In this document: positions 1-64,000 of the stretch, in pieces
How the letters are laid out: each line of letters starts with the position of its first letter
How positions within the stretch are numbered: the stretch's first letter is position 1
Origin: Pseudodesulfovibrio sp. 5S69
GTDB lineage: Bacteria; Desulfobacterota; Desulfovibrionia; Desulfovibrionales; Desulfovibrionaceae
Direction: 5' to 3'
DNA: 64,000 nt
Assembly: GCF_037094465.1 (NCBI RefSeq)
Contig: NZ_CP146609.1
Span: forward strand, 2,971,501-3,035,500
The notes under the pieces: model-generated
What the model saw: the letters and a program-made list of their open reading frames with translations, nothing else
The model's database searches: none
Told to the model about the DNA's origin: nothing
Position numbers and translations under genes: made by a program

Positions 1-17
1 CATAGGTAACTTCCTTT
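1..17 (-). other. Possible start codon and ribosome binding site of a gene leaving the left edge
   Basis: Read on the minus strand, positions 3-1 are ATG, preceded by AAGGAAG with a six-base spacer. This looks like a good Shine-Dalgarno and start codon of a gene whose body lies outside the window. Nothing can be said about its product. Confidence 0.4.
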
Positions 18-308
18 AATTTCAGGTTAAGGAGTCCACGGTTGCTACCAGCGCGATTGTGACGGTGCCTGCCCGGTTGCACCCCCCATGCCGAGACGGA
101 AGGACACGACCCAGCTCCCGCGCCGTTCCGGCCAGGAACTCCAATGATACCACGACGCGAAAAAAACCGAATCCAATTCCGGATAGAAAGGGTCAACAAA
201 CCGGGGTTGTGCCGAATTCGAACACGGGGGAGGAAACTGTCAGCTTTCCGAACAGAAAACGGAGGCGGGAAAGGTGCCCGAAGCTGCCGGGCGTTGCGGG
301 CAACAACG
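18..308. other. Intergenic stretch with no recognised gene
   Basis: About 290 bases between the gene that leaves the left edge and the thiC terminator. The open frames crossing it are shadows or low-complexity translations. It probably holds the promoter and leader of the left-edge gene. I recognise no known riboswitch or RNA fold in it. Confidence 0.4.
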
Positions 309-342
309 AAAAAGGCCCCGGAGGCGGAATGCCTCCGGGGCC
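309..342 (-). terminator. Rho-independent terminator after thiC
   Basis: On the minus strand a perfect 12-bp stem (GGCCCCGGAGGC with its complement, five-base loop) is followed by five T residues. It lies 26 bases beyond the thiC stop codon and should end the thiamin operon transcript. Confidence 0.9.
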
Positions 343-367
343 GATTTCGGCGGACGGCCGGACGCGG

Positions 368-1672
368 CTAGTCGTCCAGTTGGATATCCTTGCCCTCAAG
401 CACGCGGTTCATGTTGCGCACGGCGCACATCTTGCCGCACATGGTGCAGGAGTCCTTGTGCTCGGGCTCGGAGGACTTGCGGTATTCCACGGGCTTGACC
501 GGATCCATGGCCAGGGCGAACTGGGCGTCCCAGTCCAGGGCCGCGCGGGCCTTGGCCATGTTGTTGTCCCAGTCCGCCGCGCCGGGGTATCCCTTGGCGA
601 TGTCGGCGGCGTGGGCCGCGATGCGGGTGGCCACGATGCCCTCCTTCATGTCTTCCAGGGTGGGCAGACGCAGGTGCTCGGCCGGGGTGACGTAGCACAG
701 GAAGTCCGCGCCGGACGCGCCCGCGATGGCTCCGCCGATGGCGGCCGTGATGTGGTCGTAGCCCGGAGCCACGTCCGTGACCAGCGGGCCGAGGACGTAG
801 AACGGGGCGTTGTGGCACAACCGCTTTTCGATCATCATGTTGCCGGGGATCTCGTTCATGGCCATGTGGCCGGGGCCCTCGATCATGACCTGGACGTTGC
901 GCTCCCAGGCGCGCTTGGTCAGCTCGCCCAGGGTGATCAGCTCCTCCACCTGGCAGGCGTCGGTGGCGTCATACAGGCAGCCGGGGCGGCAGCCGTCGCC
1001 CAGACTCAGGGTCACATCGTATTCCTCGCAGATGTCCAGCAGCCGGTCGAAGTGCTCGTAGAACGGGTTCTCGGCGTTGTTGATCTCCATCCAGGTGAAC
1101 AACAGCGAGCCGCCGCGAGAAACGATGTTGGTCAGCCTTTTCGCGGACTTGACCTTCTCGGCGGTGTGCTTGTTCAGGCCCGCGTGGATGGTCAGGAAGT
1201 CCACGCCGTCCATGACGTGGCGCTCGACCACCTGGAAGAACTCATCCACGGTGATGTCCTGGAGGTTCTTGTCGTAGAAACCCACCGCGTCGTAGATGGG
1301 CACGGTGCCGATCATGGCCGGGGACATTTCGACCAGTTTCTGCCGGAATTCCTGGGTCTTGCCGTAGCAGGACAGGTCCATGATGGCCTCGGCCTTCATG
1401 CCCAGGGCGGCCCGGACCTTGTCCAGTTCGGGTTCCACGTCGCAGCAGTCCTTGGAGATGCCCAGGTTGACGTTGATCTTGATGCGCATGCCTTCGCCCA
1501 CGGCCTCGGCATCCAGGTTCTTGTGGTTCTTGTTGGCCGGGATAATCACGGAACCCCTGGCCATCCGCTCCATGAGATCCTCGATGCGGATGTTTTCCTT
1601 GCGGGCTACGGTCTCCATCTGGGGGGTAACGATACCCTTGCGGGCCGCGTCCATTTGAGTGGTATATGACAT
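368..1672 (-). CDS. thiC: Phosphomethylpyrimidine synthase ThiC
   Basis: A radical-SAM enzyme that rearranges 5-aminoimidazole ribotide into HMP phosphate, the pyrimidine half of thiamin. The 434-residue protein is of the short bacterial ThiC type, without the long N-terminal extension of the E. coli form. The C-terminal cluster motif is visible as C409, C412 and C416 (CTMCGKMC). The start ATG has GGAG upstream and follows the thiE stop by four bases. It is the last gene of the thiS-G-H-F-E-C operon and is followed by a strong terminator. No thiD or thiM is present here, so HMP-phosphate kinase must be encoded elsewhere. Confidence 0.97.
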
Positions 1673-1676
1673 TGAT

Positions 1677-2330
1677 TTACTCCTTCGCCGCTTCCATTTG
1701 ATTGCGGAGGGCGGTTATTTTAGCTGCAATATTCGCTCCCCCGACGATTTCGGTGACCAGGGCCGCGCAGCGCGCGCCGTGCCGGACCACCTCGCCGAGG
1801 TTATGTTCCTTGATGCCGCCGATGGCAACAAAGGGGATGTCGTGGTTGGCGACCACGTAATCAAGGTATTCGAGACCCACGGGGTCGACCACGTCGTCCT
1901 TGGTGTAGGTGCGGAAGATCGGGCCCACGCCGATGTAGTCGGCGCCGCGCCTGATGGCGTCGCGGGCCTGCTCCGGGCTGTGCGTGGACAGGCCGATGGC
2001 CATGTCCGGGCCGACCAGCTCGCGCACGCACTCCACGGGCAGGTCCTCCTGGCCCACATGCACCCCGTCCGCGCCCACCAGGATGGCGATGTCGATGTCG
2101 TCGTTGACGATGAAGGCGGCCCCGGCTGCTCGGGTCATCTCGCGGATGGCGCGGCACTCCTTGAGCTTTGCGCCCGCCTTCTTGTCCTTTTCCCGGTACT
2201 GGACGAGCTTCACGCCCGCGTCGAGCATCTCGCGGACCACCTCGATATTGGACCGCCCGTTGGAGAATTTCTCGGCGGTCAGGCAGTACAGGTCGGTATC
2301 CAGGATGTTACGCCGATTGAAGGCCATCAT
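1677..2330 (-). CDS. thiE: Thiamine-phosphate synthase ThiE
   Basis: Couples HMP diphosphate to the thiazole phosphate to give thiamin phosphate. The 217-residue TIM-barrel protein has the expected segments: the QYREKDK pyrophosphate/pyrimidine loop, the IVNDDIDIA strand, [13 protein letters not shown], and a phosphate-binding VAIGGI strand near the C terminus. The chosen ATG at 2330 overlaps the thiF stop as ATGA and has GGGGAGG four bases upstream. A second ATG follows at once. An upstream extension of the frame runs through thiF and is not coding. Confidence 0.95.
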
Positions 2331-2956
2331 TCGCCCTCCCCGTTTCCCAGCCGTCCCAGAAAATGGGCCAGGATGACGTCCGCCTGCTTGGCGGCGGCGA
2401 TGCCCACCCTGGGCGACAGGGGCGGCGTGTCCAGAGAGCATTCGGTCACGCCGTCGCCGACGAGATAGAAGTTGTCGCGGACCTTGCGCGTGGTCAGGGC
2501 GTCGCCGTCGCCGCACCCGCCGATGCCCGAGGCCGCGACCACCAGCTTGCCCAGGGGCAGCAGGGCCTCCACCAGCCGCTTCTTGGCCACCGGGGCGTCG
2601 AAGGCTTCGACCACGGCGTCGCAGTCCACGAAGAGCCGCTTCACCCGGGTCACGTCCACCTTCTCCACGTAGATTTCGAGTTCCAGTTCGGGGTTCACGG
2701 CGCGCATGTTGGCGGCCAGGGCCTCGGCCTTGAACTGCCCCACCTGGAGGCTGAAGAACGCCTGGCGGTTGAGGTTGGAAAACTCCACGCGGTCAAAGTC
2801 AACCAAGACGAACCGGGTGAACCCGCTACGCACCAGGTGCATGGCGCAGTTGGAGCCCAGCCCACCGCACCCGGCGATGCCGATCTTCACCCGTTGCAGC
2901 CGGGCCAGGTTCTCCTCGCCGATATGGACGGCGATCCCTTCTTCCACCTTGTTCAT
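2327..2956 (-). CDS. thiF: Sulfur carrier protein ThiS adenylyltransferase ThiF (short family)
   Basis: Adenylates the C-terminal glycine of ThiS so that it can receive sulfur. The 209-residue protein has the E1-like nucleotide loop GCGGLGSN and the D-x-V-E-x-S-N-L-N-R-Q region. It lacks the paired CxxC zinc motifs of E. coli ThiF and matches the short family-2 type in length. The ATG at 2956 overlaps the thiH stop (ATGA) and follows GGAGAAGG. It overlaps thiE by four bases downstream, so translation is probably coupled. Confidence 0.93.
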   Translation of the reverse strand: MNKVEEGIAVHIGEENLARLQRVKIGIAGCGGLGSNCAMHLVRSGFTRFVLVDFDRVEFSNLNRQAFFSLQVGQFKAEALAANMRAVNPELELEIYVEKVDVTRVKRLFVDCDAVVEAFDAPVAKKRLVEALLPLGKLVVAASGIGGCGDGDALTTRKVRDNFYLVGDGVTECSLDTPPLSPRVGIAAAKQADVILAHFLGRLGNGEGE

Positions 2957-4089
2957 ATGCCTTCTCCCCTGGTTTCGAATAGGGGCTCCCAGTCCTTGAA
3001 GACCGGCTGGTAGCCCCTGCTGCGCAGGGCGGCGCAGACCTCGTCCACGCTGCGCGCGTCGCTGATGTCGAACTGGCCCGTGTTCTCCTCGCCGCTGGTC
3101 TCGTCCGCGTGTCCGCCCACGGCCGTGGACACGCCCGCGGACATGCGGGTTACGCCCAGCGGCAGGATGTTCTCGCGGAACTCGGCGTTCTCGCGGGTGG
3201 AGATGGTGATGCCCACCCTGGGCAGAAACAGCCGCAGGGCCATGAGGAACTGGACCATGTCCCGGTCCGAGACGATGGTGGCGGGCTCCCAGTCGCCCAC
3301 GTGCGGGCGCATGCGCGGCAGGGACACGGCGATGTCCGTCTCCGGATAGTTGTGCATCAGATAGGCCGCGTGCAGGCCGGTCAGCAGCGCGTCGCGCCGC
3401 CAGTCGCCCAGGCCGAGCAGCGCGCCGATGTTGACCACGCGCATGCCCGCCCGGCAGGCCCGCTCCGGGGCGTCCAGGCGGAACCGGTAGTCCCGCTTGG
3501 GGCCTTTGGGGTGAAGCACGGCATAGAGTTTCTCGTCGTAGGTCTCCTGGAACATGGTCATGCCGTCCACGCCCGCCCGGACCAGCCGGGCGTACTCCTC
3601 CTCGGTCATGGCAAAGACCTCGATGGACACGGACGGGAAGTGCCTGTTCAGGACCCTGGTGCAGGCCTCCAGGTAGTCCACCCCGGTCTTGGCCGGGGCA
3701 TCGCCGGTGAGGATGAGCAGGTTCCTGAGTCCAGTGGCCGCGATGGCCGCGCCCTCCGCGTCCACCTCCTCCAGGCTGAGCATGGAGCGGTGAATCCTGT
3801 TGGTGCAGTTGAAACCGCAATAGACGCAGTGGTTGGTGCAGATGTTGGCCAGGTAGAGCGGCGTGAACAGGCTGACGGTCCGCCCGAAGTGCTGGACGGT
3901 CAGTCGGCTGGCCTTCCGCGCCATCTCCTCCAGCAGGGAGGAGGCGGCCGGGCTCATCAGGGCCATGAAGTCCTCCACCGTGGCCGTGGTCCGGTTGATG
4001 GCCCGGCGCACGTCCTGTTCGGTGAAGTCGTCGAAACGCGCGTCGGGCAGTCCCTCGGCGTACGTCTCCATGAGCGGGTAAAAACTCAT
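2953..4089 (-). CDS. thiH: 2-iminoacetate synthase ThiH (tyrosine lyase)
   Basis: A radical-SAM enzyme that cleaves tyrosine to dehydroglycine (2-iminoacetate) for thiazole formation, with p-cresol as by-product. The cluster motif CTNHCVYC gives C84, C88 and C91. The length of 378 residues is normal for the family. Use of ThiH instead of the oxygen-dependent glycine oxidase ThiO fits an anaerobic lifestyle. Start and stop overlap the neighbouring thiG and thiF by four bases each. Confidence 0.96.
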
Positions 4090-4865
4090 GCCGCGCCTCC
4101 CAGGAAGCCGGTCAGGGGCGAAGAGGCGTCGGCCAGGACGCGCTTGGCACCGGGGCCGGAGAGGTAGGCCTCGCGTCCGGCGCGGACCGCGCGGCCGAAG
4201 GCCCGGGCCATCATGACCGGGTCGCTGGCCGTGGCGATGGCCGTGTTGACCAGGACCGCGTCAGCGCCCATCTCCATGGCCTCGCAGGCCTCGGACGGGC
4301 GGCCGATGCCCGCGTCGACCACGATGGGCAGATCGATCTCCTCAATGAGGATACGGACCATCTCGCGGGTCTTGAGCCCCCGGTTGGTGCCGATGGGCGC
4401 GCCCAGCGGCATGACCGCGGCCGCGCCCGCGTCGACCAGCGCCTTGGCCACGTACAGGTCGGCGTTGACGTACGGCAGGACCGTGAAGCCCTCGTTGGCC
4501 AGAATCTCCGTGGCCCTGACCGTCTCATAACCGTCGGGAAGCAGGTAGCGGTTGTCCGAGATGACCTCGATCTTGATCCAGTCGCCGCAGCCCATTGCCC
4601 GGGCCAGGCGAGCGATGCGTACGGCCTCGTCCGCGTCGCGGGCGCCCGAGGTGTTGGGCAGCAGTTGCATGTGTTCGGGGATGAAATCCATGACGTTGCC
4701 GGTGGCGGACTCCAGGTCCACCCGGCGCAGGGCCACGGTGATGACCTCGGAACCCGAGGCCTCGCAGACCTCCGGGATGACGCCGTCGTCGCCGTATTTT
4801 CCGGTACCGGTGAACAGACGGCTGGTCAGGGTCCGGCCGCCGATCTCGAAAGTATCCTTGCTCAT
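4086..4865 (-). CDS. thiG: Thiazole synthase ThiG
   Basis: Condenses deoxyxylulose 5-phosphate, dehydroglycine and ThiS-thiocarboxylate sulfur into the thiazole phosphate moiety. The 259-residue TIM barrel begins with the typical [19 protein letters not shown] segment and has the [11 protein letters not shown] and [10 protein letters not shown] phosphate-site strands. The ATG at 4865 is preceded by TAGGAG, and the TAG of thiS sits inside that ribosome binding site, so the two genes are nearly contiguous. Confidence 0.97.
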
Positions 4866-4873
4866 GATTGCTC

Positions 4874-5074
4874 CTAACCCCCGCCTACGAAGCGGAGAAC
4901 TTCCAGATGGTCGCCGTCGTCCAGACTCACTTCGCCGAACCGCTCGCCGGGAACGATTTCCCCGTTGCGTTCGACGACCACGGCCTGGGGCGCGATCGCT
5001 CTTGATTCAAGCAAAGCGAGAATAGTCAGGGGCTCGTCAAGCTCCGCCGCCTTGCCGTTGATGGTGACGTACAT
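4874..5074 (-). CDS. thiS: Sulfur carrier protein ThiS
   Basis: A 66-residue ubiquitin-fold carrier whose C terminus is thiocarboxylated and donates sulfur to ThiG. It begins MYVTINGK and ends FVGGG, so the required Gly-Gly tail is present with one extra glycine before it. The start at 5074 is supported by GGAG upstream. A longer frame starting at 5140 would run through the attenuator hairpin and is rejected. First gene of the thiamin operon, just downstream of the riboswitch. Confidence 0.93.
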
Positions 5075-5100
5075 GGTGGTCTCCTTGCAGGCACGGCGCC

Positions 5101-5134
5101 AAAAAAAACGCCTGCCTCCGATGTGGGGCAAGCG
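5101..5134 (-). terminator. Attenuator hairpin of the TPP riboswitch
   Basis: On the minus strand CGCTTGCC pairs with GGCAGGCG (8 bp, one G-U), and eight T residues follow at once. The hairpin lies between the TPP aptamer and thiS. The natural reading is that TPP binding favours this terminator and stops transcription of the operon. Confidence 0.8.
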
Positions 5135-5159
5135 CGGCATGATGACAAAGGCTCATCCT

Positions 5160-5250
5160 GTGGCAGCTTCCCTCCGTCGGTATTGTCCGAATCAGGTTCA
5201 AAGGGTCGGATCGGCTCGATCCATCTCAGCCACAAGGGCCCCCCTAGCTA
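5160..5250 (-). promoter_or_regulatory. TPP (THI-box) riboswitch
   Basis: The minus strand carries the diagnostic thiamin-box elements in order: GGGGGGCCCTTGTGGCTGAGA, then GACCCTTTGAACCTGATTC, then GACGGAGGGAAGCTG. The CTGAGA and ACCTGAT segments that bind the pyrimidine of TPP are intact. Short AGCT repeats at both ends can form P1. It sits upstream of thiS in the sense orientation and controls the whole thi operon, together with the terminator hairpin that follows. Confidence 0.95.
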
Positions 5251-5300
5251 TGAAGAACCGTATGCGGTTTTTCCAGCCCTGTAAAGTTATTCATCCGGAC

Positions 5301-5328
5301 TAAAGTCCCCTGTGCAACCGGCCGATAA
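5301..5328 (+). promoter_or_regulatory. Sigma-28 (FliA) type promoter
   Basis: TAAAGTCC at 5301-5308 and an exact GCCGATAA at 5321-5328, separated by 12 bases. The FliA consensus is TAAAGTTT-N11-GCCGATAA, so 14 of 16 positions match and the spacer is one base long. It lies about 38 bases upstream of the start codon of the zinc-ribbon gene and is divergent from the thiamin operon. Confidence 0.6.
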
Positions 5329-5366
5329 GGCACCCGTGGCATATAACGCAACGGGGGATGTTCTTC

Positions 5367-5807
5367 ATGTTTTCCACTCTGTACCAGGCAACCGGTTTCA
5401 AGCGGGCCCTCGACCTGTTCGAGGCGGGTCGGTTCGACGAAGGCAGGGCGTTGCTCAAGAGCCTGCAGGATGAGTTCCTGGCGGTCTGCGACGAAAACCA
5501 GGCCCTGAAACAACAGTTGGCCGAGGTCGCGGAAGTCCTTGACCTGGCTGAAAAAGTTCAGTTCGACGGACAAAAGTACTGGCTTGAAGAGGACGGCGAG
5601 CGCAAGGGACCGTTCTGTCAGGTCTGCTACGACCGCGACGGCCTGTTGGTTCACCTGCACCGGCACGAAAATCACTGGGAATGCCAGAGCTGCCACGGCC
5701 TGTACATGCTCCCTCACGAATCGGAAAAATCCCCGCAGAAAAAGCCGCGCATGCGCTCTACCCTGGAAAAGACCGTCCCCCTGTTTCTCGAACAGGAAAT
5801 GGGCTGA
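5367..5807 (+). CDS. Small coiled-coil and zinc-ribbon protein, function unknown
   Basis: A 146-residue soluble protein. The first half is helical and heptad-like (DEGRALLKSLQDEFLAV onward). The second half holds a YWLEEDGE strand and a zinc ribbon made of CQVC and CQSC, about 24 residues apart. I do not recognise a named family. An in-frame ATG lies three codons upstream at 5358, but GGGGG abuts that codon, while it stands eight bases from the chosen one. The gene sits alone behind a FliA-like promoter, which suggests expression with late flagellar genes. It ends at a shared bidirectional terminator. Confidence 0.8.
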   Translation: MFSTLYQATGFKRALDLFEAGRFDEGRALLKSLQDEFLAVCDENQALKQQLAEVAEVLDLAEKVQFDGQKYWLEEDGERKGPFCQVCYDRDGLLVHLHRHENHWECQSCHGLYMLPHESEKSPQKKPRMRSTLEKTVPLFLEQEMG

Positions 5808-5829
5808 TCCGGCCCGACGGAACGGAAAA

Positions 5830-5862
5830 GCCCCCGCACGGATGATCGTGCGGGGGCTTTTT
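5830..5862. terminator. Bidirectional terminator between convergent genes
   Basis: GCCCCCGCACG pairs with CGTGCGGGGGC around a six-base loop. A runs on the left and T runs on the right make it usable in both directions. It separates the zinc-ribbon gene (plus) from the SH3-domain gene (minus). Confidence 0.9.
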
Positions 5863-5872
5863 GCGTATCCTG

Positions 5873-7297
5873 CTACATGAACTTGGTGCCGAACAGGGTC
5901 GCCCGCCGGGTCCAGAGCTCGGTCATGCCGTCGTAATCGAACTTGACCACGCCCCAGGCCAGGTCGTCCAGATCCATGCCCGGCAGATAGACCTCCACCA
6001 GCACGTTCTTGGTCACCCGCCGGTGCTCCTTCCACAGGCTGGAGGCAAAGTCCTTCAGCGCCGCGCGGTCGGGCAGCTTGGTGGTGGCCAGGAAGACCTT
6101 GAGGGTGATCCAGACATGGCCGTACTCGCGGGTCTCGGACTTTTCCAGAAACTTGAAGCGATAGCCGTGGGCGTTCTGGTCCGGCGCGGGATCGGGCCGC
6201 TTGGCGTCCTTGAAGGCGGACCGGTCGATGACCAGGGTCTGCTGCTTCCCCGCCCGGGGTGCGGCCTTGGGCGAGAAGGTCGGTTCGGACGCGGCCCTGG
6301 CGGCCGGACGCAGGGGCCGGTCGTCCTTGAGCGCCTCGGCCTTGAGGGCTTCGGCGGAGATCACGGGCTCGGCGGGCTCGACGTCCCTTGCGGGCGTGGC
6401 GGGCCGGGCGGGTGCGGAAGGCGCGGCGGGCGCGACCACCATGCCTGCCTCGCGGGAGTTGGCGTCCATGGCGGATTGCAAGGCATAGCCGATGGAGCTG
6501 CTCTCCGAGCGGATCATGTCGCTGGCCTTGAAGACCGCGTACCACCCGTTGCGCAGCAGCCCGAGCTGGACCACGTCGCCGGGTGCAAGGGTCCGGACCA
6601 GCGGGGAGTTGGTGGTTCGACTCTGGTGCACGTTGACCCTGTTGGTCAGGGCCACCCGGCGGATGGCCGTGGACGCCGTGGGCGCCGCCTTGGCCGGGGC
6701 CGGCGGTTCCACCGCCTGGCGGACGACGGGCGCCGCCGGGGCCGGTTTGGGCTCAGGGGCCGGGGCCGGAGGCGTCGCCGCCGTAACGGGCTCCAGGAAC
6801 TTGGCGCTGGCGTAGCCGATGCCGTTCAGCCTGGAGCGGATGGTGGCGCTCGGCGAAAAGACCACGGTCCAGTCGTCCTCGGGAAAGTCGATGATCACGC
6901 GCTCGCCGGGTTGCAGGGTGCGGATCTTCTCGCCCCGGACGTTCGGCCGGGAGCGGATGTTCAGCTTGGTGGACGAAACGGCCGGTTCGCCCCACTCCTT
7001 GGGCTCGTACCGGCCCCGCGTGGGCTTGAGGAACTTGGCGTTGGAAAAACCCGCGGCCCTGGACTCGCTCGGGTCGGTGGCCGAAGGCTCGTACACGGCC
7101 ACCCAGCCGTCCTTTTCATGGGCCACCCGGACCTTCTGCCCGGCGTAGAGGCTGCCGACCCACTCGGCTTTGGGCGAACGTCCGTCACGCAGGTTGAGCG
7201 GGCGGTCCGAGTACATGATCTTGCCGAAGGCGAAGGCCGGAGCCGCGGCCAGGACCAGGCAGGCGGCGGCAAGGACGAGGAAAGAGATTCTGCGCAT
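5873..7297 (-). CDS. Secreted protein with three SH3-like repeats
   Basis: Exported protein of 474 residues with a clear signal peptide (MRRISFLVLAAACLVLAAAPAFA). It has three bacterial SH3-like repeats near residues 27-95, 108-175 and 210-280. Each has a LNLRDG/LNIRSRP/VNVHQS-type strand, a GxxV/RTLxPG turn and a GWxxVF or DWTVVF strand. An alanine/proline-rich linker leads to a C-terminal domain of about 110 residues that I do not recognise. Such repeats usually bind peptidoglycan or cell-surface ligands. An upstream GTG is possible, but the ATG lies directly before the signal peptide. Last gene of the ftsH-to-SH3 series, 12 bases after the Skp-like gene. Confidence 0.8.
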   Translation of the reverse strand: MRRISFLVLAAACLVLAAAPAFAFGKIMYSDRPLNLRDGRSPKAEWVGSLYAGQKVRVAHEKDGWVAVYEPSATDPSESRAAGFSNAKFLKPTRGRYEPKEWGEPAVSSTKLNIRSRPNVRGEKIRTLQPGERVIIDFPEDDWTVVFSPSATIRSRLNGIGYASAKFLEPVTAATPPAPAPEPKPAPAAPVVRQAVEPPAPAKAAPTASTAIRRVALTNRVNVHQSRTTNSPLVRTLAPGDVVQLGLLRNGWYAVFKASDMIRSESSSIGYALQSAMDANSREAGMVVAPAAPSAPARPATPARDVEPAEPVISAEALKAEALKDDRPLRPAARAASEPTFSPKAAPRAGKQQTLVIDRSAFKDAKRPDPAPDQNAHGYRFKFLEKSETREYGHVWITLKVFLATTKLPDRAALKDFASSLWKEHRRVTKNVLVEVYLPGMDLDDLAWGVVKFDYDGMTELWTRRATLFGTKFM

Positions 7298-7309
7298 GGA
7301 TGTCACCGC

Positions 7310-7819
7310 CTAAAGCATGGAGTTGAGTTCCGAGATGACCCGGTCGGTGATGTCCAGGGAATTGTCCACATACCCGATGATCTCGGGGTCGGTCAGGATC
7401 ATGGTGAACCCCTGCTCCCTGGCGATGCCCTTGAGGATGGGATCGGCCCGGCGCATGACGAACCGGATGAGCTGCCGCTCCTCGTTCTGGATCTCCTGGT
7501 TGCTGTTCCGGACCAACTGCTCGTAATCGCGCGCGGCCTGGCGCAGTCCGGTCTCGCGGCTCTGCTGCTCGCTCACGGACAGGGCATCCTCCTTGAGGCT
7601 CGACTGGAGTCTGTTGACCTTGTCCATTGCCTTGCGGACCCGGCGGTCCTTTTCCTTGCCGAGCCGGGCCAGGTCCTCCTGGGCGATCTTGCCTATCTTG
7701 GACTCGTTGATGATCCGCTGCGGGTTGACGAACCCAACCTTGGAGGCCTGGGCCAGGGCCGGAACCGCCAGCAGGAGCAAGGCTGCGGACAGCCACAGGG
7801 AAAGGGAAAAACGCTTCAT
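7310..7819 (-). CDS. OmpH/Skp-family periplasmic chaperone-like protein
   Basis: A 169-residue exported protein: signal peptide MKRFSLSLWLSAALLLLAVPALA, the opening strand KVGFVNPQRIINES typical of OmpH/Skp, a long charged coiled-coil arm (about residues 45-115) and a return strand with the DPIL...I..EQGFTMIL pattern. Skp proteins hold unfolded outer-membrane proteins in the periplasm. It is not next to bamA here, which is unusual for a canonical Skp. A related structural or envelope role is therefore possible. Confidence 0.8.
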   Translation of the reverse strand: MKRFSLSLWLSAALLLLAVPALAQASKVGFVNPQRIINESKIGKIAQEDLARLGKEKDRRVRKAMDKVNRLQSSLKEDALSVSEQQSRETGLRQAARDYEQLVRNSNQEIQNEERQLIRFVMRRADPILKGIAREQGFTMILTDPEIIGYVDNSLDITDRVISELNSML

Positions 7820-7889
7820 AGGGGGTGACTACCTCATTGTCGTTGAAGAATTGTGACAGCCTAGCCGACAACCCGGCCCCTGTCGATAC

Positions 7890-10256
7890 CTACAGGGTGG
7901 ACAGGGGATCGAGGTCGAGGCCCGTGCGCACCGTGCGCGGGTCGGGATTGGCCCGGACCATGGCCGCATACAGCCCCCTCACCTTGCCCCAGTCATCGGA
8001 CTTGAGCAGGCAGTTGAACCGCTTGCGCCCGCGCAGCATGGACAGGGGAGCCGGGGCCGGGCCGAGCACGTCGATGCCTAGCGCCCTGCCCTGCTCGCGC
8101 AAAACCTGGCCCATGAGGGTGACGGCCGCCGGGCCGCCCTGGAAGTCGACCGGAAAACTGATGCGCACCAGGGCCATGTGTGAGAACGGCGGGTAGCGGA
8201 ACAGGGTCCGCCGAGAGACCTCGCGGTCAAAGAACCCCTGGTAGTCCCCGCCCAGAATCTCTTTCCAGATGGGATGGTTCGGGTTGCGCGTCTGGATGAG
8301 CACCCGGCCCGGGTGCTCGCCGCGCCCGGCCCGGCCCGCCACCTGGACGAGCAGTTGGAAGGTCCGCTCCGAGGAGCGGTAGTCGGGCAGGTTCAGGCCG
8401 AGATCGCCGTCGGCCACGACCACCAGGGTCACGCCCGGAAAATGGTGCCCCTTGGAGATCATCTGGGTACCCACCAGGACCTGGGCCTCGCCCCGGCCGA
8501 AGGCCCCGAGGATCTCCTCCATCCGCTCCTGCCGCCTGGTCGCGTCGCGGTCCAGGCGCAGGACCTTGACGTCCTCGGGCAAAAGCTCGGCCAGGGCCTC
8601 TTCGAGCTGCTCCGTGCCCTCGCCCATGGGGATGAAATTCACGCCGCCGCACTTACGGCAGGTCAGCGGGTAGGCGTACGTCCGGCCGCAGTAGTGGCAG
8701 ACCAGCCGCTCGCGGCCCTTGTGGTAGGTCATGCCCACCTCGCAGTCCGGACAGCGCACGGTCTCGCCGCAGTCAAGGCAGTACATGAGCGGGGCGTAGC
8801 CGCGCCGGTTGAGCATGACGATGACCTGCTCCCCGGCCGCAACGGTCTCGCGGACCGCCTCGCGCACCCGGTCCGAGAGGAGCTGCCTGGATCTGCCGAG
8901 CTCCGCGATGTCGACCAACTCCACGTCGGGCAGCCTGGCGTCGCCCACCCGCTCCTTGAGGGTGGACACCCGGATGCGCCCCGCGCTGGCCGCCTGAAAA
9001 GTCTTGACGTCGGGCGTGGCCGAGCCGAGCAGAAGCAGCCCTTTGCTCCGGCCCGTGCGGAACCAGGCCACCTCCTTGGCGTGGTAGGCCAGCCGGTCCT
9101 CCTGCTTGAAGGATTCGTCGTGTTCCTCGTCCATGACCACCATGCCCAGGTCGGGCAGGGGCAGGAACACGGCGGACCGGGTGCCGACCACCAGGACCGG
9201 CCCCCGCCCCCCGGCCAGCTCGCGGAACGAGGCCTCGCGCTTCTTGGGGCTCTGGTAGCCGTGGTAAAAAATGGTCCGGACATGCGGAAACCGGCGGGCC
9301 ACGTTGCGATAGAGCTGGCAGGCCAGGGCCACCTCGGGCGCGAGAAAGAGCACGGACCGTCCCTGCTCCAGCAGCCGCCGGGCCATCTCCATGTAGAGCA
9401 CGGTCTTGCCGCTGCCGGTCACGCCGTGGACCAGATGCGCGCCGCCGCCGCCATCCAGCGTCCCGGTCATCTCGTCCAGGGCGGTCCGCTGCTCGGCGCT
9501 CAGGGTGAATTCGCAGCCGGGATCGTCCGCGCCGTTCACGCCTCCCTGGTCGACCTCGGCCAGGTGGTCGGCGGTCAGCTCGCCCAGCCGGACCACGCCC
9601 GCGCCTTCGAGCTTGGCGGCTACGTCCGGGGCCCAGTCGCCCAGGGTGTGGCGCAGGGAATACAGTGACTGCGGCCCGTTCTCCATGAGGTATTCCAGGA
9701 GCCGGAGCTGCCGCTTGGCGTTGGGCCGCACGGCCCACGGCGGGTCGGATTCCAGGGAGACGTAGCGCTCCTCGGCCTCCTTCCTGGCGTTGATGCGCAC
9801 GCGCATGCGCCCGTCGAGCCACAGCCGCAGGAGCGCGGCCCGGTCTTCGTCCCCGACCCTGACGATGTCGGACGGCCGCAGGGACGCGGGCAGGTTCCGT
9901 TCGGCCATGTGCCGGTCCACCTTGAAGGTCACGGCCGCGGTGCGCAGCCCGCGCGGCAGGGCGATTTCCAGGATACGGCCCACGTGGACCATCTGCCGGG
10001 AGGCCAGGTTCACGGCCATGTCCACGAAATCCTTGTCCAGCAAGGGCGCAAGCTCCAGCGGCCAGATCATGTTCTTGATCTCGACGCCTTCGGGCACGCG
10101 CTCGGCCGGGCCGACCACCACGCCCGCGCGGTGGGATTTGCCGAAGGGGATGATCACCCGCTGCCCCGGTGAAAGGGGCGGGAAATGCGAAGGGAGCCCG
10201 TAGGTCCACGTCTCATAGGGCGGACTGACGAGCGTTACCTGCCAGAGGTCGGCCAT
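7890..10256 (-). CDS. priA: Primosomal replication-restart helicase PriA
   Basis: A 3'-5' superfamily-2 helicase that reloads the replisome at collapsed forks. The 788-residue protein has an N-terminal 3'-end-binding domain beginning MADLWQVTLVSPPYETWTYG. It also has Walker A (HGVTGSGKTVLYM), the Walker B/DEEH box (VVMDEEHDESFKQED), two zinc-binding arrays (CLDC..CPDC and CHYC..CRKC) and helicase motif V near GTQMISKGHHFPG. The frame is open further upstream, but it would overlap the preceding secreted-protein gene. The ATG at 10256 matches the family N terminus although its ribosome binding site is weak. Confidence 0.96.
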   Translation of the reverse strand: MADLWQVTLVSPPYETWTYGLPSHFPPLSPGQRVIIPFGKSHRAGVVVGPAERVPEGVEIKNMIWPLELAPLLDKDFVDMAVNLASRQMVHVGRILEIALPRGLRTAAVTFKVDRHMAERNLPASLRPSDIVRVGDEDRAALLRLWLDGRMRVRINARKEAEERYVSLESDPPWAVRPNAKRQLRLLEYLMENGPQSLYSLRHTLGDWAPDVAAKLEGAGVVRLGELTADHLAEVDQGGVNGADDPGCEFTLSAEQRTALDEMTGTLDGGGGAHLVHGVTGSGKTVLYMEMARRLLEQGRSVLFLAPEVALACQLYRNVARRFPHVRTIFYHGYQSPKKREASFRELAGGRGPVLVVGTRSAVFLPLPDLGMVVMDEEHDESFKQEDRLAYHAKEVAWFRTGRSKGLLLLGSATPDVKTFQAASAGRIRVSTLKERVGDARLPDVELVDIAELGRSRQLLSDRVREAVRETVAAGEQVIVMLNRRGYAPLMYCLDCGETVRCPDCEVGMTYHKGRERLVCHYCGRTYAYPLTCRKCGGVNFIPMGEGTEQLEEALAELLPEDVKVLRLDRDATRRQERMEEILGAFGRGEAQVLVGTQMISKGHHFPGVTLVVVADGDLGLNLPDYRSSERTFQLLVQVAGRAGRGEHPGRVLIQTRNPNHPIWKEILGGDYQGFFDREVSRRTLFRYPPFSHMALVRISFPVDFQGGPAAVTLMGQVLREQGRALGIDVLGPAPAPLSMLRGRKRFNCLLKSDDWGKVRGLYAAMVRANPDPRTVRTGLDLDPLSTL

Positions 10257-10263
10257 GACGGAA

Positions 10264-10989
10264 TTACTTAGCCTGCGGATAGCGGAAGGTCCGGCGCAGG
10301 AGGTCGAACGGCATGGGCGGTTCGGCGCACGGCGTGGGGTCGAGGGCGTCGCGGGCATAGAGCTCCTCGCCGTCCCCCCCGTTGATCCGGACCCACTCCA
10401 CGTGGGCCGTGAGTTCGCCCTGGCCGGAGCGGACCACGACCTGCTGCGGCACGCGGTAGCCCGCATAGGTCCGGTAATCGGAAAATTCCACGCTGATCAT
10501 GCCCAAGGCCGAGGGATAGCGGATGGCGAGCGGGGCCAGGTCCTCGTTGTTGAGAGAAATGGCCGGCTTGTCCTCGTCGGCCGGGTCCGCGCCGAGCATG
10601 AGGCACGGGTCCTCGCCGCAGAAGCCGTAGCTGCCCGAGGCCACGTCCACGCCCCAGGACTGCCAGGTGTGCACCGGATTGGGAACCATCCAGACGAACA
10701 GAGGCGACAGGGGGAAGTCCCCTGCGGTGCACGCCCCGGCCACGTTGCCGAGCGAGCCCACGGCCACGGCCTTGTCGCCCGCCTGCCACTGCTGACGCCA
10801 CTTCCCGCGCGCGTACCACAGGTCCACGGACACGCCCGGATAGTCCGGGAAGGTCATTTTGACCTGCCAGGAACGCATGGGGCCGTAGTTCTTCTGCAAC
10901 CGCGCGGCCAGCTCCTCGCCGTCGGGCACGAAGGCGAAGGAGGGAAGCGCGGTCAGACACACCAAAAGTATCGTCAACAGGGTCTTCAT
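10264..10989 (-). CDS. Secreted protein of unknown function
   Basis: A 241-residue protein with a signal peptide (MKTLLTILLVCLTALPSFA). The mature part has beta-rich segments such as WQVKMTFPDYPGVSVDLWY and ISVEFSDYRTYAGYRVPQQVVV, which recall LolA/LolB-like lipid-binding folds, but I cannot assign it. Four cysteines (near ACTAG, FCGEDPC and TPCAE) could form disulfides. It lies between galU and priA in the same orientation, with seven bases before priA, so it is probably co-transcribed. Confidence 0.75.
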   Translation of the reverse strand: MKTLLTILLVCLTALPSFAFVPDGEELAARLQKNYGPMRSWQVKMTFPDYPGVSVDLWYARGKWRQQWQAGDKAVAVGSLGNVAGACTAGDFPLSPLFVWMVPNPVHTWQSWGVDVASGSYGFCGEDPCLMLGADPADEDKPAISLNNEDLAPLAIRYPSALGMISVEFSDYRTYAGYRVPQQVVVRSGQGELTAHVEWVRINGGDGEELYARDALDPTPCAEPPMPFDLLRRTFRYPQAK

Positions 10990-11050
10990 GTTCTCTCTGG
11001 ATTCCGGATCGAAAAGGCGGGCGCTCGCGCGCCCGCCGGTTCATGGCGCG

Positions 11051-11923
11051 TTAGGAAGAGCAGGAAAGCAGTTCCTGCAACCGCTTGACGAGGTCGTCGC
11101 GCAGTTCTTCGTCCTGCAGGGCGAAGTAGATGTTGGCCGTGAGATATTCCACCCAGTCGCCCGCGTCAAATCGCTGCCCGGCCAAACGGACGGCGATGAG
11201 CTTGTCCTGGTCGGCCAGCCCCTGCAGCGCGTCGGTCAACTGGATCTCGCCGCCCACGCCCGCGCGCTGACCCTCGAGGATGTCGAAAATCTCGGGCAGC
11301 AGGACGTAGCGGCCGATGATGGCCAGGTTGGACGGGGCCTCCTCGGGCTTGGGCTTCTCCACCAGGTTGGTCACGCGGTAGGTGTGCGAGTCGATCGCCT
11401 CGCCCTTGATCACGCCGTAGCGGCTGACCTTGGCCTTGGGCACCTCGATGACGCCGACCACGGCCTTGCCGGTCTCTTTGGCGGCCTTGAGCAACTCGCC
11501 GATGCCTGCCTGTACGCCGAACATCAGGTCGTCGCCGAGCATGACGGCGAAGGGCTCGTTCTGGCAGACCTCGCGGGCGGTGAGCACCGCGTGGCCCAGG
11601 CCGAGCTGCTCCTTCTGACGCACGCCGATGACGTTGACCAGACTGGCCACGCGCCGGACCTCTTCGAGCATGCTCGTCTTGCCGGCCCGCTCCAGAAGCT
11701 GCTCCAGCAGGAAGTTGCGGTCGAAGTGGTCCTCGATGATGGTCTTGTTCTGGTTGGTGATGAAGACAACATCCTTCAGGCCCGCGGCAATCCCCTCCTC
11801 CACGATGTACTGCACAATGGGCTTGCGGAAGATGGGCAGCATCTCCTTGGGGACGTTCTTGGTGGCCGGGAGTGAACGGGTGCCCCAGCCTGCGACCGGG
11901 ATGACGGCTTTGGTGATATCCAT
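11051..11923 (-). CDS. galU: UTP-glucose-1-phosphate uridylyltransferase GalU
   Basis: Makes UDP-glucose for surface polysaccharide and glycan synthesis. The 290-residue protein has the nucleotidyltransferase loop VIPVAGWGTRSLPATKNVPK, the VFITNQNKTIIEDHFD segment, GLGHAVL, and the sugar-binding VEKPKPEEAPSNLAIIGRY region. The normal GTR-type loop is read as GWGTR. The ATG follows GGAGGATCAT. It directly follows glmM (25 bases), so nucleotide-sugar precursors for wall and surface glycans are encoded together. Confidence 0.95.
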   Translation of the reverse strand: MDITKAVIPVAGWGTRSLPATKNVPKEMLPIFRKPIVQYIVEEGIAAGLKDVVFITNQNKTIIEDHFDRNFLLEQLLERAGKTSMLEEVRRVASLVNVIGVRQKEQLGLGHAVLTAREVCQNEPFAVMLGDDLMFGVQAGIGELLKAAKETGKAVVGVIEVPKAKVSRYGVIKGEAIDSHTYRVTNLVEKPKPEEAPSNLAIIGRYVLLPEIFDILEGQRAGVGGEIQLTDALQGLADQDKLIAVRLAGQRFDAGDWVEYLTANIYFALQDEELRDDLVKRLQELLSCSS

Positions 11924-11948
11924 ATGATCCTCCGCTGTGTAATGTTTA

Positions 11949-13301
11949 CTACTTCAGATACTTCTCGCATACCTGGACGATATCGCCGGTAAACTGCTCC
12001 ACCAAGGCCGGGTCCGCCCCCTCGACCATGACGCGGCAGACCGCCTCGGTGCCGGAATAGCGCAGGAGCACGCGCCCCTTGCCCGCGAGGGCGGTCTCCA
12101 CCTTGCGCACGGCCTCCTGGACCTCCGGGGCCTGGTCAAAGGGAATCTTGCGCTTGACGTGGACGTTGCGGAGCACCTGGGGGAACGGCTCGAGCAGCCC
12201 GGCCAGTTCGGACAGGGGGCGCTCCCGCTCGCGCATGATGCGCAGCAGTTGCAGGGCGGCCAGCAGCCCGTCGCCGGTGGTGGCGTGGTCCATGAAAATG
12301 AGGTGTCCGGACTGTTCGCCGCCGAGCACCGCGCCTTCGCGGCGCATGGCCTCGACCACGTAGCGGTCGCCCACGTCCGTGCGCAGCAGCCGCCCGCCGT
12401 GCTCCTTCATGAACAGCTCGAGCGCCATGTTCGACATGACCGTGGCCACGAGCATGTTGCCCGGCAGCCCGCCCTTTTCCATCAACTCCAAGGCGCACAG
12501 GGCCATGATCTGGTCGCCGTCCAGGATGCGGCCGTTCTCGTCGCAGACGATGAGCCGGTCCGCGTCGCCATCCAGGGCGATGCCTATGTCCGCGCCCTCT
12601 TCCACGACCATCCGGGCGATGACCTCGGGATAGAGGGAGCCGCACTTCTGGTTGATGTTCAGGCCGTCCGGGGCCACGCCCACGGTGACTACCTCGGCGC
12701 CGAGTTCCTCCAGCACGTACGGGGCCACGCCGTAGGCCGCGCCGTGGGCGCAGTCGAGCACGATCTTGACCCCGTCCAGGGTCAGGTGCTGGGAAAAGCT
12801 GTTCTTCAGGTAGACGATGTACCGGCCGGGCGCGTCACTGATGCGGTGGGCGCGTCCCACCTCCTCGGCCGGGGGGTAATCCCACTGGGTGCCTTCGCCC
12901 AGGACCAGTTCGCTGATCTCATCCTCCACTTCGTCGGGCAGCTTGAAGCCGTTGCGGTCGAAGAACTTGATGCCGTTGTCCATGAACGGGTTGTGCGAGG
13001 CGGAGATGACCACGCCGAGATCGGCGCGCATGTTCCGGGTCAGAAAGGAGATCGCCGGGGTGGGCATGGGCCCGACCAGGAAGACGTCCATGCCGTTGGC
13101 GCACAGCCCGCTGGTCAGCGCGGTCTCGAACACGTAGCCGGAAAGCCGGGTGTCCTTGCCGATGACCACCCGGTGATGCTTGTTGCCGTTGCGGAAATAC
13201 TGGCCCGCGGCCAGGCCGAGCCTGAGCGCTATCTCGGGGGTCATGGGGAAGATGTTCCCCTGCCCCCGCAGGCCGTCGGTTCCGAAGAGCCTCTGTTTCA
13301 T
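11949..13301 (-). CDS. glmM: Phosphoglucosamine mutase GlmM
   Basis: Interconverts glucosamine 6- and 1-phosphate on the way to UDP-GlcNAc. The 450-residue protein begins [13 protein letters not shown]. It has the catalytic phosphoserine loop ISASHNPF (S102), the metal site DGDAD, and a C-terminal phosphate loop [13 protein letters not shown]. The ATG at 13301 is preceded by GGAG; the longer frame upstream lies in the gap after cdaR and lacks support. Its position after cdaA and cdaR is the same order as in Firmicutes, where GlmM binds and restrains CdaA. Confidence 0.96.
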
Positions 13302-13332
13302 GGGATACTCCAACTTGCCGTCTGCGTGGCGG

Positions 13333-14238
13333 CTAATTCTTCTTGAGGACGGTCGTGACCGTCTCCGGATTCTTCTTTTCAAGCCTGCACCCTTCGGGGA
13401 GGGTCACGTCGTAATTCAACTCGAACTTACCCTCGGCCACCTTGCCGCCGAAGACCACCGAAGCCAGGATGGACTTGCGGTACTCGTCGTCGTGGAACAG
13501 GAAGACCGGGCCCTCGATGAGCAGGCGGACATAGCGCTGGTGGACCGAGACCTTGAACCCTTCGGGGTCCTGGTACTCGATGGGCACCTTGACCCATATC
13601 TCGCGGGTCTTGGGTGCGAAAAACGCCTCCACGTTGACCTGGCCGGGCGAGGCCTCGATCTCGTCGGGAACCTCCAGGGCCACATCCTCGGCCCAGGACC
13701 GGGGCACGTCTTCGGGGAAGTCGCCCTTCAGGACCACGCGGGTCTTGGAAATCTTTCTGAGCAGGGTCTCGGGCCCGCGGATGGTGACCACGTCGGGCGA
13801 GGCCGTGACCTCCTGCAGCTTGTAGTCGGGATTGAGGTTGCCCGCCCAGGCGGCCTCCACCGTGATCTTCTTGGAGATACGCCGGTCCACCGTGAGCCGG
13901 AGCCGGTTGGGCCGGACCTCGATGATCTCGTAGGTGGAGGACAGCGGAATCTTGGCCGGATCGATGTCCACCACCTGCTCGCCGATCTTGAGGTTGCTGA
14001 CGTTGATCGGGTAGACCAGGTTCTGGGAAGCAAGGTTGCCGACCAGCCCCTTGGGGCCGCGCAGCCGCACCTGGATCTTGTCCACCAGCCCGTCCTCGAT
14101 GATCAGCCCCTCGGGCGGATTGGTCATGACCACGGGCATGTCCACCCAGGTCTCCACCACTTCCCGGCCGGTAACCAGGAACCAGGTGAACACGGCCAGG
14201 GCTATGGACAGCAGTACGGTTTGCCAGTTTCGCAACAT
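13333..14238 (-). CDS. cdaR: YbbR-domain regulator CdaR
   Basis: A 301-residue membrane-anchored protein: a short cytoplasmic start, one transmembrane helix (about residues 7-22, [15 protein letters not shown]) and several YbbR-type beta repeats facing the periplasm. In Firmicutes CdaR regulates the adjacent diadenylate cyclase. It begins two bases after cdaA ends, and the C-terminal repeat ends in a charged [14 protein letters not shown] tail. The role is inferred from domain type and gene order. Confidence 0.88.
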
Positions 14239-14239
14239 A

Positions 14240-14989
14240 TCAGCGCCCCAAAGCGTTCTTGAGCACGCGCCGCAGGCGCGTCTCGTCCAGGCTGGTGGTC
14301 AGGCGGCCGTTCATGGCCACGGAAACTTCGCCCCGCTCCTCGGAGACCACGACGGTGATGGCGTCCGACCCCTCGGAGATGCCGAGCGCCGCGCGGTGCC
14401 GGGTACCGTACATGGGCTGGCCCCGGAGCTTGTTGGACAGGGGCAGGATGCAGGCTGCGGCCACGATGCGGTCGCGGCGGACGATGATCGCCCCGTCGTG
14501 CAGGGGGGTGTCCGCGAAGAAGATGGTCTCGATGAGTTCCTTGTTGACCTTGGCGTCCAGTTCGATGCCGCGCTCGATGATGTCGCCCAGCGGCATGTTC
14601 TTCTCGATGACGATGAGCGCCCCTGTGGAGGTGTGCGACATGGTCATGACCGCCTGGGTCAGTTGGTCCAGGGTGTCGTCGCGCACGTCGGACTTGGTCC
14701 AGAACCGCCGGGTGCCCACCGAGGCGAGCGCCTTGCGGATGTCGGTCTTGAACAGGATGACCACCACCAGAAACAGGGAGGTCAGGAACTCGCCGAGCAG
14801 TGCGTTCAGGGTGTAGAGGTTGAACTTCTCGGCCACGTAGTAGACGACCAGCACGACCACCAGGCCGTAGAGCACGGCGGCGGCCCGGGTCCCCCGGACG
14901 AGCACGATGATGTTGTAGTAGATGAAGGCCACCAGCCCGATGTCGAGCAGGACCCTCCAGGTGACTTGAATACCGAAAAGCTCAAACAT
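14240..14989 (-). CDS. cdaA: Diadenylate cyclase CdaA
   Basis: Synthesises cyclic di-AMP from two ATP. The 249-residue protein has three N-terminal transmembrane helices (about residues 10-30, 36-55 and 63-80) and a DisA_N catalytic domain with DGA at 165-167 and GTRHR at 195-199, the two motifs needed for activity. It stands in front of cdaR and glmM. c-di-AMP is less often discussed in Gram-negative bacteria, so the intact active site here is informative. The phosphodiesterase that would degrade it is not in the window. Confidence 0.95.
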   Translation of the reverse strand: MFELFGIQVTWRVLLDIGLVAFIYYNIIVLVRGTRAAAVLYGLVVVLVVYYVAEKFNLYTLNALLGEFLTSLFLVVVILFKTDIRKALASVGTRRFWTKSDVRDDTLDQLTQAVMTMSHTSTGALIVIEKNMPLGDIIERGIELDAKVNKELIETIFFADTPLHDGAIIVRRDRIVAAACILPLSNKLRGQPMYGTRHRAALGISEGSDAITVVVSEERGEVSVAMNGRLTTSLDETRLRRVLKNALGR

Positions 14990-14998
14990 GCGCTTTAA

Positions 14999-15838
14999 CT
15001 ACGCCAATTCACGAGCTATGGTCAATGTCTGTCGCGTTAATTGCACTTCGTGGACGCGATGGATGGGCACGCCCTTGGCCGCGAGCACGGCCGTGGCCGC
15101 CTGTGTGGCGTTCTGACGCTGCCCCGGCTCGGCCCCGACCAGCCCCTGCCAGACGGATTTGTTGGACAGTCCCATGTAGACCGGCAGGCCGAATTCGCTG
15201 AACCGCCCGATCTCCCGCAGGATGGCCAGGTTGTGCTCCAGCTTCTTGCCGAACCCGATGCCGGGGTCCAGAACGACCCGGTCCAGGGGCAGCCCGGCCC
15301 GTTCCAGGACCCCCAGCCGCTCCTCGAAAAAAGCCATGATCTCGCCGACCACGTCGTCGTATGCCGGCTCGTCCTGCATGTCCTCGGGCCGGCCCAGGGA
15401 GTGCATGAGCACGTAGCCGGGCTTGTACTCGACGAGCACATCCAGCAATTCCGGCTCGAAACGGAACCCGGAGACGTCGTTGATGATGGCGGCCCCGGCC
15501 TCCAGGCAGCGGGCGGCCACCTTGGCCTTGTAGGTGTCCACGGAGATGACCGCGCAGGTCCGGGCCGCAACGAGCCCCTCGACCACGGGCAGGACGCGGG
15601 CCAGCTCCTCGGCCTCGCCCACCGGGTCGCTGTACGGCCGGGTGGACTCGCCGCCGATGTCCAGGATGTGCGCGCCTTGCCGGGCGAGTTCCAGAGCGTG
15701 CGCCAGGCCCGACGCCGTGTCGGGATGAGCCCCGCCGTCGTAAAAGGAGTCCGGGGTCACGTTGACGATCCCGGCAATGAAGAAGGGGGCAGGTCCCAAG
15801 ACCTTGCCCCCCTTAACTGTCCATGTGGTATCGTTCAT
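14999..15838 (-). CDS. folP: Dihydropteroate synthase FolP
   Basis: Joins p-aminobenzoate to the pterin pyrophosphate in folate synthesis and is the sulfonamide target. The 279-residue TIM barrel has both family signatures: GIVNVTPDSFYDGG near the N terminus and ILDIGGESTRPYSDP. INDVSGF and VLDPGIGFGK also mark the pterin site. The ATG at 15838 has a poor ribosome binding site. A GTG at 15871 with GAGGA upstream would overlap ftsH by 20 bases and is a real alternative. The ftsH-folP pair is conserved in many bacteria. Confidence 0.94.
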   Translation of the reverse strand: MNDTTWTVKGGKVLGPAPFFIAGIVNVTPDSFYDGGAHPDTASGLAHALELARQGAHILDIGGESTRPYSDPVGEAEELARVLPVVEGLVAARTCAVISVDTYKAKVAARCLEAGAAIINDVSGFRFEPELLDVLVEYKPGYVLMHSLGRPEDMQDEPAYDDVVGEIMAFFEERLGVLERAGLPLDRVVLDPGIGFGKKLEHNLAILREIGRFSEFGLPVYMGLSNKSVWQGLVGAEPGQRQNATQAATAVLAAKGVPIHRVHEVQLTRQTLTIARELA

Positions 15839-15851
15839 GATTGTCTGCCGA

Positions 15852-17897
15852 TTATTGCAGCTTGTTCTCACCGTCGTCCTCGTCGGTCCCGCCCCCCTCG
15901 CCGTCGTCGAGGATGAAGTCGTCGCCGGAACCGCCGGACGCCTTCTCGGAATCGCCGGATTTCTCGCTCACGGGTTCATAGCCGGGGCCCGAATCCTTGG
16001 CGGCCCGGCCGTCGGCGGTGTAGCCGGACGGGGTGCCGGAGCCGCCTGCGCCGGACGAGCCGGAACCGGAGTTGTGGTTCGGCTCCACGGGGGGCAGTTC
16101 CTTGCCCTCCATGAGCAGGTCGATATCGTGGCCGGTGATGGTCTCGCGCTCCAGCAGGGCCATGGCGATGGCGTCCAGAAGTTCGCGGTTCTCCTTGATC
16201 AGGTTGGTGGCCCGCTCGTGGGCCTCCTCCACGAACCGGCGGACCTCGGAGTCGATCAGCTTGGCCGTCTCCTCACCGTAGTTCTTGTTGTGGATGAGCT
16301 CGCGGCCCAGGAAGACCTGCTCTTGGTTGTCGCCGAAGCTCATGGGCCCGAGCTTGTCGGACATGCCCCACATGCAGACCATGTTGTGGGCGGTCTTGGT
16401 GGCCCGTTCGATATCGTTGCTGGCGCCGGTGGTCAACTGGCCCAGGACGACCTCCTCGGCCACGCGGCCGCCCATGAGCACGGCCATGTTGTTGCGCAGG
16501 AATTCCTTGGAATAGTTGTGGCGGTCCTCGCCGGGCAGTTGCATGGTCACGCCGAGCGCCTGCCCGCGGGGGATGATGGAGACCTTGTGCACCGGGTCGG
16601 TGCCGGGCAGGAACTTGGCCACCAGGGCGTGTCCGCCCTCGTGATAGGCCGTGGTCTTCTTGTCCTCTTCGGAGAGGATCATGGACCGCCGTTCGCGGCC
16701 GCCCATCATGACCTTGTCCTTGGCCTCTTCGAAATCGTTCATGTCCACCCAGTCCTTGCCGAGCTTGGCCGCGCCCAGCGCCGCCTCGTTGACAAGATTT
16801 TCCAGGTCCGCGCCCGAGAAGCCGGGGGTGCCCTTGGCGATGATTTCCAGGTTCACTTCCGGGGACAACGGGGTCTTGCGGCTGTGCACCTTGAGGATGC
16901 GCTCGCGGCCGCGCAGGTCCGGATTGGGCACGACCACCTGGCGGTCGAAGCGGCCGGGACGGAGCAGGGCCGGGTCGAGCACGTCCGGACGGTTGGTGGC
17001 GGCCACCAGGATGACGCCCTCATTGGACTCGAAGCCGTCCATCTCCACGAGCAGTTGGTTCAGGGTCTGCTCGCGCTCGTCGTGGCCGCCGCCCAGGCCC
17101 GCGCCACGCTGGCGGCCCACGGCGTCGATCTCATCGATGAAGATCAGGCACGGGGCGTTCTTCTTGCCTTGGGCAAAGAGGTCGCGCACGCGGGACGCGC
17201 CCACGCCCACGAACATCTCCACGAAGTCCGAACCGGAGATGGAGAAAAACGGGACATTGGCCTCGCCGGCCACGGCACGGGCCAGCAGGGTCTTACCGGT
17301 ACCGGGGCTGCCCACCAGGAGCACACCCTTGGGGATGCGGCCGCCCAACCGGGTGAACTTGCGCGGCTCGCGCAGGAAGTCGACCACCTCGGAAAGCTCT
17401 TCCTTGGCCTCGTCCACACCGGCCACGTCGTCAAAGGTGACCTTGGCGGTCTCCTCGTTGATCAGCCGGGCCTTGGACCGGCCGAAGCTCATGGCCCCGC
17501 GTCCGCCGCTGCCGCCGCCCTGCATTTGGCGCATGAAGAATATCCAGACGCCGATGAGCAGGATCATGGGGAACCAGGACAGGAGCAGGGTCAGGTACCA
17601 CGGCGACTCGTCCGGCGGTTCGGCCTTGACCTCGACGCCCTTGGAAATGAGGGTCTCGATCATCTTCGGATCGTCCGGGGCGTAGGTCTGAAACGACTCG
17701 CCGGAGCTCTTCACGCCGGTGATCTTCGGGCCCTGGATCTTGACCGAAGCCACGGCGCCGCTGTCCACCATGGACAGGAACTCGCTGTAGGACGGCGTAT
17801 CCTTGGGTACCGGAGGCTGGTTGAAAAGGTTGAAGAGGACAACCATCAGGATGAAGATGATCGCCCAGATGACAAGATTTTTCATATGATTGTTCAA
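15852..17897 (-). CDS. ftsH: ATP-dependent membrane metalloprotease FtsH
   Basis: A hexameric inner-membrane AAA+ protease for quality control and regulated turnover. Two transmembrane helices flank a periplasmic domain (about residues 7-25 and 103-122). They are followed by Walker A GSPGTGKT, Walker [12 protein letters not shown], the second region of homology, and the zinc site HEGGH. A long Gly/Ser/Glu-rich C-terminal tail of about 80 residues follows. The conserved start would be MKNLVIWA at 17885, but it has no ribosome binding site. A TTG four codons upstream has GGAGG eight bases away, so I chose it. Confidence 0.94.
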
Positions 17898-18039
17898 AGG
17901 AGAGTCCTCCGTAAGGGTCAATTGAACGGCCCGGGGGGCCCGCTTGACGTCGCGTTGCCGCGATTTCAGGAATCTAGAGTAATGCCGTTGTTTGAAAAAT
18001 CAAGTGAATCGGCAAAAAAACTCGGATTACAGACACTCC

Positions 18040-19425
18040 CTACAGGGTGCCGAGCCACTCCCTCAACGCCCTGATCTGCGTCGCCACCGACTCCGGGCCA
18101 GTGCCACCGGGGGTGATTCGCCGCCGGATGGCCGCCGAGTAGTCGAGCACGGCGTAAACGTCCTCCCCGATCTCGCCGGAAAAACGCTTCAACTCGTCCA
18201 GCCCGAGATCCTCCAGGCCGACGCCCCTGCCCTCGGCATAGGCCACGGCCGCGCCGGTGATGTGGTGCGCCTCGCGGAAGGGCACCCCCTTGGCAGCCAG
18301 GTAATCGGCCAGCTCCGTGGCGTTCAGGAAGCCGCGCTTGACGGTCTCGGCCATCTTTTCGGGCACGAACTCCATGAGCCGGAGCATGTCGGCCATGATG
18401 CCCAGCGAGGCGGTGACCGTGCGGTCCGCGTCGAAAAACGGCTCCTTGTCCTCCTGCATGTCCCGGTTGTAGGTCATGGGCAGCCCCTTGATCAGGACGA
18501 GCAGCCCCATGAGCGAGCCAACCACGCGGCCGGTCTTGCCGCGCATGATCTCGCAGGCGTCGGGGTTCTTCTTCTGGGGCATGATCGAGGAGCCCGTGGA
18601 GTACTGGTCGGGCAGCTTGACGTAACCGAAATTCGGGTTGGCCCAGATGATCAGCTCCTCGCACATGCGCGACAGGTGGGCCATGATCAGGGAGCTCGCG
18701 AACACCGCTTCGAGCACGAAGTCGCGGTCGGACACGGCGTCCATGGAGTTGGCGAACGTCGCGGGCAGCCCGAGGTCGTCGGCCACGGCCTGCGGGTCCA
18801 CCGGATGGGTGGTCCCGGCCAGGGCCGCCGCGCCGAGCGGCATGACCCGGACCCGTTTCAGGGCGTCGGCCACGCGCTCAAAGTCGCGCTTGAACATCTG
18901 GCAGTAGGCCAGCAGGTGCTGGCCCAGGGTCACGGGCTGGGCGGGCTGGAAATGAGTACAGCCGGGCAGCATGGTGTCCTTGTGCTCCTCGGCGCGGTCC
19001 ACAAAGACCGTGACGACCGAGGCGAGGTGCTCCTGCCAGACGGTCAACCGCGCGGCCACGTGCAGGCGGAAGTCCAGGGCCACCTGGTCGTTGCGGCTGC
19101 GCGCGGTGTGCAGCTTGCCGCCGAGCGGCCCGATGATCTCGGTCAGCCGGGACTCGACGTTCATATGCACGTCTTCCATCTCGGTCTTCCAGACGAACTC
19201 GCCGGACTCTATCTCGGACTTGACCTTGTCCAGGCCGTCGCAGATCGCCCGGGCCTCGTCGGCGGTCAGAAAACCCTGCCTGGCCAACATCCGGGCATGG
19301 GCCTGGGAGCCGCGTATATCCTCGGCGTAAAGAAGCCGGTCAAAGGACACGGATTCGGAAAACGCCTCCATGGACGCGGCGGTTCCCTGTGCGAACCGCC
19401 CGCCCCACATCTTCTTGTCTGCCAT
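18040..19425 (-). CDS. argH: Argininosuccinate lyase ArgH
   Basis: Cleaves argininosuccinate to arginine and fumarate, the last step of arginine synthesis. The 461-residue protein carries the fumarase/ASL superfamily signature [12 protein letters not shown] and the [13 protein letters not shown] segment. It begins three bases after the argG stop, so it is translated from the same message. The order argF-argG-argH follows the pathway order. Confidence 0.97.
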
Positions 19426-19428
19426 GGC

Positions 19429-20661
<1,233 letters not shown>

Positions 20662-20686
20662 TGTATATTCCTCGTACTTGATCGAA

Positions 20687-21586
20687 TTATTTAAAGATCC
20701 ACTCAAGGATCGCCTTTTGCGCGTGGAGCCGGTTCTCGGCCTGGTCCCAGACGATGGAGGCCGGGGACTCGAAGACGGACTCGGAGACCTCCTCGCCGCG
20801 GTGGGCGGGCAGGCAGTGCATGAAGCTCGCGTTCGGGGCGGCCAAGCCCATGAGGGACTCATCCACCATGTACCCGGCAAAGGCGGCCTCGCGCTTTTTC
20901 TGCTCCTCTTCCTGGCCCATGGACGCCCACACGTCGGTGTTGACGTAGTCCGCCCCGGCCACGGCGGCCTTGGGGTCTTCGGTCAGGGTGATCTTGGCGC
21001 CGAGGCTGACGGCCTTGTCCAGGATGGCCTGGTCGGGCTTGTACCCCTCGGGGCATGCCAGACGCAGCTCGTAGCCGAAAACGGCCGAGCCGTTGATGAA
21101 GGAGTGGGCCATGTTGTTGCCGTCGCCGACCCAGGCCACCTTGACCTTGTCCAGGTCCGGGGTGCGTTCAAACATGGTCAGCACGTCGGCCATGACCTGG
21201 CACGGGTGGTATTCGTCGGTCAGGGCGTTGACCACCGGGATGTCGCCGTAATCGACCAGGGTTTCCAGCTTCTCCTGGCCGAAGGTTCGCACGACGAGCC
21301 CATCGGCGTATCGGGAGAGGACACGGGCGGTATCCTTGAGCGGTTCGCTGCGCCCCAACTGGGAGTCGCGGGCGGCGATGAACACCGGGTCCCCGCCCAA
21401 CTGGCGCACGCCCACCTCGAAGGACACGCGGGTCCGGGTGGACGCTTTTTCGAAAATCAGCAGCACGGTCTTGCCGTCCAGGAGATCGGTGCGGACCTTG
21501 GCGTCCTTCATCTCCTTGGCGCGCAGGATAACCTGCTTCACTTCATCCCTGGGGATGTCCAGAATGGTCAGAAAATGTTTGGGCAT
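20687..21586 (-). CDS. argF: Ornithine carbamoyltransferase ArgF
   Basis: Makes citrulline from ornithine and carbamoyl phosphate. The 299-residue protein has the carbamoyl-phosphate loop STRTRVSFE (S49-E57) and the ornithine-side [12 protein letters not shown] motif. First gene of the arg operon. GGAG lies about ten bases upstream. The 129 bases before it contain an AT-rich stretch (21645-21675) suited to a promoter, but I cannot call a clear ArgR box. Confidence 0.96.
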
Positions 21587-21715
21587 CGTACGTTTACTCC
21601 ATCATCGATTGCCATGATATCAGGAAAGAGATGGAGTTTGGCCCATATTAATTTGAATGTAAAGGAATTTGGCCGCCGGAAATCCGGGAACCCAAGGCGG
21701 GCCAAGGGTGCGCGG

Positions 21716-23281
21716 CTACTGGTGCCTGCCGAGCCAGTCGTGGAACTGCTTGAGCGTCAGGCACCGGCTGGCCGGCCCGCTGCGCACGTAGAACTCCTCG
21801 CCCTTGGCCGCGTCCAGGATGGCCGGGACCGGGGCCGGAATGCAGTGCACGCGTAGGACCCGCTTTTCGCCCACCTCGATGACCCGGCTGTCGATGTAGC
21901 GCGAAAACTCGGTGCCGATGTGTCGGTCGACCAGGTTGTTGAAGTGCAGGAGCGCCTTGTCATCGCTGTCGAAGTTGTCTTCGTCGAAACCGGTCACGGT
22001 GCCGTCGTCGGCCACGCCGACGAGCAGGGTCCCGCCCTCGGAATTGAGAAACGCGGACACGGTCTTCAGGCAGGCGTGCTCGATCTCCTTGCCGTTCTTG
22101 CCGGACTTGATATTGAAGCGCAGGGTCTGCTTGAACTCCAGCCTGCCGCCCTCCCCGGTCTGGATGAGGTCGATGACCTCGCCCGCGGTGGTCGCGGCCT
22201 CGCGGCGCATGCCCAGGGATTCGATGCGACCCCGGCTGCGGTGCAGGATGAAGAGCACGCCGAAGGCCATGAGGATGAGGACCACGGCGCCGGCCTGGAG
22301 GAAGGAGTCGCTGGTCAGGGTGGACAGGACGTTCTGGCGCGGCACGGCCACGCCCAGGGAAAGCGTGTCGCCGAAGATGGACAGGGGCATGGCCCAGGTC
22401 CACCAAGTCTCGCCGCCCGAGGTGAAGGAAAACGGCTTGTCCGGGGTTCCGTCCTCCAGGGCGGCCAGCCCGGACACGGCCTTGCGGACCACCGGGTCGG
22501 GCAACTTGTCCGGGGTCAGGGCCTGTCCGGCCAGGTCCGGGGACACGTCGGTGCCCAGCCCGCTCACGGGCATGGCCCGGCCGTCGCCCCAGTAGAGGAA
22601 AATCCGCTCCGCCCCGCCACGTTCCGCCCCGCTGAGCTGGGACAGGATGGCCTCGGCCGGAAAGGCGAAGGAGAGCATCAGCCGCTGGCCCGAGCCCGAC
22701 TCCACCAGGGAGGAGGCCGTGATCCAGGCCACGTTGACGTGGTGGAAGCGGTTGGCGCTGCGCCAGTTGACCTGGCCCGGTTCCAGGTGGCTGAACTCGT
22801 CGGACAGGACGGTGTCCACCTGGGCCAGGTCCATCTTCCAGCCGAGGAAGGGCTTGTCGCCCGCCTTGCCGTCCTTGAGCAGGGTCCAGGACAGAACGGT
22901 GTGCAGGTCGTCGGGCACGGCCTCGACCATGCCGCCGAAGCGCCGGGTGAGCAGGTAGCGCAGCCCCTGCCCGTCGCTGAGCATGATCGCTTCCAGGTTC
23001 TGGTGGTCCTTGAGCACCGCGCCGAACTCCTTGCGCAGGGCGGCGGGCTTGAGACTCTTGAGCAGCCCCTGGCCCATCTCCTGGTTGGAGTTGCGCACCG
23101 CGTTGAGGAGCACGGTCACCGCGCCGGACAAGCCGCGCGCCGAGTTCTCCACGGCCACCATGGCCGCGTCGTGACGGATCTCGCGCACCCCCATGTAGGC
23201 CAGCGAGCCCACCGCCGCCACCGCGAAGATGACGCCGTAAAAAAGCAAATTGTACAGCTGCTTGCCTCGGATGCCGCGCAT
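21716..23281 (-). CDS. Membrane-anchored Cache-like sensor fused to a Schlafen AlbA_2-type domain
   Basis: A 521-residue protein with an unusual layout. A transmembrane helix at about 11-30 is followed by a roughly 295-residue extracytoplasmic region. That region resembles a Cache/dCache sensor (VENSARGLSGAVTVLLNAV, then strand-rich segments). A second helix follows at about 329-347. From residue 377 to the end there is a Schlafen AlbA_2 domain: EGGRLEFKQTLR, then KTVSAFLNSEGGTLLVGVADDG, then EEFYVRSG. AlbA_2 domains are linked to nucleic-acid binding or NTPase activity and usually sit in soluble proteins. Here one is tied to an outside sensor in place of a kinase or cyclase. The gene follows ybeY by two bases, so it is probably co-expressed with phoH-ybeY. 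Its function is unknown. Confidence 0.8.
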   Translation of the reverse strand: MRGIRGKQLYNLLFYGVIFAVAAVGSLAYMGVREIRHDAAMVAVENSARGLSGAVTVLLNAVRNSNQEMGQGLLKSLKPAALRKEFGAVLKDHQNLEAIMLSDGQGLRYLLTRRFGGMVEAVPDDLHTVLSWTLLKDGKAGDKPFLGWKMDLAQVDTVLSDEFSHLEPGQVNWRSANRFHHVNVAWITASSLVESGSGQRLMLSFAFPAEAILSQLSGAERGGAERIFLYWGDGRAMPVSGLGTDVSPDLAGQALTPDKLPDPVVRKAVSGLAALEDGTPDKPFSFTSGGETWWTWAMPLSIFGDTLSLGVAVPRQNVLSTLTSDSFLQAGAVVLILMAFGVLFILHRSRGRIESLGMRREAATTAGEVIDLIQTGEGGRLEFKQTLRFNIKSGKNGKEIEHACLKTVSAFLNSEGGTLLVGVADDGTVTGFDEDNFDSDDKALLHFNNLVDRHIGTEFSRYIDSRVIEVGEKRVLRVHCIPAPVPAILDAAKGEEFYVRSGPASRCLTLKQFHDWLGRHQ

Positions 23282-23283
23282 AT

Positions 23284-23775
23284 CTACCCCGCCGCCTCCG
23301 CGTATTCGTCCAGGACCCGGTCCACGGCCGCGTCCGTCATGTCGAACATGACTTCGCCGTGGTCGAACCCGGCCAGGTGCAGCAGCCCGTGGGCCAACAG
23401 CCGGGCCAGGTGCTCCAGCGGGGCCTGGCCGTACAGGTCGGTCTCCCGCGCCAGGGCGTCCACGGACAGGGCCAGCTCGCCGAGAAAGGTTTGGTCGCCG
23501 GGTTCGCCGACCTCTCCGCTCCCGTCCTTGCCGGGGTCCTCCGAGTCATGGGCCGGGAAGCTGAGGATGTTGGTCGGGCCGGTGCAGCCCAGAAATTCGC
23601 GGTTGAGCCGGGCGATCTCGCGGTCATCCACCAACTGGAGCTCGAAGGTGCGGCCGGTGAGCCCCAAGGCGTCCAGCAGGATCGCGGCCAACGCCCCGAG
23701 TTCGGACCGGGACAAGGGGAACCTCGGGTCGAGCCGGGTCTCCCTGACGATCTCCACCGGGCCGCTCACGCTCAT
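23284..23775 (-). CDS. ybeY: Endoribonuclease YbeY (rRNA maturation factor)
   Basis: A zinc endoribonuclease needed for 16S rRNA 3'-end maturation and ribosome quality control. The 163-residue protein has the metal motif HGLLHLAGFDH (H129, H133, H139). It is longer than usual because of an Asp/Gly-rich insertion near residues 76-95. The start overlaps the phoH stop as ATGA, and the phoH-ybeY order is common. Confidence 0.95.
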   Translation of the reverse strand: MSVSGPVEIVRETRLDPRFPLSRSELGALAAILLDALGLTGRTFELQLVDDREIARLNREFLGCTGPTNILSFPAHDSEDPGKDGSGEVGEPGDQTFLGELALSVDALARETDLYGQAPLEHLARLLAHGLLHLAGFDHGEVMFDMTDAAVDRVLDEYAEAAG

Positions 23776-24791
23776 TGTTCGTTGCCCTCATGGGCGTCGT
23801 AGGCCCGGACGATACGCCCCACCAGCGGGTGGCGGATAACGTCCTTCTCGTCGAAGGTGATGAACTTCACGCCCTTGACCCCTTCGAGGATGCGCCTCGC
23901 GTGGAGCAGGCCGGACTTGGCGTGGACCGGCAGGTCGATCTGGGTGACGTCGCCGGTGACCACGGCTTTGGATCCGAAGCCGAGCCGGGTCAGGAACATC
24001 TTCATCTGCTCGGGCGTGGTGTTCTGGGCCTCGTCCAGGATGATGAAGGCGTCGTTCAGGGTGCGCCCGCGCATGAAGGCCAGCGGGGCCACCTCGATGA
24101 CCCCGGACTCCTGGTAATCCTGGACCTTGGCGAAATCGAGCATGTCGTGCAGGGCGTCGTAGAGCGGCCGCAGGTACGGGTTGATCTTCTCGGCCAGGTC
24201 GCCGGGCAGGAAGCCGAGCTTCTCGCCCGCCTCCACCGCCGGACGGGTCAGGACGATGCGCTTGACCTCGCGGCGGGTCAGCGCGCCCACGGCCATGGCC
24301 ACGGCCAGGTAGGTCTTGCCCGTGCCCGCCGGGCCGATGCCGAAGGTCATGTCCGACTCGCGGATGGCGTCGAGATATTCCCGCTGGTTCAGGGACTTGG
24401 GCGACACGGTCCGCTTGGCCGAGGTGGCGTAGACGTCGCCCTTGAAGACCTCGCACACGTCGGCCGAGGGCTGGCGCTCGAGGATACGGCAGGCGAAGTC
24501 CACGTCCTGCGGGTACACGGACTTGCCGCGCCGGATCATGGCGTAGAGCTGGGTCAGGACCTGGGCCGCCAGATCGCCCTTCTGCTCCTCCCCCTCCGGG
24601 GAGTGGATGACCAGGGTGTTGCCCCGGCTCTCGATACGCACGCCGATGCGTTCGCCCAGGAGTTTCAGATGCTGGCCGTGGGGACCGAAAAGTTGGCTGG
24701 CCATATGGCCGTCGTCGAATTCAAGCTTGGTGACGGGCAGAACGATTTCCTCCGGAATTACTCCTTGGCGCGCAAGAACATCCACTTGCAT
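23772..24791 (-). CDS. PhoH-family ATPase
   Basis: A P-loop ATPase of the PhoH/YbeZ type, usually paired with YbeY in RNA metabolism. Walker A is GPAGTGKTYLA, Walker B is AFIILDEAQN, and a KH-like N-terminal part precedes them. As drawn (339 residues) the start overlaps the upstream permease gene by 34 bases. The only good ribosome binding site, GGAGGA, lies inside that stretch, seven bases before a CTG codon at the IVLPVT segment, so the true start may be there and about 17 codons shorter. Confidence 0.9.
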   Translation of the reverse strand: MQVDVLARQGVIPEEIVLPVTKLEFDDGHMASQLFGPHGQHLKLLGERIGVRIESRGNTLVIHSPEGEEQKGDLAAQVLTQLYAMIRRGKSVYPQDVDFACRILERQPSADVCEVFKGDVYATSAKRTVSPKSLNQREYLDAIRESDMTFGIGPAGTGKTYLAVAMAVGALTRREVKRIVLTRPAVEAGEKLGFLPGDLAEKINPYLRPLYDALHDMLDFAKVQDYQESGVIEVAPLAFMRGRTLNDAFIILDEAQNTTPEQMKMFLTRLGFGSKAVVTGDVTQIDLPVHAKSGLLHARRILEGVKGVKFITFDEKDVIRHPLVGRIVRAYDAHEGNEQ

Positions 24792-25519
24792 GTCTTGCGT
24801 TCCAGGACGTTGGCGACCTCGTACAGGGCCGCGCCCATGATCGACATGCCGAGGATGCCGGAGAACATAGTCAGATAGTCCATGGCCCCCCAGGCGTCCA
24901 TGATCATATATCCCAGCCCCCTGGTGGTGGCAAAGGATTCAACGAAAAAAAGAACGGCCACGGACACGCCGGTGCCCAGGCGCAGGGCCGTGAACCCGTG
25001 CGGGAGCGCCGCCGGGAGCAGGACCTCGCGCAGGACGTCCATGTTCGAGCCCCCCAGGGAGCGGACCGAATCGAAGTACTTGGGATGGATGGAGCGCACC
25101 CCGTCGCGGGTGGTGACCAGGATCTGGTAGCCGAGGATGAGCGCGATCATGGCGATCTTGGAGGTGTCGCCCAGGCCGAGCAGAAGCAGGAACACGGGCA
25201 GGAGCACGATCTTTGGGACCGGATAGGTCAGGAAGACGAACGGGGCCAGGAGGTCGTCCACACGCTTGACGCTGCCCATGACCAGGCCGAGAGGAAAAGC
25301 CGTGACCCAGGCCAGGGCCATGGCGGTCACCGAGCGGTACAGGCTGACCCCGAAGTGCTCCCAGAAGATTTGCGTGGTCATGGCCTGGCCCAGAGCCGCC
25401 AGGGCGTCCTCGGGGTTGGGCAGGATGACCCCGCCCAGGGCCACGGCGGTCAGCTTCCAGAGCACGCCCACGACCAGGATGACCAGGCCGTAGCGCAGGA
25501 TGGCGCCCACAGGCCTCAC
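24758..25519 (-). CDS. ABC transporter permease (nitrate/sulfonate/taurine type)
   Basis: Inner-membrane permease of about 253 residues with six predicted helices and an EAA-type loop (GVRSIHPKYFDSVRSLGGS). The GTG at 25519 overlaps the ATPase stop by four bases and has GGAGG upstream, so it is preferred over the longer frame from 25567. It works with the ATPase and binding protein upstream. The substrate cannot be read from sequence. Confidence 0.88.
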   Translation of the reverse strand: MRPVGAILRYGLVILVVGVLWKLTAVALGGVILPNPEDALAALGQAMTTQIFWEHFGVSLYRSVTAMALAWVTAFPLGLVMGSVKRVDDLLAPFVFLTYPVPKIVLLPVFLLLLGLGDTSKIAMIALILGYQILVTTRDGVRSIHPKYFDSVRSLGGSNMDVLREVLLPAALPHGFTALRLGTGVSVAVLFFVESFATTRGLGYMIMDAWGAMDYLTMFSGILGMSIMGAALYEVANVLERKTCKWMFLRAKE

Positions 25520-26250
25520 CACTGGGCCTCCACGGTGTGGCGCAGCTCCCTCAGAAGCGCGAAGCACGCCTCGGTGTCGCGGATGTGCGCATCGCCGAAG
25601 CCGGGGTTGTCGAACACGGCCACGGGACGGGCCGGACGCGCGGACATGACCATGATCTTTTGGCCGAGCATGACCGCCTCTTCAAGCGAATGGGTGACCA
25701 GGACATAGGGCACCCTGCGCGCCTGCCACGCCTCGAGCAGGGCCAGTTGCAGCCGCTCGCGGGTCAGGGCGTCCAGGGAGGAAAAGGGCTCGTCCAGCAG
25801 GGTCAGCCGGGGCCGGGTGACGAAGGCGCGGGCGATGGCCACCCGCTGCTGCTCCCCGCCCGAAAGGTTGGCCGGATAATCGTTTTCGCGTCCGGTGATG
25901 CCGACCTCGGCCAGTTGGGCGCGCGCCCGCTCGATGCGCTCCCTGCGGCCAACGCCCTGGACCTTGAGGCCGAGCGCCACGTTGTCGATGACCGTGCGCC
26001 AGGGCAGCAGGCCGTAATCCTGGAGAATGATGGAGATGTCCGAGGTCGGGCCGGTGATGGGCTCGCCGCCGAGCAGCGCGCGCCCGGTGTCCGGTGCGGC
26101 CAGCCCGCTCAACAGATAGAGCAGGGTCGTCTTGCCGCAGCCGGACGGGCCGACCACGGCCAGGGTCTCGCCCTGCTCAAGGCTGAAGGAGACGTCCGTG
26201 ATGACGGTCCTGCCGTCATAGGATTTACCCAGGTTCTCGGCGGTCAACAT
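25516..26250 (-). CDS. ABC transporter ATP-binding protein (nitrate/sulfonate/taurine type)
   Basis: A 244-residue ATPase with Walker [11 protein letters not shown]-loop [10 protein letters not shown], signature LSGGEQQR, Walker B LTLLDEP and the switch histidine in VTHSLEEA. This pattern is typical of SsuB/TauB/NrtD-like importers. It lies three bases after the binding-protein gene and overlaps the permease gene. Confidence 0.92.
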
Positions 26251-26253
26251 GAG

Positions 26254-27180
26254 CTAATTATGCGCGGGCGGCAGGGCTGCGGCGTCGGGCACCCGTTCTT
26301 TGAGCAACCCCTTGGCGATCATCCAGTCCTGGACCTCATTCAGCTCCGCGGCGGCGGGCAGCGCGGGGGCCGGGAAGGGATAGACCGGGAACTGGGAGAC
26401 GAGCGGCTTGGGGATGCGGCAGGTCTCGGCCATGAGCGCGCGGTACTTCTCCGGGTTCTCGGCGAGCCGCCGGACCGCCTCGCCGTAGGCTGCCAGGAAC
26501 TCGCCGTAGGCCGAGCCCCCGTTCTCGAAATAGCGCTTGTGCAGGCAGAGCACGGTCAGCGGCAGGTCCAGTTCCTCGGCCGTGGCCAGGACGTTGCCGC
26601 CCTTGAGCCGGGCGAGGGAGAGCAGCGGCTCGGGCAGCAGGGCCGAGTCCACCTGGTCGGTCAGGAGCATCTGCAACCGGATGGGCATCTTCTTGACCTC
26701 CAGCCGCTCGAAATAATCGTGCTTCACCCCGAGGTGGTCCTCCAGCTTGTCGGCCAGGAACTCCATGACCGTGGACTTGGACAGGGCCAGGGTGCGGCCC
26801 CCCATCCCGGCCAGGTCCCTGTCCCGGTTGGCGGGCGACAGGGCGATGCCGAACATGGGATAACCCGGCGTGGTCCGCCAGGAGGTCAGGGCGATGTGCA
26901 TGGGCACGCCCCGGTCCAGGAGCAGGTAGGTGGCCACCAGGTCGCCGAAGTAGCCGTCGATCTGGCCGGTCTGCATGGCCATGTCGCGCTCCAGCGCGGA
27001 CATGAACCGCACCAGGGTCACGTCCAGGCCGTGCTCGGCAAACAGCCCTTCCTTCTCGGCCACCTGCAACGGCAGGGTGTCGATAACCGGCAGGATGCCG
27101 AAGCGGATCTTGATGTTCTCGGCCTGGGCCGTGGTGGCCAGGGCCAGGATTACGGCCAGGGCGAGCAGGATTTTCTTCAT
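26254..27180 (-). CDS. ABC transporter periplasmic substrate-binding protein (NMT1/SsuA-like)
   Basis: A 308-residue exported protein with signal peptide MKKILLALAVILALATTAQA and the NMT1/SsuA-like opening IRFGILPVIDTLPLQVAEKEGLF. This is followed by the GLDVTLVRF and QIDGYFGDL elements that shape the cleft. Related proteins bind sulfonates, nitrate or pyrimidine precursors; nothing here decides among them. First gene of a three-gene importer operon. No riboswitch or regulator lies next to it. Confidence 0.88.
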   Translation of the reverse strand: MKKILLALAVILALATTAQAENIKIRFGILPVIDTLPLQVAEKEGLFAEHGLDVTLVRFMSALERDMAMQTGQIDGYFGDLVATYLLLDRGVPMHIALTSWRTTPGYPMFGIALSPANRDRDLAGMGGRTLALSKSTVMEFLADKLEDHLGVKHDYFERLEVKKMPIRLQMLLTDQVDSALLPEPLLSLARLKGGNVLATAEELDLPLTVLCLHKRYFENGGSAYGEFLAAYGEAVRRLAENPEKYRALMAETCRIPKPLVSQFPVYPFPAPALPAAAELNEVQDWMIAKGLLKERVPDAAALPPAHN

Positions 27181-27299
27181 TCCGATTCCCCTTGGATTTG
27201 CTGGCGGGCTTTTAGCATGATGCGCCGAGAAAAGAAAGACGCGACAGCCCGTTGCCGCCGCGTCCGAAATGCGGGAACCGACCGGCCCCGATGCTAGCC

Positions 27300-28385
27300 T
27301 CAGCCGCCGTGGGAGTGCGAATCACCGGACAGGAAGGAGCCCAGGAAGCTCTTGGCCACCAGGGCCAGCGTGAGCACGGCGGCGGCCACGCCCACCCAGT
27401 GGGGCAGCAACTCGCCCACGTCCGAGACCGTGGCCCGGATGTCCAGGCCAAGCGCTGCGTACAGGTGGTCCGTGGCCCAGGCCAGGACCAGGGAGCAGAC
27501 CATGATGGAGGCCACGTAGAGCCCGGCGGCCCGCTTGCCCAGAGTCTTGAGCATGACCGTGATGGTCGCGCCGTTGGTGGCCGGCCCGGCCAGGAGGAAG
27601 ACCAGGGCCGCGCCCGGAGAGAGCCCCTTGAGCAGGAGCGAAGCCGCGATGGGCGTGGAGGCCGTGGCGCAGACGTACAGCGGCAGGGCCACCACGAGCA
27701 TGGCCAGGTAGGAGAACAGGCCGGTGCCCACCCAGCGGTCCACGGCGTCCGCCGGGATAGCTGCCGAGATGACCCCGGCGATGAGCACGCCCACCAGGAG
27801 CCAGCGGCCGATGTCCTCGATCATCTCGCCGAAGGCGTAGCGCATGCCCGCCGAGAACCGGCCCTTGAAGGTGGGCGGCGGGGGCACGGCGCAGGAGCCG
27901 CCGCAGCCGCAGCCGGTGCAGGCCGCCGCGCCGTCGGACAGTCCGGCCAGGGACCGGGGTTCGTCCTTGTCGTCCGGGAAGGCGTTGATCAGCACCCCGG
28001 CGAAGATGGCGGTAATGGATGCGGCCACGGGCCGGATGACGGTCATGAGCGGATCGATGAGGGCGTAGGTCACGGCCATGGAGTCCACCCCGGTCTCGGG
28101 CGTGGAGATCATGAAGGCCGTGGTCGCCCCCTTGCTGGCGCCCTGCCCTCGCAGGCCGAGGGCCGCGGGCAGCACGCCGCAGGAGCAAAGCGGCAGCGGC
28201 ACGCCGATGACGGCGGCCTTGAGCACCGCGCCCACAGACTTGCCTCCCAGATGGCGGGCCATAAACGAATCGGGGACGAACCCCTTGAGCAGACCGGCCA
28301 CGAAAAACCCGAAGAGGACGTACGGTGCGGCCTCAACCAGCACGTTCCAGGACTCGACCAGGACATTGACGACGATATCGACCAT
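27300..28385 (-). CDS. Metal-efflux permease, SO_0444 family (Cu/Zn type)
   Basis: A 361-residue integral membrane protein of the DUF318/ArsP-like permease superfamily. It has about eight helices, the VPLPLCSCGVLPAAL motif in the first half and the repeat-related AGPATNGATIT in the second. The central loop holds a cysteine cluster (ACTGCGCGGSC) suited to soft-metal binding. A Cys-rich loop of this kind and an ArsR partner are hallmarks of the SO_0444 Cu/Zn efflux group. The C terminus ends in a His-containing SHSHGG. The gene has its own palindromic operator and is separated from arsR by a terminator. Confidence 0.88.
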   Translation of the reverse strand: MVDIVVNVLVESWNVLVEAAPYVLFGFFVAGLLKGFVPDSFMARHLGGKSVGAVLKAAVIGVPLPLCSCGVLPAALGLRGQGASKGATTAFMISTPETGVDSMAVTYALIDPLMTVIRPVAASITAIFAGVLINAFPDDKDEPRSLAGLSDGAAACTGCGCGGSCAVPPPPTFKGRFSAGMRYAFGEMIEDIGRWLLVGVLIAGVISAAIPADAVDRWVGTGLFSYLAMLVVALPLYVCATASTPIAASLLLKGLSPGAALVFLLAGPATNGATITVMLKTLGKRAAGLYVASIMVCSLVLAWATDHLYAALGLDIRATVSDVGELLPHWVGVAAAVLTLALVAKSFLGSFLSGDSHSHGG

Positions 28386-28406
28386 ACAAAACCTACAAAG
28401 ACATTT

Positions 28407-28430
28407 TATTCACAAGTGAATACCTATTCA
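28407..28430. promoter_or_regulatory. Two overlapping palindromic operators before the efflux permease
   Basis: TATTCAC-AA-GTGAATA (28407-28422) and TGAATA-CC-TATTCA (28417-28430) are both perfect inverted repeats and share one arm. Repeats of this composition are typical ArsR/SmtB operators. They lie 22-45 bases upstream of the permease start codon, where they would block the promoter. Confidence 0.75.
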
Positions 28431-28441
28431 TAGAAAAGGAC

Positions 28442-28475
28442 AAAAAAAAAGGAGGAGGCGGGCTACGCCTCTTCC
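28442..28475 (-). terminator. Terminator overlapping the 3' end of arsR
   Basis: On the minus strand GGAAGAGGCG pairs with CGCCTCCTCC (one mismatch) around TAGCC, followed by nine T residues. The left arm is the last arsR codons and the loop holds its stop codon. It should separate arsR from the permease transcript. Confidence 0.75.
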
Positions 28476-28819
28476 TTGATGTGGTCCAATCCCTGGGAGA
28501 CCAGGTTGCGCACGTGGTCGTCGTCCAGGGAATAAAAAACGTTCTTGCCCTCCTTGCGGTAGCGCACCAGCTTGGCGGCTCGAAGCAGCCTGAGCTGATG
28601 GGAGATGGCCGACTGGGACATGTCCAGGACCTCGGCCAGGGCGCAGACGCAGAGTTCGCCGATGGACAGGGCGAACAGAATGCGCACGCGGGTGTAATCC
28701 CCCAAGGCCTTGAACAGTTCGGCCAGGAACAGGAATTCCCGTTCGGAGAGCATGGACTCTCGGGCGGCAGCGACATTCTCTGCGTGCTGCTCGGTATCAC
28801 TGCAAGCAATATTCGACAT
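28463..28819 (-). CDS. ArsR/SmtB-family metal-responsive repressor
   Basis: A 118-residue winged-helix repressor. The recognition helix is DMSQSAISHQLRLLRAAKLV and the wing is VRYRKEGKNVFYSL. The helix-3 metal motif reads ELCVCALAEVL, an ExCxC form of the ELCVCDL box that binds soft metals. Further cysteine and histidine residues occur near the N terminus (C6, H11 region). The ATG at 28819 has GAGGGAAGAA upstream; an upstream ATG would place the operator inside the coding region. It should repress itself and the efflux permease. Confidence 0.92.
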   Translation of the reverse strand: MSNIACSDTEQHAENVAAARESMLSEREFLFLAELFKALGDYTRVRILFALSIGELCVCALAEVLDMSQSAISHQLRLLRAAKLVRYRKEGKNVFYSLDDDHVRNLVSQGLDHIKEEA

Positions 28820-28831
28820 TTCTTCCCTCAC

Positions 28832-28859
28832 ATGAATAATCACTCATTTGTTATAACAA
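28832..28859. promoter_or_regulatory. Palindromic operator region of arsR
   Basis: ATGAATAATCACTCAT (28832-28847) is an imperfect copy of the permease operator half-sites. It is joined to TTGTTATAACAA (28848-28859), a perfect 12-bp palindrome that covers the -10 and start region of the arsR promoter. The layout suggests autoregulation. Confidence 0.6.
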
Positions 28860-28884
28860 TACGTACAGACACCTCGCTTGTCAA
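28856..28884 (-). promoter_or_regulatory. Sigma-70 promoter of arsR
   Basis: On the minus strand TTGACA (28884-28879) and TATTGT (28861-28856) are separated by 17 bases. The predicted transcription start near 28849 falls inside the palindromic region. Confidence 0.7.
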
Positions 28885-28886
28885 GT

Positions 28887-28913
28887 CCGGCACCCCCGTG
28901 ACGGGGATGCCGG
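28887..28913 (-). terminator. Strong hairpin downstream of NAD-glutamate dehydrogenase
   Basis: CCGGCATCCCCG pairs with CGGGGGTGCCGG (12 bp with one wobble, three-base loop), 20 bases after the dehydrogenase stop. No T run follows, so it may protect the 3' end or work as a weak or assisted terminator. It also insulates the arsR promoter just beyond. Confidence 0.5.
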
Positions 28914-28933
28914 GCATTGTCGCACCTTCCGCC

Positions 28934-31894
28934 CTACCCCAGCCCGAGACGGTCCAGGGTCAGGAGCTTGCGGCCCGAGAAGTCCAGGATGCGGTCTATG
29001 AGTTCGGCGTGGGGCAGGCCCGCGCCGCGCACCTCGGCCATGAGCCCGGCCACGACCTTCTCCTGTGCGAGGTAGCCGAAGACCACCTCGCGCACGTCGC
29101 GCAGGGAGACCAGCCGGTCGGCCCAGCCCAAGCCTTCCTGGTAGAGCATCCTGGCCGAGATGAACGAGGCCAGCAGGGCCAGTTGGTGAGGCCTCGGCAG
29201 GTCGTTCACGATCCGGTCGCGGTATTTTTCGACCAGTACGTCCGGGCAGTAGGACAGCAGGACTTCGACCAGTTCCGGGTCGTCGGCCACCCTGTCCACG
29301 GATTCCGTGAGCACGGCGTCCACGTGGTCGGCCAGGGTGTTGATGGACTCGGACAGGGCATAGGAGAGTTGCGTGATGGTCCGCCGCCCGCCGGACAGCT
29401 TGTACTCGTGCATGAGCAGGCGCGCCTCGGACCGGGCCCGCAGCCGGAGGATGTCCAGGAGCTGGGCGATGTAGTCCTGCTTGATGCCCAAAAACTCCTC
29501 CTCGCTCAGGATGAGCCCGGCCAGGATCTCGTAGGACGAGCAGATCACGCCGGTCTTGTTGGCCGACGGGCCGGGAACCACCGGGACCCCGGCCTTTTCG
29601 AGCATGACGCGGGCATCGGTCGAGATGAAGATGTTGGCCCCTTCGACGATGCCCCTGGCCGAGGGCGTGCCGTCCTTTTGCAGGAACTCCTTCCAGTTGG
29701 TCATGTTCACCGTGTCCGGCCTGCCCCCGGACGGTATGAAGATGTCGGCCACCACCGTGTTGTGCAAGGCGTTGCGGATGCGGATGCCCTGGGGCTCGGC
29801 CGCAGTGACCGCGAAAGCCCCCTCGCCCTTGAGCCGGTCCCTGTTGAAATCCGAAGTCCGCAGATCGTTGTCCATGAGCCGGAGCAGTTCGGCGTGGTCC
29901 ATGCCGTCCGGGTCGTAGACCGCGCCGTGGCCGTCGGACATGGCCAGTATCCGGGCGTTGTCGCCGTACTCGCGCATGAGGATGCGCATGACGTTGGAGG
30001 CCACGTCCCCGGCCGGGCCGCCGGTCAGCTTGACCGTGAACGGCTGGTTCCTGGGGTCGATGCCCAGCGTGTGCAGCAACTCCTCGGCGAAGACGATGAC
30101 CCCTTCCGAGGTCACGCCGTACTGCTTGTGGGCGATGCCCGCACCGGGCTTGGAACTCATGAAGGCGCTGGGCCACTTGTAGCCGCGCCGGGCGGCCCGG
30201 TCCGCCATCCACTGGATGTGCGCCGGGGTGATGTTCTCGTCCGGGCCCAGGAAGATGATCTCCTCGCGGTTCAGATAGTCCACGATGCCGGGCTGGACGA
30301 AGCCCTCCGCCCCTTCCGGGACGACCAGCAGGTCCAGGAAGGAATCGACCATGGACTTGAGCGCCAGGTCGATGTCCCCCTCGGGACCGAGCAGGATGAC
30401 GGCCTTGGAGCCGCCCTCGGGGATGTCCTTGTTCTTGAACTGCTGGGCGCGGGCCAGCTTGGTGACCTCGTCGAGCAGCCGGTTGGACTCGACCTCGAAC
30501 TGTTCCTGGCTCCAGGTCCGGACCACGCGCACGCCGCCGCGCGCCATGTCGCGGTAGCGCACCTGGAAGGCCCAGCTATACGGGCCGTGGAAGCAGTACA
30601 GCCCGAAGGGCCGCTCCCTGCGCGGCAGCGGGGCCAGGATGAGCGGGTCGAGGCGGAAGCTCAATCCGAGCTTGTGCTCCAGGTAGTAGTTGGTCCGCAG
30701 GGTGTAGCGGAAGAACTTGTAGATGTAGGTCAGGATGTCGCGGTGGATGGCGTTGTCCACGTCCCGTATGGCCGCGCGGACGCGGTCGCGCTGGTCGCGA
30801 ACGGCCCTGGCCCGGTCGCCCGCGAACGCCGGATTGAAGCGGATGTCGAAGTACTCCATGAGCATCCCGGCCACGTCCCTGTGCTTGAGGATGGCGTAGA
30901 CGATGCGCGAGGAGGTGTAGGCGTGCAGATCCTTGCGGATGAGGAACTGGTGGGCGAATTCGCCCGCGGCCTGCATGAGCATGACCTGGCCGAGCTCCCA
31001 GCCGTCCTCGTAGGCCAGGGCGTCCAGGCCGTGCGGCGCGAACCACTTGCACATCTCGAGCTGGCGCTTGAGCTTCCGCCACGGTTCACCGCCCTCGTCC
31101 AGGTTCACGCGCTTTTGGTCGAGGTAGAAGCTCATGATGGAAATGGCGGGCAGTCCGGGCCGCTCGAACTCGTCGGCATAGGCCCGGTCCACGGGAATGC
31201 CCGCCCGGGCGATGACGTTGACCACCGTGTGCAGCACCCCCTTTTTCGGCGGCTGGGCCATGGCGATGCCGATACGGTCGAAGCCGGGATGGACGTCCTT
31301 TTCGAGCTGCACCTGGACCCGCTCCACGTTCTCCACACAGCCGCAGGTCTTGAAGTGGCGTATGGCCCGGGCGGGCTCGAACTTCTCCATGTAATCTTCG
31401 CTGATCCAGCCGAGGAACTGCTCGAACCCGTTCAGGTCGCCGGGGTCGAGGTGCATCTCTCCGGCACGGGCCTTTTCCAGGACCTCCTTCACGCCCGCGT
31501 TGTCCGCCGCGCACAGCGGCTGCGGGCCGATGACGAAGGTGTCCAGGCGGATGGTGTCGTCCCGGCTGGAATAGATGCGCGCGTGCTGGATGTCCTTGTC
31601 GCGGTACTGCTTGAGCACCCAGCCCAGGGTGTCCATATCCCCGCTCGGGGAGATGTGCGTCACCCTGGCCCCGCACGGGCTGTGCAGGGCGATGGACTGT
31701 TTCTCCTCGCGGACCATGCCGGAGATGAGGGCCATCAGGTGCTTGATCTGCTCGTCTTCGCCGTGGGTCTGGAAATAGTATTCGGGCATGTCGCCGTAAA
31801 ACCACGGAACCAGTTTGGCCGCCGATTCATCCAGGGTCTCGAGAAGCTTTTTCCGAATCTTTGCCGGGTCAACAGACATATTTCCGTCCATCAT
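28934..31894 (-). CDS. NAD-dependent glutamate dehydrogenase, large type
   Basis: Oxidatively deaminates glutamate to 2-oxoglutarate, or runs in reverse. At 986 residues it belongs to the large GDH group of about 115 kDa, not the 450-residue hexameric form. The catalytic region is near residues 480-760 (ARGGVRVVRTWSQEQFEVE, KAVILLGPEGD, FMSSKPGAGIAHKQYGVTSE), with an NAD site around ARGIVEGANIFISTDAR and VPGPSANKTGV. The long N-terminal region probably senses or regulates. The start at 31894 is the first of two ATG codons and has GGGAG four bases upstream. Single-gene transcript. Confidence 0.9.
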   Translation of the reverse strand: MMDGNMSVDPAKIRKKLLETLDESAAKLVPWFYGDMPEYYFQTHGEDEQIKHLMALISGMVREEKQSIALHSPCGARVTHISPSGDMDTLGWVLKQYRDKDIQHARIYSSRDDTIRLDTFVIGPQPLCAADNAGVKEVLEKARAGEMHLDPGDLNGFEQFLGWISEDYMEKFEPARAIRHFKTCGCVENVERVQVQLEKDVHPGFDRIGIAMAQPPKKGVLHTVVNVIARAGIPVDRAYADEFERPGLPAISIMSFYLDQKRVNLDEGGEPWRKLKRQLEMCKWFAPHGLDALAYEDGWELGQVMLMQAAGEFAHQFLIRKDLHAYTSSRIVYAILKHRDVAGMLMEYFDIRFNPAFAGDRARAVRDQRDRVRAAIRDVDNAIHRDILTYIYKFFRYTLRTNYYLEHKLGLSFRLDPLILAPLPRRERPFGLYCFHGPYSWAFQVRYRDMARGGVRVVRTWSQEQFEVESNRLLDEVTKLARAQQFKNKDIPEGGSKAVILLGPEGDIDLALKSMVDSFLDLLVVPEGAEGFVQPGIVDYLNREEIIFLGPDENITPAHIQWMADRAARRGYKWPSAFMSSKPGAGIAHKQYGVTSEGVIVFAEELLHTLGIDPRNQPFTVKLTGGPAGDVASNVMRILMREYGDNARILAMSDGHGAVYDPDGMDHAELLRLMDNDLRTSDFNRDRLKGEGAFAVTAAEPQGIRIRNALHNTVVADIFIPSGGRPDTVNMTNWKEFLQKDGTPSARGIVEGANIFISTDARVMLEKAGVPVVPGPSANKTGVICSSYEILAGLILSEEEFLGIKQDYIAQLLDILRLRARSEARLLMHEYKLSGGRRTITQLSYALSESINTLADHVDAVLTESVDRVADDPELVEVLLSYCPDVLVEKYRDRIVNDLPRPHQLALLASFISARMLYQEGLGWADRLVSLRDVREVVFGYLAQEKVVAGLMAEVRGAGLPHAELIDRILDFSGRKLLTLDRLGLG

Positions 31895-32106
31895 GCATCT
31901 CCCTTCCGTTTGGGTAACTTTTCCACGTGTCTCTCTTGTGCATGGGCGAAGCCATCGCGTCAACCCCATAACCCGGCCGTCCGATGGTGCCAACACATTA
32001 TAAATGTCTTACTTATCAATCTAATGGCGTGGACATAAAATGTGCGACAGCGTATGCAGACGGGTATGGGTACCCAGGAAAGAACATCCGATAAGGGAGT
32101 AGGGAT
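31895..32106. promoter_or_regulatory. Divergent promoter region, glutamate dehydrogenase / cheV
   Basis: A 212-base gap between divergent genes. On the minus strand a perfect TATAAT (32003-31998) is a likely -10 for the dehydrogenase, with only a weak -35. It lies in the inverted repeat ACATT-ATA-AATGT (31996-32008). No clear promoter is seen for cheV; the CCGATAA at 32091-32097 has no matching -35 and sits at the ribosome binding site. Confidence 0.4.
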
Positions 32107-33051
32107 ATGAGTAAGAGCGCCATCGATACCGGAATCCTTCTGGAGACGGGAACCAACGAGCTCGAAATACTCGAGTTCTATATCAACGAGATCCGCGAGG
32201 AAGGAAAGGACCCGGTTCCCAATTTCTTCGGCATCAACGTGGCCAAGGTCATGCAGGTCATCGAGACCCCCAACCTCGAACCGCCCGAATCGGCCCCCCA
32301 CCCCTCGTTCATGGGGACCATCCCCCTGCGCGACCTCATCCTCCCGGTCCTCGACCTGTCCGTCTGGCTGGAGCTGAACATGCCCAAGACCGAGCGGGAC
32401 ATCGTCATCGTCACCGAATTCAGCAAGTCCGTGACCGGATTCCTGGTCTCGGGCGTGACCGAGATCCACCGCGTGGGCTGGGAGAAAGTCATCCCGCCGT
32501 CGAGCATCATCTCCACCAACACCGACGCCATCATCGGCCTCATCGACAAGGGCGAATACTTCGTCCAGCTCCTGGACCTGGAGACGATCCTGTCCCAGTT
32601 CGAGCCCGACGACGGCGTGGAGATGGCCGTGTCCGAAAACGAGTACAAGGTCCTCGTGGCCGACGACTCGGCCACCATCCGGGCCATGATCAAGGCCAAT
32701 CTGACCGAGGCCAACTTCCAGCCGATCATCACCAACAACGGCGACGAGGCCCTGCGTACCATCCTGGATCTCAAGGCCAGGGCCGAGGCCGAGGGCAAGG
32801 ACATCACCGAATACGTGGACCTGGTCATTTCCGACATCGAGATGCCGCTCATGGACGGATTCAGCCTGACCAAGAACATCAAGCAGGATCCGGTCTTGCG
32901 CAACCTCCCCGTTATACTGTACTCTTCCATCATCACGAACGAACTGCGGCACAAGGGCGAGTCGGTGGGCGCGGACATGCAGATATCCAAGCCCGACCTG
33001 CACACCATACCGCAAGTGGCGCTCGAACTCATCGAAGGTGGTGCGGATTGA
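32107..33051 (+). CDS. cheV: Chemotaxis coupling/response-regulator protein CheV
   Basis: A 314-residue protein with a CheW domain (about residues 10-168) and a receiver domain (about 181-311). The receiver has D186-D187, the phosphoacceptor D243 in VISDIEMPLMDGF, and a lysine in QISKPDL. CheV links chemoreceptors to CheA and may adjust signalling through its own phosphorylation. The ATG follows GGGAGTAGGGAT. It overlaps the following HPt gene by four bases, and no other chemotaxis genes lie beside it. Confidence 0.93.
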   Translation: MSKSAIDTGILLETGTNELEILEFYINEIREEGKDPVPNFFGINVAKVMQVIETPNLEPPESAPHPSFMGTIPLRDLILPVLDLSVWLELNMPKTERDIVIVTEFSKSVTGFLVSGVTEIHRVGWEKVIPPSSIISTNTDAIIGLIDKGEYFVQLLDLETILSQFEPDDGVEMAVSENEYKVLVADDSATIRAMIKANLTEANFQPIITNNGDEALRTILDLKARAEAEGKDITEYVDLVISDIEMPLMDGFSLTKNIKQDPVLRNLPVILYSSIITNELRHKGESVGADMQISKPDLHTIPQVALELIEGGAD

Positions 33052-33449
33052 TACAGCGAGGCGACCAAGTCCTCGAAATCTTTCTCGAAGAGACAGCGGA
33101 TCGGCTCGATGCCATCGAGTCGGGTCTGTTGCATTTGGAGAGTTGCGGCGAAGACTGCGACCCCGAGATCATCAATTCCATCTTCCGCGACGCCCATTCG
33201 GTCAAGGCGGGCTCCAACCTGCTCAAGCTGAAAACCATCGAGGATCTGGCCCACAAGCTCGAAAACGTCCTCGAAATGATCCGCAAGAAGCAGATCGCCC
33301 CCTCGGAGATTATCGTCACCGCCTGCCTCGAATCCGTGGACAAGCTCCGCGAGCTGATCGAAAACATCGAGCGCAGCGACACCATCTCCACCCGGCTGCA
33401 CACGCACATGCTCGAAGTGGCCGTCCAGAAGACCCTGCAAGGGGAATAA
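33048..33449 (+). CDS. Stand-alone HPt (CheA P1-like) phosphotransfer protein
   Basis: A 133-residue helical protein containing only an HPt domain. The phosphoacceptor is H50 in FRDAHSVKAGSNLLKL, which resembles the CheA P1 domain more than hybrid-kinase HPt modules. No kinase, dimerisation or ATP-binding part is present. The start is TTG at 33048, overlapping the cheV stop as TTGA, with AAGG upstream, so its synthesis is probably coupled to CheV. Likely role: phosphate relay or sink for the CheV receiver. Confidence 0.85.
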   Translation: MIQRGDQVLEIFLEETADRLDAIESGLLHLESCGEDCDPEIINSIFRDAHSVKAGSNLLKLKTIEDLAHKLENVLEMIRKKQIAPSEIIVTACLESVDKLRELIENIERSDTISTRLHTHMLEVAVQKTLQGE

Positions 33450-33462
33450 CGACACCGAACGA

Positions 33463-33497
33463 AAAGCGGCCGCGCCCCAAGGGGCGCGGCCGCTTTA
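33463..33497. terminator. Bidirectional terminator
   Basis: GCGGCCGCGCCCC and its exact complement form a 13-bp stem with almost no loop, with A residues on the left and TTTATTT on the right. It ends the cheV-HPt message and, in the other direction, the 169-residue protein gene. Confidence 0.85.
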
Positions 33498-33514
33498 TTT
33501 CATGGTGCCGGCGA

Positions 33515-34024
33515 CTAGTTTTCCAGGGTCGCAAGGAGCTCCTGGGCCTCGCTCATGCGCGAGAAGGAGGTATTCTTGAAGACCTCGCTCTCCACGGCCT
33601 TGACGAACTCGTCGTAGGTCAGGATCCGGAAGTCCAGCATCATCCCCTTGATCTTGAAATACATCTCCAGAAAGGAGAAGACCGGCTCGTCGATCAGCGT
33701 CCTGGCCAGGTCCCGCCCGTTATTCAGGGTGGTGTACGGCTTGTTCATCCCGCCCAGGTAGAACATGTCCAGGCCAGACTTTCCGTCCGTAACCACCCCG
33801 AGCAGGTTGAAGGTCTGGAGGCGGGCCGCGAATTCCTCCGTCATGTTCGGCATCTCCATGAGGTCCTTTTTGGGGAACATGCCCACGAAGACCATCTGCC
33901 CGCCCTCCTCGGCCATGGTGTGCCGAAAGACGTGCTCATCCCGGTTCTTCCGGGCGGCCTTGACGGTTTCGTAGAGGTCGAGGGCAAAGGCGAGTTTCAA
34001 TTCCTGTGCGACTTTTTCGTCCAT
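33515..34024 (-). CDS. Conserved-looking cytoplasmic protein of unknown function
   Basis: A 169-residue soluble protein with no signal peptide, membrane segment or cysteine motif. Notable stretches are GGQMVFVGMFPKKDLMEMP and NNGRDLARTLIDEPVFSFLEMYFKIKG. I do not recognise the family. GGAG lies eight bases before the ATG and overlaps the end of the menaquinone decarboxylase gene, so the two are probably translated from one message. Confidence 0.75.
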   Translation of the reverse strand: MDEKVAQELKLAFALDLYETVKAARKNRDEHVFRHTMAEEGGQMVFVGMFPKKDLMEMPNMTEEFAARLQTFNLLGVVTDGKSGLDMFYLGGMNKPYTTLNNGRDLARTLIDEPVFSFLEMYFKIKGMMLDFRILTYDEFVKAVESEVFKNTSFSRMSEAQELLATLEN

Positions 34025-34035
34025 GTGGTTCTCCG

Positions 34036-35880
34036 TTAGATGATTCCGTGCAACGGGCCGCCCTTGGCGCCCAGTTCGTCCACCCGCTTTTCCACCTCGG
34101 GGTCGTCCTCAAGCGGCGGCGCGTGGTAGGTCTTCAGTCTGGCGTCCACGACCAGGGCCTTGTCCGCGCCCCAGTGCTTGGCGTGGGTGAACGCGCCCGC
34201 GCCGTAGATGTCCGTGGCCGGATCGGAGCGGGTGAAGGTCACCCACAGAAAGTTGTCCCAGTCTTGGGCCGTGAAACGCGCGTCGTCGGCCACCACGATC
34301 AGGGGAAAGCCCTCGATGCCCGGAACCTTGGCCAACATCGCGCCCAGCCGCTCCAGGGCCGGGTCCTGCTGGTCCCGCTTGCGGCGGTGCTTGGGGCCCT
34401 TGACGACCAGAATTCCCGGCGCGAAGACCCTCGGATCGCGGAAGCCGCGCGGCAGGTCGAGCCCGGCCGGGACCTCGGCGGCCAGTTCGCGCTTGCGGTT
34501 CCCGGCCACGGCCAGGACCAGCTTGGAGCCCTGGTTCAGGCTGATGCCCGAGTAATCCAGGGTGTCGATGGTGGTCCGGGTGATGAAATGCAGGTCGCGG
34601 GTCAGGTCCGCCCGCTCCAGCAGATGGCGGAAAAACGCGGGCACATCGTGGCAGCCCACCCCCTGCGGCAGGTCCTCGCGGGCCGCGATGAGCACGTATT
34701 TGGACAGCGAGGTCTGGGTGTTGCCGAGCAGGGCCATGGCATTGGTCAACAGTTCCTGGGGCTGGCGCTCGGCCGCGTACGGCACGTAGCGCTCGCTGCC
34801 CACGGCCAGGAGCAGCGGGTGCACCCCGGCCGCGTCCACGGCGTGAACCTCGTGCACACCCGCGAAGACCGACGGCACCAGTTCGGCGGTCAGTTCGTGG
34901 ACGAACTGGCCGAAGAGCGTGTCCTCCTGCGGCGGACGCCCCACCGTGGTGAACGGCCAGACCGCGTCGTCGCGGTGATAGACCTTGTCCACCCTGAGAA
35001 CCGGAAAATCGTGGGCCAGGCTGTAATAGCCCAGGTGGTCGCCGAAGGGCCCCTCGGGCTTCTCCCCGCCCCGGACCACGGTGCCGCAGATGCAGAAGTC
35101 CGCCTCGGCCGAGATGGGCAGCCCGCCGGGCCGCACGACCATGGGGATGCGGTGCCCGCCCAGCGCGCCGGCGAAAAAGATTTCGGCCAGCCCCTCGGGC
35201 AGGGGCATCATGGCGGCCAGGGTCATGGACGGCGCGCCGCCCACCGCGATGTTGACCTTGAGCGGCTCGCCCCGGCGCAGGGCCTCGGCATGATGGTGGC
35301 CGATGCCCCGGTGGATCTGGTAGTGCAGCCCCACCTCCCGGTCGCGGACGTAGTCGTTGCCCGACAACTGGACGCGGTACATGCCCAGGTTGGACCCGGC
35401 GAAGCCCGGCGCGGCCGGGTCCTCGGTGTAGACCTGGGGCAGGGTCACGTAGGGGCCGCCGTCCATGGGCCAGGACTGGAGCTGCGGCAGGCTGGACACC
35501 ACGGTCTCGTTGGCCATGACCGGCCCGTCCGAGACCTTTTTGGGCAGGGTGTGCCAGGCCGTCCTGGGCGCGCCGAGATACTGCCACGGACGGCGCAGGA
35601 ACTCCATGGGGTCGAGCTTCAGCTTCATCAGCCGCTCCACCGTCTCCACGGTGTCGCGAAAGAGGAAGCGCATGCGCTCCCGCGTGCCGTAGAGGTTGGC
35701 GGCCATGGGGAACCGGCAGCCCCGGACGTTGCCAAAGAGCAGGGCCGGCCCCTTGGCCCGGAAGACCCTGCGCTGGATGGCGCCGATCTCGAGCTTCGCG
35801 TCCACGCACTTGTCGATGCGGACGAGGTCTCCCCGTGCCTCGAGGGCCTCGAGGCATTCACGCGTATTCCTGTATCCCAT
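34036..35880 (-). CDS. UbiD-family decarboxylase, menaquinone biosynthesis type (futalosine route)
   Basis: A 614-residue member of the UbiD family, which uses prenylated FMN to decarboxylate aromatic acids. The length and N terminus (MGYRNTRECLEALEARGDLV) fit the group associated with the futalosine menaquinone pathway better than classic UbiD (about 490 residues). Segments such as NLGMYRVQLSGNDYVRD and HRGIGHHHAEALRRG match the cofactor/metal region. A UbiX homologue that makes the prenylated FMN lies 1.3 kb away at 37195. Menaquinone is the expected quinone of sulfate reducers. Confidence 0.85.
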   Translation of the reverse strand: MGYRNTRECLEALEARGDLVRIDKCVDAKLEIGAIQRRVFRAKGPALLFGNVRGCRFPMAANLYGTRERMRFLFRDTVETVERLMKLKLDPMEFLRRPWQYLGAPRTAWHTLPKKVSDGPVMANETVVSSLPQLQSWPMDGGPYVTLPQVYTEDPAAPGFAGSNLGMYRVQLSGNDYVRDREVGLHYQIHRGIGHHHAEALRRGEPLKVNIAVGGAPSMTLAAMMPLPEGLAEIFFAGALGGHRIPMVVRPGGLPISAEADFCICGTVVRGGEKPEGPFGDHLGYYSLAHDFPVLRVDKVYHRDDAVWPFTTVGRPPQEDTLFGQFVHELTAELVPSVFAGVHEVHAVDAAGVHPLLLAVGSERYVPYAAERQPQELLTNAMALLGNTQTSLSKYVLIAAREDLPQGVGCHDVPAFFRHLLERADLTRDLHFITRTTIDTLDYSGISLNQGSKLVLAVAGNRKRELAAEVPAGLDLPRGFRDPRVFAPGILVVKGPKHRRKRDQQDPALERLGAMLAKVPGIEGFPLIVVADDARFTAQDWDNFLWVTFTRSDPATDIYGAGAFTHAKHWGADKALVVDARLKTYHAPPLEDDPEVEKRVDELGAKGGPLHGII

Positions 35881-35989
35881 TGCGGTTCCCGTTTGTTGAC
35901 TTGTGGCGAGCCAATCTAGACGGAAAAGACGGAAAAGTTAAGCGGAGAATCGAGCAGCGCGGGAACCTCGGAGCGGGAGCCGCCGTGGG

Positions 35990-36268
35990 CTAGTTCGTGG
36001 CCGAGGGCGGTTCCCAGACGCAGGCGTACCGCTCGGGCGACGCTTGGCTGTAGCCCGACAGCAAATCCTCGTCCAACGGCTTCATCCAGCGCGAAGCGAG
36101 GTTGCGGCAGGTGTTGCAGAACTCCTCGGGGTAGTTGCACACCAGGCAATAGGGTTGATAGTCGTCGCAGCTCGCGGCGTTCCAGGGGCGTTGGTGCCCG
36201 AGAATGCACTTCTTGTGGTGGAAGACGCATTCCTGGCAGTTGTTTGACATCGTTAACATTTTACGCAT
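35990..36268 (-). CDS. Small cysteine-rich protein, unknown function
   Basis: A 92-residue protein with eight cysteines, mostly in CxxC-like pairs: CQEC, KKCILGH, ASCDD, YCLVC, FCNTCRN and a late YACVW. It probably binds zinc or an iron-sulfur cluster. The start ATG has GGAGG eight bases upstream, which favours it over two in-frame ATGs further in. It stands alone between the decarboxylase (same strand) and the divergent hemerythrin gene. Confidence 0.75.
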   Translation of the reverse strand: MRKMLTMSNNCQECVFHHKKCILGHQRPWNAASCDDYQPYCLVCNYPEEFCNTCRNLASRWMKPLDEDLLSGYSQASPERYACVWEPPSATN

Positions 36269-36436
36269 TGTTCAGTCCTCCGAACCGGGTATGATCTCAG
36301 TATTGCCTGTAAGCACGGCGGGCGCTTTTTTTGTATTATAATCTGGCTGCCCCTTCCCGATTCTTCACGCGCCGGACACGTGCCCGCTTCCAAGCCGCCG
36401 GAATCGTGAAACTCTGTCGCAACCCGATTCCCGGTC

Positions 36437-36464
36437 TTGTCATTTACCGCGCATCTGCTAATCT
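36437..36464 (+). promoter_or_regulatory. Candidate sigma-70 promoter of the hemerythrin gene
   Basis: TTGTCA and TAATCT separated by 16 bases, 34 bases before the start codon. Both boxes match the consensus at four or five of six positions. Confidence 0.45.
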
Positions 36465-36497
36465 CCGCGAGACCAAAACCGTGTTCGGAGGATACCG

Positions 36498-36902
36498 ATG
36501 CCGCTCATTCAATGGGACGAGACCATGTCCGTGGGCATGGACGAGCTGGACGACCAGCACAGGGAACTCATCGACCTGATCAACGAGACCTATGCGGCCA
36601 TCCAGCGCCACGACGAACCGCTCATGACCTCGCTCATCGACAAGATGCGGGACTACTCAGTGGTCCACTTTCGGGCCGAGGAAGCGATCCTGCGCAGTTG
36701 CGACTATCCCGGCAGCGACGTCCACGCGGGCCAGCACCGCGCGTTCGAGGACAAGGTGGCCGACTTCCGGCGCGACATGTTCGTCAAGACCAACCTTTCC
36801 CAGGTCTTCATCTTCCTCAGCCGCTGGCTGACCAACCACATCATGCACGAGGACCGCAAGTTCATCCTCTGGCTCCCGGAAACGGACGACAAGGGGGCCT
36901 AG
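36498..36902 (+). CDS. Bacteriohemerythrin
   Basis: A 134-residue four-helix protein that binds O2 at a di-iron site. All seven ligands are present at the canonical spacing: H21, H57, E61, H76, H80, H114 and D119. In anaerobes such single-domain proteins are thought to deliver or scavenge oxygen. The ribosome binding site GGAGGA stands before the ATG. It is a single-gene unit ended by a bidirectional terminator. Confidence 0.95.
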   Translation: MPLIQWDETMSVGMDELDDQHRELIDLINETYAAIQRHDEPLMTSLIDKMRDYSVVHFRAEEAILRSCDYPGSDVHAGQHRAFEDKVADFRRDMFVKTNLSQVFIFLSRWLTNHIMHEDRKFILWLPETDDKGA

Positions 36903-36912
36903 CGCAAAAAAG

Positions 36913-36944
36913 AAAAAGCCCCCGCACATGTGCGGGGGCTTTTT
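36913..36944. terminator. Bidirectional terminator shared by hemerythrin gene and tRNA-Arg
   Basis: GCCCCCGCACATGTGCGGGGGC is a perfect palindrome with A5 before it and T5 after it. It ends the hemerythrin message on the plus strand and the tRNA transcript on the minus strand. Confidence 0.92.
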
Positions 36945-36953
36945 CTTTTTTCA

Positions 36954-37030
36954 TGGTGGGCTATGCAGGATTCGAACCTGCGACCTCTTGCTCCGGAGGC
37001 AAGCACTCTATCCAACTGAGCTAATAGCCC
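36954..37030 (-). tRNA. tRNA-Arg (anticodon CCG)
   Basis: A 77-nt cloverleaf including an encoded CCA end. The acceptor stem is GGGCTAT/ATAGCCC, the D arm TAGCTCAGTTGGATAGAG, the anticodon loop CTCCGGA with CCG at positions 34-36, and the T arm GCAGGTTCGAATCCTGC. It reads CGG codons. No integrase or att-like repeat is visible next to it. Confidence 0.97.
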
Positions 37031-37044
37031 ACGGGAAGGAAGTA

Positions 37045-37071
37045 GCTATACTTCCCCTACTCCTTTGTCAA
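37045..37071 (-). promoter_or_regulatory. Promoter of tRNA-Arg
   Basis: On the minus strand TTGACA (37071-37066) and TATAGC (37050-37045) are separated by 15 bases. The predicted start is about eight bases before the mature tRNA 5' end. The spacer is short, so the call is tentative. Confidence 0.5.
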
Positions 37072-37194
37072 GGCTATACTATCCACCACAAAAATGAAAC
37101 AACGAACAGGGAGGGACCGCGCCTGGCGGTTTCCCCTTGCAAAAAAGTCTAAAAAAAGTCTATAAGCTCAGGTAGCAGCCGGGCGGGAGAACAC

Positions 37195-37758
37195 ATGGAA
37201 TCTAAACGCATCATCCTGGCAATCAGCGGCGCGAGCGGCAGCCTGTACGCCGCCTCCCTGATCCAGGGACTCGTCGATCGCGACGACGTGGAACTGCACG
37301 TCATAGTCTCCGACGCCGCCAGAGAAGTGCTGGCACTCGAAACCGGCCTCCAACCCGACGCCCTCACGCGCGGCGCCACGGTCCACGCCCCCGACGACAT
37401 CGCCGCCCCCCCCGCCAGCGGCTCCTGGCGGCACGACGGCATGATCATCTGCCCCTGCTCCATGGCCACCCTGTCCGCCGTGGCCACCGGCTTCGGCCAC
37501 ACCCTTATCCACCGGGCCGCGGACGTGACCCTCAAGGAACGGAGGAAACTGATCCTCGTACCTCGCGAGACCCCGCTCTCCGCCATCCACCTGCAAAACA
37601 TGCTCACGGCGACCCAAGCCGGGGCTGTCATTCTACCGGCATGTCCGGGCTTCTATCATCGCCCGGCAACCATTGCGGACCTGACCGACCAGGTGGCCGG
37701 CAAGGTCCTCGACCAACTGGACATCCCCCATTCCCTGTTCAGGCGGTGGGGGGAGTAG
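37195..37758 (+). CDS. ubiX: Flavin prenyltransferase UbiX
   Basis: Attaches a dimethylallyl group to FMN to make prenylated FMN, the cofactor of UbiD-type decarboxylases. The 187-residue flavoprotein has the opening ILAISGASGSLYAASL, the MIICPCSMATLSAVATG segment and the LILVPRETPLSAIHLQNM motif that binds phosphate and isoprenoid. GGGAG precedes the ATG. It should serve the UbiD-type enzyme at 34-35.9 kb although they are transcribed apart. Confidence 0.94.
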   Translation: MESKRIILAISGASGSLYAASLIQGLVDRDDVELHVIVSDAAREVLALETGLQPDALTRGATVHAPDDIAAPPASGSWRHDGMIICPCSMATLSAVATGFGHTLIHRAADVTLKERRKLILVPRETPLSAIHLQNMLTATQAGAVILPACPGFYHRPATIADLTDQVAGKVLDQLDIPHSLFRRWGE

Positions 37759-37768
37759 GAGAAACGCC

Positions 37769-38446
37769 ATGGAAATTACCTGGTTCGGCCACGCGAATTT
37801 CAGAATCAAGGCCGCAGACGCCACCCTGTTCATCGACCCGTTCTTCGTGGGCAACCCCAGCGCCCCCACATCCTATAAGGACGTGGACGAATGCAACCTC
37901 ATCCTGGTGACCCACGATCACCACGACCACATCGGCCAGACCCTGGAGATGGCCGTCAAGCACGACGCCGAAGTGGTGGCCATGTTCGATGTCATCCAGT
38001 CCCTGATGAAGCAGGGGCTGCCCGAACACCTGGGCGTGGGCATGAACATCGGCGGCACGGTCAGCCGCAAGGGGCTGGACATCCAGATGGTCCAGGCCGT
38101 CCACTCCTCGACATCGGGGTTCCCCGCGGGCTTCGTCATCACCGAACCGGGCGGCCTGTGCGTCTACGACTCGGGCGACACCGGCCTGTTCGGCGACATG
38201 GAACTGATCGGAAAATTCCACGACATCGACGTGGCCATGCTGCCCATCGGCGGCCGGTTCACCATGGACGCCCGGCAGGCGGCCTACGCCTGCAAGCTGC
38301 TCAAATGCAAAAAGCTCATCCCCCAGCACTGGGGGACGTGGGGCATCCTGGCCCAGAACACCCGCTCCATGGCCGAGCAGCTCGCTCTGGTGGCCCCGGA
38401 CACCGAGATGCTCGAACTCGCCATCGGCGAGCCCATGACCATCTAG
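37769..38446 (+). CDS. Metal-dependent hydrolase, UPF0173 / metallo-beta-lactamase superfamily
   Basis: A 225-residue protein of the UlaG-like metallo-beta-lactamase superfamily. The metal motif HDHHDH follows the ILVT strand. Further ligands are probably in VYDSGDTGLF and IPQHWGTW. It begins ITWFGHANFRI, as in UPF0173 proteins. It lies ten bases after ubiX with AGGAG upstream and is probably in the same operon. The substrate is unknown. Confidence 0.9.
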   Translation: MEITWFGHANFRIKAADATLFIDPFFVGNPSAPTSYKDVDECNLILVTHDHHDHIGQTLEMAVKHDAEVVAMFDVIQSLMKQGLPEHLGVGMNIGGTVSRKGLDIQMVQAVHSSTSGFPAGFVITEPGGLCVYDSGDTGLFGDMELIGKFHDIDVAMLPIGGRFTMDARQAAYACKLLKCKKLIPQHWGTWGILAQNTRSMAEQLALVAPDTEMLELAIGEPMTI

Positions 38447-38450
38447 CGGC

Positions 38451-38708
38451 CTAGAATTCCTCGTAGACCGCCGGGTCCTGGCCCTTGAGGCGGCCGTCCG
38501 GACGCGCCAGCGCGTCGATGGCCGCCATGTCCGCGTCGCACAGCCCGAAGTTGAACACCTTCATGTTCTCGGCCTGGCGCTCGGGCGATGCGGACTTGGG
38601 CAGAGCGTCCACTCCGACCGAGCCGTTGAGTTGGTAGGTTCCGAGGCCGAGAGCGGGCATGGCCCGGCCACCGTTCAACATGGTCTCGGGGACGCGCATA
38701 TCGTGCAC
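38451..38708 (-). pseudogene. Aldo/keto reductase remnant with large internal deletion
   Basis: An 85-residue frame whose first 30 residues (LNGGRAMPALGLGTYQLNG) match the N terminus of an aldo/keto reductase. Its last 50 (LPKSASPERQAENMKVFNF, then LCDADMAAIDAL) match the C terminus. The join falls near residue 34. About 190 residues that normally carry the catalytic Asp-Tyr-Lys-His set and most of the barrel are missing. Frame, GTG start and GGAGAGAGG ribosome binding site remain, so it may still be translated, but it cannot be an active reductase. Confidence 0.8.
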
Positions 38709-38800
38709 GGCCTCTCTCCGGATGAACGGAGGGGCAACGGGAACGGCTTCGGCCGCTTTGCCCTACAGACCATATCCCCCTCGGGGTTCAACCCGAAAAA

Positions 38801-40615
38801 TCAAGATTCCCGTGACGATCTGAGGGCCTGCAGGGCGGCGTGGATCTTGTCCGCCCGCTTGGGGCCGATGCCGGACAGCGCGCCGATGGCCTGCGGCCCG
38901 GCCTCAAGCATGGCGTCCAGGGACTCGAAGCGGTCCCAGAGGATGCGGGCCGTCTTGGGGCCGATGCCGGGCAGGGAGGTCAGCTCGCTGCTCAGGACCG
39001 CCTTCTTGCGCGCCCGCCGCTGCCTGCCCAGGACAAAGCGGTGGGCCGCGTCGCGGATCTTCTGCAAAAAGAGCAGCTCCGGGCTGCCGGGCTTGAGCGG
39101 CATGGGGTTCTTGCGGCCGGGCCGGAAAATCACGTCGCCCAACTCGCCCGCGCGCCGGGATTCGCCCTTGGCGATGGAGGCCAACTCCCAGCCGCACTCC
39201 TCGGTGCATTCGGCCAGTCCCCGTTCCACGGCCGAGATCTGGCCCCGGCCGCCGTCGATGAGCACCAGGTCGGGCCATGGCGGACCGGACTCCATGCGCC
39301 GCCGCGCCCATCCGGCCAGGGCTGCGTAGTCGTCCCCGGCCCCTTCCAGGTCGGGGAAGGCGTAGACCCGCGAGGCCTCGGGGTTGCGCCGCCCGTCCTC
39401 GAAGACCACCTGGCCCACGCGCATGTCCCGGCCGCCCAGGTGCGAGGCGTCCACGCACTCGATGCGCACGGGCTCCTCGGGCAGGTGCAGGGCCTTTTGC
39501 AGCCGGGAGGTGATGGTCTCGCGGACCTCCATGGACCGCGCGGCCACATTGCGGGCGATGCCGAGCAACTGCTTCTCCTGGGTGTTGCGGGGCGCGACGA
39601 TGTGCACGTTGCGGCCCCCGCGCTCGGCCAGGACTTCGGGAAGCGGGGACTCTTCCAGGTCCATGGGCACGACCAGGGTGGACGGAATGAACCGACCCGG
39701 CCCGTAGAACTGCCCGATGAAGCTCTCGACCACCTCCGGCCCCTCCTCCAGGGTCAGGCCGGGCCAGAAAAACTGCTTCTGGTCGAGCAGCCGCCCCTGG
39801 CGCACGAAGAGCAGACCGAGGCCGAGCCCCTGGCCGTTCTCGGCCAAGCCGACGATGTCGCGGTCGCGGTTGTCGTGGATCACGGCGGCCTGCCCTTCCA
39901 CGGTCTTCTTCACGGCCCGGATCTGGTCGCGGTACTCGGCGGCCCGCTCGAACTCCATGTCGCGGGAAGCGGCCTTCATCTGGCGGGTCAGGTCGTCCAC
40001 CAGCTCCAAGCTGCGGCCGGACAGGAGCATCTCCACCCGGTGGACCATCTCGGCGTAGGCCTCGCGGTCCACGTCCTTGACGCACGGGGCCCAGCACTGG
40101 CCGATGTCGTGGTACAGGCACGGGCGCACCCGGTTGCGGAAGGCGGTGTCCTTGCACTTGCGCAGGGGAAAGACCTTGCCGAGCAGCTTCCAGACCGTGC
40201 GCGCGGCCGAGGCAGAGGTGAACGGCCCGAAGTAGACCGACCCGTCGCGGACCACCTTGCGGGTCATGGACAGGCGCGGGAACTCGTTCTGGCGGTCCAG
40301 GCGGAAGAGGACGTACTGCTTGTCGTCCTTGAGGACCACGTTGTAGCGCGGCCGGTGCTTCTTGATCAGCCCGGACTCCAGGAGCAGAGCCTCCTTCTCC
40401 GTGGCCGTGAGCAGGGTGTCGATGTGCCGGATGCGGGTGACCAGGGCGCGGGTCTTGGGGGTCTGCCCGGCCGGCTTGCGAAAGTAGGAGGCCAGCCTGC
40501 GGCGCAGCTTCTTGGCCTTGCCCACATAGAGGATTCGGCCGCGCCCATCTTTCATTAAATAGACGCCCGGCGTGTCCGGAAAATGGTCGGCAAAAAATTT
40601 GTACTCGGTGTCCAT
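38801..40615 (-). CDS. uvrC: Excinuclease ABC subunit UvrC
   Basis: Makes both incisions in nucleotide excision repair. The 604-residue protein has a GIY-YIG nuclease domain (GVYLMKDGRGRILYVGKAKK), a Cys-containing region, a UVR motif (MKAASRDMEFERAAEYRDQI), an RNase H-like nuclease half with DLVLIDGG, and a C-terminal helix-hairpin-helix pair (LPGIGPKTA and LSGIGPKRA). The ATG at 40615 fits the family. A TTG eight codons upstream is in frame, but neither start has a clear ribosome binding site. Confidence 0.96.
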   Translation of the reverse strand: MDTEYKFFADHFPDTPGVYLMKDGRGRILYVGKAKKLRRRLASYFRKPAGQTPKTRALVTRIRHIDTLLTATEKEALLLESGLIKKHRPRYNVVLKDDKQYVLFRLDRQNEFPRLSMTRKVVRDGSVYFGPFTSASAARTVWKLLGKVFPLRKCKDTAFRNRVRPCLYHDIGQCWAPCVKDVDREAYAEMVHRVEMLLSGRSLELVDDLTRQMKAASRDMEFERAAEYRDQIRAVKKTVEGQAAVIHDNRDRDIVGLAENGQGLGLGLLFVRQGRLLDQKQFFWPGLTLEEGPEVVESFIGQFYGPGRFIPSTLVVPMDLEESPLPEVLAERGGRNVHIVAPRNTQEKQLLGIARNVAARSMEVRETITSRLQKALHLPEEPVRIECVDASHLGGRDMRVGQVVFEDGRRNPEASRVYAFPDLEGAGDDYAALAGWARRRMESGPPWPDLVLIDGGRGQISAVERGLAECTEECGWELASIAKGESRRAGELGDVIFRPGRKNPMPLKPGSPELLFLQKIRDAAHRFVLGRQRRARKKAVLSSELTSLPGIGPKTARILWDRFESLDAMLEAGPQAIGALSGIGPKRADKIHAALQALRSSRES

Positions 40616-40639
40616 GTCGGTGCGGTTTTTTTTCAACAC

Positions 40640-40895
40640 AATTCGTACGAAGAAGGACTATACGGGAATTTCAGCCACAAATCATCTTTACATTTATCAT
40701 GCATAACCATTTGAATTAAAATTATTTTATACTAAACCACCACTCCCTGAAGTTCAATTTTTTGGCCGGTAAAAAAATTTTTACTTCGATGCTTTTTTTG
40801 GCCCAAAATCCTTGCAAAAGCCCTTTACCTGGGATAAACGGGATGCAGTTTAGGCGTTAACTTGGTCTTTAACTGCAAAAAAAGGAAGATCACAA
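40640..40895. other. AT-rich intergenic region upstream of the porin gene
   Basis: About 255 bases much richer in A and T than the surroundings, with no open frame of note. It probably holds the porin promoter. TTGCAA (40812-40817) with a weak -10 TAAACG 17 bases on is one possibility. AAGGAAG before the ATG at 40896 is the ribosome binding site. No known RNA motif is seen. Confidence 0.4.
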
Positions 40896-42263
40896 ATGAA
40901 ACGTTTGTCCCTTCTCGCCATCGCCCTGGTCATGGTCCTGGGTATGGCTGTGTCCGCTTCCGCGGCGCCCGAGGTTTCCATCTCCGGTAACCTCCTCGTG
41001 AACGCCGTCTGGATGGACAACTGGAACTTCGACAAAGACGCTGGTTCCAAGAACATGCGCATCCTCGAGCGCGCCGACCTGTACTTCACCGTCACCGCCA
41101 ACGAGAACCTGAAAGGTGTCCTCGGCCTGCGTTCCGACAAGGGGAACTGGGGTCAGGGCGGTTTCGCCCTGGGTCAGTCCGGCGGCGGCAGCTCTATGGG
41201 CAACGCCGTGCTGAACATCCGTGACGCGTACATCGACTTCAACTGGCCCGGCACTGACGTCAACGTCAAGGGTGGTATCTTCACCGTCGCCCTGCCGCAG
41301 TCCGTTGGTTCCGCTTCCATGGTCCTGGCCGAGCGCGCCGGCGCCGTCATGGTTACCGCTCCGGTGACCGACAACGTCTCCGTCCTGGCCGGTTACACCC
41401 GCCTGTTCGACAACGACCCCAACGGTTCCGGTAACGACGATCCTACCAAGGGTACCGTCACCTCCGGTGGCGTCTATGACAACAACTACCTGGACGGCTA
41501 CCTGGTCGCCCTGCCCCTGTCCTTCGAAGGCGTCTCCGCCACCCCGTTCTTCCTGTACGGCAACGGCGGCCTGAACTACGTCAGCCAGGACACTGTCACC
41601 TCCGGTCTTAAGGGCCAGGATGTGTCCGCTTACTGGGTTGGCTCCAACTTCACCATGTCCCTGTTCGATCCCTTCATCGTGAAGGCCGACGTGAACTATG
41701 GTAAGCTCGACGCCGAAACCGACACCAACGACGCTTCCGGTTGGTTGTTCGACCTGGGCCTGGACTACACCGGCTTTGACTTCATGACCGTGTCCGCTTT
41801 CTTCGTCTACACCACTGGTAGCGACGACGACAACAGCGACGGCGTGGAGACCATGCCCATCCTGGACGGCGACTGGGCCGTTGGCTCCTTCTGGTTCGGC
41901 GGTGGTTCCATCACCTCTGACGACATCAACGGTGGCGACACCCCGCTGGGCTTCTGGACCCTCGGCCTGTCCCTGACCGACATCCAGTCCTTCGCCGAAG
42001 GCCTGACCCACGACTTCCACGTCCTGTACGTCAAGGGTACCAACGACAAGCGTGCCACCCTCGGCACCTACGGCAAGTACCTGACCGAGAAGGACTCCCT
42101 GTGGGAAGTTGACTTCAACACCGCTTACGCCGTGTACGACGAGCTGACCCTGTACGGCCAGCTGGGCTACATCAATTCCGACTTCGACCAGGACGTCTGG
42201 ACCGCTCAGAACGTCGAGGACGATGCCTGGAAGATCGCCACTGGTGTTGTCTACAAGTTCTAA
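40896..42263 (+). CDS. Outer-membrane homotrimeric porin
   Basis: A 455-residue beta-barrel porin of the Desulfovibrio type. Signal peptide is MKRLSLLAIALVMVLGMAVSASA. The mature N terminus is VSISGNLLVNAVWMDNW. Alternating strands with Asp/Asn-rich loops follow, and the last residue is phenylalanine (ATGVVYKF) as needed for barrel assembly. Codon use is noticeably biased and uniform compared with neighbours, consistent with very high expression. A single-gene unit with its own terminator. Confidence 0.93.
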   Translation: MKRLSLLAIALVMVLGMAVSASAAPEVSISGNLLVNAVWMDNWNFDKDAGSKNMRILERADLYFTVTANENLKGVLGLRSDKGNWGQGGFALGQSGGGSSMGNAVLNIRDAYIDFNWPGTDVNVKGGIFTVALPQSVGSASMVLAERAGAVMVTAPVTDNVSVLAGYTRLFDNDPNGSGNDDPTKGTVTSGGVYDNNYLDGYLVALPLSFEGVSATPFFLYGNGGLNYVSQDTVTSGLKGQDVSAYWVGSNFTMSLFDPFIVKADVNYGKLDAETDTNDASGWLFDLGLDYTGFDFMTVSAFFVYTTGSDDDNSDGVETMPILDGDWAVGSFWFGGGSITSDDINGGDTPLGFWTLGLSLTDIQSFAEGLTHDFHVLYVKGTNDKRATLGTYGKYLTEKDSLWEVDFNTAYAVYDELTLYGQLGYINSDFDQDVWTAQNVEDDAWKIATGVVYKF

Positions 42264-42312
42264 GCTCGCTTAGAACCTTAAGCTGAAAAGCTTATTTGCC
42301 AAGTAACGCCCA

Positions 42313-42342
42313 GAGGGCCGGGGAGTGCAAACCCCGGCCCTC
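42313..42342 (+). terminator. Terminator of the porin gene
   Basis: GAGGGCCGGGG pairs with CCCCGGCCCTC around an eight-base loop, 50 bases after the porin stop. A broken T-rich tract (TTCCATTTCTTC) follows. Confidence 0.8.
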
Positions 42343-42446
42343 TTCCATTTCTTCAACAATGCCGGGGAGCAGGCGTATCGACGCCATCCGGCCCTGGCCC
42401 GACATCGAGGGGCGTCCCCCGCCCCGCATTCCAGGCCTGGCCGCCC

Positions 42447-42475
42447 TCGACTTTTGATCGGCGCTCGGCTATAAA
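42447..42475 (+). promoter_or_regulatory. Candidate promoter of hisD
   Basis: TCGACT and TATAAA separated by 17 bases, about 50 bases before the hisD ATG. The -10 is good and the -35 moderate. Confidence 0.4.
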
Positions 42476-42524
42476 ATTTCCCCTTGGACGAACAACAGGA
42501 CAACCGCCTTTTTTCGAGGTCGAT

Positions 42525-43829
42525 ATGAATTGCAGAGAATTGACATATGCGAACCGGGACGATTGGGATGCCATCGGCCGGTGGCTGGAACGGCGCAAAG
42601 ACCCGGACACCAAGGTCGACGCCATCGTGCGCGATATTCTGGCCGACGTCCGCGGCCGCGGCGACCAGGCCCTGGCCGAGTACACCCGTAAATTCGATTG
42701 CCCGGACTTTGACGCGGCCGCCCTGCGCGTGCCCGGAGCGGCCATTGCCGCCGCCCTGACCGAGATCCCGGACGCGGACGTCGAGATACTGAAGGAAGCC
42801 ATCCACCGGGTGCGCGCCTTCCACCTGAATCAGAAGGAAAAGTCCTGGTGGACCACCGCCGAAGACGGCACCATCCTCGGCCAGATGGTCCGGCCCGTGG
42901 ACCGCGTGGGCCTGTACGTGCCCGGCGGCCAGGGCGGGGAGACCCCGCTCATCTCAAGCCTGATCATGAACGCCATCCCGGCCCAGGTGGCCGGGGTCGA
43001 CTCCATCGCCGTGACCTCACCTCCGCGCAAGGACGGCACGCTCAACCCGTATATCCTGGCCACCGCCGCCCTGCTCGGGCTGGACGAAATCCACCTGGCC
43101 GGGTCCGCCTGGGCCATCGCGGCCCTGGCCTTCGGTACCGAAACCATCGCCCCGTGCGACGTGCTGGCCGGTCCGGGCAACATCTTCGTGGCCACGGCCA
43201 AATCCCAGCTCATCGGACAGGTGGGCATCGACATGGTCGCCGGTCCGTCCGAGATCGTCATCCTGGCCGACGCCACGGCCACCCCGGCCTGGCTGGCCGC
43301 GGATATGCTCTCCCAGGCCGAGCACGACCCCCTGGCCGCGTCCATCCTGGTCACCCCGGACAAGGGCCTGGCCGACCAGGTCCGCAAGGAGCTGGACACC
43401 CAGTGCGCCGCCCTGCCGCGCTGCGACATCGCCGCGAAATCCCTTGAGGACTGGGGCGCGATCGTCACCGTGCCCGGCATCGAGGCCGGGACGGAGCTGG
43501 TCAACCTGCTGGCGCCCGAGCACCTGGAACTGGCCGTCGGCGACCCGTGGTCCCTGCTCGGCTCCATCCGCCACGCCGGAGCCATCTTCATGGGCCACAA
43601 CTCGCCCGAACCCGTGGGCGACTACTTTGCCGGGCCCAACCACGTGCTGCCCACCCTGCGCACGGTCCGTTTTTCCTCCGCCCTGTCGGTGCAGAACTTC
43701 TGCAAGAGATCCAGCGTGATCGCCGCCAGCCCGGGCTACGTGGCCGAGCACGGCGCCAAGATCGCCCGGCTGGCCCGGCTGGAAGGGCTCGAAGCCCACG
43801 CCCGCAGCGTGGAACAACGCAACAAGTAA
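42525..43829 (+). CDS. hisD: Histidinol dehydrogenase HisD
   Basis: A zinc enzyme catalysing the last two oxidations of histidine synthesis (histidinol to histidine). The 434-residue protein has the family signature running from DMVAGPSEIVILAD through the AWLAADMLSQAEHDP segment, including the metal-site histidine there. GPGNIFVATAK lies just before it. GAGG precedes the ATG. No other his gene is adjacent, so the pathway is scattered. Confidence 0.96.
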   Translation: MNCRELTYANRDDWDAIGRWLERRKDPDTKVDAIVRDILADVRGRGDQALAEYTRKFDCPDFDAAALRVPGAAIAAALTEIPDADVEILKEAIHRVRAFHLNQKEKSWWTTAEDGTILGQMVRPVDRVGLYVPGGQGGETPLISSLIMNAIPAQVAGVDSIAVTSPPRKDGTLNPYILATAALLGLDEIHLAGSAWAIAALAFGTETIAPCDVLAGPGNIFVATAKSQLIGQVGIDMVAGPSEIVILADATATPAWLAADMLSQAEHDPLAASILVTPDKGLADQVRKELDTQCAALPRCDIAAKSLEDWGAIVTVPGIEAGTELVNLLAPEHLELAVGDPWSLLGSIRHAGAIFMGHNSPEPVGDYFAGPNHVLPTLRTVRFSSALSVQNFCKRSSVIAASPGYVAEHGAKIARLARLEGLEAHARSVEQRNK

Positions 43830-43858
43830 CAGTACATTCAAGCAATAGAGGAAATATC

Positions 43859-44755
43859 ATGGCTGCCGTTCTTGAAACCAACATCACCGAATATCCGCTC
43901 ATCTCGCGGGGCAAGGTCCGCGACATCTACGAGATCGACGCGGACACCCTGCTCCTGGTGACCACCGACCGCATCTCCGCCTTCGACGTGGTCATGCCCG
44001 ATCCCATCGAGGACAAGGGCAAGGTGCTCAACCAGATCACCCTGTTCTGGATGAAGATGATGGAGGACCTGGTCCCCAACCACATCCTCGCCACCAACGT
44101 GGACGACTACCCCGAACCGTTGCGCAAGTACCGCGACCAGTTGCAGGACCGCTCGGTGCTGGCCAAAAAGGCCAAGCCCCTGCCCATCGAATGCATCGTG
44201 CGCGGCTTCATCACCGGCTCGGGCTGGTCCGACTACCAGAAGACCGGCGAGGTCTGCGGCCACAAGCTGCCGGAGGGGCTGAAGGAATCCGAGATGCTCG
44301 AAAAGGCCCTGTTCACCCCGTCCACCAAGGCGGACCTGGGCGAGCACGACGAGAACATCACCCTCGACAAGGCCGCCGACCTGCTCGGCGAAGAGATGAT
44401 GCGCAAGGTCGAGAAGCTGGCGCTTTCCATCTACACCCGCGCCCGGGACTACGCCAAGCAGCGCGGCATCCTCATAGCGGACACCAAGTTCGAGTTCGGC
44501 ATCCTGGACGGGGAACTGCTCTTCATCGACGAAGCCCTGACCCCGGACTCGTCGCGCTTCTGGCCCGAAGAGGGATACGCGCCCGGCAAGTCCCAGCCGA
44601 GTTTCGACAAGCAGTACTTCCGCGACTGGCTCGTGGAGATCGGCTTCAACAAGCAGCCGCCCGCGCCCCACGTGCCCGAAGACATCGCCGCGCGGACCCG
44701 CGAGAAATACCTCGAAGCATACAAGCTCCTGACCGGAGAGGACCTGAAGGTCTAA
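43859..44755 (+). CDS. purC: SAICAR synthase PurC
   Basis: Joins aspartate to CAIR in purine synthesis. The 298-residue form is longer than E. coli PurC (237) and resembles the eukaryote/actinobacterial-length type. Signatures are ISRGKVRDIYEID near the N terminus, PIECIVRGFITGSGW, and LFIDEALTPDSSRFW. The ATG at 43859 has GAGGAA upstream; the frame is open back into hisD, but that part is not coding. Follows hisD by 29 bases. Confidence 0.95.
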   Translation: MAAVLETNITEYPLISRGKVRDIYEIDADTLLLVTTDRISAFDVVMPDPIEDKGKVLNQITLFWMKMMEDLVPNHILATNVDDYPEPLRKYRDQLQDRSVLAKKAKPLPIECIVRGFITGSGWSDYQKTGEVCGHKLPEGLKESEMLEKALFTPSTKADLGEHDENITLDKAADLLGEEMMRKVEKLALSIYTRARDYAKQRGILIADTKFEFGILDGELLFIDEALTPDSSRFWPEEGYAPGKSQPSFDKQYFRDWLVEIGFNKQPPAPHVPEDIAARTREKYLEAYKLLTGEDLKV

Positions 44756-44765
44756 GGAGGGCCCC

Positions 44766-44852
44766 ATGCCCGAATGGTTGCAACTCATCGCCCTGGTCGT
44801 CGTGGGCCTGGCCATCGGCCGGTTCCTGCGCGGAAAATTCGGCGGCGGATGA
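44766..44852 (+). CDS. 28-residue predicted membrane peptide
   Basis: A very short frame starting ATG CCC GAA TGG and ending TGA. It has AAGGAGG five bases before the start, a near-perfect ribosome binding site that overlaps the purC stop region. The peptide is an amphipathic MPEWLQ start, one hydrophobic helix (LIALVVVGLAIG) and a basic, glycine-rich end (RFLRGKFGGG). It looks like a single-pass small membrane protein co-transcribed with purC. Function unknown. Confidence 0.55.
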   Translation: MPEWLQLIALVVVGLAIGRFLRGKFGGG

Positions 44853-44930
44853 GGACCGTCGAACCAATGCGGCTGGACGCCGCCCGACGACAAGGATAAG
44901 AAATAGAGAGCCCGGAGCCGGGACCGCCTC

Positions 44931-44959
44931 TTGACAGGCGGACCGATTCCCCATATGTA
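44931..44959 (+). promoter_or_regulatory. Promoter of the rpsF-rpsR-rplI-dnaB operon
   Basis: A perfect TTGACA and TATGTA separated by 17 bases, 60 bases before the rpsF start. The predicted transcript starts near 44966, just before the leader hairpin. Confidence 0.8.
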
Positions 44960-44973
44960 ACGCCTCTTGCCTT

Positions 44974-44997
44974 GCTCTCCTCCAGGTGGAGGAGGGC
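44974..44997 (+). promoter_or_regulatory. Leader hairpin upstream of rpsF
   Basis: GCTCTCCTCC pairs with GGAGGAGGGC around AGGT (10 bp). It lies between the promoter and the rpsF ribosome binding site. S6:S18 autoregulatory leaders occur in this position in many bacteria, but I do not see their CCG loop signature, so the role is open. Confidence 0.4.
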
Positions 44998-45019
44998 CAA
45001 TGACCAAAAGGAGAATGAA

Positions 45020-45310
45020 ATGGCAAACAATTACGAGACGCTCGTCCTGCTCTCCCCGGAGCTGGCGGCAGAGGACAGGACCACCCTCCTGGACACTCTG
45101 ACCGGCATCGTGGACCGCGAGGGCGGCAAAATGGTTGAGACCGACGACTGGGGCATGCGCCAACTGGCCTACCCCGTCCAGAAGCAGACCCGTGGATACT
45201 ACGTTCGCCTGGTGTACGAAGCCCCCGGCGCGCTGGTTGCCGAACTCGAGCGCAACATCCGCATCGCTGACGGCATCTTCAAATTCATGACCGTCAAACT
45301 GGCTGCCTAG
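45020..45310 (+). CDS. rpsF: Ribosomal protein bS6
   Basis: A 96-residue small-subunit protein on the platform that pairs with bS18. Typical segments are [34 protein letters not shown] and [15 protein letters not shown]. It lacks the acidic glutamate tail found in some homologues. AAGGAG is seven bases before the ATG. First gene of the operon. Confidence 0.97.
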
Positions 45311-45321
45311 GAGGTTTCACC

Positions 45322-45585
45322 ATGGCTTTCCGCAAGAAATTCACCCCGAGGAAGAAGTTCTGCCGCTTCTGCGCGGACGCAGAGCTGCCCCTGGACTACA
45401 AGCGCCCGGATATCCTCCGCGACTTCGTCACCGAACGCGGCAAGATCATCGCCCGTCGGATCACCGGCACCTGCGCCAAGCACCAGCGCCGCCTGACCAA
45501 CGAGATCAAGCGCGCCCGGCAGATGGCCCTGCTTTTCTACACCACCGTTCACAGCACCGATGTGAAGAAACGGAGCTCCATGTAG
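45322..45585 (+). CDS. rpsR: Ribosomal protein bS18, zinc-binding form
   Basis: An 87-residue protein of the small-subunit platform. It keeps the C+ zinc set C14, C17, C51 and H54 (CRFC and CAKH), which many bS18 proteins have lost. [20 protein letters not shown] is the conserved core. It lies 11 bases after rpsF with GGAGG upstream. Confidence 0.97.
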
Positions 45586-45597
45586 GAGGGAGGACCC

Positions 45598-46146
45598 ATG
45601 AAACTTATCTTACGCGCTGACGTCGACGCTCTGGGTCGACTCGGAGACATCGTTACCGTCAAGCCCGGTTACGGCCGCAACTACCTGATTCCCCAGGGAC
45701 TGGCCAAGCCGGCTACCACCGCCAACCTGAAGGCGTTCGAACTGGAGCGCCGCAAGCTGCAGGAGCAGGCCGATTCCCTGCGCGCCCAGGCCGAGGGCCT
45801 GGCCGACCGCATCGCCGCCGCCCCCATCGAGATCGAAGTGCGGGTCGGTGACGGCGACAAGCTGTACGGCTCCGTGACCACCTCCAACATAGGTGACGCC
45901 ATGGAAGCCGCCGGCATTGAGATCGATCGCCGCAAGATCATCCTGGCCGAACCCATTCGCTCTCTGGGTGAGTACGAGATCGAGATCCGCCTGCACCCGG
46001 ACGTGCACGGCGTGCTGAAGCTCTCCGTCATCCGCCACGGCGGCCCCGTCGTCGAGGAGATCGAAGAAGTCGAAGAAACCGCAGAAGTGGCCGAGGCCGT
46101 CGAGGAATCCGTAGAGAATGTCGACGCCGAAACCACAGAGGCCTAA
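45598..46146 (+). CDS. rplI: Ribosomal protein bL9 with extended acidic tail
   Basis: A large-subunit protein with a compact N domain (KPGYGRNYLIPQGLA signature), a long central helix and a C domain. At 182 residues it is some 30 longer than E. coli L9 because of a Glu/Val/Ala-rich tail (EEIEEVEETAEVAEAVEE and beyond). The 3' end of the gene also encodes the start of dnaB in another frame, so the tail is partly shaped by that overlap. Confidence 0.95.
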   Translation: MKLILRADVDALGRLGDIVTVKPGYGRNYLIPQGLAKPATTANLKAFELERRKLQEQADSLRAQAEGLADRIAAAPIEIEVRVGDGDKLYGSVTTSNIGDAMEAAGIEIDRRKIILAEPIRSLGEYEIEIRLHPDVHGVLKLSVIRHGGPVVEEIEEVEETAEVAEAVEESVENVDAETTEA

Positions 46147-47569
46147 ATCAGGCCAATACGCAGATAATCCGGAAGAGGCCCTGGACAGGGCCTCTTCCGA
46201 TATCCTACGCAAAGTCCCCCCACACTCTTTCGAGGCCGAGCAGTCCGTGCTCGGCGGCGTGTTCCAGTCCGAGTCCATGTTCCACCAACTGGTGGACATC
46301 ATCGGCCCGGATGATTTCTATTCCCCCGTCCACCGGGACATCTTCAAGGCCTTCACCCAGCTCTACGACGACCACCAGCCCATCGACGTGGTCACCGTCG
46401 CCAACCAACTGGCCATGAACGGCACCCTGGACACCGTGGGCGGCCCGGTCTACCTGGCCGAACTGTCCGACTCCGTGGTCAGCGCGTCCAACGCCCTGCA
46501 CCACGCCCAGATCGTCCGCGACAAGTGCATCCTGCGCGAACTCATCGACATCTCCAGCGGGATCATCTCCAACTGCTTCTCCTCCGCCGACGTGGGCGAG
46601 GTCCTGGACGAGTCCGAAAAGGAAATTTTCCGCATCGCGCAATCTAAGGAAATGCGCGGCATGCAGTCCAGCGGTCAGTTGATGTCCAAGGTCTTCGACG
46701 AGCTGACCGCGCGGTTCAACAACAAGTCCGTGGTCACGGGCATCCAGACGCACTACCACGAATTCGACAGCATGACCGCGGGGTTGCAGAACTCTGACCT
46801 GATCATCATCGCGGGCCGCCCGTCCATGGGCAAGACCGCCTTCGCCCTGAACGTGGCCTTGCGCGCCGCAGCCCGGTCCGAATGCCCCACGGCCATCTTC
46901 TCGCTGGAGATGTCCATGGAACAGCTCATGACCCGCCTGCTGGCCGTGCAGAGCAAGGTGGAGCTGTCCAACCTGCGCACCGGCTACCTCGACGACTCCG
47001 ACTGGAACAAGCTGTACGAAGGCGCGGACGTGCTCAGCAAGGCCCCGATCTTCATCGACGATACCCCGGCCCTCTCCACCCTGGAGCTCCAGGCCCGCTG
47101 CCGCCGTCTCAAGGCCGAGCACAACCTCGGGCTGGTGGTCGTGGACTACCTCCAGTTGATGCGCTCCAGCGCCCGCCCGGACTCCCGCGAGCAGGAAATT
47201 TCGGACATCTCCCGCCACCTCAAGGCCCTGGCCAAGGAGCTGAACGTGCCGGTCATTGCCCTGTCCCAGCTCAACCGCAAAGTCGAAGAGCGCACGGACA
47301 AGCGGCCCATGATGTCGGACCTGCGCGAGTCCGGCGCCATCGAGCAGGACGCGGACATCATCATCTTTCTCTACCGCGACGCCGCGTACAACAAGAGCGA
47401 GGACAACCCGCTCAAGAACCACGCGGAAGTCATCATCGGCAAGCAGCGCAACGGCCCCACCGGCAGGTGCGAGCTCTTCTTCAAGAAGGAATACACCCTG
47501 TTCGAGAACATGGACGCCACGGCCTATCCCTCCGAGCTGCCCGAGGGATTCCACCAGGACTCCGACTAA
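46118..47569 (+). CDS. dnaB: Replicative DNA helicase DnaB
   Basis: A hexameric 5'-3' helicase at the replication fork. The 483-residue protein has an N-terminal DnaG-interacting domain (PPHSFEAEQSVLGGVF), a linker, and a RecA-like motor with Walker A GRPSMGKTAFALN, Walker B LVVVDYLQLM, the arginine-finger loop, and SQLNRKVEERTDKRP. The start at 46118 overlaps rplI by 29 bases, with GAGGAA upstream in the rplI frame. Linkage to rplI is widely conserved. Confidence 0.96.
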   Translation: MSTPKPQRPKSGQYADNPEEALDRASSDILRKVPPHSFEAEQSVLGGVFQSESMFHQLVDIIGPDDFYSPVHRDIFKAFTQLYDDHQPIDVVTVANQLAMNGTLDTVGGPVYLAELSDSVVSASNALHHAQIVRDKCILRELIDISSGIISNCFSSADVGEVLDESEKEIFRIAQSKEMRGMQSSGQLMSKVFDELTARFNNKSVVTGIQTHYHEFDSMTAGLQNSDLIIIAGRPSMGKTAFALNVALRAAARSECPTAIFSLEMSMEQLMTRLLAVQSKVELSNLRTGYLDDSDWNKLYEGADVLSKAPIFIDDTPALSTLELQARCRRLKAEHNLGLVVVDYLQLMRSSARPDSREQEISDISRHLKALAKELNVPVIALSQLNRKVEERTDKRPMMSDLRESGAIEQDADIIIFLYRDAAYNKSEDNPLKNHAEVIIGKQRNGPTGRCELFFKKEYTLFENMDATAYPSELPEGFHQDSD

Positions 47570-47590
47570 CTTCAAGCCTGCGGAACAGCT

Positions 47591-48880
47591 ATGTACTACG
47601 ATCCGGTTGAAGCCATGGACCGCGCCGCCCTGGAACAACTCCAGGCCGAACGCCTCAGAGAGACCATCGAAATCGCCAAGCGGTCGCCCTTCTACTCCGA
47701 GCGCCTCAAGGGCGTGGAGCCCGGCGACATCAAGAGCCCTGCGGATATCACCTCCCTTCCCTTCACCACCAAGGACGACCTGCGCAACCAGTATCCCCAC
47801 GGGCTGCTGACCCGGCCCCTGGACGACTTCGTGCGCCTGCACGCGTCGAGCGGCACCACCGGTACGCCCGTGGCCGTGTTCTACACCCAGAAGGACCTGG
47901 ACACCTGGGCCGACCTCATGGCCCGGTCCATGTACTGCTGCGGCTGCCGCCGGTCCGACGTCCTGCAGAACACCTCGGGCTACGGCCTGTTCACCGGGGG
48001 CTTGGGCATCCACTACGGTTCCGAACGGCTGGGCATGCTGACCATCCCGGCGGGCGCGGGCAACACCAGGCGCCAGATCAAGATGATCCTGGACCACCAG
48101 GTCACGGTCCTGCACATCATCCCGTCCTTCGCCTTGTATTTCGCCCAAAAGGTCCGTGAAGCGGGCTACAAGCCCGAGGAGATGCCGTGGCGCATCGCGC
48201 TCATCGGGGCCGAGCCCCACACCGAGGAGGCCCGGGCCAAAATCGAGGAACTCATGCACATCAAGGCGTACAATTCCTACGGACTTTCAGAGATGAACGG
48301 TCCGGGCGTGGCCTTTGAATGCGTGCACCAGCAGGGCATGCACCTGTGGGAGGACGCCTACATCGCCGAGATCATCAACCCCGAGACCGGGGAGCACGTG
48401 GCCGAGGGCGAGATCGGCGAGCTGGTCATGACCACGCTCCGGCGCGAGGGCATGCCGATCATCCGCTACCGCACCCGCGACCTGACCCGGTTCATTCCGG
48501 GCCAATGCGAGTGCGGCCGCACCCACCGGCGCATCGACCGCATCACCGGCCGGGCCGACGACATGATGATCCTCAAGGGCGTGAACATCTACCCCATGCA
48601 GATCGAGCAGTGCCTCATGGCCATGCCCGAGGTGGGCCAGAACTACCTCATCGAACTGATCCGCGAGGGCGTGTCCGACCAGATGCGCGTCAAGGTGGAG
48701 ATCAAGGACGAATACTTCGTCGAAGACATGCGCGCCCTGCAAGGATTGCAGAAGCGCATCGCCAAGAATTTGTGCTCGGAAATCCTGGTCACCCCGCGCG
48801 TGGAGTTGTGCCAGTCGGAATCCATCCCCAAGGCCGAAGGCAAGGCCGTGCGCGTGGTCGACCTGCGCGACAAGGAGTAG
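47591..48880 (+). CDS. Phenylacetate-CoA ligase family protein
   Basis: A 429-residue AMP-forming ligase of the PaaK type. Motifs are the P-loop HASSGTTGTPVAVFY, LIGAEPHTEEAR, the YGLSEMNGPGVAFEC core and a C-terminal VNIYPMQIEQ region. It would activate an aryl- or indole-acetate to its CoA ester. In anaerobes such ligases often work with 2-oxoacid:ferredoxin oxidoreductases in amino-acid oxidation, but none is adjacent. Follows dnaB by 21 bases. Confidence 0.92.
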   Translation: MYYDPVEAMDRAALEQLQAERLRETIEIAKRSPFYSERLKGVEPGDIKSPADITSLPFTTKDDLRNQYPHGLLTRPLDDFVRLHASSGTTGTPVAVFYTQKDLDTWADLMARSMYCCGCRRSDVLQNTSGYGLFTGGLGIHYGSERLGMLTIPAGAGNTRRQIKMILDHQVTVLHIIPSFALYFAQKVREAGYKPEEMPWRIALIGAEPHTEEARAKIEELMHIKAYNSYGLSEMNGPGVAFECVHQQGMHLWEDAYIAEIINPETGEHVAEGEIGELVMTTLRREGMPIIRYRTRDLTRFIPGQCECGRTHRRIDRITGRADDMMILKGVNIYPMQIEQCLMAMPEVGQNYLIELIREGVSDQMRVKVEIKDEYFVEDMRALQGLQKRIAKNLCSEILVTPRVELCQSESIPKAEGKAVRVVDLRDKE

Positions 48881-48889
48881 GGCCGGAGC

Positions 48890-49387
48890 ATGGAATACGT
48901 CTGGGCCGTCCTGCTCATCCTGGGGCTGATGCTCTCCCAGGTCCTTCAGATCTTCAGCATGCCCGCCAACTGGGTGGCGCTGGCCCTGGTGGCCCTGTGG
49001 AAGTACATCTACCCCGAGTCCATGACCTGGAACTTCGTCTTCGTCTTCGGCGTGGCCGCAGCCGCGGGAGAGGCCTTGGAATTCGGGTTGCAGGCTTGGG
49101 GCGCGGGGCGCTACGGCGCGTCCGTGCGCGGCAACGTGGGCGGCATCGTCGGGGCCATCGCGGGCGCCATCTTCGGCGCGCCCTTCTTCCTCGGCCTGGG
49201 CGCGCTCGTCGGGGCCCTGGGCGGAGCCTGGCTCGGCTGCTTCATCGCCGAGACGCCCGGCCGCACCCGGCCCGAGGCCATGCGCGCGGCCAAAGGAGCG
49301 TTCGTGGGCAAGGCGCTGGGCTTCACGGTCAAGACGGCCATCGGCGCGACCATGGTCATTCTGTCCATCCCGCGCGTCTGGCCTTGA
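48890..49387 (+). CDS. DUF456 family membrane protein
   Basis: A 165-residue integral membrane protein. It has a first helix (VWAVLLILGLMLSQVLQIF), the PANW motif typical of DUF456, and glycine-zipper helices in the second half (GNVGGIVGAIAGAIFGAPFFLGLGALVGALGGAWLGC region). Function is unknown. It starts nine bases after the ligase gene and is probably the last gene of the operon. Confidence 0.85.
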   Translation: MEYVWAVLLILGLMLSQVLQIFSMPANWVALALVALWKYIYPESMTWNFVFVFGVAAAAGEALEFGLQAWGAGRYGASVRGNVGGIVGAIAGAIFGAPFFLGLGALVGALGGAWLGCFIAETPGRTRPEAMRAAKGAFVGKALGFTVKTAIGATMVILSIPRVWP

Positions 49388-49394
49388 TCCCATG

Positions 49395-49432
49395 AAAAAA
49401 GGCCGGAGCCGGGCACATGCCCGCCCCCGGCC
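49395..49432 (-). terminator. Terminator of the carboxymuconolactone decarboxylase-like gene
   Basis: On the minus strand a 13-pair hairpin (GCCGGGGGCGGGC with GCCCGGCTCCGGC, one mismatch and one wobble) is followed by six T residues. It lies just beyond the stop codon of the gene at 49443. Confidence 0.8.
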
Positions 49433-49442
49433 CGACTCCGTT

Positions 49443-49793
49443 CTATTCGGGCAAAAGCCCCCGCTCCCGCAGATAGGCCATGACCCGCGTGGTTTCGCCC
49501 ATGCCCGTGGTCCCGCGCAGGGCCAAGGTCACGGAGCAGGTCTCCAGAATTTCATCCACAGTGGCCCCCAACTCCAGGGCCTGTTCGGTCTGGAACAGAA
49601 TGCAGGCCCGGCAACCGATGCACAGGGACGCGGCCAGGGCCATGAGCCGCTTGTGCTTGCCGCTGAGCACCCCGTCCTTGTATACTTCCTGGTTCAACTC
49701 GTCGTAGTGCCCGGCCACCTCGGGCATGAGCCGCTTGTACGCCGCCGCATTGGTCTCGTTGGCGTCCATCACTTCCATCTGTGTTTCAATCAT
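49443..49793 (-). CDS. Carboxymuconolactone decarboxylase / AhpD-like protein
   Basis: A 116-residue all-helical protein of the CMD/AhpD family. It contains the cysteine motif CIGCRAC (C58, C61, C64) at the start of the core helix, then TTGMGETTRVMAYL. Members are peroxidase partners or decarboxylases. The CxxC suggests thiol redox chemistry, though the usual nearby histidine is absent. The start at 49793 has GGAGAG upstream. Confidence 0.85.
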   Translation of the reverse strand: MIETQMEVMDANETNAAAYKRLMPEVAGHYDELNQEVYKDGVLSGKHKRLMALAASLCIGCRACILFQTEQALELGATVDEILETCSVTLALRGTTGMGETTRVMAYLRERGLLPE

Positions 49794-49892
49794 GACTCTC
49801 TCCTGTTTGTTGGAGAACATACCATGCCGCGGCAAGGACGGACGGACAATCCGGAATTCCCGATACCGGCCATCATCGCGCCTGATCCCCGA

Positions 49893-50777
49893 CTAGCGCG
49901 AGGCGAACACCTTGGGCAACTGTGCCTCGGCCAGATCGTAGCCGTGCTTTATGAGCGGGGCGGCCTTGTCGAAGTCCATCAGGCTGGACAGGTTGATGGG
50001 AATTTCCAGGACGGCGTCGGGCGGGTAGGCCGCGATCTTCTGCCGGGCGATGGAGCCCTGCATGGCGTCGAAGGATTTGTAGAGGATGTCGTAGGCGCGG
50101 ATATCCTTGCGCTTCTGGGCGATCTTGTCGGTCACGGAACCGATGAACTCGCTCACGGCGTGGGACACCCCGGAGCCGTTCTCATCCCCGTTGTGCTTTC
50201 CAGCGGAGATCTCGGCCCCCTTGACCGGGGGCGCGCACAGGTTCACGGCGATGGTGAAGTCGGTCAGGTCGCCGAAGGTCGGGGCGATGGGCACGGGATT
50301 GAGGATGCCGCCGTCAATGATATCCTCGCCGTCCACGACCACGGGTTTGAAGACGAGCGGCAGGGCGATGGACGCCTTGATGGCGTCGAAAAGCGGCCCC
50401 TTGCGGATCCAGACCTCCTTGCGCCGGGAGATGTTCGCGGCCACGGCCGTGAAGCTGATGGGCAGGTTTTCTATGCGCTCCTCGCCGACCACGTCGCGCA
50501 GGGTGTCGATGAGCCGGTCGCCCTTGATCAGCCCGTCCATGCCGAATGACAGGTCCATCAGGGCGAGCATGTCCCGCTTGGTGATGCGCCGCGCCCACTG
50601 CTCGTACTCGTCGAGCTTGCCGATGGCGTGGATGCCGCCCACCAGCGCGCCCATGGAGCAGCCCGCGATGGACTTGATCACGCAGTTGTGTTCCTCAAGC
50701 CAGCGGATGACGCCGATGTGCGCAAGCCCGCGCGCCCCGCCGCTGCCCAGAACCAGGGATATGGTTTTCTTTTTCAT
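49893..50777 (-). CDS. Patatin-like phospholipase family protein
   Basis: A 294-residue serine hydrolase of the patatin/RssA type. It shows the oxyanion loop GSGGARGLAHIGV, the nucleophile elbow GCSMG (S41) and the dyad aspartate in DGGILNPVP. No signal peptide or membrane helix is seen, so it is probably cytoplasmic and acts on membrane lipid. GGAG is eight bases upstream of the ATG. Divergent from thrC. Confidence 0.92.
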   Translation of the reverse strand: MKKKTISLVLGSGGARGLAHIGVIRWLEEHNCVIKSIAGCSMGALVGGIHAIGKLDEYEQWARRITKRDMLALMDLSFGMDGLIKGDRLIDTLRDVVGEERIENLPISFTAVAANISRRKEVWIRKGPLFDAIKASIALPLVFKPVVVDGEDIIDGGILNPVPIAPTFGDLTDFTIAVNLCAPPVKGAEISAGKHNGDENGSGVSHAVSEFIGSVTDKIAQKRKDIRAYDILYKSFDAMQGSIARQKIAAYPPDAVLEIPINLSSLMDFDKAAPLIKHGYDLAEAQLPKVFASR

Positions 50778-50942
50778 GCGATGAGTCTCCGATGCGGGCC
50801 GGACCGGGAAAGGCCCGCCGTCCCGCTGTTTGCAAGGCCAGCCTACACAATTTTGACTTGCCATACACTACCTTTTAAGCGAACCTTTGGTCCCTTTCGA
50901 GGCGAGTGTGACGAGAGAACCTTATTCCCATCGGGTGAGACA

Positions 50943-52391
50943 ATGACTGCCGATCTTTTTCCCTCCTACCGCGGCCACATGGAATACTTCTGCCTGGGCT
51001 GCGGCAAACGATTCCCCACGGACGAGCTGTACTACACCTGCCCCGACTGCGGCGGCGTGTTCCTGCTCGACAATCTGAATTTCGACGAGTTGAAAAAGAC
51101 CTCCGGCGAGGAGTGGCGCGCCATCTTCGACCAGCGCGCGGCCTCCAAGAAGACCGCCCTGCGCGGCATTTTCCGCTTCTACGAGCTCATGGCCCCGGTG
51201 CTTGAGGAAGACGACATCGTCTATCTCGGCGAGGGCAACACCCCGCTGGTGGCCTCCAGTCCCACGCTGAACGCGGCCACGGGCCTGACCACGGCCTACA
51301 AGAACGACGGCCAGAACCCGTCGGCCTCGTTCAAGGACCGCGGCATGGCCTGCGGCTTCTCCTATCTCCGTTCGCTCATCCGCCGCCACGGCTGGGACCA
51401 GATCCTGACGGTCTGCGCCTCCACGGGCGACACCTCGGCCGCGGCCGCGCTCTACGCCTCCTACGCGGGCGGGGCCATCAAGTCCGTGGTCATCCTGCCC
51501 CACGGCAAGGTCACCCCGGCCCAACTGGCCCAGCCGCTCGGCTCCGGGGCCGTGGTCCTGGAAGTGCCCGGCGTGTTCGACGACTGCATGAAGGTGGTCG
51601 AGCACCTGGCCGACAACTACCGCGTGGCCCTGCTCAACTCCAAAAACGCCTGGCGCATCCTGGGCCAGGAGTCCTACGCCTTCGAGTGCGCCCAGTGGTA
51701 CGACTGGGACATGGCCGGCAAGTGCATCTTCGTGCCCATCGGCAACGCGGGCAACATCACGGCCATCATGGCCGGTTTCCTCAAGCTCTATGACCTGGGC
51801 GTCATCACCGAGCTGCCGCGCATCTTTGGTGTGCAGTCCCACCACGCGGACCCGGTCTACCGCTACTACGCGGTGGACGACCCGACCGAGCGGGAATACC
51901 ATCCCATGAAGGTCAGCGCGTCCGTGGCCCAGGCGGCCATGATCGGCAACCCGGTCTCCTTCCCGCGGGTCAAGTACTTCGCCGAAAAGTTCGAGGCCGT
52001 GGGCGGCAAGCGCGCCTTCCAGGTCATCCAGGTGACCGAGCAGCAGATCATGGACTCCATGATCCAGGCCAACCGCAACGGGCACATCGCCTGCACCCAG
52101 GGCGGCGAGTCGTTCGCCGGGGCCAAGCGCGCCCTGGAACTCGGCCTGGTCACCCGGGAGGAGTTGTGCATCCTCGACTCCACGGCCCACCAGCTCAAGT
52201 TCGTGGATTTCCAGAATATGTACTTCGACAATTCCTTCCCGCCCGAGTTCGGCGTCAAGCCCGACATGGCCCTGGCCAACAAGCCGGAACTGGTCATCTC
52301 CCCGGAGGAAAAGGAAACCCTGTCCGAAGCGGACTTCACCCGCAAGACCGCCGACAAGGTGGTCGCCAAACTCGGCCTCGAAAAGAAATAA
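50943..52391 (+). CDS. thrC: Threonine synthase with N-terminal zinc ribbon
   Basis: A PLP enzyme converting O-phosphohomoserine to threonine. The 482-residue protein starts with a zinc ribbon (CLGC, C17/C20, and CPDC, C33/C36). It then has the PLP lysine motif NPSASFKDRGM, CASTGDTSAAAAL and VPIGNAGNITAIMAG. The start at 50943 is placed by the zinc-ribbon N terminus; the ribosome binding site is weak and the open frame upstream is non-coding. It stands alone, away from other thr genes. Confidence 0.95.
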   Translation: MTADLFPSYRGHMEYFCLGCGKRFPTDELYYTCPDCGGVFLLDNLNFDELKKTSGEEWRAIFDQRAASKKTALRGIFRFYELMAPVLEEDDIVYLGEGNTPLVASSPTLNAATGLTTAYKNDGQNPSASFKDRGMACGFSYLRSLIRRHGWDQILTVCASTGDTSAAAALYASYAGGAIKSVVILPHGKVTPAQLAQPLGSGAVVLEVPGVFDDCMKVVEHLADNYRVALLNSKNAWRILGQESYAFECAQWYDWDMAGKCIFVPIGNAGNITAIMAGFLKLYDLGVITELPRIFGVQSHHADPVYRYYAVDDPTEREYHPMKVSASVAQAAMIGNPVSFPRVKYFAEKFEAVGGKRAFQVIQVTEQQIMDSMIQANRNGHIACTQGGESFAGAKRALELGLVTREELCILDSTAHQLKFVDFQNMYFDNSFPPEFGVKPDMALANKPELVISPEEKETLSEADFTRKTADKVVAKLGLEKK

Positions 52392-52399
52392 CCATTTCC

Positions 52400-52520
52400 C
52401 CGCTCTCCCGACCCCGCCGCAGGCGGCCTGAAAGTTCAGGAAGGGAGAGGGATGGAGTCGAGGAGGCAGAGGAAAGCCCTTTTCAAAGGGTTTCCCTCTC
52501 CCCTTCCCCCGACCGCCGGA
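52400..52520. repeat. Structured intergenic element between thrC and tlyA
   Basis: Several nested inverted repeats without a gene: CTCTCCC (52402-52408) against GGGAGAG (52443-52449); GGAAGGGAGAGGG against CCCTCTCCCCTTCC; and GGAAAGCCCTTT against AAAGGGTTTCC. No T run follows. It could be a transcript-end structure of thrC or a copy of an interspersed repeat. Confidence 0.4.
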
Positions 52521-52528
52521 GGCACATT

Positions 52529-53278
52529 ATGCCCAAGAAACAGCGTGCGGATCAGCTTTTGGCCCAGCAGGGCCTGGTGGAGAGCCGCGGCAAGGCCAAG
52601 CGGCTGATCATGGCTGGCAAGGTCCACTACATGGATCGCGGCCAGAAGACGCCGGTGATCAAGCCGGGCCAGCAGTTCGACCCGGACACGGAGTTCGTGG
52701 TCCCGCATAACGAGCGCTTCGTGTCGCGCGGGGCGTACAAGCTGCTCACGGCCATCGAAGAATTCTCCATCGATTTCACGGGCAAGATCGCCATGGACGC
52801 AGGCGCGTCCACGGGCGGGTTCACGGACTGCATGCTCCAGTTCGGCGCGGTGCGGGTCTACGCCGTGGACGTAGGCTACGGCCAGTTGCACGAGAAACTC
52901 AGGCAGGACGACCGGGTGATCAACCTGGAACGGACCAACGTACGCCACGCCGAACCCGACCTGATTCCCGAGCCCGTGGACGTGATCGTGGCCGACGTGT
53001 CGTTCATCTCCCTGACCAAGATCCTGCCCGCATGCCTGCAGTTCCTGAAGCCCGGCGGCGAGCTGGTGGTGCTGATCAAGCCGCAGTTCGAGGTGGGACC
53101 GGGCCAGACCGACAAGGGTGTGGTCCGCAGCAAGCGGCTGCAGCAGGAGGCCGTGGACACGGTGGTCGGATTCTGCGAGTCCGAGCTGGGGCTGATCGTG
53201 CGCGGCGTGGTGCCGTCACAGATCCTGGGGCCCAAGGGCAACCAGGAATACATGGCCTACATGGCCATGCCGGAATAG
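52529..53278 (+). CDS. TlyA-family rRNA (cytidine-2'-O)-methyltransferase
   Basis: A 249-residue protein with an N-terminal S4 RNA-binding domain (RADQLLAQQGLVESRGKAK) and an FtsJ-like Rossmann methyltransferase. The SAM loop is DAGASTGGFTDCML, followed by VDVGYGQL and VADVSFISLTKI. TlyA homologues methylate 16S and/or 23S rRNA cytidines; some were annotated as haemolysins. The ATG at 52529 has GGAGG upstream. Confidence 0.92.
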   Translation: MPKKQRADQLLAQQGLVESRGKAKRLIMAGKVHYMDRGQKTPVIKPGQQFDPDTEFVVPHNERFVSRGAYKLLTAIEEFSIDFTGKIAMDAGASTGGFTDCMLQFGAVRVYAVDVGYGQLHEKLRQDDRVINLERTNVRHAEPDLIPEPVDVIVADVSFISLTKILPACLQFLKPGGELVVLIKPQFEVGPGQTDKGVVRSKRLQQEAVDTVVGFCESELGLIVRGVVPSQILGPKGNQEYMAYMAMPE

Positions 53279-53282
53279 CGCC

Positions 53283-54158
53283 ATGCTCCAAGGCCTGATC
53301 TATGCGGTGATCTCCGCCGCCTGCTTCGGCTCCATGGCGATCCTGGTCAAATTCGGCTACATGGCGGGCATGGACGGCGCGGTGATGATGCAAACGCGTT
53401 TCACCCTGGCCGTGGTCATGCTGTTCTTCTACCTGCTGGTCAAGTCCCCCCGGATGCTGCGCATCTCCCTGCGCGACCTGGCCAAATGCGCCTTTCTCGG
53501 GCTGGTTGTCTGCTGGATGCAGACCTCCTGCTTCGTCTACTCGCTGGAGACCATCCCGGCTTCCACGGCGGCCCTGGTCCTGTACGGACACCCCATGGCC
53601 GTAACCCTGCTCTCCTCCCAGTTCCTGCGTATGCGCATCAACCGGGTGGTCATCCTCTCCCTGGTCCTGGTCATGACCGGCTGCTGCCTGGTCTTCTACG
53701 ACGCCTTCCTGCGCGAGGTGGACGGCACGGGGTTGGCCTACGCCCTGGGGGCCATGGCCACCTTCTCCATCTACGTCATCCTGGTCCAGGTGCTGCTCAA
53801 GGGGCTCAGGCCGCTGACGGCCACCTTCTACGTCATCGGATTCGCGGCGGTGTCCTTCACCCTGTCGGGCGACATCCATGCGTGGGGATCGATGAACCTG
53901 GAACAGGCAGGCATCGCCCTGGCATTGGGCCTTTTCCCCGGACTGCTGGCCGCGACCTTGCAGTACACGGCTATCGAAAAGGTCGGCAGCGCGTACGCCT
54001 GCATCTTCTCGTCCGTGGAGCCGGTCATCACCCTGCTGGCGGCGGCCGTGTTCCTGGGCGAGCCCGTGGTCTGGCTCCAGATTGGGGGCGCGGCCCTGAT
54101 CATCCTGGGCATCGTCGTACCGAACCTGCGCCTGCGGGAACCTGCGCCGGCGGGCTGA
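53283..54158 (+). CDS. EamA/DMT-family transporter
   Basis: A 291-residue membrane protein with ten predicted helices arranged as two EamA repeats (first about 5-140, second about 150-285). The repeats end in TGCCLVFYDA and IILGIVVPNL. Such proteins export small metabolites, but the substrate is unknown. It begins four bases after the tlyA-type gene, so it is probably co-transcribed. Confidence 0.88.
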   Translation: MLQGLIYAVISAACFGSMAILVKFGYMAGMDGAVMMQTRFTLAVVMLFFYLLVKSPRMLRISLRDLAKCAFLGLVVCWMQTSCFVYSLETIPASTAALVLYGHPMAVTLLSSQFLRMRINRVVILSLVLVMTGCCLVFYDAFLREVDGTGLAYALGAMATFSIYVILVQVLLKGLRPLTATFYVIGFAAVSFTLSGDIHAWGSMNLEQAGIALALGLFPGLLAATLQYTAIEKVGSAYACIFSSVEPVITLLAAAVFLGEPVVWLQIGGAALIILGIVVPNLRLREPAPAG

Positions 54159-54174
54159 CCCCGCCGGACCGGGC

Positions 54175-54999
54175 TCAGTCCCGCTTGTCCATAAACTTGC
54201 CGAGCAGCTTGAGGTGGGCCTTTTCCTCGCGGGCCAGGAGCTGAAGCACGTTCCGCGTGTCGTCGCTCTCGGCGCGCAGGGCGCAGCGCAGATAGTAGTC
54301 CAGGGCCTGGGCCTCGACCATGGAGGCCAGTTCCAACACGCCGCGGTCATCGTCGAACGCGCCGGGGAAACGGTCCATGAACTCGCTGACCGGCACCCCG
54401 CCCTCGGCCATGTCCGAGGCGTTGCGCAGGGCCATTTCCTCGAACTCGTCACGGCTCATGACCTCTTCGGCGGTGCGGGTGTACAACTCGTACAGGACGT
54501 CCTTGTGCTTATCCTCGAATCCGGCCAGACGCATGAACAGCTCGATGCGCTCCGTGGTCTCGGCCATGTCCGCGCGCTGCACGTAGAAGACCTGGAGCAC
54601 GTTCTCCATGGCGTAGGCCTTGAGAATGACCTCGGCCGGGCTCTCGGCCCCGGTGAAGGCGATCATGCCCAGTTCCATGGGGCCGAAAGCGCCCTCGCCT
54701 TCCCAGGCGGAGATGCCGCCTACCAGGTTGTTGACGTCCTCGAACCCCTGGCCCTGCAGGAGTCCGGCGGCGGCCATGGACCGGCCGCCCGAGGCGCAAT
54801 AAACCAGCAGGGGGCGCTCCTTGTCCAATTCGTCGAACCTGTCGGGCAACTCGGACAGGGGCACCAGCCTGGCCCCCGGAATATGGTCCTGCTCGTATTC
54901 CACTTCCTGCCTGACATCGAGGAGCGTGTAGGAGTCCGGTTTGCTGCCTTCCATGAACTTGCGGGCCTCATCCGGCGTCATCTGGGTGATGGTGGACAT
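54175..54999 (-). CDS. Rhodanese domain fused to a ferritin-like (rubrerythrin-type) domain
   Basis: A 274-residue cytoplasmic fusion. Residues 1-105 form a rhodanese domain with active-site C68 in VYCASGGRS. Residues from about 115 form a ferritin-like four-helix domain with candidate iron ligands in AYAMENVLQVFY, ELYTRTAEE, MVEAQALDYY and EEKAHLKLL (the ExxH pattern). There is no rubredoxin-like Cys4 site. The pairing suggests coupling of sulfane sulfur with peroxide or iron chemistry. Single gene with GGGGG upstream of the ATG. Confidence 0.85.
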   Translation of the reverse strand: MSTITQMTPDEARKFMEGSKPDSYTLLDVRQEVEYEQDHIPGARLVPLSELPDRFDELDKERPLLVYCASGGRSMAAAGLLQGQGFEDVNNLVGGISAWEGEGAFGPMELGMIAFTGAESPAEVILKAYAMENVLQVFYVQRADMAETTERIELFMRLAGFEDKHKDVLYELYTRTAEEVMSRDEFEEMALRNASDMAEGGVPVSEFMDRFPGAFDDDRGVLELASMVEAQALDYYLRCALRAESDDTRNVLQLLAREEKAHLKLLGKFMDKRD

Positions 55000-55096
55000 G
55001 ATTTCCCCCTGGAAATTGCGGTCTGACGGGCAAAGCTGCCCTTTTTAGCAAACAGTAGGAGGGACGGCGCATTCCGTCAATACGGGTCGGGAAGGA

Positions 55097-55807
55097 CTAG
55101 AGGAAAAACATGGCCCCGGCGGCCGCGAGCACGAAGGCGGAGCCCAACCAATCCCGGACGGACCAGGCGAAGTCCGGCTCCCAGGCCCCGGCCCGGTCCA
55201 GGCCGCGACAGGCCACGGCCAGGGTCTGGTTCCAGGTCTTCTGCCCGAGATTGCGGATCACGGCCTGGGGGATCATGCGCATGCGCCGGAAGAACCCCGC
55301 CTTGGGGAAGCGCCGGGCGACCACCTCGCGCACGCCCGACAGGGTGGACAGGCAGACAGGCAGGAAGTGGACCATCAGGGAAAGGGACAGGGCGATGCGC
55401 CACGCCCGCTTCCGGCCCAAAAACGGCCGCAGCGCCCAGGCCACGGCCAACCCTAGGGCGCGGGCAGAGGAGGACAGGGCCAAGCCCAGGCCGAGCAAGA
55501 CCAGGGCCACCAACCGCACGCCCAATTGGCCCGCGTCCCGGGCCATGGCCTCCACCGGCACACCGGAGAGGCCGTCCAGGACGAGCTTGGCCGCCACCCA
55601 GAAGAAGACGAAGGAAAGCAGGCTGCGGACCATCTTGCCGCCGCCCGGCTGCCCGGCGGCCAGGGCCCGGTCCAGAACCAGCAGGAATGCGGCGCAGGCG
55701 GTGGCTGCCAACACGGGAACCTTCCACAGAAAGGGGCCGATCAGCAGCGCGGCTGCCAGCTTGAGGCGCGGATCCAGGGCCCGGACCAGTCCGGCCACGC
55801 CGATCAT
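55097..55807 (-). CDS. ECF transporter transmembrane (T) component, CbiQ/BioN-like
   Basis: A 236-residue membrane protein with about five helices and the cytoplasmic coupling helices typical of ECF-T. The usual Ala-Arg-Gly motif appears as ACRG near residue 190 (TLAVACRGLDRAGAW). It starts at 55807, overlapping the ATPase stop as ATGA. With the ATPase it would power a substrate-specific S component, which is not encoded beside it. Confidence 0.85.
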   Translation of the reverse strand: MIGVAGLVRALDPRLKLAAALLIGPFLWKVPVLAATACAAFLLVLDRALAAGQPGGGKMVRSLLSFVFFWVAAKLVLDGLSGVPVEAMARDAGQLGVRLVALVLLGLGLALSSSARALGLAVAWALRPFLGRKRAWRIALSLSLMVHFLPVCLSTLSGVREVVARRFPKAGFFRRMRMIPQAVIRNLGQKTWNQTLAVACRGLDRAGAWEPDFAWSVRDWLGSAFVLAAAGAMFFL

Positions 55808-56547
55808 CGGCGCCCCCCTTCGTCCCACGGCACGATGGTCCGGCATGCGGTCCAGGAACCCGGCGGGCGCACAGCGTGCTCGGCCACGTGGTCCAGGACG
55901 GTCTCTGCCGGACCGTTCAGGACCAGCTCGCCGTTGTCGAGCACGGCCAGCCCGTCCACCAGGTCGATGAAACTCTCCAGGTCGTGGCTGGAGACGACCT
56001 GAGTCAACCCGGCCTCCCGGTTGGCCCGGATCAGAGCGCGCATCTCGCGCACGCCGGGATAGTCCAGGCCGCTGAACGGTTCGTCCAGGAGCAGTACCCG
56101 CGGCCGGTCCAGGAGGGCTGCGGCCAGACAGAGCTTGCGCTTGGTACCCCAGGACAGAGTCTGTACCGGGCGGTCCCAATATTTCAAGAGGCTGAACCGT
56201 TCGGCCATGGCTCGGGCCTCGGTCGTCGCCGCTTCGCCCCGCCCTCGGCCCAGGAGCAAATCCTCCTCCACCGTGGCACCGAGAATCTGCAGATCCGCGT
56301 CCTGCATGACCAACCGGCAAATGGAACGAATGTCCCCCTCGTGCCCGGGACTGGACCGTCCGGCCACTTCCAGCCCTCCCCCGGTGGGGGCGTACAATCC
56401 GGCCATCAGGGCGAGCAGGGTGGACTTGCCGCTGCCGTTGGCGCCGGCCAGCCCGAGCAGGCCGCCCTGTTTCACGGCCAGGGAAACTCCGCACAGGACC
56501 TCGTCCCCGGAGGGATAAGCGAATGTAACGGTATTGAATTCTATCAT
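55804..56547 (-). CDS. ECF transporter ATP-binding (A) component
   Basis: A 247-residue ABC ATPase. It has Walker A GANGSGKSTLL, Q-loop LVMQDADLQILGATVEEDL (the ECF-type DxQ pattern), a degenerate signature LSWGTKRK in place of LSGGQ, Walker B VLLLDEP, and the switch histidine in VSSHD. The degenerate signature is worth noting. First gene of the pair, with GAGGAA before its ATG. Confidence 0.87.
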   Translation of the reverse strand: MIEFNTVTFAYPSGDEVLCGVSLAVKQGGLLGLAGANGSGKSTLLALMAGLYAPTGGGLEVAGRSSPGHEGDIRSICRLVMQDADLQILGATVEEDLLLGRGRGEAATTEARAMAERFSLLKYWDRPVQTLSWGTKRKLCLAAALLDRPRVLLLDEPFSGLDYPGVREMRALIRANREAGLTQVVSSHDLESFIDLVDGLAVLDNGELVLNGPAETVLDHVAEHAVRPPGSWTACRTIVPWDEGGRR

Positions 56548-56698
56548 GTGTTCCTCACTGCCAACTCATCAACATTTAGCGGAAGCCTGTCAACCATGGC
56601 GTCGCGAGCCATGCCGCCGCGCCAGAAACTCAAGGGGTGGTCGGCACGAACCGCCCCGAACGGCTCTCTTCGCGGCATAGGGGCCACGGCAAGAGGCC

Positions 56699-57156
56699 GA
56701 TCATGCTCCGCTGCCCGGCCCGACCGGCACGGTCAGTCCGCACTACTCCGCATACAACGGCTATGCAATGGATCTCAGCATACCCCGCAGCGAGGCCTCC
56801 CCATTCACTTTCAACAGCGCACCTCACCAGCCGCCTGGAGCTCCGGCCTGAACATCACCGTTAGGGGGCTTTTCGGCGGTTCCCTGCTCTACGACGCCTC
56901 GGTCGTCGTGGACACGTTGTCCGCCAACCTGTTCTCCTTCAATTTCGAGGGAATCGACACCCTGGTCCTGTCCGCCTCCGGCGGCACCGATTACGCCGCC
57001 AACGAAGGCGGCGCGGGGGCCCTGTTGGTGATGGACGACTTCACCTACAATGAACCCGTTGCCACTCCCGCGCCCGAGCCCCCCACCGTAGCCCTGCTGC
57101 CGGCGGGCTTCACGGGCCTGGCCGGATTCGGGCTTCTCAAGCGGCGGCGCGGCTGA
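56699..57156 (+). pseudogene. Frameshifted PEP-CTERM protein gene
   Basis: The upstream frame reads HYSAYNGYAMDLSIPRS through SPFTFNSA and meets a stop at 56849. Reading resumes in another frame from about 56827 as AAWSSGLNITVRG and runs to 57156 (SLLYDASVVVDTLSANLFSF, ASGGTDYAANEGG). The C terminus is a PEP-CTERM anchor: PAPEPPTVALLPAGF, a short hydrophobic helix, and KRRRG. The two frames together read like one exported beta-sandwich protein. No signal peptide or start is found upstream, where stops occur, so both the N terminus and the reading frame are lost. Such proteins need an exosortase, not seen here. Confidence 0.7.
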
Positions 57157-57221
57157 ACGACGGAGCCGACAGCGAACCCGGCGGGCGCACCGCCCGGGGG
57201 AAACCATGCCATGAGCCAAAC

Positions 57222-57247
57222 AAAAGGCCCCTGCCGAAGCAGGGGCC
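57222..57247 (-). terminator. Terminator of the FadL-type gene
   Basis: On the minus strand GGCCCCTGC pairs with GCAGGGGCC around a TTCG tetraloop, followed by TTTTGTTT. It lies 25 bases after the FadL-type stop codon. Confidence 0.88.
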
Positions 57248-57271
57248 TTGTACTTTCAAACCGGTGCCGAT

Positions 57272-58492
57272 CTAGAAGCTGTAGCCGATGGAGGTGCCGA
57301 CACCCCAGGTCCGGCCATGCTTGAAGTCCACGTCGAAGGTACTGGCTTTGTCGGTCATGGACAGGCCCGTGCGCTCCTTGGTGATGATGTACATGCCGGC
57401 CACGTCCAGGGTCCAGTCGTCCCACTTGTAGCCCGCGCCCAGCGTGAACATCTGGCGGTCGTTGGCGGGCAGCATGGGCGAACAGTACTCATGGCGGATC
57501 GGAGTCTGGTCGTAGACGTATCCGGCGCGCAGGGCGAACTCGTCGGTGAACCGGTATTCCGCCCCCAATTGGAAGCGCCAGGTGGACTTGTAGTTGAAAT
57601 CCTGATTATTGTCGGGCAGCCCGGAGCCGGTGAAATCGAACTCGATGCGGTCAAACTGCTCCCACTGGGTGTAGACGACGTCGAACTCGACGGTCAGGTC
57701 ATCCAGGGGCGTCAGGCCGACCCCCACGGTGTAGCTGGCCGGGAAATCGGCGGTCATGGTGCAATCGCCCTTGCCGTTGGCGTAAAAGCCGGCGTTGGCC
57801 ACCTCGACACTCCCCTGGCCTTCGAAATGCACGGGGGAGCGGTAGGTAAGCCCAACGGTCAACATGTCGTTGACGTCGTACGCCAGGGCAAGGTTGAAGG
57901 CCAGGGCGGTGTCGGACACGTCGGTCTTGACGTTTCCGCCGAGGGCCGCGACAGGGATATCCTTGTGAACGATGAAGCGGCCTTTGATGACCTCCACGCC
58001 GCCCGCAATGGACAGCTTGTCGTTGACCTTGTAGGCGACGCTCGGATTTAAGGAAAAGGTTTCCAGCAGGGCATCCTTGACCAGCGTCCTGCCTGCCCAA
58101 TTGTTGTCGTAGTTGGTGCCCAGGCCAAAGCGGGTGAACACGCCCACTCCGATCGTCCAGTCGTCGTTGAGCTTGCGGGTCGCAAAGGCATGCGGGACAC
58201 CGAAAATCTGATTCTGGGTCTGGTTCTTCTGTCCATTGATATACACGTCGGAGTTGGGCGAGACCGCGGTGACGCCGCCGTAGAGATTGGTGGTGCCATC
58301 GAGCTTGGTCATCAGCGCCGGGTTGTAGGCGATGACCGAGGCATCATCACCGGTGGCGTAGTTGGCCGTGCCCATGCCCAAGGCGCGGTTGCCCCACTCG
58401 TACAACGCAAAACCGCCTGCCTGGACCACGGACGCGGTCGCCAGCAGGCAGACCAGAAAACTCAACACAAAACATGCGGATGCGCGTTTCAT
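57272..58492 (-). CDS. OmpP1/FadL/TodX-family outer-membrane transporter
   Basis: A 406-residue outer-membrane barrel for hydrophobic substrates such as fatty acids or aromatics. Signal peptide is MKRASACFVLSFLVCLLATASVVQA. The mature N terminus is GGFALYEWGNRALGMGTA, the plug-like segment with the NPA motif (IAYNPALM). The last strand is VGTSIGYSF with terminal phenylalanine. GGGGGAAGG directly precedes the ATG at 58492. A single-gene unit with terminator; divergent from the gene at 58775. Confidence 0.93.
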   Translation of the reverse strand: MKRASACFVLSFLVCLLATASVVQAGGFALYEWGNRALGMGTANYATGDDASVIAYNPALMTKLDGTTNLYGGVTAVSPNSDVYINGQKNQTQNQIFGVPHAFATRKLNDDWTIGVGVFTRFGLGTNYDNNWAGRTLVKDALLETFSLNPSVAYKVNDKLSIAGGVEVIKGRFIVHKDIPVAALGGNVKTDVSDTALAFNLALAYDVNDMLTVGLTYRSPVHFEGQGSVEVANAGFYANGKGDCTMTADFPASYTVGVGLTPLDDLTVEFDVVYTQWEQFDRIEFDFTGSGLPDNNQDFNYKSTWRFQLGAEYRFTDEFALRAGYVYDQTPIRHEYCSPMLPANDRQMFTLGAGYKWDDWTLDVAGMYIITKERTGLSMTDKASTFDVDFKHGRTWGVGTSIGYSF

Positions 58493-58774
58493 CCTTCCCC
58501 CTTCGTTGCCGCACGCGGCAGCGTTCTTCCAATGCCTCCAGCACCCTCCCAGATGCGGCGGTTCCATCCCGTCCCGGAAACATTGCGTTACTATTTGCAC
58601 AAACTGCCAATGCATTCATGACGGGGTAAAAAATGTAAAACTGAAAAGTCTTTTCAAACAGCTGTTTAAGGTATTTCACGACGGGGCAAAAAAGGCCTGG
58701 ACAGCGGCATGAATCTGGCAAGAGACAGGACAGACGCCGGGATGCGGAAGATATTTCCCGGCGCGGGAGGACAC
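58493..58774. promoter_or_regulatory. Divergent intergenic region with a palindrome
   Basis: About 280 bases between divergent genes. It contains AAACAGCTGTTT (58656-58667), a perfect 12-bp palindrome, flanked by two similar ACGGGGTAAAAAA / ACGGGGCAAAAAA stretches (58621 and 58681). These may be regulator sites for the FadL-type gene or its neighbour. I cannot place promoters with confidence. Confidence 0.35.
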
Positions 58775-59212
58775 ATGAAGGAATTCATTCCCCGGCCGGA
58801 CGCCAAGGAGAAGAGCTTCCACGGCCTGCTGGCCATCGGCGGCCTCGCGGGCGTCATCGAAGGATCGGTCCGGTACGGCTTCACCCTGCATACCGCGTTT
58901 CCGGGCATGCTGCTGACCCTGCTGGGGGCCTTTCTCGGCGGGTTTACCGGTTTTTTCCTGAAGGATTGTTGCCGCACCTGGCGGGGCATGAAACCCTACC
59001 GGGGGGTGAACAACGACGGCTGGCTTATGGGGGGGGTCCTGGGCACATTGGTGGGCACCCTGTTCCAGGTGGCGGTCAGCCCGGACGGGTCCAACCTGGT
59101 CATCGGCTCCATTGTCGGCGCCTACCTCGGCGCGGCCTGCGGCGCCCTGCCGGACGAGTTCGTCACGCCCATCCTGAGCCGGATGGCCGAAAGGGCGTCC
59201 GACAGGCCCTGA
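58775..59212 (+). CDS. Small glycine-rich membrane protein, unknown
   Basis: A 145-residue protein with three or four hydrophobic, glycine-zipper-like helices (LLAIGGLAGVIEG, MLLTLLGAFLGGFTGFF, GGVLGTLVGTLF, IGSIVGAYLGAACGAL). A CC pair follows the second. The ATG at 58775 has GGGAGG upstream and is preferred over earlier starts. I do not recognise a family. Confidence 0.7.
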   Translation: MKEFIPRPDAKEKSFHGLLAIGGLAGVIEGSVRYGFTLHTAFPGMLLTLLGAFLGGFTGFFLKDCCRTWRGMKPYRGVNNDGWLMGGVLGTLVGTLFQVAVSPDGSNLVIGSIVGAYLGAACGALPDEFVTPILSRMAERASDRP

Positions 59213-59252
59213 CGCCGGGAGTGACGCCAAGGGCCTGCCGGACAGGGACAGG

Positions 59253-59999
59253 CTACTTCATTTCCACCCAGATGACCGCGCCCATTTCGAGTTCGCGGCC
59301 CTCATAGGGCTTGTCGGCGGTGTTCAGGCCGGCAAAGCCCCACCACCCCTTCCACGGACAGGCGAAGGTGAACACGCCCTGGCCGTCGGCAATCACTTCC
59401 TGCGTGACCATGCGCTCGTTGGGGGCCTTGCGCTTGCCGTCCTTGTTGTAAAATTCCACTTCCACACGGGTATACGGGGCGGGCTTGCCACCCACCATGA
59501 CCACGCCCTGGAAGACGTTGCCCGCGTAGTTGCCGAAGGGCCGCGTCAGGGGCACGATCTCGGTGTCCAAGCCGAGCGGGGTGTTCCAGCCCTCGCCCTC
59601 GCCGTAGGCGTCGACCACCACCTTGGTGATGTGACGGATGTAGTTGTTCTCGGCATCTTCCTTATAGGGGACGGGGTCGAAGACAAAGGTGTACAGGCCG
59701 GGGGCCTTGGGGGTGAATGAGGTCTTCCAGGCGGTGTGGCCCATGACCTCGGTCTTCTTCAGGGTCGGCAGCAGGTCGATCCGCTGGTCATTGTCCACGG
59801 CCACGAAAAAGGCGGCGGGCTTTTCCAGTTCCATGCCCTGGCCCTCGAAGGGATGGGAGAAGGACAGGATCAGGTTCACGGTCCGTTTTGCCTGGGTCAG
59901 TTCGTCGGTGTCGGGAATCAACATGCCGAAATGGGCCAGGGCCGGTCCGGCGTACAGCACGGCGCACAAGACCGCCAGGACGAAAGTCTTTTTTTTCAT
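59253..59999 (-). CDS. DUF4198 family exported protein (nickel/cobalt transport associated)
   Basis: A 248-residue exported protein with signal peptide MKKKTFVLAVLCAVLYAGPALA. A mature N-terminal histidine (AHFGMLIP) follows directly, a feature seen in metal-binding members. The DUF4198 body has strands such as TVNLILSFSHPFEGQGMEL and GVFTFACPWKGWWGFAGL. DUF4198 proteins often accompany nickel or cobalt ECF transporters (NikK-like). GAGGAG precedes the ATG. A NikR-like operator 55 bases upstream supports a nickel link. No transporter gene is directly adjacent. Confidence 0.85.
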   Translation of the reverse strand: MKKKTFVLAVLCAVLYAGPALAHFGMLIPDTDELTQAKRTVNLILSFSHPFEGQGMELEKPAAFFVAVDNDQRIDLLPTLKKTEVMGHTAWKTSFTPKAPGLYTFVFDPVPYKEDAENNYIRHITKVVVDAYGEGEGWNTPLGLDTEIVPLTRPFGNYAGNVFQGVVMVGGKPAPYTRVEVEFYNKDGKRKAPNERMVTQEVIADGQGVFTFACPWKGWWGFAGLNTADKPYEGRELEMGAVIWVEMK

Positions 60000-60053
60000 C
60001 ACACACTCCTCAATGGTTATGACAGATATGAATGACCATTTCTTGATCAATTG

Positions 60054-60080
60054 ATGTTACTAGTATCAAATTAGTAACAC
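60054..60080. promoter_or_regulatory. NikR-like inverted-repeat operator
   Basis: TGTTAC-N13-GTAACAC (60055-60080) with one mismatch to the GTGTTAC-N13-GTAACAC form I recall for deltaproteobacterial NikR sites. On the minus strand it overlaps a TTGACT -35 and the following -10 region of the DUF4198 gene. Binding there would therefore repress it. Confidence 0.6.
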
Positions 60081-60128
60081 AAGTCAAGCAAGAATATGGA
60101 TTCATTGCCCTTCGTGATGAAAAATTGC

Positions 60129-61052
60129 TTAATCCGGCTGGTTGCGCCAGCGGCGGGCCAGGGCCACGCCGGACAGGTTGTGCCACAGGCTGAAAAGCGC
60201 GCCGGGCAGGGCCGAGGCCGCCCCGAAGTGCTTCACGGCCAGGGCCACGCCCAGGCCGGAATTCTGCATGCCCACTTCGATGGCCAGGGTCCGGGCGTCC
60301 CGCCTGTTGCAGCGGGCCGCTCGGGCCAGTCCGTACCCGATGGCCAGCCCCAGGGTGTTGTGCAGGATGACCGCCAGCAGCGCCAGGAAAGGCAGCGCAA
60401 GGAGGGTCGCCTGATTCAGGCCGATGATGCAGGCGATGAGCAAGGCGATGACGATGATGGACAGAGACGGGAACCAGCGCAGGAACGGTTCCAGCCGACG
60501 CCGGAAGATGCGCCGCAGGATGAGGCCGTCGACCAGGGGAAAGACCACGATCCAGAACACGGACGTGACCATGGACCAGAAATCGATCTCCACCTGGCGC
60601 TCCAGGAGCAGGTAGATGATGGCCGGGGTCAGGAGCGGGGCCAGGCAGGTGGAGGCCAGGGTCATGGTCACGGACAGGGGCACGTTGGCCTTGGCCAGGT
60701 AGGCGATGACGTTGGAGGCCGTGCCGCCGGGGCAGGCCCCGACCACGATCATGCCGATGGTGATGTCCGCCGGCAGGCCCAGCGCGTAGGAGATGCCCAC
60801 GGCCAGCAGCGGCATGATGGCATACTGCAGGATCACGCCCAATCCCACCAGGGGCCACTTGCCCAGGATATCCATGAAATCCCCGAACTCCAGGGTCAGC
60901 CCCATGCCGAACATGATGATCCCCAGTCCCAGGGGGATGTGCGGCTTGACCCAGGTGAAGGCCGGAGGATACGCCAGGGCCACTGCGGACATGGCCACGG
61001 CGATCAGAATAAAGTTCCGCTCGATCAAAAAGGGGACGGCGTCGATTTTCAT
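60129..61052 (-). CDS. Bile acid:sodium symporter (BASS) family protein
   Basis: A 307-residue membrane protein with eight to nine helices. It has the family segment GIIMFGMGLTLEFGDF, ACPGGTASNVIAYLAKA in the core and AIEVGMQNSGLGVALA near the end, which form the crossed helices and sodium site. The start at 61052 has no strong ribosome binding site. It follows arsS by 80 bases on the same strand. The related ACR3 arsenite exporters belong to the same superfamily, but this sequence looks like ordinary BASS. Confidence 0.9.
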   Translation of the reverse strand: MKIDAVPFLIERNFILIAVAMSAVALAYPPAFTWVKPHIPLGLGIIMFGMGLTLEFGDFMDILGKWPLVGLGVILQYAIMPLLAVGISYALGLPADITIGMIVVGACPGGTASNVIAYLAKANVPLSVTMTLASTCLAPLLTPAIIYLLLERQVEIDFWSMVTSVFWIVVFPLVDGLILRRIFRRRLEPFLRWFPSLSIIVIALLIACIIGLNQATLLALPFLALLAVILHNTLGLAIGYGLARAARCNRRDARTLAIEVGMQNSGLGVALAVKHFGAASALPGALFSLWHNLSGVALARRWRNQPD

Positions 61053-61132
61053 GCCCGTGGGTTGGCCCAAATACGGGTTCTTGTCAACGCCGGAGCGAAA
61101 AAACAGGGGCCCGCTGGCCTTTTCATCGAAAA

Positions 61133-62077
61133 TCAGACCTCGATGGCCCCCCCGCAACTCGACCCGGCACCGGCGGTGCAGCCCAGGCAATGCGGTCCGG
61201 TGGTGATCCTTCGGCCGACCCAGGCCGCCAGGTCGAAATCGGCCAGTTGGTCCGGTGCGTCCGGGTCCGTGCCGATGCGCAGGGCCTGATTGAAGTCGCA
61301 GTCGTAGAGGCGCCCGTCCCAGCCGATGTTGACCTGGTGGCGGCACATCAGCCCGTCCACGGTGGCCGGGTTGAAGGAACCGTCCAGGAGTTCCAGGTAT
61401 TCGCGGTCCCTGCCCTGCTCCTCAAGCATGCGCATGAACCGGCCGATGGGCAGGTTGGTGATGGTCAGAAGGCGGTCGAAGACCACCCCGTGCCGGGTGC
61501 GCAGTTCCCGCTTGTAGTCCTTTTCCAGATTCTCCTGGCCTGGAGGCAGGTCCGGGCCGCCGGGGTTGAAGACCAGATCCAGGGTCAGGCCGTCCCCCCG
61601 CCCATAGCCGAGTGCATTGAGCCGCTTGAGCATGCGGACGGAACTCGCGTAGCAACGTTCCCCGCGCATGCGGTTCACGTTCTCCGCGCTGTAGCACGGC
61701 AAGGACGCCACCAGAGCCACCCCCTTTTCGGCGAAGAATTCCGGATACCCTTCAGCTCCCGGCTCTTCCATGGCGGACAGATTGGTCCGCGACTGCACGG
61801 CCAACCCCCGGTCCGTCAGGGCGGTGATGAAGTCCCGCAAATATGGATTGAGTTCAGGCGCACCTCCGGTGATATCCACCAGCCCGGGCCGGACGGCCCC
61901 GGCCAGAGCCACGATCCGCTCCATGATCGCGCGGCCCATGAGTTCCTCGCGCGCCGGGGAACACTCCAGGTGGCAATGGACGCAGGCCTGATTGCACTTG
62001 AGCCCCACGTTGACCTGCAGGATGTCCAGGTCGGCGGCCCGGAGGGGCTCGCCGATTTTCTTGTCAAAAGCGTTCAC
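61133..62077 (-). CDS. arsS: Arsenosugar biosynthesis radical SAM protein ArsS-like
   Basis: A 314-residue radical-SAM protein. It has the cluster motif CNQACVHC (C28, C32, C35), the ITGGAPELNP strand and a C-terminal DUF3641-type half with CRHQVNIGWDGRLYDCDFNQ and CLGCTAGAGSSCGG. ArsS joins a 5'-deoxyadenosyl group to methylated arsenic in arsenosugar synthesis. The usual partner arsM is not in the window. The start is a GTG at 62077 with GAGGTG just upstream; no ATG is available at the family N terminus. Confidence 0.87.
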   Translation of the reverse strand: MNAFDKKIGEPLRAADLDILQVNVGLKCNQACVHCHLECSPAREELMGRAIMERIVALAGAVRPGLVDITGGAPELNPYLRDFITALTDRGLAVQSRTNLSAMEEPGAEGYPEFFAEKGVALVASLPCYSAENVNRMRGERCYASSVRMLKRLNALGYGRGDGLTLDLVFNPGGPDLPPGQENLEKDYKRELRTRHGVVFDRLLTITNLPIGRFMRMLEEQGRDREYLELLDGSFNPATVDGLMCRHQVNIGWDGRLYDCDFNQALRIGTDPDAPDQLADFDLAAWVGRRITTGPHCLGCTAGAGSSCGGAIEV

Positions 62078-62198
62078 CGGCACCTCGCCTGTTGCGGTTT
62101 TGCTCCAGACTATACGGGAACCCCTCCTCGGCGCAATATCCAGAGCCCGGCGGTAGCGCATTGCGCCGAGATTCATGCAAACCGATGCAAGGGAAGAG

Positions 62199-62227
62199 TT
62201 GACGAACGCTCGGGAACGCTGTAGGAA
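62199..62227 (+). promoter_or_regulatory. Candidate promoter of the SRP RNA gene
   Basis: TTGACG and TAGGAA separated by 17 bases, ending about 18 bases before the predicted 5' helix of the SRP RNA. The -10 is weak. Confidence 0.4.
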
Positions 62228-62244
62228 AACCATTCCCGTACAGA

Positions 62245-62331
62245 GGGAAGCCGGACGGCGGTTGCGTCGAGAACCCCGTCAGGTCCGAGAGGAAGCAGCG
62301 GTATCGATTGCTGCCGGGTGTCCGGTTTCCA
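62245..62331 (+). ncRNA. ffs: Small signal recognition particle RNA (4.5S type)
   Basis: The diagnostic SRP core GTCAGGTCCGAGAGGAAGCAGC is complete, covering the symmetric and asymmetric loops that bind Ffh and the capping tetraloop. Flanking arms pair in order: TCGA with TCGA, GGCGG with the distal CTGCC, and the terminal GGAAGCCGGAC with GTCCGGTTTCC. The length of about 87 nt is that of the compact bacterial form without an Alu domain. An intrinsic terminator follows. Confidence 0.93.
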
Positions 62332-62337
62332 CTCAAA

Positions 62338-62366
62338 GGCGCGTTCAGCGATGAACGCGCCTTTTT
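62338..62366. terminator. Terminator after the SRP RNA
   Basis: GGCGCGTTC pairs with GAACGCGCC around AGCGAT, with T5 on the right and AAA on the left. It ends the SRP RNA and can also end the convergent hybrid-kinase gene. Confidence 0.88.
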
Positions 62367-62376
62367 CATTGCCCTA

Positions 62377-64000
62377 TCAGGCCGCGGCGTCCGGTCCCGA
62401 TCCGAGCCCGGCTTTCAACTCGTCGAGCACGGCCAGGGCCTTCTTGAAATCGTATTCGGCAATAAGCTTGAGCAGTTGCTTGACCTCGGCACGCGCCTCT
62501 TCGGGCCAGACCAACCCCTTCACGTCCTGGCTTCGCTCCCGGCACTCCACCGGCGCCCCCTGGGAGAGGGGAGCCCGGAGACCGTCCAGGCTGGCCATGA
62601 GCGCCTCCACCGAAGCCACCTCCCCTTCCTCCGGAAGCTCCGACTCCTCGGTCTGGGCCTCCTTGAGCTCGCCGATGCTCCGGACCACCTCGTCGAGCCG
62701 TGAAGTGAACGTGGCCAGCAACTGGGAGGGGTTCTCGTCCCCCTGGTCCAGGGCCTTCTCCAGCGCCCCGGCGGCCTCGAACAGGTCCATGGCTCCGAGC
62801 ATGCCGGAGGTACCCTTGACGGAATGGGCCAGGGCCACGGCTTCATGGATGTCCCCCGCGGACAGGTGCTTCCCGATCTGTTCGGCGGCGTCCGCGTACT
62901 TCTCGTCCAGCAGGAGCAGTAGCGTCCTGTAGAGCTTCTCGTTGCCCCGGGCGCGCCGCAGGCCGAGTTGCACGTCGATGCCCTGCATCATGGCGGGGAG
63001 AGCGTCCTTGTCCGTGGTCGGCCGCTCGCGCTTCTTGTCGGACCTGGCCGGGCCGGCCGCAGCCTCTTCGTCTCCGCCGGTCAACCACTTGGTCAGGACG
63101 GCGAACAGGTCGTCCGGATCGAAGGGCTTGGCGATGTGGTCGTTCATGCCCACTTCCTTGCTCATCTCGATGTCGGCGAGCATGGCGTGGGCGGTCATGG
63201 CGATGATCGGCAGGTCCTTGAAGCGGGCCTGCTCACGGATGAGCCGGGTGGCCTCGTGACCATCCATGACCGGCATCTGGATGTCCATGAGCACCAGGTC
63301 CACTTCGTTCTTATCGAGAAATTCCAATGCGCTCTGCCCGTTGAAGGCCTCGAAGACCTCGACTCCGATGGAAGCCAGAATCTCCTGGGCCACCTGGCGG
63401 TTGATTTCGTTGTCCTCCACCAGCAGGATCCGCTTGCCGGCGAGCTTTTCCAACGCCCTTTCGGGCCGGGCGGTCTCGTTCAGGGTGACCATGCCCTTGC
63501 CCAGAGTCTCGACCACCAGGTTGAACAGGAAGGACTGGTTCACCGGCTTGAACAGCAGGCCGCGGAAACCCAGTTCGTTGGTCCGCTTGACCAGGGAGGC
63601 GTTGCCGTAGGCCGAGACCATGAACATGGGCGGCTTGACCTGGATGGCCCCATCCTTGAGGATATTCTCGGCAGTCTCCAGGCCGTCCATTTCCGGCATA
63701 CGCCAGTCCACCACGAGCAGCTTGAAGGTCTCCTTGTCTCCGCAGCCGCGCAGGATGTCGATGGCCTCGAAACCCGACTTGGCCGTGGTCACGGACAGCC
63801 CCATGTATTCGAGCATGCCCTTGAGGATAATGCGCGAGGTGGGGTTGTCGTCCACCACCAGGGCGGGCATGCCCAGCAGTTCCTGAGGCAGGGTCGCGCT
63901 CTCGGTCTCCTCCCGGTAGATGGGGAAGGTGACCTCGAACCAGAAGAGGCTGCCCTTGCCGAAATCGCTCTCGGCTCCGATCTCGCCGCCCATGAGCCCC
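62377..64000 (-). CDS. Hybrid sensor histidine kinase, C-terminal part (cut by window edge)
   Basis: The last 540 or so residues of a larger protein. It opens at the end of the kinase ATPase domain (LMGGEIGAESDFGKGSLFWFEV). It continues with two receiver domains, the first with VVDDN and VVDWRMPEMDG, the second with LVEDNEINRQVA and LMDIQMPVMDGHEA. It ends with an HPt domain carrying the phosphoacceptor histidine in LAHSVKGTSGML. This is a complete phosphorelay chain in one protein. The sensor and dimerisation parts lie beyond position 64000. Confidence 0.93.
   Translation of the reverse strand, partial: GLMGGEIGAESDFGKGSLFWFEVTFPIYREETESATLPQELLGMPALVVDDNPTSRIILKGMLEYMGLSVTTAKSGFEAIDILRGCGDKETFKLLVVDWRMPEMDGLETAENILKDGAIQVKPPMFMVSAYGNASLVKRTNELGFRGLLFKPVNQSFLFNLVVETLGKGMVTLNETARPERALEKLAGKRILLVEDNEINRQVAQEILASIGVEVFEAFNGQSALEFLDKNEVDLVLMDIQMPVMDGHEATRLIREQARFKDLPIIAMTAHAMLADIEMSKEVGMNDHIAKPFDPDDLFAVLTKWLTGGDEEAAAGPARSDKKRERPTTDKDALPAMMQGIDVQLGLRRARGNEKLYRTLLLLLDEKYADAAEQIGKHLSAGDIHEAVALAHSVKGTSGMLGAMDLFEAAGALEKALDQGDENPSQLLATFTSRLDEVVRSIGELKEAQTEESELPEEGEVASVEALMASLDGLRAPLSQGAPVECRERSQDVKGLVWPEEARAEVKQLLKLIAEYDFKKALAVLDELKAGLGSGPDAAA

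Follow-up and report, generated by a model that had tools for sequence, protein, structure and literature searches.

Architecture of the receptor gene and its locus

The window analyzed here, a 64,000-nucleotide stretch of the Pseudodesulfovibrio sp. 5S69 genome, encodes on its (-) strand a 521-amino-acid protein (21716..23281) in which a first transmembrane helix (TM1), a double-Cache (dCache) ectodomain, a second transmembrane helix (TM2), a short linker, and an SLFN_AlbA_2 domain follow one another. Hydrophobic stretches at residues ~9-31 and ~326-348, with ~294 residues between them, were evident from hydropathy and, together with the structure model, place TM1 at residues 9-31 (23189..23257, (-)) and TM2 at residues 326-348 (22238..22306, (-)); in the predicted structure, TM1 begins a long helix that spans residues 7-70. 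The extracytoplasmic double-Cache domain occupies residues 32-325 (22307..23188, (-)). Positively charged residues read from the sequence just after TM2, LHRSRGRIESLGMRR, are consistent with a C terminus in the cytoplasm. Pfam and the structure model delimit a cytoplasmic linker at residues 349-376 (22154..22237, (-)), in which Pfam finds no HAMP match, and Pfam, the model, and fold matches all place the SLFN_AlbA_2 domain at residues 377-506 (21764..22153, (-)), with the fold extending to residue 521. The TM-dCache-TM-AlbA_2 architecture is well supported, and the protein, probably a sensor of extracytoplasmic signals, seems to relay them straight to a Schlafen-type domain resembling RNA cutters. 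Both the two transmembrane helices around a Cache-like outside domain and the AlbA_2-type cytoplasmic output claimed in the initial annotation are borne out, and the structure prediction that it had recommended gave a dCache ectodomain fold as well as an AlbA_2 fold.

Just 2 nt separate the receptor gene from the end of the upstream endoribonuclease gene ybeY (23284..23775, (-); Pfam E=1.3e-21), which in turn overlaps by 4 nt a gene for a PhoH-like ATPase (23772..24791, (-); Pfam E=7.1e-98). The first gene downstream, across a gap of 129 nt, is argF (20687..21586, (-)), identified by its Pfam ornithine/aspartate carbamoyltransferase domains. Farther along, downstream of the arg genes at 13333-17921 of the window, the open reading frame list contains what look by eye like cdaR, cdaA (a c-di-AMP cyclase), folP, and ftsH.

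The AlbA_2 domain and its predicted catalytic site

Pfam detects a single domain in the receptor, and the sole cytoplasmic module detected, in the form of SLFN_AlbA_2 (PF04326, E=1.5e-19), at 71.1 bits against a curated cutoff of 25.3; no NCBIfam model matches the protein. The genome, which consists of one 4.16-Mb contig, contains no other AlbA_2 match at E<=0.001. Residues 349-521 were modeled with a pLDDT of 93.1, and a fold search with the predicted structure recovers the AlbA_2/Schlafen C-lobe fold in the receptor tail. Structures 7ksp and 9o0d of the SAMD9 family are among the closest folds, and SLFN5 structures titled as DNA/RNA-binding equal SLFN11 and SLFN13 in score. Only one AlbA_2 stretch is present in the 521 residues, the remainder being TM-dCache-TM; because it does not combine an N-lobe and a C-lobe in one polypeptide, we do not file the receptor as a Schlafen protein proper.

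The domain begins with the ExxxxExK motif of the Schlafen RNase core (residues 377-384; 22130..22153, (-)), whose E377, E382, and K384 are invariant in all 106 rows of alignment A4, comprising the window protein and 105 homologs and leaving out fragments such as P0079-P0081. A separate alignment and published work on SLFN14 equate these residues with E206, E211, and K213 of that protein, each of which is reported to be essential, conservative changes included, with E211Q abolishing activity (PMC12215978). A third acidic residue, D425 (22007..22009, (-)), is kept in 105/106 rows and aligns with D248 of rat SLFN13, the catalytic residues of which are reported as E205, E210, and D248 (PMC5862951); D248/D249 of SLFN14 are described as playing a limited role (PMC12215978). 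R500, in FYVRSG (21782..21784, (-)), is likewise invariant in the subfamily (106/106 rows) and covaries with position 382. Across the 335 retrieved homologous proteins (P0002-P0336), a stricter ExxxxExK pattern matched 329; three of the six misses still have ExxxxExK and differ in the next residue. No ExxxxExK-like motif is present in P0079, P0080, and P0081, two of which have no precomputed AlbA_2 domain and one of which is a chimeric-looking fragment.

For comparison, we took 69 AlbA_2 loci from genomes of the same phylum (29 supplied by the search and 40 chosen by hand from its further matches), of which 62 were recovered, three of them receptors; the seven others gave no AlbA_2 match at E<=0.01 and were not counted. 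Among the 62, position 382 is most often E (50), with D (3) and Q (9) making up the rest, while position 500 is R in 53/53 cases with an acidic residue at 382 and K in 9/9 cases with Q. ExxxxExK is thus common across AlbA_2 domains generally, rather than special to receptors, and is altered in one group (L150, L154, L156, L157, L159, L162, L168, L172, and L185), which may be a single clade and hence record a single event; L165 reads EEK in the catalytic columns of the better alignment. The two positions vary in concert, as they should if R500 touches E382 in the way that R133 contacts E211 in SLFN14, where R133A is dead, R133K is active, and the authors propose that the positive charge coordinates E211 (PMC12215978). 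Direct alignment of R500 with R133 is weak (2.3 bits for the N-lobe segment of SLFN11), and the C-terminal 69 residues aligned alone against the PDB returned chance matches and did not recover the R133 equivalence. Since R133K stays active, the lysine of the Q/K group does not by itself signify a dead site; the group offers a naturally occurring candidate for an AlbA_2 that binds but has no nuclease activity.

These data bear on an alternative in which the receptor is a membrane-bound nucleic-acid-binding regulator without catalysis, comparable to the membrane-bound regulators ToxR and CadC, and ligand alters the binding of AlbA_2 to DNA (or RNA) so as to control transcription. AlbA_2 is called DNA-binding in papers on pAgo (PMC6299218) and SAMD9 (PMC5445408), the SAMD9 AlbA_2 structure 7ksp was solved with DNA, and several databases name homologs as AlbA family DNA-binding or helix-turn-helix proteins. 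We nevertheless consider this alternative unlikely, given that ExxxxExK is kept without exception in alignment A4 while Q replaces the second Glu in a related AlbA_2 group of the phylum (9/62), and that Pfam finds no separate helix-turn-helix in the receptor. Where the initial annotation had envisaged an action on RNA or DNA, an action on nucleic acid is indeed probable, and the conserved ExxxxExK sharpens it toward an RNase over DNA binding alone; to judge from sequence, an RNase output is likely.

Most AlbA_2 proteins sampled in the phylum have no hydrophobic stretch (24/28 open reading frames, from 28 of 29 loci recovered). Five loci, L170 (=L133), L183 (=L134), L191 (=L135), L184, and L177, carry frames of 273-339 amino acids with AlbA_2 domains near the receptor type (133-143 bits); L170 has one membrane stretch by hydropathy, and L133/L134 start hydrophobic. 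These may possibly be a second membrane-tethered AlbA_2 family that has no Cache domain.

The double-Cache ectodomain and exchange of inputs and outputs

Cache domains are a small-molecule sensor fold. Structure modeling and fold comparison locate a dCache fold between the two transmembrane helices, and profile evidence for the Cache-like assignment, which double-Cache receptors usually but need not show, is divided: the receptor itself has no Pfam match to a Cache profile at E<=1, whereas a profile built with its relatives included reaches the Cache domains of methyl-accepting chemotaxis proteins (MCPs), with E values down to 2.5e-10. PF02743 or PF22673 is present in 23/120 relatives among the matches listed. 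The receptor is under purifying selection, with dN/dS in five ungapped pairs of 0.05-0.20 for AlbA_2 versus 0.11-0.65 for the ectodomain, and 27 comparisons inside the genus put the median identity to the window protein at 70.8% for AlbA_2 versus 49.3% for the ectodomain. A kept output and a faster-evolving sensor would be the pattern of receptors whose ligands change.

When a receptor profile was run against 297 genomes of the phylum, the ectodomain part alone was also found in other, mostly longer, proteins. Of five such proteins inspected, L139 and L140 carry an adenylate/guanylate cyclase, L138 and L141 a SpoIIE phosphatase, and L137 a subthreshold cyclase match (E=0.00093). The AlbA_2 subfamily in turn occurs with other inputs, namely, REC in 115/120 and cNMP-binding domains in 5/120 among the matches listed of 6749, a total obtained with a profile seeded with REC- and cNMP-AlbA_2 proteins, so that others may match by REC alone. 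Input and output domains have therefore been swapped among relatives, and AlbA_2 acts as an output. Many REC-AlbA_2 regulators and a few cNMP-AlbA_2 proteins (P0104, P0109, and P0221-P0336) have the same ExxxxExK motif, and their sources annotate some of them as OmpR-family DNA-binding regulators. In P0107, P0118, and P0220, a GmrSD-type restriction domain (precomputed PF03235) is fused to the same AlbA_2 subfamily; L130 shows a GmrSD-type match below the cutoff beside an AlbA_2 of that subfamily. These fusions suggest that some members of the subfamily may serve in defense.

Distribution and gene neighborhood

The named close homologs of the receptor are mostly from Pseudodesulfovibrio, and a full-length receptor is present in 30/36 genomes of the genus, its own included. 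One further genome (G007) has a receptor cut by the contig end at the ybeY locus (L035), and the status of an 81% complete genome (G013) is ambiguous; in the genomes with no receptor, ybeY is followed by argF either directly (G016 and G030) or after another gene (G005 and G017). No full-length match was found in the 10 genomes listed from other genera of the family or in 24 genomes from other families of the order. Elsewhere in the phylum, the 297-genome search found a receptor of nearly full length in nine genomes and pieces of one in another three. A scan of species-representative genomes recovered at least 557 relatives, not all of them necessarily receptors. The titles of the best 80 include Desulfobacterales, Desulfocapsa, Geobacteraceae, Gammaproteobacteria, Krumholzibacteriia, Kiritimatiellales, Sedimentisphaerales, Acidobacteriota, and Aminicenantes. 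In 79 of these 80, hydrophobic stretches flank the ectodomain on both sides and an AlbA_2 lies at the C terminus (the exception, L114, is cut at a contig end), a uniformity that is partly selection, the best 80 having been ranked against a full-length dCache-AlbA_2 query. The architecture, for which a survey of Desulfovibrionales was suggested at the outset, is that of a widespread family and no peculiarity of that order. A 558-amino-acid homolog that is 70% identical (P0019) is filed in a eukaryote transcript collection and is probably bacterial contamination of the transcriptome.

Within the genus, the gene order phoH, ybeY, receptor, argF is kept at 30/30 loci, and the median gap between ybeY and the receptor gene is 2 nt (range, -14 to 63; 25 loci measured, 3 of 28 having given none and L009 and L030 having been missed by the motif), with some gaps shifting by a few nucleotides because start codons were picked by length. 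Cotranscription of the receptor gene with ybeY is likely within the genus. Outside it, neither phoH nor ybeY lies in the sequence covered around the receptor at any of the 80 loci of the best matches among the at least 557 (median, 9.4 kb per locus) or of 12 further loci in the phylum, with flanks of about 1.5 kb or less. The phoH-ybeY linkage pointed out in the initial annotation consequently holds as a feature of the genus and finds no support as a general functional clue; linkage to ybeY is no property of the receptor family as a whole, and general functional coupling to the pair is rejected on these loci. In five genus loci (L008, L015, L019, L021, and L022), the interval between receptor and argF is ~1.3 kb; Pfam, run on L008 alone, identifies a Peripla_BP_6 periplasmic binding protein gene there (3137-4300), and the same gene probably lies in the other four. 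Its product could possibly be a ligand-delivery partner of the receptor. A similar-looking open reading frame occupies this spot in L032 and L034, two loci whose genomes lack the receptor.

We also rejected a partner gene conserved beyond the genus, as recurring neighbors sort by lineage in the 76 loci compared; L056, L061, L085, and L104 were left out of this analysis, no called open reading frame having matched the motif. Pfam analysis of ten neighboring proteins from five loci identified iPGM and a subthreshold cNMP-binding match (L047), a Na+/H+ antiporter and a xylose-isomerase-like protein (L084), PLD-like and TatD proteins (L053), a Na+/H+ exchanger with TrkA_N and a Usp protein (L054), and two squalene/phytoene synthases (L073). 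The cNMP-binding match (E=0.00066) belongs to a 124-amino-acid protein encoded directly after the Krumholzibacteriia receptor gene of L047, a homolog of which occupies the same spot in four other loci.

Published accounts invite the idea that the receptor is a phage defense effector that senses infection at the envelope and responds by unleashing a suicidal tRNase: one paper reports Schlafen RNases of prokaryotes from defense loci, including near BREX loci, links them to tRNA cleavage, and cites preprint work on the part of bacterial Schlafens in phage defense (PMC12839542), and a HEPN survey mentions Schlafen fusions in conflict systems (PMC3710099). The GmrSD-type domain on some proteins with this AlbA_2 points the same way. 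We regard this role as improbable: the neighbors found resemble housekeeping genes (in the window, ybeY and arg genes; in the five outside loci analyzed with Pfam, antiporter, TatD, squalene/phytoene synthase, and similar genes), the receptor is syntenic at all 30 genus loci, and its Cache domain belongs to a small-molecule sensor fold. A known antiphage defense system can be rejected, as PADLOC yields just a weak pAgo cross-match (E=0.0059, residues 399-455). Equally doubtful is a role peculiar to the genus, in which the receptor assists YbeY/PhoH-dependent rRNA maturation and adjusts RNA processing with its operon partners, an idea encouraged by the operon-like packing and conserved order and contradicted both by the absence of phoH and ybeY from the flanks covered at every outside locus and by the 4/36 genus genomes that retain phoH-ybeY without the receptor.

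A proposed one-component receptor-RNase

The reading that we favor, to which we give somewhat better than an even chance in its full form, is a one-component receptor-RNase. In the periplasm, the double-Cache domain would bind a small molecule, and from there the signal would pass through the two helices and the 28-residue linker straight into AlbA_2, a putative single-lobe, Schlafen-type, metal-dependent endoribonuclease. In SLFN RNases, a pair of related lobes within one chain clamps the RNA; here, each of two receptor subunits would supply one lobe, the working unit being probably a dimer. Ligand binding would switch this clamp between open and closed, thereby controlling whether tRNA or some other structured RNA is cut and adjusting translation. 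The RNase activity, the dimer gating, and the RNA target are all predicted here by analogy, and it counts against this mechanism that human Schlafens have two lobes per chain while the receptor has one, that ExxxxExK is widespread among AlbA_2 domains, and that the fold matches include the DNA-containing 7ksp and the SLFN5 structures. By its number, R133 of SLFN14 should lie in the N-lobe; if R500 corresponds to it, R133 would reach across to the C-lobe site, a contact that a protein with a single lobe could obtain from its partner subunit. The SLFN13 N-domain is described as pseudo-dimeric (PMC5862951), and such a contact would suggest a signal-dependent assembly of the receptor active site.

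More broadly, receptor-RNases could form a new class among bacterial signal transduction systems, in which an outside small molecule directly gates a Schlafen-type RNase at the inner membrane and the same module, shared with REC and cNMP-binding proteins, is a widespread output that cuts RNA to control translation rather than altering transcription or a second messenger, a proposal to which we attach a little less than even probability. The initial annotation had spoken of a new kind of transduction. A literature search, with most subscription journals and bioRxiv outside its coverage, found no description of a membrane receptor, a response regulator (REC), or a cNMP-AlbA_2 protein with a Schlafen output, and the architecture is a widespread family; the receptor is assembled from known modules and would be a new receptor-output class if the RNase step were shown. 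An RNase result would reannotate many proteins now labeled as DNA-binding or hypothetical.

Comparison with known systems

The input half of the receptor resembles dCache chemoreceptors, cyclases, and phosphatases, with which it shares the TM-dCache-TM arrangement, receptor-like ectodomains being found on Guanylate_cyc and SpoIIE proteins, and it differs from them in having AlbA_2 as its output. A Cache census, which gathered solely proteins with outputs already known, tabulates MCP, HK, c-di-GMP, AC/GC, SP, STK, TF, and ion channel outputs and no Schlafen (PMC4822843). A direct receptor-to-RNase link, if true, would be a Cache output acting on RNA without a relay, beyond those tabulated. The output half resembles SLFN13, SLFN14, and SLFN11 in its AlbA_2 fold, its ExxxxExK motif, and its third acidic residue in a GVxD loop; human Schlafens, however, are two-lobed chains and no membrane receptors, whereas the present protein couples a single lobe with a transmembrane Cache sensor. 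In SAMD9 and SAMD9L, whose folds are among the closest, one AlbA_2 lobe likewise serves a larger protein as its tRNase effector domain, and in SAMD9L a Schlafen-like acidic site is reported to be required for translation repression (PMC11221667); the family is described as carrying Sir2-like, STAND-like NTPase, TPR, and OB-fold domains instead (PMC5445408), with no membrane Cache sensor. If true, the receptor-RNase reading would suggest a place in bacterial signaling for RNases of the type that animal immunity proteins of the Schlafen and SAMD9 families carry. Soluble bacterial AlbA_2 proteins, of the DIP2311/3lmm type or the Schlafen-kinase-wHTH type near BREX, are without a membrane sensor. 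The logic of a transmembrane sensor leading to an RNase is shared with IRE1, in which a lumenal sensor and one transmembrane helix are joined to a cytosolic RNase activated by dimerization, an analogy only, IRE1 being eukaryotic and its domains unrelated to those of the receptor.
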